Source: a virus
DNA length: 23,857 nt
Virus record (IMG/VR): IMGVR_UViG_3300045119_000194
Coordinates: 1-23,857 of that record
Strand: one strand, 5' to 3'
The translations under genes and the position numbers were made by a program. Below, piece after piece: positions 1 through 23,857 of this stretch. Numbering within the stretch: position 1 is the stretch's first letter; each line of letters starts with the position of its first letter. The notes beneath the pieces are model-generated. The model saw only the letters and a program-made list of their open reading frames with translations, made no database searches and was not told the DNA's origin.

Positions 1-11
1 GGATAGGGCGC

Positions 12-74
12 ATGGGCAGGATTGTCCTGCTCCTGATCCTGAGTGTTCCTGTTCCTGGTAGTGCACTGCGTTAA
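12..74 (+). CDS. Possible 20-residue leader peptide (doubtful)
   Basis: A short reading frame opens with ATG at 12 after a purine-rich GGATAGGG and stops at TAA 72-74. It would encode a basic start followed by a hydrophobic stretch (MGRIVLLLILSVPVPGSALR), which looks like a miniature signal peptide. Its DNA is dominated by five copies of TCCTG starting at 25, 31, 37, 47 and 53, so the hydrophobic leucine/valine run may simply be the translation of a DNA repeat. It lies directly upstream of the promoter of the next gene. It could equally be non-coding regulatory DNA. Confidence 0.2.
   Translation: MGRIVLLLILSVPVPGSALR
25..57 (+). repeat. Cluster of five TCCTG pentamers
   Basis: TCCTG begins at 25, 31, 37, 47 and 53, giving spacings of 6, 6, 10 and 6 bases. 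The cluster ends 28 bases before the -35 box of the candidate promoter at 85-114. Regular spacing just upstream of a promoter is compatible with a protein-binding array, but no known binding site is recognised. Confidence 0.4.
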
Positions 75-84
75 CAACTTTAGT

Positions 85-114
85 TTGGTGCACACCCTGC
101 GGTGGCTATACAAT
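85..114 (+). promoter_or_regulatory. Candidate promoter for a leaderless mRNA
   Basis: TTGGTG (85-90), an 18-base spacer and TACAAT (109-114) match a sigma-70-type promoter with the actinobacterial TANNNT -10 pattern. The -10 ends six bases before ATG 121, so transcription should start on or next to the A of the start codon. There is no Shine-Dalgarno sequence before that ATG, which fits a leaderless message. Two GTGCAC palindromes (61-66 and 88-93, the second over the -35) and GTTAAC (70-75) are possible operator pieces. Confidence 0.55.
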
Positions 115-120
115 ACCGGT

Positions 121-891
121 ATGGAGACCATCAAAGCAGGGCAGACCTTCCACATGTGGACCGCCCTCGAAGACCAGCGCTACCCCTTCACCCAGTCGAT
201 CAAAGTCGAATGCAAATGCGGCACCCGCCGCGAAGTCGGATGCCACAACCTACGGACCAACCGCAGCAAGTCCTGCGGCTGCCTCGTAGCGGAGATCGCC
301 AAGATCAGCGGCGCCAAAAGGGTCAAATACCCCGTCAACGTAGGCGACCGCTACGGGCGCCTCACCGTCACGGACATCCCCCACCGCGAAAGAGTCCTCT
401 GCGTATGCGACTGCGGCAACATCACCCAGACACGAGCCAGCTCCCTCTTCCGTAACCTCACCCGCTCCTGCGGATGCCTCCGCATCGAACAGTCCAGGAA
501 GATGGGCCGAGCGACAGCCATACGCGGCGGCGCCACCCGGCACACCCTGTACGGCACCTGGAAGCGCATCACCCGAGGGAACAAGCACCTCCACCGTCCC
601 TGGGCCGAAGACCACCTGCTGTTCATCAAGGAAGTAGAAGAAGAGATAGGTCCACGCCCCGGTCACCTCGCCTTCGTGATGAAAGACCCCACCCTCGGCT
701 ACATCCCCGGCAACATCACCTGGACAGCTCAGCCCAGCACCAAGATGGCCAAGCCGCTCACTGGGGAGCAGATCAGAGAGATCGCCGAGCTGGTCGAGAA
801 CGGCTTCGTCCAGTACGAGGTAGCCAAGGCGTACGACATCTCACCCTCACGTGTCAGCGCCATCTACAAGAAGCACCTGCTAGAGAAGTAG
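121..891 (+). CDS. Zinc-ribbon / HNH-relic / HTH DNA-binding protein
   Basis: This 256-residue protein has three parts. Residues about 25-125 hold two copies of a CxCG...SCGCL zinc-knuckle pattern, with a GxRYGRLTV segment between them, as in phage homing-endonuclease-like proteins. The middle part (LYGTWKRI, then a Trp/Phe segment, then GYIPGNITW) resembles the HNH family that reads LY.tWk...YGgRGI...W...F...GY.P.N..W. The YGGRGI core with its catalytic surroundings is missing, so nuclease activity is doubtful. The last 45 residues form a helix-turn-helix (LTGEQIREIAEL...VAKAYDISPSRVSAIYK). ATG 121 is preferred over an upstream ATG at 43 because a promoter lies between them. The likely role is DNA binding, perhaps regulation by a domesticated homing-endonuclease relative. 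The domain reading is by eye. Confidence 0.7.
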   Translation: METIKAGQTFHMWTALEDQRYPFTQSIKVECKCGTRREVGCHNLRTNRSKSCGCLVAEIAKISGAKRVKYPVNVGDRYGRLTVTDIPHRERVLCVCDCGNITQTRASSLFRNLTRSCGCLRIEQSRKMGRATAIRGGATRHTLYGTWKRITRGNKHLHRPWAEDHLLFIKEVEEEIGPRPGHLAFVMKDPTLGYIPGNITWTAQPSTKMAKPLTGEQIREIAELVENGFVQYEVAKAYDISPSRVSAIYKKHLLEK

Positions 892-898
892 CCGCCGA

Positions 899-923
899 GC
901 ACCCTACATAGGGGGGAGGGTGC
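899..923 (+). promoter_or_regulatory. Stem-loop over the ribosome site of the repeat protein
   Basis: GCACCCT (899-905) and AGGGTGC (917-923) are a perfect 7-bp inverted repeat. The purine-rich ribosome site GGGGGGAGGG (911-920) lies in the loop and the 3' arm, and GTG 925 follows one base after the stem. Folding would hide the ribosome site, so the hairpin may limit translation of the repeat protein. There is no U-tract, so it is not a typical terminator. Confidence 0.5.
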
Positions 924-924
924 C

Positions 925-2820
925 GTGGTCCGGCTTGGTCGTAGCCGTCCGGCCAGCAACTACAAGCTGGTCCGGCCGGTGGTGTTCCGGCAGTTCGCCG
1001 TCACCGTCTCAGCGAACGTCTCCACCACCACATCCGCTACCCGCCAGGTGGCGCACACCGTCAACGCGACCCCCCTCACTACTGCGGCAGTGTCACGGAG
1101 CATCCCCCGGGCCGTCACTGCTCCCGCAACGACCACCGCCACGGTGGTCCGCTCGGTTCCTAGGGCAGCGGCGGCGGCTGTCACCACCACGGCTGCTGTC
1201 ACCCGCTCTGTCGGGCACCTTGCTGTCACCGGCGCTGTCACCACCACTGCGGTGGCCCGCTCGGTTGCTCATCAGGTCGCTGCGCCGGTGTCCACTACCG
1301 CCAAGGTGGCGCGGCAGGTCCCTCGCACCGCCGCCTCTGGTGCTACCACCACTGCGGCGGTCACTCGTCAGGTGCCTCGGCTGGTCTCGGCCGGTGCGGT
1401 GTCCACTGCGGCTGTCACCCGCACGGTGACGCACAGCACGGCCTCTGTGGTGTCTGTCACGGCGGCCCTTGTCCGCACGGTGGCGCACAGCGCCGCTGCC
1501 GGTGTCACACTGACCGCCGCTGTCGTTGCGCACAAGGCGACTCTGCTCACTGTCGCCGCCTCTGTCACCACGGCTGTTGCTGTCGGCAGGGTGGTGTCTC
1601 ATGCGGTGGCGGTGGTCGCGGCCTCCGCTGCTGCGGTGTCCAGGGTGGTACCGCGTGCGGTGGCCGTGAGTGTCTCTGTCACGGCTCGTGCGTTGCGTAC
1701 CCTCAGCAAGGCGGTCTCCTCTTCGGTTGTCACCTCTGTGTCTGCTACCCGCGTGGTGGCCCATGGGGTGGCTGCTCCTGTTGTTGCCACGGTCTTGGCG
1801 GCCAGGGCTGTTACTCACGCGGTGACGGTCGGGGTTGTGTTGTCTGCCGTGGTCTTGAAGACCAAAGCCGTCTCGGTTGCGGTTGCGGCTGCTGTCTCTA
1901 CCGCTGTTGCGGTGGTGGCGACGCCTATCACCACGGTGATGCTCACGGTGGCTGCTTCTGTCTCGGTTACGGCTGGGCAGGCGCGTTCGGTGGGCAGGGT
2001 GGTCTCCGCGTTTGTGGAGATGGGGTTGACGTTTGTCAACAAGAACATCACCCACACCGTGGCAGCCGCTGTGAGCGTCCCTGCGGCTCTAGCACGCGGG
2101 GTTGGGCACCTGGTGCCAGCCGTGGCCGTTACGACCGTCACGGTGGCTCGTACGACCGCCAGAGCTGTCGCTGCTGGCGTGGCTGCCACCGCTGCGGCCA
2201 CCCGCACCGTCGGGCACACCGCAGCCACCTCGGTCAGCACCACCGTCACCGCCCTACGGGGTCTCACCAAAACCGTCACCACCACCATCAGCACCAGCAC
2301 CGCACAGGCACGCTCGGTAGGCCACGCCGCCCGCGCGACAGTGACAGTCCCGGCAGGTGTCAGCCGTCCTGTCACCACCCACATCGTCGCGCTCACAGCA
2401 GCCACCTACACGGCTGTACAGCGCTCGATACCGCGCACGGTCACCACGGCGGCAACCACCACGGCCCTGGCCGTGAGGACAAGCCTCCGCACCGTTGCAT
2501 CCACCGTTGTCACCACGGCCAGGGCAACCCGTCCACAGGTCACCCACACCGCCGCAGCCACCGTGACAGCGGGGGCCGCAGCGACCCGCGTCATCCCTCG
2601 GGTGGCAACAGCAACCGTCACCACTGCTGTAGCCGTGAGGAAGCTCGCCAGCCGCCTTGTCACTGTCACCACCAACGTCACCTTGACGGCGGCGGTAGCG
2701 GTAGGGGCGATCATCCCCAGCACGAGAGATGTCCTTGTGAGGGTGGGTCGCGCAATGACCCGCTGGCGGATAGGCAACCAGCAAGACCAGTGGACCATCG
2801 AGGAAGGACCAGGTAGATGA
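925..2820 (+). CDS. Giant 18-residue-repeat protein, putative structural/fibre protein
   Basis: This 631-residue protein starts at GTG 925 behind GGGGGGAGGG. From about residue 25 to 600 it consists of about thirty tandem units of 18 residues (range 17-22) with a consensus like AAxVTTTAAVTRSVxHxV: small residues and Thr/Ser/Val, then Arg, hydrophobic, His or Arg. Aromatic residues, Asp and Glu are almost absent from the repeats. The end changes to a non-repeat cap with Trp and charged residues (TRWRIGNQQDQWTI). No signal peptide or membrane segment is evident. The stop overlaps the next start as ATGA, so the two are probably co-translated. An extended virion fibre or beta-solenoid is my guess from the repeat pattern; I do not recognise a family. 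Codon endings shift from C to T and back along the gene. Confidence 0.75.
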   Translation: MVRLGRSRPASNYKLVRPVVFRQFAVTVSANVSTTTSATRQVAHTVNATPLTTAAVSRSIPRAVTAPATTTATVVRSVPRAAAAAVTTTAAVTRSVGHLAVTGAVTTTAVARSVAHQVAAPVSTTAKVARQVPRTAASGATTTAAVTRQVPRLVSAGAVSTAAVTRTVTHSTASVVSVTAALVRTVAHSAAAGVTLTAAVVAHKATLLTVAASVTTAVAVGRVVSHAVAVVAASAAAVSRVVPRAVAVSVSVTARALRTLSKAVSSSVVTSVSATRVVAHGVAAPVVATVLAARAVTHAVTVGVVLSAVVLKTKAVSVAVAAAVSTAVAVVATPITTVMLTVAASVSVTAGQARSVGRVVSAFVEMGLTFVNKNITHTVAAAVSVPAALARGVGHLVPAVAVTTVTVARTTARAVAAGVAATAAATRTVGHTAATSVSTTVTALRGLTKTVTTTISTSTAQARSVGHAARATVTVPAGVSRPVTTHIVALTAATYTAVQRSIPRTVTTAATTTALAVRTSLRTVASTVVTTARATRPQVTHTAAATVTAGAAATRVIPRVATATVTTAVAVRKLASRLVTVTTNVTLTAAVAVGAIIPSTRDVLVRVGRAMTRWRIGNQQDQWTIEEGPGR

Positions 2821-3137
2821 TCACCCGCTCCGTCCTCGACACCGAGTACCTCACGTACCCGGTGGCCTTCGTGATCGGCGGGACGGCACAGAACCCGACA
2901 GGCGACCCCGTTGCCTTCGCGTTCATGCCCAACCCCGCCAACACGAACCCCGGCGTAAGCGACTGGCACACCGGCCAATGGGTCACCAGCAGCATCGGCA
3001 CCTACGCGGCCCAGGTGCTGGTCGGTCCTTCGAACAGCGGCGTATCGCTGGCCGTGGGCCTGTACAACGTGTGGATCAGGATCACCGACAACCCCGAGGT
3101 ACCCATCCAACTGGTCGACCTCCTCAGCATCACCTAG
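2817..3137 (+). CDS. Small beta-rich phage structural protein
   Basis: The product has 106 residues and begins at an ATG overlapping the stop of the repeat protein by four bases. It is rich in predicted beta strands (YPVAFVIGG, VAFAFMP, YAAQVLVGP) and ends with YNVWIRITDNPEVPIQLVDLLSIT, a pattern seen in small actinophage virion proteins encoded near the packaging genes. The ATGA coupling suggests it is made together with the repeat protein and may cap or anchor it. No catalytic motif is visible. The structural role is inferred from context and fold type. Confidence 0.7.
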   Translation: MITRSVLDTEYLTYPVAFVIGGTAQNPTGDPVAFAFMPNPANTNPGVSDWHTGQWVTSSIGTYAAQVLVGPSNSGVSLAVGLYNVWIRITDNPEVPIQLVDLLSIT

Positions 3138-3146
3138 GCTCACGGC

Positions 3147-3269
3147 ATGAACAAGCCGAAGCCACCCAACGGCACCCTGGAAGACTGGATGCGCTACCGC
3201 GCCGAGCTGGCCCTGTGGGAGTACCTGAGCCGTGTTGCCCCGCTGCTGAAGGAGAACCGTTGTGGCTAG
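3147..3269 (+). CDS. 40-residue hypothetical protein
   Basis: ATG 3147 opens a 40-residue frame (begins MNKPKPPNGTLEDWMRYRAE, ends LLKENRCG) with a helical, Trp/Tyr-containing middle. It overlaps the next gene by eight bases, and the next ribosome site (AAGGAG) lies inside its end. There is no good ribosome site in front of it. Compact packing between neighbours and reasonable amino-acid composition support a real gene. Function is unknown. Confidence 0.5.
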   Translation: MNKPKPPNGTLEDWMRYRAELALWEYLSRVAPLLKENRCG

Positions 3270-3549
3270 TCCGCACTGGATTCATGAGGAGTCGCAGCAG
3301 CACGGCTGCCAGGCCACCGGCTGCCGGAACGCGGCAGTGCACCAGTGGCAGCGCGCAGCTACCGAGGCAGAGATTGAAGCGGAAGCCAACATTCAAGGGC
3401 CTTACGGTCAGGTATACCGCAACCCCGAAGGGCCACACCGCACTGCGGTGTTCGCCTGCCAGGACCACATCCTCGACATCGACAACATGGTGTACCCGCA
3501 CACCGCCCACTGCCCAGCCCCCGACCCCGGGTGCGAATGCTCTTGGTGA
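3262..3549 (+). CDS. Cys/His-rich small protein, probable zinc binding
   Basis: GTG 3262 follows AAGGAGAACC. The 95-residue product has metal-ligand-like pairs: HGCQATGC near residues 14-20, a central ACQDH segment, then HTAHC and a terminal CECSW. This spacing suggests one or two zinc sites. Proteins of this kind commonly precede terminase genes in actinophages, where their role is not established. It is the last gene before the promoter/palindrome region in front of the terminase. Confidence 0.65.
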   Translation: MASPHWIHEESQQHGCQATGCRNAAVHQWQRAATEAEIEAEANIQGPYGQVYRNPEGPHRTAVFACQDHILDIDNMVYPHTAHCPAPDPGCECSW

Positions 3550-3559
3550 ACCATCACAC

Positions 3560-3588
3560 TGGACCACTGATCAACACGTCGGTATGTT
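3560..3588 (+). promoter_or_regulatory. Candidate promoter for the terminase operon
   Basis: TGGACC (3560-3565), a 17-base spacer and TATGTT (3583-3588) form a plausible -35/-10 pair, with the -10 fitting TANNNT. The expected start is near 3595, inside the palindrome that follows. It lies in the 77-base gap ahead of the small terminase gene. The -35 match is only four of six bases. Confidence 0.4.
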
Positions 3589-3603
3589 TGGGTTACTAAC
3601 CCA
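3589..3603 (+). promoter_or_regulatory. 15-bp palindrome, candidate operator
   Basis: TGGGTTA-C-TAACCCA is a perfect palindrome of two 7-base arms around one base. It sits at the expected transcription start of the candidate promoter and 23 bases before the ATG of the small terminase gene. That position suits a repressor site. A single-base loop makes an RNA hairpin unlikely. Confidence 0.5.
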
Positions 3604-3626
3604 CACGCCTACCAAGGGGAGATCAC

Positions 3627-4115
3627 ATGGGCCAGCCCTTGGCGAAGCGCGCCTTCGCGGCACAACGCCGTGCACAAGCGATCGAGTACAAGCTCGCTGG
3701 CATGAGCTACCCGCAGATAGCCGACAAGCTGAACTACTCCGGTCCTGCCCATGCCGCACGCGACATCTGTGATGCCTTCGAGCAGGCCGTCATCGACAGG
3801 GACCACAACGTCGACGTCATGATCGAGGAGCAGATACAGATCCTCGACCGGATGCGCCGCTCCGCGTGGCCCGCAGCCGTGAAGGGCGACACCCGCTCCA
3901 TCGACATCGTCCTCAAGTGTGTCGACAGGGCCGTGAAGCTGCTGCGCCTCAGCCCGGAGGCACAGGTCAACGTGCAGGTGTTCACCGTCGATGCCATTGA
4001 GCGCCGCATCAACGAGCTTGATCGCCAGATTTCGCTGGAAGGTTCCCAGTATGAGTGGTCAGCCGACACCGCTGAGAGTCCACGAGCAGAAGCTCCTGGA
4101 GGAACTGAAGCGTAA
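3627..4115 (+). CDS. terS: Terminase small subunit
   Basis: The 162-residue product starts at ATG 3627 after AAGGGGAGATC. Residues about 8-50 form a helix-turn-helix (AIEYKLAGMSYPQIADKL, then an AARDICDAF helix), as in small terminases that recognise the packaging site. The middle is long alpha-helix suited to ring assembly, and the C terminus is acidic and flexible. It overlaps the large terminase gene by 65 bases in another frame. The role is DNA recognition and regulation of the packaging motor at the empty prohead. Position directly before the large terminase supports the call strongly. Confidence 0.85.
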   Translation: MGQPLAKRAFAAQRRAQAIEYKLAGMSYPQIADKLNYSGPAHAARDICDAFEQAVIDRDHNVDVMIEEQIQILDRMRRSAWPAAVKGDTRSIDIVLKCVDRAVKLLRLSPEAQVNVQVFTVDAIERRINELDRQISLEGSQYEWSADTAESPRAEAPGGTEA

Positions 4116-5604
4116 GGAACGCGCCCTCGCTATCATCCAGCGGGAGAAGCTCAAAAGCATCGACGTATTCAAAACCCTTGAGTACGTGCCCACCCCCCGC
4201 CAGGAGGCGTTCCACAACGCCACCGAGTACGACATCCTGTACGGCGGTGCCATGGGCGGCGGCAAGACCTTGGCGCTCCTCATGGAGGGCATCCGCTGCT
4301 GTGTCCGCTACCCGGGTATCCGGGTGGGTGCGTTCCGACGCACCTACGGTGAGCTGAAAGAGTCACTCCTTAAGGAGTTGGCCTCCTACGGGTACGCCAA
4401 CGCCCTAGGGGCGAAGTGGGCCGGTAGCGAGTTCGAGCTGCGGTTCCCCAACAAGTCCGTGATCATGTTCCGGTACGCCGAGAACATGGTCGACGCCAGC
4501 CGCCGTCAAGGTGCCGAGTTCCAGCTGTTGTTGTTCGACGAGCGCACCCTCACCCCGGCAGACGTACTCACGTTCCTGGAGTCCCGGCTGCGCTCCGGCG
4601 ACTCCGGTGTCCCCGTCATCGGTATCAGGTCCGCATCCAACCCCGGTGGCCCATCACACAGCGCAGCTAAGTCCCGGTACATCGAACCGACAGACTACGG
4701 CCAGAAGGTATCCATCGATGTCCGTGGCCGTACGGTCCGGTTCATCCCCAGCCGCCTCGCCGACAACCCTCACCTGAACGAGGAGTACCGCACCGACCTG
4801 CTCGGTTTCCCTGAGCAGCTGCGGAAGGCATACCTGGAAGGCAACTGGGATGTGTTCGAGGGGCAGATGTTCCCCGAGCTGTCCTACGACAGGCATGTCG
4901 TACAGCCCCTGGAGCTGCCATCCTCGTGGCGCCGGTACATGGGTATCGACTGGGGCTTCGCCGCCCCGTGGGCTGCCCTGTGGGGTGCCCTAGACCCTGA
5001 TGGCCGCTTGTGGATCTACCGCGAGATCTACCAGGCCGGTGTGGGCGAGACCGAGCAGGCCCGGCGTATCCGGGAGGCTGAGGAGCGGGACGAGCACATC
5101 TCTGGCCGGTTCGCCGATGACGCCATGTGGTCGGTGATGGGTGACGCGAAACCCATCTCGCAGGTGTACGCAGACAACGGTGTGCCCCTGGACAAGGCCG
5201 GGAAGGGCGCCGGTTCGCGTATCGCGGGCTGGCAGCGTATCCACTCGTTCATGGAAGAGTCAGCTCCTTGCCAGTACCACCAGGCGCAGGGCTGGGAGAC
5301 GTGTCCCAAGCTGCACATCTTCTCTCCGTGTATGAAGCTGTTCAAGGAGTTGGCGGATCTTCCGCACTCCCGCACCGGCAACCCCGAGGACTCCGACTCC
5401 AAGGCCATCGACCACGCCTGTGACGCGCTGCGGTACCTGACAGTGAACTTGGGTAACGACTCAAGGTTCCACTGGCCAGGCGAGGAGACTGTGGTCACGG
5501 AGATCGACCCGAACGCAACCAGCACCACCACACCGGATTACGGCTATCGCACTATCGGCGGGTTCCCCATCTTGGGTCCGTCTGGAGATCCTTGGGACCT
5601 GTAG
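4051..5604 (+). CDS. terL: Terminase large subunit (ATPase and nuclease)
   Basis: This 517-residue protein starts at ATG 4051, eight bases after GGAAGG; a start further upstream would only extend into the small-subunit gene. It carries Walker A GGAMGGGKT at residues 65-73, Walker B LLLFDE with D163 and E164, and the coupling motif ASNPGG downstream. The C-terminal RNase-H-type nuclease shows GIDWGF (D300), FADDAMW (D356, D357) and DHACDALRY (D454, D458). All parts of a working motor are present and the length is normal. It pumps DNA into the prohead through the portal and cuts the concatemer. Its start lies within the small subunit gene, which suggests coupled translation. Confidence 0.95.
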   Translation: MSGQPTPLRVHEQKLLEELKRKERALAIIQREKLKSIDVFKTLEYVPTPRQEAFHNATEYDILYGGAMGGGKTLALLMEGIRCCVRYPGIRVGAFRRTYGELKESLLKELASYGYANALGAKWAGSEFELRFPNKSVIMFRYAENMVDASRRQGAEFQLLLFDERTLTPADVLTFLESRLRSGDSGVPVIGIRSASNPGGPSHSAAKSRYIEPTDYGQKVSIDVRGRTVRFIPSRLADNPHLNEEYRTDLLGFPEQLRKAYLEGNWDVFEGQMFPELSYDRHVVQPLELPSSWRRYMGIDWGFAAPWAALWGALDPDGRLWIYREIYQAGVGETEQARRIREAEERDEHISGRFADDAMWSVMGDAKPISQVYADNGVPLDKAGKGAGSRIAGWQRIHSFMEESAPCQYHQAQGWETCPKLHIFSPCMKLFKELADLPHSRTGNPEDSDSKAIDHACDALRYLTVNLGNDSRFHWPGEETVVTEIDPNATSTTTPDYGYRTIGGFPILGPSGDPWDL

Positions 5605-5614
5605 AGGAGGCGCT

Positions 5615-7240
5615 GTGAGCCGGTGGTCGCGCCTTGTGGGCAAGAGAGCAGCGGTAGAAGAGGCCAAGTCACGGCCTGCGCCATCGGATAGCTCACTGAT
5701 GCCTGATGCCACCCCCAAGCAGGTTCGGCGTCGCGGCTACGAGTACGGTGTGCCGCTGACCACTGATATGCCGTCTTCGCAGATGGCGGCCAGTGCTGAG
5801 CGCCAGCAGATGTTGCAGCATCTGCACGACGCGTACCAGACGTGCACCTGGATGAGCAGCGCTATCGGGGTGATCTCCCGTACGGTCACGGCTGGCGGGT
5901 TGCAGATCGTCCCTGATGATGACATCCCCGAGGGTGAGATGCCCGAGGAGCCGGATGAGGTGCTGCGGCTGCGTCGGCTGATGAGGTTCACGAACCCCAC
6001 CGAGGACATCATCCAGCTGCTGCGGAACGTCATCACTGACTTGATGCTGTTCGGTGACTCGTACCTTGAGGTGATCACGCTGCTGGGTGAGCCGGTGGCG
6101 CTGTACCTGCTGGATGCCACCACCATGACTGTGCTGTCGGATGCGCACGGCGAGGTGGAGGGGTACCGGCAGGATGTGGATGGGTTGCGCACGGCCGAGT
6201 TCACCACTGATCAGGTGATCCACATCAGTCTGGATGCTCCTCGTGGCGGCCTGTACGGTGTGTCTCCGGCTCAGTTGGCGTTGTTGCCGACCACGGCGTG
6301 GATCTTCACGATGGCGACCATCCAGGAGACGTTCCGCCGTGGTGACCCGCCGCGTATGCACGTGGACTTGGCGCACTTTGAAGACAACGATGTGCAGCGG
6401 TGGCGTGAGCAGTACCAGGTGTACAACCTTGGGCCGAAAGCTGTCGGCAACCCGCTCATCACCACTGGCGGCGGCATGGTCCAGGTACTTGACCCGCGTA
6501 AGGTCACCGACTACCTGGATGCCGAGCGGGTACTGCGTGACCAAATCATTTCCGCATTCGGTGTGCCTCCGGCGAAGGTCGGCATCATTGAGACCGGCAA
6601 CATCGGCGGCGGCTCCGGTGAGGCACAGAACAAGTCGTTCCAGATCAACACGGTCATCCCAGTGGCGAACCTGCTGCTGGAGAAGCTGAACTACCACATC
6701 TTGAAGATGGGCTTCAGGATTCAGGGCTGGCACTTCGAGTTCTCCGAAGTTGACTTCCGTGACTCCATCACGGTGGAGCAGGTGCGTGAGCTCCGCCTGA
6801 AGTACGGCGCGTACAGCGTGAACGACTGGCGTGCCGAGCTTGGGAAGCAGCCGATCACCGGCGGTGACGTCAACATCGTCGACACCCGCGTGGGTATCGT
6901 CGCCTGGGAAGACATGGCAGCCATGTCTAAGGCTTCCATCGCTAACAAGGTCGCTCCGCTGTCCGCTGCCGGTGTCAACGACTACGTACCTGGCGTACCC
7001 GAGCCTGATGTGCTCCCGGCCACCCCGGCTTCGCCGCCGCCGGTACCGGACTTGCACCCCAAGCCGAAGAGGTCCCCTGAGGACTCCCCTGGGCTGAAGA
7101 AGGACGCCACCCAAGGCAAGCCACCCATCGAGAGCCTGTACGAGTCCGACAGGCGCTCCCTGGAGGCCGCCTGGGGCAAGGCGTACCGTGCACGCCGTAA
7201 GGAAGCCCTGAGGGCCCTCCCCGGGCCGGAGAAGGAGTAG
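5615..7240 (+). CDS. Portal protein
   Basis: The 541-residue product starts at GTG 5615, four bases after GAGGAGG and ten bases past the large terminase stop. The N-terminal half contains the HK97/SPP1-type portal features: an LMLFGDSYLEV strand, a VIHISLDAPRGGLYGVSPAQLAL segment (the yG.SpL-like signature of phage portals) and a following long helix. The C-terminal 100 residues are proline-rich and then basic. The portal forms the dodecameric ring at one capsid vertex, where the terminase docks and DNA enters and leaves. Order after the large terminase fits the standard head module. Confidence 0.92.
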   Translation: MSRWSRLVGKRAAVEEAKSRPAPSDSSLMPDATPKQVRRRGYEYGVPLTTDMPSSQMAASAERQQMLQHLHDAYQTCTWMSSAIGVISRTVTAGGLQIVPDDDIPEGEMPEEPDEVLRLRRLMRFTNPTEDIIQLLRNVITDLMLFGDSYLEVITLLGEPVALYLLDATTMTVLSDAHGEVEGYRQDVDGLRTAEFTTDQVIHISLDAPRGGLYGVSPAQLALLPTTAWIFTMATIQETFRRGDPPRMHVDLAHFEDNDVQRWREQYQVYNLGPKAVGNPLITTGGGMVQVLDPRKVTDYLDAERVLRDQIISAFGVPPAKVGIIETGNIGGGSGEAQNKSFQINTVIPVANLLLEKLNYHILKMGFRIQGWHFEFSEVDFRDSITVEQVRELRLKYGAYSVNDWRAELGKQPITGGDVNIVDTRVGIVAWEDMAAMSKASIANKVAPLSAAGVNDYVPGVPEPDVLPATPASPPPVPDLHPKPKRSPEDSPGLKKDATQGKPPIESLYESDRRSLEAAWGKAYRARRKEALRALPGPEKE

Positions 7241-7242
7241 CC

Positions 7243-7308
7243 ATGCCTAGCGGTCACCCGTTGCGGGCCCAAGACGTGACGTGCTTTATCCAAAAGGTCA
7301 TCGCATAG
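7243..7308 (+). CDS. Possible 21-residue peptide
   Basis: ATG 7243 follows GGAGAAGGAG with ideal spacing and opens a 21-residue frame (starts MPSGHPLRAQDV, ends KVIA) before TAG 7306-7308. A small hairpin, AGCCC-TGAG-GGGCT (7307-7320), begins on the stop codon. The strong ribosome site is the main support; the frame is too short to judge by composition. It could be a leader peptide for the next gene. Confidence 0.35.
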   Translation: MPSGHPLRAQDVTCFIQKVIA

Positions 7309-7337
7309 CCCTGAGGGGCTGACGAAAGGAAACCCCT

Positions 7338-7994
7338 ATGCCAGGTCAGGCTCAGGTCCCATACCAGGTCGCCACAAACACGTACACGCCAGGGGCCATC
7401 AACACCGACTCAATCATCACCCAGCAGGCCGTTCAGCTCCTCGGTGGCGGCACCAAGGCGTGGATGTACCAGTACCTTGAGCCAGCGAACACACTGGCGG
7501 CATCGGTAGATGGTCGCGCCTCCGCCGCTGCTGCCTCGGCGGCACTCACATCCGGCACCGTGTACGCGTTCGCCATGCCGATCGAGGCTGGCTTGACGAT
7601 CTCCAACATGTCACTCGTTTCCCTCACCGCTGAGGCCACCGGAACCCACGCCTGGGTGGGCGTGGCCAACAACCTCGGCAAGGTGCTGGGCATCAGCGCA
7701 GACAACACCGCAGCCGCGTACTTCGCAGCGAACACCGCCACCACCACTGCCCTCGCCACCCCGTTCACCACCGCCTACACCGGCCTCTACTACGGGTTCG
7801 TGTGCGTGGTCGCGTCGGGCACCATGCCAACGTTCGCTGCCTCCACTGCCATGGCGAACGCCGCCGTGTCGGCTATCGCTCCGGTGTACTGCGGCACCAC
7901 CCTGACATCGCAGACCACCCCGGTCGCTGTCGGTTCCAGCCTGGGCACCATCACTGGCACGGCAGGCCACGCGCTGTACTCGTACCTGACATAG
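7338..7994 (+). CDS. Ala/Thr-rich virion structural protein
   Basis: The 218-residue product starts at ATG 7338 after AAAGGA. It begins with a polar segment, continues with a probable coiled or helical stretch (VDGRASAAAASAAL), and then a beta-rich domain of alternating hydrophobic strands and Thr/Ala/Gly turns (GLTISNMSLVSLTAE, AWVGVANN, GLYYGFVCVVAS). Such small beta-sandwich domains occur in head-fibre, decoration and tail-fibre proteins of phages. Placed between portal and MuF protein, it is likely an exposed head component. No enzyme motif is visible. Confidence 0.65.
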   Translation: MPGQAQVPYQVATNTYTPGAINTDSIITQQAVQLLGGGTKAWMYQYLEPANTLAASVDGRASAAAASAALTSGTVYAFAMPIEAGLTISNMSLVSLTAEATGTHAWVGVANNLGKVLGISADNTAAAYFAANTATTTALATPFTTAYTGLYYGFVCVVASGTMPTFAASTAMANAAVSAIAPVYCGTTLTSQTTPVAVGSSLGTITGTAGHALYSYLT

Positions 7995-8005
7995 CATCGC
8001 GTGCT

Positions 8006-8031
8006 GCGGGGGTCCTGTTTGGGGCCCCCGC
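8006..8031 (+). terminator. GC-rich stem-loop, possible U-less terminator
   Basis: GCGGGGGTCC (8006-8015) pairs with GGGCCCCCGC (8022-8031) over ten base pairs with one G-U and a six-base loop. It begins twelve bases after the stop of the structural gene. No U-tract follows, which is common for actinobacterial terminators but also allows an attenuator or mRNA-end role. It would separate the structural genes from the small accessory genes. Confidence 0.5.
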
Positions 8032-8060
8032 CACAGGGCAACAGGCGGCCGGAGGTCACC

Positions 8061-8231
8061 ATGTTCGCTATCGTCTCTGCCATCCTGTTCGGTGTGGCGT
8101 TCGTACTCAACGGTACGGGCGGCGCCACCACGGGGTGGTTCTCCCCTTTCAGCCTTATGCTCGCCGGGCTGCTCAGCCTTGCTTTGCACTTGTGCGGCGT
8201 GGGCTCCGGCTGGCGCGTCACGCACGGTTAG
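8061..8231 (+). CDS. Small two-segment membrane protein
   Basis: ATG 8061 follows GGAGGTCACC, a near-perfect ribosome site; an upstream in-frame ATG lacks one and overlaps the hairpin. The 56-residue product has two hydrophobic segments (about residues 2-16 and 29-46) joined by a Gly/Thr/Trp turn, ending in a short basic tail. The size and topology resemble small phage membrane proteins including holins, but there is no lysin nearby, so a holin call would be a guess. An envelope-located accessory role is the safe reading. Confidence 0.7.
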   Translation: MFAIVSAILFGVAFVLNGTGGATTGWFSPFSLMLAGLLSLALHLCGVGSGWRVTHG

Positions 8232-8239
8232 GAGATCCC

Positions 8240-8560
8240 ATGCAGACAGAAGACACCCTTGATCTTGGGCACGGCCACACCGTCGACTTCACGTCGTGGC
8301 GCCCGGAGCGGGCTATCACACCGGAGTACGACCACCTCCCCGATGTGGAGCGGTACGGCCTGCTGATCAAGCACTCCAACCCGCAGGGGAACCCCTGCAT
8401 GGGCTCCGTCGTCTTCGACAGCCCCACCTTCAGAGAGCTGCACCCCGGGAAGACCGGGTGGACTGTGGAGTCCTGGGTACCACTGACCCTGTCTCCGTCG
8501 ATCCTGTGCAGCTGCGGCGACCACGGCTGGATCAGGGAAGGCTACTGGGTACCAGCCTGA
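8240..8560 (+). CDS. DUF6527-like Cys/His protein, first of a tandem pair
   Basis: ATG 8240 follows AGGAGATCCC. The 106-residue product ends with LTLSPSILCSCGDHGWIREG, a Cys-x-Cys-Gly-x-His-Gly signature known from a widespread small actinophage family that I associate with DUF6527. The first half is mixed alpha/beta with a MGSVVFDSP strand. The Cys and His residues may bind a metal. Its TGA overlaps the ATG of a second, shorter protein with the same ending. Function is unknown in the family. Confidence 0.65.
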   Translation: MQTEDTLDLGHGHTVDFTSWRPERAITPEYDHLPDVERYGLLIKHSNPQGNPCMGSVVFDSPTFRELHPGKTGWTVESWVPLTLSPSILCSCGDHGWIREGYWVPA

Positions 8561-8826
8561 TGCACACCAAGGGGAACGCGCCGTGGCGGTGGCCGGGCCT
8601 TGAGGGGTACATTCACCCACTCAACGATGACCTCGCCTACGCGTGGCTCAGTAACGAGTACCCCACGGTGTGGCACTGGTGCATGAACACGCAACGGTGG
8701 GTGGCCAGCGACTGCCGCAACCACACCGTGGTGTCGAAGGACCCCGTTCACTTGGAGCCCTCGCTGCTGATGATGTGCTGCAACATGCACGGCTACATCA
8801 GGGACGGCAAGTGGGAGCACGCGTAG
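8560..8826 (+). CDS. DUF6527-like protein, divergent second copy
   Basis: ATG 8560 overlaps the previous stop (TGATG), so translation is probably coupled; no strong ribosome site lies close by. The 88-residue product ends with LEPSLLMMCCNMHGYIRDGKW, which lines up with the ending of its neighbour (L-x-PS-L/I-L, C-x-x-HG-x-IR-x-G-x-W). The CSCG pair is replaced by CCN, so the metal site differs. The rest is Trp-rich (WRWPGLEGYIHP, VWHWCMNTQRW). Tandem duplication followed by divergence is the likely origin. Confidence 0.6.
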   Translation: MHTKGNAPWRWPGLEGYIHPLNDDLAYAWLSNEYPTVWHWCMNTQRWVASDCRNHTVVSKDPVHLEPSLLMMCCNMHGYIRDGKWEHA

Positions 8827-8835
8827 GGTTGGCCC

Positions 8836-9123
8836 ATGAACTACGAAAGCGCCCTTGATGTTGCTGCCCGTGGCGGCGGAACTGTGGGGCCGCAGAGGAT
8901 TCGCAGAGCCGTGTGGCCGTTCGGTGAGCATGTCGTCTACCAGTCCTCCTCCGGGACGGTAGATGGCTCCGTGTACAGGCCGCACTTCCATAGGGGCTTG
9001 AACCCCAACGGGCCGTATGTGGACTGGTCGCCTTCTGAAGAGGACCGGGCAGCCGAAGACTGGGAGACCATCCGCGTGCAGTACATGCGCCTCGATGGGC
9101 CTCCTGACCGCCCACGCGGGTAG
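8836..9123 (+). CDS. Tad2-like (DUF2829) protein, candidate Thoeris/cyclic-nucleotide sponge
   Basis: The 95-residue product starts at ATG 8836 after AGGG. It follows the DUF2829 pattern: an N-terminal MNYESALDVA helix (family: M.fg.Al..lk.G), an IRRAVWPFG segment (family: v.R..W), a YRPHF strand and the hallmark VDWSPSEEDRAAEDWETI (family: W.pS..DllAeDWe.). Length is typical for the family. Tad2 proteins of other phages bind cyclic ADP-ribose-type signals and so block Thoeris defence. The family also includes proteins of unknown ligand, so anti-defence activity here is inference. It lies among small accessory genes, close to an Acb2-like gene. Confidence 0.75.
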   Translation: MNYESALDVAARGGGTVGPQRIRRAVWPFGEHVVYQSSSGTVDGSVYRPHFHRGLNPNGPYVDWSPSEEDRAAEDWETIRVQYMRLDGPPDRPRG

Positions 9124-9132
9124 CGCTACACT
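9104..9132 (+). promoter_or_regulatory. Candidate promoter for the Acb2-like gene pair
   Basis: CTGACC (9104-9109), 17 bases and TACACT (9127-9132) give a good -35/-10 arrangement with a TANNNT -10. The -35 lies in the end of the Tad2-like gene. The expected start is about 9139, leaving a leader of roughly 44 bases that contains the hairpin at 9142-9158. Confidence 0.5.
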
Positions 9133-9141
9133 CCCGGTAGG

Positions 9142-9158
9142 CCATCCACTGTGGGTGG
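9142..9158 (+). promoter_or_regulatory. Leader stem-loop
   Basis: CCATCCA and TGGGTGG form a 7-bp stem (one G-U) around a three-base loop in the short leader between the candidate promoter and the ribosome site GAAGGAG (9167-9173). It may stabilise the message or modulate translation. Confidence 0.4.
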
Positions 9159-9182
9159 TTCTCCGTGAAGGAGTGTGGCGTG

Positions 9183-9524
9183 ATGCCGAAGGAACAAATC
9201 AACTTCCCAGTGTGGAAGAAAACCGGCCACGGTCTGCCAGGGAGCACCGGGTCAGATGAGGCCGCGACAGCCGAAATCGAAGACGTGTTGCTTGTGCGGT
9301 GGCACGACAACTCGCTGGTTGAGGGCTACGTACAGATGTCGTTGGTGTCTCAGGAACCGATGGCGTGGGCGGACTTTGAAGCGGCGGACGTAGACCCTGG
9401 TTCTGGTCCGGTGGTAAACACGGCGACGGAGCGGTTCACGCCGGTGTTGTCGCGAGATGATCTGAACCGGATGATCAAGGTGCTGCGCCGGGCACGCGAC
9501 TCCGCATACGGTAAGGACGCATAA
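9183..9524 (+). CDS. Conserved-type actinophage hypothetical protein
   Basis: The 113-residue product is read from ATG 9183, nine bases after GAAGGAG; GTG 9180 is an equally possible start three bases upstream. It has a beta-rich first half (VLLVRWHDNSLVEGYVQMSLV) and a helical basic end (LSRDDLNRMIKVLRRARDSAYG). The end resembles small proteins found in Streptomyces phages, but I know no function. Its stop overlaps the start of the Acb2-like gene (TAATG), so the two are translated together. Confidence 0.65.
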   Translation: MPKEQINFPVWKKTGHGLPGSTGSDEAATAEIEDVLLVRWHDNSLVEGYVQMSLVSQEPMAWADFEAADVDPGSGPVVNTATERFTPVLSRDDLNRMIKVLRRARDSAYGKDA

Positions 9525-9904
9525 TGCCTGAGACCACTCCCATCAGCGCCGCTGCCCTCGGTACGGCTGTTGTCACCGCCCAGCCGGTAGGCCAGTTCTC
9601 GTCGAACACCCCAGTCCCGTTGCCGCTGCCCGATGTGCCAGAGCCGGTAGCAGCCTCTGATGTCACCGCCACCACCCCAGACGGGGCCACGGTGCACGAT
9701 GTGGTCTGGACGCCGGAGCCGCCGCCGATCTTGAGGCACTTCGAGTTCGGGCATCTGCCGGAGCACTTGCAGGCCGTCAGCAAGGAGTTCCACGCACTGG
9801 CGCACCTGATGGTGCGGCTGCTGGAGAACGGCCCGGAGCTGTCCGCTTGCCTGCGGAAGTTGCTTGAGGCAAAGGACTGTGCGGTGCGGGCCGCTAGGCC
9901 ATAG
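9524..9904 (+). CDS. Acb2/Tad1-hairpin-like protein, candidate anti-CBASS sponge
   Basis: The 126-residue product begins at ATG 9524, overlapping the previous stop by one base. Residues 1-70 are a disordered Pro/Ala/Thr-rich arm. Residues 71-126 form a helical hairpin whose pattern matches the Acb2/Tad1 hairpin family: R-x-F-x-F-x-HLP, a long helix FHALAHLMVRLLENGPE, then LRKLLEAKDCAVRAAR (family: .F.yhpL......ir..a..la..i....p...E...al..LeeA..wAnaaIA). Acb2 proteins trap cyclic nucleotides made by CBASS. The match is by pattern only, and the long N-terminal arm is unusual. It sits two genes after the Tad2-like gene and just before the tRNA array. Confidence 0.6.
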   Translation: MPETTPISAAALGTAVVTAQPVGQFSSNTPVPLPLPDVPEPVAASDVTATTPDGATVHDVVWTPEPPPILRHFEFGHLPEHLQAVSKEFHALAHLMVRLLENGPELSACLRKLLEAKDCAVRAARP

Positions 9905-9911
9905 CATGCGA

Positions 9912-9978
9912 GGGGTGTCCGGAGAGTGCGAGGTCCGGGCGGCGAGTGTCCGGCCATACCTGACTTCCGGACAGCCCC
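9912..9978 (+). ncRNA. Stem-enclosed RNA element A
   Basis: GGGG-TGTCCGG (9912-9922) pairs with CCGGACA-(G)-CCCC (9967-9978) to give an 11-bp stem with a single bulged base. The 44-base interior repeats GTCCGG. It ends three bases before the first serine tRNA and starts eight bases after the Acb2-like stop. No U-tract follows. It is the first of three elements that alternate with the tRNAs. It does not fold as a tRNA: no T-loop sequence is present. Confidence 0.5.
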
Positions 9979-9981
9979 AGT

Positions 9982-10066
9982 GGAGAGGTGCCAGAGCAGT
10001 AATGGGTCCGGTTGCTAGCCGGAAGCCAGGGTGACACCTGCCGGGGTGCAAATCCTCGTCTCTCCG
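9982..10066 (+). tRNA. tRNA-Ser (anticodon GCT)
   Basis: An 85-base class II tRNA. Acceptor GGAGAGG pairs with TCTCTCC (last pair G-U) and is followed by discriminator G10066. The D stem is CCA/TGG. The anticodon arm is TCCGG-TTGCTAG-CCGGA, giving anticodon GCT for codons AGC and AGU. The long variable arm contains CAGG/CCTG. The T arm CGGGG-TGCAAAT-CCTCG has TGC in place of the usual TTC. Long variable arm plus discriminator G identify serine. No CCA is encoded. Confidence 0.92.
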
Positions 10067-10068
10067 CT

Positions 10069-10121
10069 AGCTCCGCCACGGGATCAAATTCTCAACCGTT
10101 CTGGGAACGCGTGGCGGAGCT
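10069..10121 (+). ncRNA. Stem-enclosed RNA element B
   Basis: AGCTCCGCCACG (10069-10080) and CGTGGCGGAGCT (10110-10121) are a perfect 12-bp inverted repeat around 29 bases, within which GTTC-TGG-GAAC can form a second hairpin. The element starts two bases after one serine tRNA and ends two bases before the next. TTT overlaps its 3' edge, which is too short for a normal terminator tail. A processing signal, attenuator or insulating stem between tRNAs is possible. Confidence 0.55.
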
Positions 10122-10123
10122 TT

Positions 10124-10204
10124 GGTAGGTACGCCAATGGTGGCAAGCGCTCTCGAAAGGCGTGGCGGGTAACACCGTAGCGGGTTCGATTCCTGTACCT
10201 ACCG
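10124..10204 (+). tRNA. tRNA-Ser (anticodon CGA)
   Basis: An 81-base class II tRNA. Acceptor GGTAGGT/ACCTACC is perfect, with discriminator G10204. The D arm is GCC-AATGGT-GGC with a short loop. The anticodon arm GCGCT-CTCGAAA-GGCGT has two G-U pairs and gives anticodon CGA (codon UCG) after U33. The variable arm contains CGG/CCG and the T loop is TTCGATT. Compared with the next tRNA, acceptor and variable-arm differences are compensated, which proves the fold. No CCA is encoded. Confidence 0.9.
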
Positions 10205-10206
10205 CA

Positions 10207-10291
10207 GGGATGTGCGCTACCCAAGTCGGTTCGGGCGCGCTGCAACCAAGGGTACAAGCTGGTGTCGGCGCGCAGTCAGCTCGCACATCCC
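10207..10291 (+). ncRNA. Stem-enclosed RNA element C (multi-stem)
   Basis: GGGATGTGCG (10207-10216) and CGCACATCCC (10282-10291) close an 85-base element with a perfect 10-bp stem. Inside, two alternative folds are possible: a nested helix of GCGCGCTG with CGGCGCGC capped by ACCA/TGGT, or two side hairpins (TACCC/GGGTA and AGCTG/CAGCT) whose loops share self-complementary GCGCGC and could kiss. It lies two bases after one tRNA and three before the next. Its size is tRNA-like but no T-loop or anticodon arm fits on either strand. Confidence 0.5.
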
Positions 10292-10294
10292 AAT

Positions 10295-10377
10295 GGAAGG
10301 TCCGACATGGGTGAGTCAAGCGCCCCGGAAAGGCGTGGCAGGTAACACTGTTGTCGGTTCGAGTCCGGCACCTTCCG
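10295..10377 (+). tRNA. tRNA-Ser (anticodon GGA, lacking U33)
   Basis: An 83-base class II tRNA. Acceptor GGAAGGT/ACCTTCC is perfect and discriminator is G10377. The D stem is GAC/GTC. The anticodon arm GCGCC-CCGGAAA-GGCGT gives GGA (codons UCC, UCU), but position 33 is C instead of the near-universal U. The variable arm CAG/CTG covaries with CGG/CCG of the previous tRNA. The T arm GTCGG-TTCGAGT-CCGGC is normal. It ends exactly where the stop codon of the minus-strand HAD gene begins. It may decode poorly or act as a decoy. Confidence 0.85.
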
Positions 10378-10797
10378 CTAGTGGCCACCGATCCAGTAAT
10401 GGATCTCCAAGATGTGTCTGTATGTGAGACCGACATGCGGGTCCGGCCCGACGATCATGTGGGGTCTCCCTGCCAGCGCCTCTTGCAGCTTCGGGTGGGT
10501 GACCTCGTGGAACATGTCATCTATCCATACCAGCGGCCTCGGGCTGCCCCAGGTGGCCGTGGCTGGCTTGACGTCGATGACGGGGAGTTGCGGCAGCCCT
10601 AGCGCTGGTGAGATCTCCTTGTTCGCTTGGTGTCCCCACGATGTGCTCCACACGAGTTCCACGCCGCGCCAGTGGACAAGCTTCCGCAGCCAGGCGCCGT
10701 GCCGCTGGTTCCATTCCACTGGTCGCCCGAATGGGGCGAGTACCCCATCTACGTCAATGGCTACTATCGGCCGGAGATTGGTAGGTTCCTCATTCAT
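10378..10797 (-). CDS. HAD-superfamily hydrolase-like protein
   Basis: The 139-residue product has the HAD signature in order: motif I IDVDGVL with D15 and D17, motif II WSTSWG at residues 50-55, a lysine in VKPATATW (K77) and motif IV WIDDMFH with D93 and D94. Such small proteins are phosphatases acting on nucleotides, sugars or nucleic-acid ends; the substrate here is not readable. There is no cap domain. It lies antisense to the surrounding late genes, its stop touches the third tRNA, and its ATG lies 24 bases from the divergent MuF gene. A -10 box six bases before ATG and the absence of a ribosome site suggest a leaderless mRNA. Confidence 0.8.
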   Translation of the reverse strand: MNEEPTNLRPIVAIDVDGVLAPFGRPVEWNQRHGAWLRKLVHWRGVELVWSTSWGHQANKEISPALGLPQLPVIDVKPATATWGSPRPLVWIDDMFHEVTHPKLQEALAGRPHMIVGPDPHVGLTYRHILEIHYWIGGH

Positions 10798-10803
10798 GAG
10801 GTG

Positions 10804-10832
10804 ATCCTAGGAGGGGGAACCGTGGTTGTTCA
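10804..10832 (-). promoter_or_regulatory. Candidate leaderless promoter of the HAD gene
   Basis: On the minus strand, TGAACA (10832-10827), 17 bases and TAGGAT (10809-10804) form a promoter with a TANNNT -10. Six bases separate the -10 from ATG 10797, so the message should begin at the start codon, the same geometry as the first gene of the window. The promoter covers the ribosome site and GTG start of the plus-strand MuF gene. Confidence 0.5.
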
Positions 10833-12378
10833 GCTTGGCCGTGTACCCCTTGCCGAGGCGGATGGCGGAGATGGTGGGACGGTTGCTGTTGTGACCGACC
10901 AGCCGGACCATTCGGGTAGTGCGATGTTGGCGTTGTACCCGCCGTTGGAGTTGGCGGGACGGTTGGGGATACCGACCGGGGTGCCGCTGCTGGAGATGCA
11001 CTGCACCCTTGCCTACATAGGCAAGGCCAGCCAAGTGCCCAAGGATGCCCTCACGCGGGCCGCTAAGCGCCTTACGAGCCGTGGGGCTATACGGGCCAGG
11101 ATAGGCGGCCACGCGGTGTTCACAGGAGGTCCTACGGATGTTCTGGTGGCACTGGTCGACTCCGCTGATCTAGAGCTGCTCAGGCGGGACACCCACGACG
11201 CCCTCCGCGCAGAAGGCATCGAACCAAACACAGAACACGGCTACACCGCCCACATCACCATCAGATACCTGGACGAAGGCGAAGACCTGCCGTTCGACCG
11301 CCTCGATGCCGAAGACTTCACCCTCCCAGCCATCTCCGTAGTCCACGGCGACGACAGGGAAGACCTACCGTTCCGCCCACAAGAGACAACCATCGCCCCC
11401 TACGCCCGCACCGCCTACGCCCAAGGGTGGGCAGCGAGCGGCGGACCCATGACAGAGCGCGTCATGGCAGGGTGCACCGCAGCGATCCAGCTGTGCTGCG
11501 AGAACAGCCACCAGCCCGGCATCCTTGAAGTCGCCATCCACCTCGGTCAGCTCGAAGGCATCTGGGCCACCGTGTTCGAACGCCGCTACAAGCTGATGGC
11601 AGATATGGAGACACTCGTCTCCGCCATCTGGCGCATGGCAGTAGCCGAAGCAGATGTTGCAGGCACCGTAGTGATTCTTCGGCAGCAACTCGCCATCGGA
11701 GAAGACAGCCAAGACGAGCAAGACTTCCTGCGTCGCGCTAAAGCCGTAGCCCGCGAGCTAGCCATCCGTATGCTCTCCTGGATACCCTCCACCACTAAGT
11801 GGCAGACAATGCGCGACACCATGCGGAAGTTGGTAGCCTCCGGACGCGCAGAAGGATACGCAGATGCCATAGCCATAGCTGCGGCAGAAGAAGGGAAGAT
11901 CGGTATCAGTTTCGACATCGCTTTCAAAGACGCCTACACCGCCATGGAGAACCTCGGCGAGACCTGGGCAGAGAGCGACATCTGGCTGAACCGCATGCTG
12001 GGCCGCGCCGCAGACCAGTTCGGCCGCACCCTGGGTGAGCTGTCCGCAGCAGGCGCCAGCTACCAAGAGATGATCGACGCCGGTATCGACATCCTTGATC
12101 TCACCGCAGAAGACGCCGACGCCGTAGCGTTCACCGTCGACTGGGCCCTCTCCGCCGGGTTCTCCCGTGGCGCACTGGACCTGTACCGGTCAGAGAACGT
12201 CGAGTACGTGACATGGATGACAGCCGGTGACGGCCGCGTGTGCGTCACGTGCGAGCAGCACGGCATCGACTCGCCGTTCCTCATCACCGACTTCCCCGAC
12301 ATGCCAGCGCACCCTCGGTGCCGGTGTGTCGCCACAGCAGAGTTCTCGATCAGCCCGGCCTACGACGGCTACTTCTAG
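10822..12378 (+). CDS. 2H-phosphoesterase domain fused to MuF-like minor head protein
   Basis: The 518-residue product starts at GTG 10822, seven bases after AGGAGG; longer upstream reading would run into the HAD gene. Residues about 30-200 carry two HxT motifs, HCTLAYIG (H60, T62) and HITIRYL (H144, T146), the paired histidines of the 2H phosphoesterase (2'-5' RNA ligase-like) superfamily. After a helical middle, residues about 400-518 match the MuF head-morphogenesis domain, with VCVTCEQHG near 473-481 and the AHPRCRC signature at 496-502. MuF proteins sit at the portal and can be injected. The enzyme domain could process RNA ends or degrade cyclic nucleotides as Acb1 (also a 2H enzyme) does; this is inference. 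Confidence 0.85.
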   Translation: MVVQLGRVPLAEADGGDGGTVAVVTDQPDHSGSAMLALYPPLELAGRLGIPTGVPLLEMHCTLAYIGKASQVPKDALTRAAKRLTSRGAIRARIGGHAVFTGGPTDVLVALVDSADLELLRRDTHDALRAEGIEPNTEHGYTAHITIRYLDEGEDLPFDRLDAEDFTLPAISVVHGDDREDLPFRPQETTIAPYARTAYAQGWAASGGPMTERVMAGCTAAIQLCCENSHQPGILEVAIHLGQLEGIWATVFERRYKLMADMETLVSAIWRMAVAEADVAGTVVILRQQLAIGEDSQDEQDFLRRAKAVARELAIRMLSWIPSTTKWQTMRDTMRKLVASGRAEGYADAIAIAAAEEGKIGISFDIAFKDAYTAMENLGETWAESDIWLNRMLGRAADQFGRTLGELSAAGASYQEMIDAGIDILDLTAEDADAVAFTVDWALSAGFSRGALDLYRSENVEYVTWMTAGDGRVCVTCEQHGIDSPFLITDFPDMPAHPRCRCVATAEFSISPAYDGYF

Positions 12379-12386
12379 GAGGACAC

Positions 12387-12692
12387 ATGCCAGCCCCGTA
12401 CGTCGCGCCGGTGGAGAACGGCATACAGACAGCCGCCATCGCCGGTGGCGTCACCGGCGACACCACCATCAAGACGGGCAGCGGGTATCTGGGCCGCGTC
12501 TTGGTCACTTCCACTAACGGCGCCGCCGCTATCAACATCTACGACGGCACGACAGCGACCGGCACCATCATCGGTGTCATCGCCGCCTCCGCCGCTGTGG
12601 GCACGGTCGCCACTTTCGGTATGCCGTGCGCTTTCGGTATCACTGTGAAGGGCGCGGCCACCAACGGCGCCCTGACGGTCAGCTACTACTAG
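12387..12692 (+). CDS. Small beta-sandwich head protein
   Basis: ATG 12387 follows AGGAGGACAC. The 101-residue product alternates short strands and Gly/Ala/Thr turns (TTIKTGSGYLGRVLVTS, AAINIYDGTTATGTIIGVI, GALTVSYY). This pattern recurs in small structural proteins of many phages in head modules. It lies between the MuF protein and the protease, so it is probably a head-surface or decoration component. No enzyme motif is present. Confidence 0.65.
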   Translation: MPAPYVAPVENGIQTAAIAGGVTGDTTIKTGSGYLGRVLVTSTNGAAAINIYDGTTATGTIIGVIAASAAVGTVATFGMPCAFGITVKGAATNGALTVSYY

Positions 12693-12699
12693 GAGAACC

Positions 12700-14229
12700 A
12701 TGGGCAGCATTGCCAACATCAGCGGTGTGGCCTTGGTCCCTGGGGTCAGCCGTAACCGCCGGTTGTACACGCCGGAGGCTATTGCGAAGGCGGCAGCGAG
12801 GATGCAGCAGCGTCTTGCTGATCCGAATGGCCTGCCGATTGTTATGCGTACCCACCATGGTGCGGATGATGACTCTTCCAGGATCGTCGGTCGTGTGACT
12901 GGTGTCTCGGTGGGTAATGACAAGAGCCTCCGTTACACGGCGGAGTTGCATGGCACTAGGCACGGCCAGGACATTGCCGCGCTGGTGAAGCCCGCCAAGG
13001 GGAAGCCTGCGCTGCGGTCGGTGTCTATTCATGGCTACTGGATGAGTGAGCCTCAGCAGGTCACTGCTGAGGGTGGCATGGTCCAGACAGCCGACGATCT
13101 TGAGATCGACGCTATCGACTTCACCGCCAGCCCCGGCGTAGACGGCGCCCTCATCGACAGCGGCGGCACCCCAACGGAGAACCACAACGGCCGGTTCCCT
13201 ATCAGCGAATCCATGGAAGCCACCTTCACCCTTGTAGAAGAGGGAACCGGGCAGCGGGCTGCGCGGGATAGTGGAGGAGCAATGAAAGAGACCACCCCGG
13301 TGCGCATGTCAGAAGTGCGCGAGTACTGGCCAGACGGCCCAGAGAACCCCTCCGGGTTCTGCATCGACGCCTACTCCGGGCCGCTTTCGGTAACCGTCCG
13401 TGGCAGTGTCTCCCCAGACGAACTTCGCGCAGCCGCAACAATGGCGATGTGCGCCGCCATGGATGCAATCAGCTGTATGGACCCGGACGTAGATGCCGAC
13501 ATTGATGTGTCGACAGAAGACATGGGTGACGCAGACAACATGGACGGCCTGTACGGCGAGTCCTCGAATGGAAGTGAAGAGATGCTCACTGAGGAAGCAG
13601 TACGCGAGATGATCGCCCAGCAGTTCGCCGAGATGCGCGCCCCGTTCGAGAAGCTGGCCGAGGACATCACAGCCAAGCTCCAGGCCGCCGAAGAGACTAC
13701 TCCTGCCGCCCCGGCAGAAGAGGCAGCACCACAGACTTCTCCTCCGAACACGGCGGAGACCAACAACGAGGAGGAGCTTGCCATGAGCGAGACCACCCAG
13801 GCCGCTGAGGCGGCTCCGAACCGGACACTCACCGAGGCAGACATGACTGCCCTCGGTACCACCATCGGCAACGCCCTGGCTGATGCCCTGCGCGCTGTCG
13901 CCGAGATGAACACCCCCAAGCACGCTGCCACGCAGGAGACCACCGAGACTGTCGCGGAGGTGACCGCTGAGACTGCACCACCGAAGGCGGACATCGACAT
14001 TGCGGCACTGAAGGAGTCCCTGGCGCAGGAGCTGCGTAAGGAGATCCGCAACGATTTGCGCGCGGAGCTCCTGGAAGAGAAGGGCCTGCCTCAGCGCCGT
14101 GGCTACCGGCTGACAGAGAACGACGAGCCGAAGGAGCTGACCAACGCCGAGCTGTTCGACCAGCACCGCGTGGACATCCTCCTGGGCGCGTACGCCGCTG
14201 TCCCTGTCGCAGACGCTCCGGCTGCCTAA
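12700..14229 (+). CDS. Capsid maturation protease with C-terminal scaffold domain
   Basis: The 509-residue product starts at ATG 12700 after AGGAG. Residues 1-160 resemble phage prohead proteases: GVALVPGVSRNRRLYT, a THHG segment (H52, H53), GRVTGV strand, SVSIHGYW (S107, S109) and IDAIDFTASPGVDGA. H52 or H53 with S107 or S109 are candidate catalytic residues, which cannot be settled by eye. Residues about 290-470 are acidic, Ala/Glu/Thr-rich coiled coil typical of scaffolds, ending in basic helices (AALKESLAQELRKEIRNDLRAELL). Protease-scaffold fusions drive prohead assembly and are then cleaved. An internal start at 13783 may make the scaffold alone. Confidence 0.8.
   Translation: MGSIANISGVALVPGVSRNRRLYTPEAIAKAAARMQQRLADPNGLPIVMRTHHGADDDSSRIVGRVTGVSVGNDKSLRYTAELHGTRHGQDIAALVKPAKGKPALRSVSIHGYWMSEPQQVTAEGGMVQTADDLEIDAIDFTASPGVDGALIDSGGTPTENHNGRFPISESMEATFTLVEEGTGQRAARDSGGAMKETTPVRMSEVREYWPDGPENPSGFCIDAYSGPLSVTVRGSVSPDELRAAATMAMCAAMDAISCMDPDVDADIDVSTEDMGDADNMDGLYGESSNGSEEMLTEEAVREMIAQQFAEMRAPFEKLAEDITAKLQAAEETTPAAPAEEAAPQTSPPNTAETNNEEELAMSETTQAAEAAPNRTLTEADMTALGTTIGNALADALRAVAEMNTPKHAATQETTETVAEVTAETAPPKADIDIAALKESLAQELRKEIRNDLRAELLEEKGLPQRRGYRLTENDEPKELTNAELFDQHRVDILLGAYAAVPVADAPAA
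13768..13785 (+). promoter_or_regulatory. Internal ribosome site and start for a nested scaffold
   Basis: GAGGAGGAG (13768-13776) precedes an in-frame ATG at 13783 with eight bases between AGGAGG and ATG, as good as any start in the window. Translation from here would give a 148-residue acidic, coiled-coil protein ending at 14229, equal to the scaffold part of the protease. A weaker internal start (GGAGG before ATG 13282) lies nearer the protease end. The same arrangement is known for lambda C and Nu3. Confidence 0.5.
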
Positions 14230-14268
14230 CCCGCACCCCTGAGCCCTACAGACTAAGGAACCCCTGAT

Positions 14269-15642
14269 ATGCCTAACATGACCCTCCTCCAGGAGGCCGT
14301 GACCACTGCGGGTACCGTTACCCCGCTTATCCCGAAGGCGATTGACCCCGTCCTTCTTGAGTACCAGCGCCGGTACTCCCCTCTGCTCGCCGCTATCCCG
14401 ACGAAGCAGTGGAACTCGACGCAGTACTTCTTCAACCGTCGCGTGAACCGCCCCGACTCGGGTGCCGTCATCGACGGTGGCGCCCGGCCGATCAGCAACT
14501 CGACGTACGAGCAGTCCGTCTACAACATCCGCCTGTTCCAGGCGGTTGGCTCTGTCACTGGCTTCGCCCAGACGGTTACCCGCGACATCGTCGGTGACCT
14601 GCGGCAGATCGAACTCGACGGCACCGTCCAGTCGATGCTGTGGACCGTGGAGAACAGCTTCATCTGGGGTAACGACCCGGCCACCACGAACGGCGTACAG
14701 CCGATGTGCTCCGGCCTGGACTACCTGGTGTCGAACTGGACTGCCGGTACCGGCTCCAACGCGTTCGTCAACGCACAGGACGTGAACGGCTCCCTGACGT
14801 TGGCGAAGCTCGACGAGCTGATCGACCTGGTCGAAACCAACGCGGCCATGCCGATCGACGGCATGCCGTGGATGTTCGTCATGTCTGGCCGGATGGTCTC
14901 GGCTGTCAGCCAGCTGTTCGTGAACCAGCAGCGGTTCGCGGCACCTACCACTCACCTCGGTGGTGGTTTGAACGTGCCGTCGTACCGTGACGTTCCGATG
15001 GTCAAGTCGAGCTTCCTGTCGCCGCGTACCTTCGGTATGGGTACCGTCGCCACCTCCACCTCCGCCACCGGCGGTACTCTCGCTGCGGCGACGTACTACT
15101 ACCAGGTGTCTGCGGTTGTGGCCCGGTTCGGTGAGATCGCAGCATCGACTGAGGTTTCGCAGACCACCTCCGGCGCTACCTCGACAGCGACCCTGACGTT
15201 CTCCACCCCTACGGGTCTCCCGGACAACGCGGGCGTCATCCTGTACAAGGTGTACCGCTCGACCGGCACCGGCACCGAGACTCTCCTGGGTGTTGTTGAC
15301 GCGTTCGACACCACTGGTGTCGCCACCACCACCATCGTCGACACCGGTTCGAACCTGCTCACCAACAGCTCCGGCAACACCGGTACCACCGCGTACGTTG
15401 GTACCAACACCGGTGCGAAGCCGAAGGCTGCGGGTGGCAACGCCTACGAGGACATCTACCTCATCAGCCGTGACCCGAACTTCGTGGTGCGGCCGTACAC
15501 CCGGAACATGCAGATCCTGCCGCTGGCCCCTACGGTCACCGCGCCTGACACTCTGCCGTTCGCGGTTCTGACGGACACCACGCTCGCGTTGCGGGCGCCG
15601 AAGTACGCCGGGCGTTTGAGCCGGGTAGTCGCGGCGATCTAG
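14269..15642 (+). CDS. Major capsid protein with inserted Ig/Fn3-like domain
   Basis: The 457-residue product starts at ATG 14269 after AAGGAA. The N-terminal arm and residues up to about 260 follow the HK97-type capsid layout (PIPKAID start region, DGGARPISNSTYEQ, long spine helix LDGTVQSMLWTVENSFIWG, then MPWMFVMSGRM). Residues about 262-380 are a Thr/Ser/Val-rich beta domain (ATYYYQVSAVV, ILYKVYRSTGTGTETLLGVV) typical of an Ig/Fn3 surface insertion. The last 80 residues return to the capsid core (DIYLISRDPNFVV, LPFAVLTDTTLALRAP). It builds the icosahedral shell. A terminator lies downstream, consistent with high expression. Confidence 0.9.
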   Translation: MPNMTLLQEAVTTAGTVTPLIPKAIDPVLLEYQRRYSPLLAAIPTKQWNSTQYFFNRRVNRPDSGAVIDGGARPISNSTYEQSVYNIRLFQAVGSVTGFAQTVTRDIVGDLRQIELDGTVQSMLWTVENSFIWGNDPATTNGVQPMCSGLDYLVSNWTAGTGSNAFVNAQDVNGSLTLAKLDELIDLVETNAAMPIDGMPWMFVMSGRMVSAVSQLFVNQQRFAAPTTHLGGGLNVPSYRDVPMVKSSFLSPRTFGMGTVATSTSATGGTLAAATYYYQVSAVVARFGEIAASTEVSQTTSGATSTATLTFSTPTGLPDNAGVILYKVYRSTGTGTETLLGVVDAFDTTGVATTTIVDTGSNLLTNSSGNTGTTAYVGTNTGAKPKAAGGNAYEDIYLISRDPNFVVRPYTRNMQILPLAPTVTAPDTLPFAVLTDTTLALRAPKYAGRLSRVVAAI

Positions 15643-15709
15643 CATGGCTGTGAGGGCGTTGCGCGTCGCCTGCGCCGTTTCGGCGGCTAAGGGTCTTTGA
15701 CTCCGCGCA

Positions 15710-15744
15710 GAGCCCCCGGTGCAAGCCGGGGGCTCTTTTGGTTT
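15710..15744 (+). terminator. Strong intrinsic terminator after the capsid gene
   Basis: GAGCCCCCGG (15710-15719) and CCGGGGGCTC (15726-15735) form a perfect 10-bp stem with loop TGCAAG, followed by TTTTGGTTT. It stops plus-strand transcription after the major capsid gene and so protects the opposing minus-strand cassette. The minus direction has no U-tract, so it is one-way. A smaller GCCG-TTT-CGGC hairpin lies just upstream. Confidence 0.92.
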
Positions 15745-16051
15745 ACAGGAGCCAGTAGTTGAAGACGCCGTACGCGACGGTAGCGGCGATGACGCAGTTG
15801 GTGATGAACATGCCGACCTGCCCTGATCGTTTCCAGGCGATCCATCCGGAGTAGAGCCAGAAGAACTCGGATACCAGGCAGATCAGCAGTCCTACTTGCG
15901 GTTTCTTCATGGAGATCAGGGCGTTGCCGATGATCGCCAGTGGCGGGAGGGCTACCTGGGTTGCCCTGTCCAGCCTGGTCCTGCGCGGCGGCTGGTCCAG
16001 CTTGGTGCTGGTCTCTTCGTTCTCACGAACAGAGCCGGGTGTGTCACCCAC
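15743..16051 (-). CDS. Small multi-pass membrane protein
   Basis: The frame of 102 residues starts at GTG 16051, overlapping the upstream gene by eight bases; ATG 15910 would give a 55-residue form starting MKKPQVGLL. The first 32 residues are polar. Hydrophobic segments follow at about 33-48, 52-70 and 77-100 (VGLLICLVSEFFWLYSGW, then MFITNCVIAATVAYGVFNYW). It is the last gene of the minus cassette, and its stop lies on the tail of the terminator. A membrane role is clear from the hydrophobicity; the specific function is unknown. Confidence 0.65.
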   Translation of the reverse strand: MGDTPGSVRENEETSTKLDQPPRRTRLDRATQVALPPLAIIGNALISMKKPQVGLLICLVSEFFWLYSGWIAWKRSGQVGMFITNCVIAATVAYGVFNYWLL

Positions 16052-16253
16052 GCGGGGGGAAGCTGTAGTCGGGCTCTCCGGGGTGCCACGAGTCCATGCC
16101 CGGGTACAGGGCGCTCTCTGACAGCAACGGCGGCCACTCGTTGGACTTCTTCGGCGGCTGCGGGACCGGGTCCGGCTGGGGGCTGTACGGGCCGGGCTTC
16201 TCGGTGGGCTGGAGCGGCCCGGGGGAGGGGTGTGCTGCGGTGGGGGTGTTCAT
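16044..16253 (-). CDS. Proline-rich small protein
   Basis: ATG 16253 lies eight bases after AAGGAG and overlaps the upstream stop as ATGA. The 69-residue product is very rich in proline and serine (HPSPGPLQPTEKPGPYSPQ region) and ends with a Trp/Tyr-containing tail (MDSWHPGEPDYSFPPRG). It is probably unstructured and may mediate binding. It has no similarity I recognise. Confidence 0.55.
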   Translation of the reverse strand: MNTPTAAHPSPGPLQPTEKPGPYSPQPDPVPQPPKKSNEWPPLLSESALYPGMDSWHPGEPDYSFPPRG

Positions 16254-16507
16254 GGCTGGTTCTCCTTGTGCGCCTGTACGGGGGTGCCAGCCGGGTAGCT
16301 GACCCCTATGGGGATGGGGTAGTAGTGGTCTTGGTCTTGGAACCTGTAACCGAACCCCAGGCGTGCGATGTAGGGGCCGTTGCCTCGGCAGTCGTAGACG
16401 CGTATGGCAACGTCGCCTACGGCGATCATGTGGTTGGGGAGCACCGGGCGGGTGAGGGGCAGCCACGTGTCCGAGGCGAACACGGGTGCTGCCAGGCGTG
16501 TTGTCAT
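16250..16507 (-). CDS. Hypothetical 85-residue protein
   Basis: ATG 16507 follows GGAGAGAC; the stop overlaps the next start (ATGA). The product has a beta-rich pattern (HMIAVGDVAIRVYDCRG, ARLGFGYRFQDQDHYYPI), suggesting a small soluble domain. Composition and ribosome site support a real gene. Longer upstream reading in this frame has no ribosome site and overlaps a neighbour. No function can be assigned. Confidence 0.6.
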   Translation of the reverse strand: MTTRLAAPVFASDTWLPLTRPVLPNHMIAVGDVAIRVYDCRGNGPYIARLGFGYRFQDQDHYYPIPIGVSYPAGTPVQAHKENQP

Positions 16508-16536
16508 GTCTCTCCGGTTCAGTCGTTCCTCACCCC

Positions 16537-16716
16537 TTAGTTGCTGCCCTGCCCCGTGATGGTGAAGTGAGGCCGGGGGGCGGCGATCGCCATGAGGGCG
16601 TGGAACTGGGCTGCGTTGACGTACACCCCCACGGAGTCTTTGTCGCGGGCCTGCCCGGCTACGCGGGCTTTCTCGTACGCCTCTGTGGCGAGCTTGTAGT
16701 GTTCCTCGGCGTTCAC
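16537..16716 (-). CDS. 59-residue helical hypothetical protein
   Basis: GTG 16716 overlaps the macro-domain stop as GTGA. The product is mostly helical (EEHYKLATEAYEKARVAG, then VNAAQFHALMAIAA) and resembles small actinophage proteins with the AQxHAxLAxA pattern. A 29-base gap to the following gene is the only real gap in the cassette. The role is unknown. Confidence 0.6.
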   Translation of the reverse strand: MNAEEHYKLATEAYEKARVAGQARDKDSVGVYVNAAQFHALMAIAAPRPHFTITGQGSN

Positions 16717-17261
16717 TGGTTGACCTGGTGTCCCTTCTTCGGTGCCTCCAGGTCGTACACGTACACGGGGCAGCCGGTCTCGCACAGCGCGTCGTACACG
16801 ATGGGGGCGACAAGGTTCCAGTCTCCTCCGGCGAGCCCGCAACCGATGCGAGGTATGTGCACCGAGGCGTCTATCTGCTCGGCGAACCGCCCAAGCTCCA
16901 GCAGGCATGCCCCTAGTGCGTCGTACCGCAGCGGCCGGAAGTAGCCGTTGGCGGGGTCGCGTAGGCCGCGCTGGGCGAGCATGTGCACGACCCAGATGGG
17001 TGTTACCTCCGGTTGCCGCTGGCCTCCTTCTACTAGGTAGTAGCGGTTGTGTCCGAGCCTGAAGCCGTGTGCGCCTTCGGTGTTGCGGTGGTTGGTGTAC
17101 CAGTCCCGGTAGTTCTGTTCGGCGCGGGGCCATCTCCTGCTGATGGTCTTGGTGAACCCGGCGCCCCAGCGGCCTTCGTCGTTGACGATGTGGGCGATGA
17201 TCTTCGTTCCTTCGCCGACAGGCCAGATGGCGTCGCCCCTGAGGTACTCGAAGGTTGGCAT
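16713..17261 (-). CDS. Macro-domain protein (ADP-ribose binding)
   Basis: The 182-residue product is read from ATG 17261, five bases after GGAGG; an adjacent ATG at 17264 is too close to that site. It fits the macro fold: LRGDAIWPVG (residues 7-16), IIAHIVND (21-28), the glycine-rich WGAGF loop (32-36), IWVVHMLAQ (89-97) and IPRIGCGLAGGDW (136-148), the second phosphate-binding loop. Macro domains bind or remove ADP-ribose and related NAD-derived groups. In a phage this could reverse ADP-ribosylation by host toxins or manage NAD-derived signals; the choice between them is inference. It is coupled to neighbours by stop-start overlaps on both sides. Confidence 0.85.
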   Translation of the reverse strand: MPTFEYLRGDAIWPVGEGTKIIAHIVNDEGRWGAGFTKTISRRWPRAEQNYRDWYTNHRNTEGAHGFRLGHNRYYLVEGGQRQPEVTPIWVVHMLAQRGLRDPANGYFRPLRYDALGACLLELGRFAEQIDASVHIPRIGCGLAGGDWNLVAPIVYDALCETGCPVYVYDLEAPKKGHQVNQ

Positions 17262-17500
17262 CATTCCTCCGGAAAGAAGCAGATAGCGACGGCGCTGTTC
17301 TCGCCTGGCTCCCATTCGTACTCGGGGTCTTCGGCTTGGGCCTTGTCGTAGAAGTCTCCGTAGCCTTCGCTCTGCTCCCACCAGCCGAGCTCGATGGGGC
17401 CGGTGAGGTAGTGGAGGGCCCCTTCGGCACTGTTGGCCTGCACGATGACGGCGCCGTCTGGGAGTTGCTTCAGCGCCTTGATGAGTTCTTCCTTGGTCAC
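17261..17500 (-). CDS. Small acidic protein
   Basis: GTG 17500 overlaps the upstream stop as GTGA, with AAGAGGG ten bases upstream. The 79-residue product begins TKEELIKALKQLPDGAVIVQ, a pattern shared by small phage and bacterial proteins that start with a helix and a strand, and is strongly acidic in the second half (YDKAQAEDPEYEWEPGE). Its end encodes the ribosome site of the macro gene. Function unknown. Confidence 0.65.
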   Translation of the reverse strand: MTKEELIKALKQLPDGAVIVQANSAEGALHYLTGPIELGWWEQSEGYGDFYDKAQAEDPEYEWEPGENSAVAICFFPEE

Positions 17501-17679
17501 TTGTTCTTATCCCTCTTCTCCCAGGCCAGGTGGGCTACGAGCAGCCACGCGACTGTCGGCGGAATCTCTATTGTCATGTGACCCCAGTCCTTGTTCTTCA
17601 CTTCCTGCGCTATGCACAGGATGAGGAGGAGGCTGACTGCCATGCACAGTGTCCACGCTGGAGGGGTGTGTACCTTCAC
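17497..17679 (-). CDS. 60-residue membrane mini-protein
   Basis: GTG 17679 overlaps the upstream stop as GTGA. A hydrophobic segment (LCMAVSLLLILCIA, residues 11-24) precedes a polar stretch, a second moderately hydrophobic one (PPTVAWLLVAHLAW) and a basic end (EKRDKNK). Two-pass topology is likely. It sits among other membrane mini-proteins. Function unknown. Confidence 0.55.
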   Translation of the reverse strand: MKVHTPPAWTLCMAVSLLLILCIAQEVKNKDWGHMTIEIPPTVAWLLVAHLAWEKRDKNK

Positions 17680-17783
17680 CGCTGCCCTCTCTGGATCTTC
17701 TTGACCGCGTGCATGCTGCCCCACATGAACCCGAGACCGAGACCGATGGCCAGGCCGGTGGCGTACGGGATGAGGTTGCTCAC
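17676..17783 (-). CDS. 35-residue single-pass membrane peptide
   Basis: GTG 17783 is six bases after GGAGG and overlaps the upstream stop as GTGA. The product has one glycine-rich hydrophobic helix (LIPYATGLAIGLGLGFMWG) and a basic C terminus (KKIQRGQR), giving a clear positive-inside topology. The GxGxG helix could pack tightly with partners. The strong ribosome site and coupling support a real gene despite its size. Confidence 0.6.
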   Translation of the reverse strand: MSNLIPYATGLAIGLGLGFMWGSMHAVKKIQRGQR

Positions 17784-17998
17784 CTCTGTCCTCCATCTGC
17801 GAGTGTCTCCTTGGTCTTCCAGCTGTTGGTGTTGTCGTCCCACTGCTCGATGGTGATGCGGTGGTCGGATTCGGGGAGGCGGCAGAGCCACCACCGTTCC
17901 CCGCTGTTGTTCTCGATCTTCAGGTCGCAGCATGTCCCTTGGGCGATGGTGACTCGCCCTGCAAGTCCACGAATCTGGAGCGGGTGGGCGGTGCTCAT
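17780..17998 (-). CDS. 72-residue beta-rich hypothetical protein
   Basis: ATG 17998 follows AAGGAGG with a seven-base spacer and overlaps the upstream stop as ATGA. The product alternates strands (RVTIAQGTCCDLKIENN, RWWLCRLPE, HRITIEQWDD) and looks like one small beta domain with three cysteines. No family is recognised. Confidence 0.6.
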   Translation of the reverse strand: MSTAHPLQIRGLAGRVTIAQGTCCDLKIENNSGERWWLCRLPESDHRITIEQWDDNTNSWKTKETLADGGQR

Positions 17999-18237
17999 GG
18001 CTTGTCCTCCTTCGTTTGCTTCTCCATGCCGGTGACCCACTTCAGTCTTGAGTGGGCCTGCCAGTAGCAGTAGGTGCTGAGCACTTCCAGGCAGATGATG
18101 GCGGCGGCGAAGATGCCGGTACTCGGCTCCGGTTTGACGCAGGCCACGAAGATCACCCAGGCGGTGACGAACACGTTGACGGTGCACAACCGCTTGAGGC
18201 GCCGTACGGATGCGCGCAGCTCCTGTTCGATGGCCAT
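17995..18237 (-). CDS. 80-residue two-pass membrane protein
   Basis: ATG 18237 follows AGGAGGTG and overlaps the upstream stop (TGATG). A basic N-terminal helix (ELRASVRRLKRL) precedes hydrophobic segments VNVFVTAWVIFVACV (about 20-34) and IFAAAIICLEVLSTYCYW (about 42-59), ending in a lysine-rich tail. Two membrane passes with both ends inside are likely. Function unknown. Confidence 0.6.
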   Translation of the reverse strand: MAIEQELRASVRRLKRLCTVNVFVTAWVIFVACVKPEPSTGIFAAAIICLEVLSTYCYWQAHSRLKWVTGMEKQTKEDKP

Positions 18238-18632
18238 CAGTCAGCACCTCCTACTGGGCCCTCAGCGAGGCCCTTGGGGGCCGTGGAGGGGCATACGTCT
18301 TGGTGCCCGTCGGCCCAGCGCATGTACCCGGCAAGGCTCGCCGTCCCCAGCGCCTTCTCCTGGAGGCAGCCGCCACACATAACCCACACCGGGTGGCCCA
18401 TGGCTCCGCCGATCTGGAACCGCTCACACTGCTCGGCATACCCCTCCCGCCACGCAGGGTCAGAGTTGCCGGTCACCTTGTCGTGCCAGGCCACATACGG
18501 CGGGAGCGCAGCAGCGAGAGCGAGACGCATGCGATGCTCCTCGGTGGACATCACCGCGTACGCCGCTTTGGTTTCGCGTGATGCGGCCAAGGCAACCTGG
18601 ACAATGCTGTCGGGTACGTCTGCCGGTTTCAC
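18237..18632 (-). CDS. 131-residue hypothetical protein with possible zinc site
   Basis: GTG 18632 overlaps the upstream stop as GTGA. The first half is helical (DSIVQVALAASRETKAAYAV, RMRLALAAALPPYVAWHDKV). The second half has VMCGGCLQ followed by DGHQDVC, a CxxC...HxxxC arrangement that could bind zinc. It is one of the larger cassette proteins. A soluble, perhaps nucleic-acid-related role is possible, but no family is recognised. Confidence 0.6.
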   Translation of the reverse strand: MKPADVPDSIVQVALAASRETKAAYAVMSTEEHRMRLALAAALPPYVAWHDKVTGNSDPAWREGYAEQCERFQIGGAMGHPVWVMCGGCLQEKALGTASLAGYMRWADGHQDVCPSTAPKGLAEGPVGGAD

Positions 18633-18814
18633 TTCTGCCTCCGGCCAATGGTCAGGGGCTCGTTGTTGTGGTAGATGGAACGCCAGCCGCTGTACACGAA
18701 CACCACCCATCCGGCTACTGCCAGCGGCCACGCCGGGGTCCATTGGATGGCGAACCACCCGGTGGCCAGCAGCACGGCCAGCGCCAGCAGGTAGGGCATG
18801 ACAGGGATCTTCAC
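18629..18814 (-). CDS. 61-residue two-pass membrane protein
   Basis: GTG 18814 follows GGAGGAACAGAA and overlaps the upstream stop as GTGA. Hydrophobic segments PYLLALAVLLATGWFAI and WPLAVAGWVVFVYSGW are joined by a short QWTPA turn, and the end is basic (IGRRQK). A tight two-helix hairpin is likely. Small hairpins of this kind occur among superinfection-exclusion and holin-like proteins, but there is no direct evidence for either. Confidence 0.6.
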   Translation of the reverse strand: MKIPVMPYLLALAVLLATGWFAIQWTPAWPLAVAGWVVFVYSGWRSIYHNNEPLTIGRRQK

Positions 18815-19065
18815 TTCTGTTCCTCCGGTTTCGGTGCCGCCCAGGTGCTGAGCGGCGTGTTGAGGTGGAAGTCCCAGCGGACCACAATGGGCGGGGCCAC
18901 CTGCTTGAACTCCACCATGGCCCCCTTCACCATCTCTTCGTACAGGTCGCGGGGGGTGGTCGTGCCGTCCGTGTCGACTATGACGAAGTGGACGGAGCCT
19001 TCGCACTGGCCGCCGTGGTTCGCGTACCGCAGCCATCTGACGTACGCGGTGACGAGGTACTCCAC
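18811..19065 (-). CDS. 84-residue hypothetical protein
   Basis: GTG 19065 follows GGGGAG and overlaps the upstream stop by one base (TAGTG). The product is a mixed alpha/beta domain (YLVTAYVRWLRYA, SVHFVIVDTDG, LYEEMVKGAMVEF, IVVRWDFHLN). It appears soluble. Its sequence gives no family I can name. Confidence 0.6.
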   Translation of the reverse strand: MEYLVTAYVRWLRYANHGGQCEGSVHFVIVDTDGTTTPRDLYEEMVKGAMVEFKQVAPPIVVRWDFHLNTPLSTWAAPKPEEQK

Positions 19066-19238
19066 TACTGCTTCTCCCCTTCTGCGATAAGCCGGGAGCG
19101 CACCTCGGTGATGGTCAGGCCGTCCCGTGATCCTCCGAACTCTTCCCGGACGATGGTGCAGGCTTCGTCGATGGCGGAGACCGGGTCGTTGTGTCCGACG
19201 ATGGTCTTGAACGTGACGGTGACCTCGTACTGGTTCAT
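19065..19238 (-). CDS. 57-residue ferredoxin-like small protein
   Basis: ATG 19238 overlaps the upstream stop as ATGA. The strand-helix-strand pattern (YEVTVTFKTIVG, AIDEACTIVREEF, TITEVRSRLI) suggests a small alpha/beta domain. It has a normal composition and no cysteine pairs. Function unknown. Confidence 0.6.
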   Translation of the reverse strand: MNQYEVTVTFKTIVGHNDPVSAIDEACTIVREEFGGSRDGLTITEVRSRLIAEGEKQ

Positions 19239-19645
19239 GCCGCTTCTCCGTACAGGCAGGTCGGGCAGTACCAGTCGTAGCCCTTGCTTTCCGGGTTGTA
19301 GCAGGCAGTGAGTACCCCCGCGTTGGGACAGTCGCGGCAGTTGCGGGTGGCTCTGGCGTCTGCGCTGTCGCTCCAGTCGCAGATGGCGTGGATGACGCGG
19401 GCGAGGAGCACGCTCTGCGGGTGGTTCCTGAAGGCGTGGCTGCGCCTGGTGGGGCCGTCGAGGATGCCGGGGGTGACCATGATGTGGTGGGCTTCGCCGT
19501 TGGCGCTGGTGAGGGTGGCGACGGCGTGGGTTGTGTCGCCTCCGAGTACTACGGTGTGGCCTTTGGCGGCGAGTTCGCCGAGGCGTGCTTGTGCGCTGAG
19601 TTGTGTCCTTCCGAGGTGCTGGCTCATATCCTGATGGTTGTCCAT
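19235..19645 (-). CDS. Zinc-ribbon protein, first gene of the minus cassette
   Basis: ATG 19645 is five bases after GGAGGAG. The 136-residue product has a helical start, a beta-rich middle (HTVVLGGDTTHAVATLT, AHHIMVTPGI) and a C-terminal four-cysteine ribbon: NCRDC about residues 106-110 and WYCPTC near 128-131. It could bind nucleic acid or act as a regulator. As the promoter-proximal gene of a fifteen-gene operon it is the best candidate for a control function, but this is only position-based. Confidence 0.65.
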   Translation of the reverse strand: MDNHQDMSQHLGRTQLSAQARLGELAAKGHTVVLGGDTTHAVATLTSANGEAHHIMVTPGILDGPTRRSHAFRNHPQSVLLARVIHAICDWSDSADARATRNCRDCPNAGVLTACYNPESKGYDWYCPTCLYGEAA

Positions 19646-19686
19646 GTCTCCTCCGGTTTGCCGCCGCAACACCAACATTACCCAAT

Positions 19687-19715
19687 ACCTTACCGCAAGC
19701 CGTAAGCACAGTAAA
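19687..19715 (-). promoter_or_regulatory. Candidate promoter of the minus-strand cassette
   Basis: Read on the minus strand, TTTACT (19715-19710), 17 bases and TAAGGT (19692-19687) form a plausible promoter with a TANNNT -10, 41 bases before ATG 19645. CTTAC/GTAAG arms (19689-19693 and 19702-19706) lie between the two boxes and could be an operator. The divergent gap is only 79 bases. Confidence 0.4.
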
Positions 19716-19724
19716 GGCAGCTGA

Positions 19725-20036
19725 ATGCTCATTCGCAAAGCCCACGCAGGCAACATCCCCGGCTACGCCTGGGAAGAAGACGGCCAAGTACTCGACCTAG
19801 AGGACTACCTCGCCGAAGAACTCCTCCGCATCCCCGGCGGGGGCTTCACCCTGGCCGACGCGCCAGAACCGGAGCCAGATCAGGAAGAAGTAACAGAACT
19901 CCTGCACCGTCCGGTACCAGAGCCGGAACCCCAGCCCAAGCCCGTCACCAGAATCCCCCCACGCAGCGCACCCAAGGCCAAAGGAAGGCCACGGATGCCA
20001 CGCGACGGGCAAGGCAACATCATCCGAGACAAGTAG
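19725..20036 (+). CDS. Small head-associated protein with Pro/Glu-rich tail
   Basis: ATG 19725 follows AAAGG by eight bases. The 103-residue product begins IRKAHAGNIPGYAWEEDGQV and continues with an acidic helix (LEDYLAEELLRIPGGGF), a pattern typical of small proteins encoded between capsid and connector genes. The rest is a PEPEP-type linker and a basic end (PKAKGRPRMPRDGQG). It restarts the structural module after the minus cassette. Assembly role is inferred from position. Confidence 0.6.
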   Translation: MLIRKAHAGNIPGYAWEEDGQVLDLEDYLAEELLRIPGGGFTLADAPEPEPDQEEVTELLHRPVPEPEPQPKPVTRIPPRSAPKAKGRPRMPRDGQGNIIRDK

Positions 20037-20049
20037 CTAGGAGCGCGCC

Positions 20050-20712
20050 GTGGGAACCGACAACCTCACCCCACTCTGCACCTCAGCTGTCATGCAGAGC
20101 GGCGCCTTCGCTGACCTGGTGCGCGACTTCAGCAAGACAACCCTCGACAGGATCATGCTGCGGGCCACCCGCCTGTGCGAGTCAGCAACCGACAGGCGGC
20201 TCGCACCATTCGGGCCCCTCACCGAATCCCAGCGGGCGCAGATGCTCGACGTCGATGACATCACCGAGATCCCCGGCCCCATGGAGCCTTCGGCGCAGAT
20301 CGGGTTCTCCAGGGCCCAGTCTTTGGGCACATCGCAGCTGGTCCGACACTTCTGGGTACGGGAGTACCCGCCCCGCTACCAGGAGTACTGGAGTGGGTCG
20401 ATCAACTCCATCAACCTGCTGCGCTCCTACTCGGGTACGCAGGCGGTCGTGCCTAACACCACCCAGTACGAGCAGGACACTGGCCACTGCCGGTTCCAGC
20501 TGGGAACGTACGTGCCGACCGGCACCACCATTGTGGTCAGCTACAACGGCGGCTACTCCACTGTCCCGTTCGACCTGGAGCAGGCGTGCGAGTTCATGGC
20601 AGCGAGCATCGTGCTGAAGCAGCTTGATCCGGCGCAGGCCGCCCACGGCCACGACCCGGATGCGTTGCGGCTGGATGCGCTGGAGATCCTCACGGCGTAC
20701 ACGCGGCGGTGA
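20050..20712 (+). CDS. Head-tail connector (adaptor) protein
   Basis: The 220-residue product starts at GTG 20050 after AGGAGCGCC. An N-terminal helical part (LVRDFSKTTLDRIMLRATRLCESATDRRL) and a C-terminal helix (EFMAASIVLKQLDPAQAA) flank a beta region (TTIVVSYNGGYSTVPFDLEQ), as in gp6-type adaptors that sit under the portal. Position after the capsid genes fits. The adaptor joins portal to stopper and tail. I see no enzyme motif. Confidence 0.7.
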   Translation: MGTDNLTPLCTSAVMQSGAFADLVRDFSKTTLDRIMLRATRLCESATDRRLAPFGPLTESQRAQMLDVDDITEIPGPMEPSAQIGFSRAQSLGTSQLVRHFWVREYPPRYQEYWSGSINSINLLRSYSGTQAVVPNTTQYEQDTGHCRFQLGTYVPTGTTIVVSYNGGYSTVPFDLEQACEFMAASIVLKQLDPAQAAHGHDPDALRLDALEILTAYTRR

Positions 20713-20715
20713 CAC

Positions 20716-21561
20716 GTGTCTTGGGCGGCGTGGAACAAGAGCCATCACCGCAGCAACCACCATCGCAAGGGACACAAGATGTCCGCTGCGACGAAGGCGA
20801 AGCTGCGGGCGAAGCTGAAGTACCGGCTGGCGCATCTCACTGCGGCTCAGCGGGCGGTACGCAAGGCGAAGATGTCGGCCGCGATGAAGAAGCGGTTCGC
20901 TGGCATGTCCGCAGCGCAGAAGCACACCCTGGCTATGAAGCGGGTGTCTTCTATGCAGCGGAAGCTTGCTGCGATGACACCGGAGCAGCGGGCGGTCCGG
21001 TCTGCCCGTATGGCGGCGAAGAGACGGGCTACGAACGCCGCTAAGACACCGGCGCAGCGTGCGGCTACGGCAGCCAAGCGAAGGTCCTCGTTGGCCCGCA
21101 GCTTGGCTGCTATGTCCCCTGGGCAGCGTGCCGCCCGGAAGCAGCGGTACGCGTTGGCGGCGAAGAAGCGCAACGCCAACATGACTGCCGCGCAGCGGGC
21201 ATCCCGTAAGGCGAGCATGTCTGCGGCGATGAAGAAGCGCAACGCGAACATGACCACGGCGCAGAAGGCTGTGCGCAAGGCGAAGATGTCCGCTGCCATG
21301 AAGGCACGCAACGCGAGCATGACTGCCGAGCAGAAGGCTGCGCGGCGGGTGAAGATGTCGTTGGCTATCAAGGCCGCCAACGCCCGCATGACTCCTGCGC
21401 AGAAGTCTGCGCGTAACGCGAAGATGCTCGCCAGTCGCAGGTCGCATCCGGTGCGTCGCCCTGTGCAACACGCGGTCCGTCCTCACCGCCGGGGTGTGCA
21501 CCGCCACCAGAAGAAGTCTTCCAAGCGCAAGGTGATGCACCGCCGTAGGAGGCGCTACTAG
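20716..21561 (+). CDS. Highly basic 22-residue-repeat protein
   Basis: The 281-residue product is read from GTG 20716; ATG 20779 (MSAATKAK) is an alternative start with AAGGGA before it. About nine repeats of 22-24 residues follow a pattern MSAAMKKRNANMTAAQRAxRKAK, helical and rich in Lys, Arg and Ala. The tail is extremely basic (RRSHPVRRPVQH, then KKSSKRKV and RRRRRY). The repeats resemble NUMOD-like or histone-H1-like nucleic-acid-binding modules. Acidic residues are nearly absent. Lying between connector and tail-terminator genes, where a short stopper is usual, it may coat packaged DNA or the connector channel; this is inference. Confidence 0.7.
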   Translation: MSWAAWNKSHHRSNHHRKGHKMSAATKAKLRAKLKYRLAHLTAAQRAVRKAKMSAAMKKRFAGMSAAQKHTLAMKRVSSMQRKLAAMTPEQRAVRSARMAAKRRATNAAKTPAQRAATAAKRRSSLARSLAAMSPGQRAARKQRYALAAKKRNANMTAAQRASRKASMSAAMKKRNANMTTAQKAVRKAKMSAAMKARNASMTAEQKAARRVKMSLAIKAANARMTPAQKSARNAKMLASRRSHPVRRPVQHAVRPHRRGVHRHQKKSSKRKVMHRRRRRY

Positions 21562-21569
21562 GAGGTTGT

Positions 21570-22115
21570 ATGCCAGCCACGTTCGTTACTTCTGCTGATG
21601 CGTGCGATAGGGAGGCGGCGTGGCTTTCGCTGCCTGGCACGGCTCAGGATGGGCTGCCTTCGCTGCTTGTCATTGATGGCGGCCCGTGGGATGTGATCCA
21701 GGCGTACCAGCCTCGTACTCCGGCTATGCGTAAGTCGCAGGTGTTTGTGATGCGCTCCGAGATGGTGCTGGAGCGGTTCGGGCATGTGCGTTCCGTCTTC
21801 GGCTATGACTTCGTTCTGAAGCTGCGGTGGCCGTTGTCTAGTGGGGCCGGGAATGCGGAGTCTGATCAGCGGGCGTTTGATGTTGCCGTGAATGCTTTGG
21901 TGTTGAGGATTCGCGGGGTCGGCCCCAATCAGCCTGGGGGCGCCAACAAGACTCACAATGGTGCTTTCATGCAGGTCGCTGAGGGTTCTGAGGTGACAAG
22001 GATGATGCCTGGTGTGCGGGTGCATTTCGTTGATCCGGAGCAGACGATCACCGCGAACGCTGACTTCCAGGCGACTGTCATGTACGCCGCTGATGATCCT
22101 GACTTCAACGACTAG
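21570..22115 (+). CDS. Tail terminator / head-tail joining-like protein
   Basis: ATG 21570 follows AGGAGGTTGT. The 181-residue product is alpha/beta with ADACDREAAWLSLP, a QVFVMRSEMVLERF strand-helix and a C-terminal beta region (FQATVMYAADDPDF). The order connector, this gene, small acidic protein, major tail protein is that of the tail-completion or tail-terminator gene in siphophages. Sequence resemblance alone would not prove it. Confidence 0.55.
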   Translation: MPATFVTSADACDREAAWLSLPGTAQDGLPSLLVIDGGPWDVIQAYQPRTPAMRKSQVFVMRSEMVLERFGHVRSVFGYDFVLKLRWPLSSGAGNAESDQRAFDVAVNALVLRIRGVGPNQPGGANKTHNGAFMQVAEGSEVTRMMPGVRVHFVDPEQTITANADFQATVMYAADDPDFND

Positions 22116-22123
22116 GAGAGACC

Positions 22124-22342
22124 ATGCGACAGCTGAACGAGACCGGCTACGACAAGCACGTTTCGGTGTGGTCGACTGATGAGCACCCCGAAGATCACCC
22201 GTTCGTGGTGGCCGCCGGTGAGGAGACCGACTTCCACAGCCCTATCGGCGGGTTGACACCTATTCCGGAGCCTGAGCCGGAGAAGCCGAAGCGTAAGGAT
22301 GCCGCTGTGGCGGCCGAAAAGGAAGAGGGTGAGCCGCAGTGA
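22124..22342 (+). CDS. Small acidic tail-module protein
   Basis: ATG 22124 follows AGGAGACC. The 72-residue product ends in a charged low-complexity tail (IPEPEPEKPKRKD and EKEEGEPQ). Its stop overlaps the start of the major tail protein (GTGA), so the two are coupled. It is probably an assembly helper, based only on position and charge. Confidence 0.6.
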   Translation: MRQLNETGYDKHVSVWSTDEHPEDHPFVVAAGEETDFHSPIGGLTPIPEPEPEKPKRKDAAVAAEKEEGEPQ

Positions 22343-23517
22343 CTGCTCTTGCCAAGCTTGGCTATGTAGGTATCGCTAAGGAGGTGACGCAGGGCACGTA
22401 CGTGACCCCTGCGTTCTACCTGCCGTGCACGAAGATCGATGCGGAGGATGTGTTCACGGAGATCCGTGACGAGTCGTACCGCAACAACGACACCCTGCTT
22501 CAGGGCGTGTACCAGGGCCCTGGGGATTCGTCTTTCGACATTGACATGTTCGCTTACCCGGACGCTGTCGGGTACATCCTGCGGGGCATCATCGGCCCTG
22601 ACACGTTGACGGTGACGGGTGTGTCTACCACGCTTGCCAGCAACTCGACGTTGGGTGCCACCACCTTGTCGCTGACCGCTACCGTCCCCAACAACAGCAT
22701 CATCCGGGTCCAGGACTCGGGTGGCGCCAACGTGGAGTATGTGCAGGTCGGTACGGTTACCGGCGCGGGCCCGTACAGCGCGCCTGTCACCACTCCGGCG
22801 ACGGGTATGCAGTACGCGCACACGGCGGCGGGTGGTTCGGTGACGAGTCAGTCGACGCACAGCTTCAAGCAGAACCCGACTGCGGCGCAGACGTCTTGGT
22901 CGTTGACGAAGTACGACGTGGCTACCAACGCGTTGGCTTCGCACACGCGCGGGTTCCCGGGCAGCAAGATCGCTGAGGCGTCGATCAAGATCGACCCGAA
23001 GGCGGCGATGACTCTCTCCGTGAAGTACACGGGCTGGTTGTCTGCCGAGCAGACAGACCCCACCCCGAGCTTCTCGCAGGTGATCCCGGCGTTGGGTTGG
23101 GAGTGGACGCAGACCAACGCGGGTGGTGCTTCTACACGCGGCCTCACGTACGACCTGGCGCTGAAGCGGCCAGCGGATGCCATCCACGCGTCCACGGGTA
23201 CGCAGCAGCCGCGTGAGGTGTTCCAGGGTGTGTTGGAGGCTGACGGCACGTACAAGGCGATCTTCGAGAACGACACCGACCTCAACTTGTACTTGAACTA
23301 CACGCAGCTCCCTACGGTCGCCACGCTGACGCAGCCGGTCACCTCTGGTGGAAGCGTCATCACCTTCACCACCAGCAAGTCCGGTTACGTGAAGGGCAAG
23401 GTTGACCTGTCCGGGGTGTACGTGGTCGCTGACTTCACCCTCGCCGGGATCTACAACACCACCGACGGCGGCGCGGTCGCAGTGACTCTCACCAACTATG
23501 TAAGCACCGCTTACTAA
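22339..23517 (+). CDS. Major tail (tube) protein
   Basis: GTG 22339 overlaps the previous stop as GTGA. The 392-residue product opens with YVGIAKEVTQGTYVTPAFYLP, the typical start of actinophage tube proteins, and is beta-rich throughout (FDIDMFAYPDAVGYILRG, ASIKIDPKAAMTLSVKYTGW, KGKVDLSGVYVVADFTL). A Thr/Ser-rich inserted domain covers about residues 92-175. It polymerises into the tail tube. Location directly before the tail-assembly gene supports the call. Confidence 0.82.
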   Translation: MTALAKLGYVGIAKEVTQGTYVTPAFYLPCTKIDAEDVFTEIRDESYRNNDTLLQGVYQGPGDSSFDIDMFAYPDAVGYILRGIIGPDTLTVTGVSTTLASNSTLGATTLSLTATVPNNSIIRVQDSGGANVEYVQVGTVTGAGPYSAPVTTPATGMQYAHTAAGGSVTSQSTHSFKQNPTAAQTSWSLTKYDVATNALASHTRGFPGSKIAEASIKIDPKAAMTLSVKYTGWLSAEQTDPTPSFSQVIPALGWEWTQTNAGGASTRGLTYDLALKRPADAIHASTGTQQPREVFQGVLEADGTYKAIFENDTDLNLYLNYTQLPTVATLTQPVTSGGSVITFTTSKSGYVKGKVDLSGVYVVADFTLAGIYNTTDGGAVAVTLTNYVSTAY

Positions 23518-23544
23518 GTCGTCGATCTACTACAGATGTGCCTG

Positions 23545-23605
23545 GTTGTCATACCCTGGTCCGGACCCCAATCACAAGGAGTACCGAATGCCAGGGTATG
23601 ACAAC
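23545..23605 (+). promoter_or_regulatory. 15-bp stem enclosing the start site of the tail-assembly gene
   Basis: GTTGTCATACCCTGG (23545-23559) is the exact reverse complement of CCAGGGTATGACAAC (23591-23605). The 31-base loop contains the ribosome site AAGGAG (23576-23581) and the ATG (23588-23590), and the 3' arm is formed by the first five codons. The message would present or hide its start within a long hairpin. GGTCCGGACC (23558-23567) offers a competing small palindrome. Confidence 0.75.
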
Positions 23606-23857
23606 AGATTCAAGAGGCTGGACTTCCCGGAGCTCGGCTCCGACGTGTACGTGACTATCCGCAACCCGAAGACCATGCCCCCTTCGATGCTCCGCCCGGA
23701 GGGCATCGCCCTGGATGCCGCCGGTAACCCGGTGGATGAGGTCCAGGCTGAGAACGCCATGTACAACATCTTGGCGACGCTGATCCGGGACTGGCATGTG
23801 TACGACGCCACCTCGGATGACGACGACCAGCCTGTCCTCGGTCTCCCTGCCACCGCA
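23588..23857 (+). CDS. Tail assembly chaperone-like protein, partial
   Basis: ATG 23588 follows AAGGAG by six bases, and 90 codons are open to the end of the window, so the gene is cut off. The visible protein is soluble and acidic with a FKRLDFPELGSDVYVTIRNP start, a pattern usual for tail assembly chaperones that follow the major tail protein. A frameshift fusion with a second frame is typical of such genes but would lie outside the window. The start is held in the loop of the 15-bp stem. Confidence 0.6.
   Translation, partial: MPGYDNRFKRLDFPELGSDVYVTIRNPKTMPPSMLRPEGIALDAAGNPVDEVQAENAMYNILATLIRDWHVYDATSDDDDQPVLGLPATA

Follow-up and report, generated by a model that had tools for sequence, protein, structure and literature searches.

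The serine tRNA array and its closed spacers

The window, by which we mean the whole stretch of DNA analysed (23,857 nt), is a 23.9-kb virus record that carries terminase, portal, minor head protein and major capsid genes (PHROG profiles), and it derives from an actinobacterial-type phage. Three tRNA-Ser genes alternate in it with three spacers, designated E1, E2 and E3 (Table 1). The HAD_SAK_2 gene beyond the array is convergent with it and had no relatives among the viral contigs searched. The product of the fused gene that follows also matched Acb1 in the Pfam scan, below the cut-off. The Tad2-like gene and another small gene upstream of the array are shared with the related contig L117. 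A search for sigma-70-like promoters around the array gave none. Taken together, the Tad2-like, RNA-repair HAD and 2H-phosphoesterase neighbours suggest a counter-defence setting.

Table 1. Features of the tRNA array, its neighbours and the region downstream of the capsid gene.
Feature	Position	Strand	Basis and remarks
Tad2-like (Thoeris anti-defence) protein, upstream of array	8836..9123	+	Pfam PF11195, E 1.8e-8
ORF, function unassigned	9524..9904	+	PHROG 1761, E 5.7e-26; stops 7 bases before E1
E1, stem-closed, 5' of tRNA1	9912..9978	+	Stem GGGGTGTCCGGA / TCCGGACAGCCCC; fold z -3.2; closure p 0.0017
tRNA-Ser (GCT), tRNA1	9982..10067	+	ARAGORN; Rfam RF00005, 42.6 bits
E2, stem-closed, conserved in relatives	10069..10121	+	Fold z -4.8; closure p 0.00025
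tRNA-Ser (CGA), tRNA2	10124..10205	+	ARAGORN
E3, stem-closed	10207..10291	+	Fold z -1.7; closure p 0.0005
tRNA-Ser (GGA), tRNA3	10295..10378	+	ARAGORN
HAD_SAK_2, HAD domain as in RNA-repair proteins	10378..10797	-	Pfam PF18143, E 2e-9
2'-5' RNA ligase/LigT-type phosphoesterase (2H) domain and minor head protein, fused	10822..12378	+	Pfam PF13563, E 2.5e-9; PHROG 115
Major head protein gene	14269..15642	+	PHROG 752, E 6.9e-30; PK2 lies downstream
PK2 RNA, H-type pseudoknot, two inner hairpins	15655..15709	+	Model R1 match; covariation
Terminator-like hairpin	15710..15739	+	Sequence GAGCCCCCGG-TGCAAG-CCGGGGGCTC, then TTTT; directly 3' of PK2

All three tRNAs show a cloverleaf, a serine anticodon and a long variable arm (ARAGORN), and in a permissive Rfam scan tRNA2 and tRNA3 matched the tRNA clan as class II molecules, through the tRNA-Sec model and under the cut-off of that family. 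The three commonest serine codons of the phage, UCC, UCG and AGC, correspond to the three anticodons of the array (in 13 ORFs of the window TCC 81, TCG 68 and AGC 62 vs. TCT 34, TCA 14 and AGT 14), and the tRNAs therefore look useful to the phage. The loops of tRNA1 are nonstandard (D loop GCAGTAA, T loop TGCAAAT). The G18-U55 contact is seemingly altered on both sides, and in the relatives L002 and L004 the letters are the standard ones; with its D/T-loop contacts altered, tRNA1 could be a degenerate gene.

The ends of each spacer are joined by a long stem. In E1, positions 9912-9923 pair with 9966-9978 (12-13 pairs with one irregularity); in E2, AGCTCCGCCACG (10069-10080) and CGTGGCGGAGCT (10110-10121) form 12 perfect pairs; and in E3, GGGATGTGCG (10207-10216) and CGCACATCCC (10282-10291) form 10. 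The closing stems enclose 29-65 nt. Inside E3 there is also a GCGCGCTG/CGGCGCGC hairpin, and a loop pseudoknot TACCC/GGGTA is possible. When the end-closing helix of every spacer was compared with those of 4000 dinucleotide-preserving shuffles, all three closures exceeded chance (Table 1), bearing out the preliminary description, in which each tRNA is preceded by an element closed by a long stem. The stems had also been described as alike in placement and not in sequence, and indeed the three elements are no copies of one another while the stems of all three abut tRNAs. Junctions of 2-3 bases had been claimed throughout. With the discriminator base taken as the tRNA 3' end, this holds for four of them (tRNA1-E2, E2-tRNA2 and tRNA2-E3, 2 bases each; E3-tRNA3, 3 bases), but the E1-tRNA1 junction measures 3-4 bases. 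The same closure test failed on the tRNA spacers of the control phages FlowerPower, Alone3, Muntaha and Mimi, which apart from a few borderline cases are short or unclosed.

Conserved RNAs in the array and downstream of the capsid gene

Portal searches gave six virus contigs in total; L002 and L004 show high portal identity, and L117 is a more distant relative (portal 75%). The array of L002 contains tRNA-Ser genes with the anticodons GCT, TGA and GGA according to ARAGORN, which missed an additional CGA gene that we read from the sequence (~10473 to 10560). L004 has a tRNA-Ser (GCT) and the beginning of another tRNA-Ser at the contig end, and L117 carries at the corresponding place tRNA-Ala, tRNA-Pro and three more tRNAs.

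Homologues of E2 were found in L002 (10422-10468) and L004 (8414-8459), each flanked by two tRNA-Ser genes. In the resulting three-sequence family (model R2), all ten inner closing pairs are kept (30/30 cells, 100%) and five are changed on both sides, whereas shifting the partner by 1-3 bases lowers the pairing to 33-57%; as in the other two families described below (3-7 sequences in each), the stems were picked by eye before counting. The loop letters, CTGGGAA and others, are also conserved across the homologues. We conclude that E2 is a conserved RNA, the closing helix of which is kept by compensatory change. Weak similarity was seen between E1 and both L127 1-52 and the Ala-Pro spacer of L117. 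No E3 homologue was found by a DNA search of the phage database, and its alignment with the other spacers was unconvincing. Covariation support is absent for E1 and E3. Conservation of the stems in relatives, the check proposed earlier, thus holds for E2, has weak counterparts for E1 and was not seen for E3.

A different RNA of ~120 nt lies between tRNAs in L002 (10219-10337), L117 (15891-16010) and L127 (128-246), and its 3' half only is present in L004 (8272-8325). Its fold comprises seven helices, which make up two H-type pseudoknots and three hairpins; 96.1% of the cells are paired over 36 pairs, and nine pairs are changed on both sides. No shuffle matched its covariation score. In 4/4 copies the second pseudoknot ends, with its 3' arm, 2-3 bases (AT or ATT) before the next tRNA. 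The flanking tRNAs vary (Ser/Ser, Ser/unassigned and Pro/Ser), indicating that the module is not bound to one tRNA. The idea of a defined architecture is strengthened by these structured RNAs in equivalent slots of relatives and by the compensatory changes of E2 in two of them. What recurs regularly is the slot, however, and not a single repeated unit of element plus tRNA, as different RNA families fill the slots.

Some further features of the relatives' arrays were observed. The leader before the first tRNA forms two hairpins with apparent covariation when L004 8100-8197 is compared with L002 9376-9478 (GTGGG/CCCAC vs. GCGGG/CCCGC, and CACGGCGC/GCGCCGTG vs. CACCGGGG/CCCCGGTG). The L117 spacer at 16085-16180 has a possible long pseudoknot, in which GGAGCAC/GTGCTCC is interleaved with GCCTGGTTTG/CAAACCAGGC. 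Odd tRNAs occur in L117 (15784-15889 and 16011-16084) and L118 (6962-7033); one is a tRNA-Ser in which ~20 nt replace the 7-nt anticodon loop, and others have a 6-nt anticodon loop according to ARAGORN.

The second half of the ~120-nt RNA, here called PK2 (~55 nt), shows strong covariation and recurs in the window outside the array, between the capsid stop codon (15642) and a terminator-like hairpin. An RNA that fills tRNA slots in the relatives is thus found downstream of the capsid gene in the window. Its layout there is GGCG[TTGCGCG]TCGCC...CGCGCA, with the helices S1 (GGCG/CGCC) and S2 (TGCGCG/CGCGCA) and the hairpins GCCG/CGGC and GGGTC/GACTC. Pattern scans found PK2 also in three other phage contigs, L205, L211 and L215, in the same order of ORF stop, PK2 and terminator-like hairpin. 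Across six sequences 96.5% of the cells are paired and six pairs are changed on both sides, vs. 30-51% pairing in the slid controls; the non-stem positions are conserved in sequence too. S1, S2, the inner hairpin and a 3' hairpin containing a G-U pair, which characterize the family, were all found (model R3). This G-U pair is kept in 6/6 sequences, indicating that the + strand is the RNA strand. The strongest evidence free of by-eye bias comes from models built without the sequences they then matched. Model R1, a covariance model of the ~120-nt RNA built without the window, matches it at 15619-15711, where PK2 lies, with 36 bits (E 1.2e-7 in 407 kb), and model R3, built without L211/L215, scores these at 55.6 bits (E=3.4e-9). 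Therefore, we conclude that PK2 is a conserved RNA. Seven virus records, one of them of 103 kb, contain one strong match each, which occupies a slot between tRNAs or lies ahead of a terminator. A search of 61 genomes from a single actinobacterial family gave no PK2, a weak negative given that few candidates were scored.

Known RNA families and the proposed processing of the array

With curated cut-offs, Rfam gave nothing in the window and only tRNAs in the relatives scanned. Permissive scans of the array, the PK2 region and L117 15480-16280 returned no convincing family besides tRNA, and YrlA (RF02553) matched in none of the three. A sub-threshold match of PK2 to BjrC68 takes in the terminator hairpin and was disregarded. 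GOLLD and ROOL, which gave no match when the window and relatives were scanned at the gathering cut-offs, are structured, pseudoknotted phage and prophage RNAs of unassigned function often located near tRNA islands, and the GOLLD linker sometimes contains tRNAs (PMC12286853). They are hundreds of bases long, whereas the elements described here are of 50-120 nt and occupy slots between tRNAs. Bacterial Y RNAs (YrlA) are similar in their end-to-end stem, tRNA mimicry and location near phage tRNAs, but E1-E3 and PK2 lack a match to RF02553 and no TROVE domain was found in the ten window proteins scanned. No published report of these elements was found in the open-access literature searched. E2 and PK2 are new small RNA families, unmatched in Rfam, in a known kind of place.

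In the tRNA cluster of phage T4, stable non-tRNA RNAs (species 1 and 2) are released from the tRNA precursor. In mitochondrial transcripts, and in engineered tRNA-flanked guide RNAs, the processing of tRNAs defines the ends of the RNAs between them. T4 belongs to a different phage group from the window. For the array such tRNA punctuation is proposed here from its anatomy. With slightly better than even confidence, we suggest that the array is a single transcription unit in which tRNA-Ser genes alternate with small structured non-coding RNAs and the tRNAs punctuate the precursor. RNase P would cut the 5' end of each tRNA, and a 3'-processing activity (RNase Z or endo/exonuclease trimming) would cut the 3' end. 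As the closing stems lie only 2-4 bases from the cut sites, each tRNA-maturing cut would also free an element with paired ends, which should confer exonuclease resistance. In this way one transcript would yield, besides the three tRNAs, two or three small RNAs with paired ends. Co-transcription, the cleavage positions, the stability of the elements and their action in trans are what we infer from the sequence and its conservation. At least E2 and the PK2 RNA probably act after release; with roughly one copy in each record, placed either between tRNAs or ahead of a terminator, PK2 fits a diffusible trans-acting RNA that needs only to be released better than it fits a processing signal.

The annotation of phage tRNA arrays usually records the tRNAs only and ignores the spacers. 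Here the spacers are closed RNAs, conserved in part, and at least part of this DNA looks like non-coding RNA rather than filler. Should such freed RNAs exist, a tRNA array would serve as a cassette for the expression of small phage RNAs, and with E2 and PK2 there would be two definite new families whose ends and partners can be tested.

A possible explanation, although one that we consider doubtful, is that the elements are cis-acting processing or insulating hairpins, which prevent co-misfolding of the tRNA-Ser precursors or admit RNase III or other nucleases, the excised pieces being functionless. A constant stem position with variable stem sequence would fit this, nearly perfect stems of 10-13 pairs could plausibly be cut by nucleases, and mutual misfolding is possible for tRNA2 and tRNA3, which share 81% identity in the final 62 bases. 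However, the conserved letters extend into the interior of E2 and the non-stem positions of PK2, and the PK2 copies before terminators lie outside arrays, where there is no tRNA to process or insulate.

That the elements are remnants of decayed tRNA genes or functionless chance palindromes is improbable for the set as a whole. Phage tRNA arrays do contain decaying genes, the relatives carry odd tRNAs, and the 3' hairpin of PK2 (GGTTC...GAATC) resembles a split T arm, but the compensatory changes in E2 and PK2, the closure statistics and the independent match of PK2 are not expected of decaying sequence. For E1 and E3 alone, such an origin is possible.

Even less probable are self-cleaving ribozymes, HDV-like ('theta') or of another class, that trim the 3' trailers of the tRNAs. 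Theta ribozymes are small structured RNAs that abut gut-phage tRNAs and have been proposed to act in tRNA 3' processing (PMC10879173). The niche is the same and PK2 is pseudoknotted, but E1-E3 lie against the 5' end of a following tRNA too, show no HDV-like double pseudoknot and have their two ends paired with each other, which differs from the P1/P2 arrangement of HDV. A permissive HDV-like descriptor gave no match at any tRNA 3' end in the window, L002, L004, L117, L127 or L007, and the Rfam ribozyme families were unmatched in the array and in L117 15480-16280. In the region L122 of the 103-kb relative the descriptor gave two weak matches, one of which recurred in a shuffle. The least credible explanation is that the elements terminate or attenuate transcription within the array: the hairpins are GC-rich, but their closing stems enclose 29-65 nt and lead within 2-4 bases into a tRNA, with no U run, and a terminator scan of the + strand (9000-10900) gave none.

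The proposed release of small RNAs by tRNA processing can be extended, rather speculatively, to a group of small RNAs, E2 and PK2 among them, that are pseudoknotted or closed by a stem, resemble tRNAs in part and would act in trans, perhaps as counter-defence decoys or substrates alongside the HAD, 2H-phosphoesterase and Tad2-like proteins. Under this extension PK2 could shift from a tRNA slot to a capsid-operon terminator or back, since its release would matter and its position would not. The neighbourhood is compatible with counter-defence, and nothing ties the E1-E3 or PK2 RNAs to it.

Spacers and tRNA-like genes in other phages

An independent case was found in Arthrobacter phage Zucker, where a 66-nt stem-closed element lies between two tRNA-Ser genes (closure p 0.0085). 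A stem-closed region past the last tRNA of Zucker is conserved in AbbyDaisy and Bauer and more weakly in Anekin. In the large array of the 103-kb relative, significant closure right after a tRNA was seen in only 3/16 spacers, indicating that the closure pattern is not general, and with 1/10 in Mimi the universal closure of spacers in large actinophage arrays is unsupported. The array region of the 103-kb relative (L122; G001 67500-75500) has 26 tRNA matches and weak YrlA (Y RNA) matches; near the latter, an ORF at L122 2-934 (-) gave a sub-threshold TROVE match.

In DNA searches of the phage database, the array of the window matched mostly tRNA-Ser genes of Streptomyces and Arthrobacter phages, and the ORF upstream of it was matched in Gordonia phages. 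A search with the short pattern AGTCCTGGGAAACC gave matches mostly in apparently unrelated contigs. Beside the terminase relatives in Streptomyces, Kitasatospora and Catenulispora genomes a single tight tRNA array was found, L136, with gaps of 0-10 bases except one of ~95 bases. Finally, Arthrobacter phages carry tRNA-like genes seemingly without a D arm (L233 1466-1524, L234 ~1234-1294 and L235 ~1297-1372), which have the acceptor GGGCTG/CAGCCC or CGGCCC and a standard T arm and adjoin a conserved stem-closed non-coding region.
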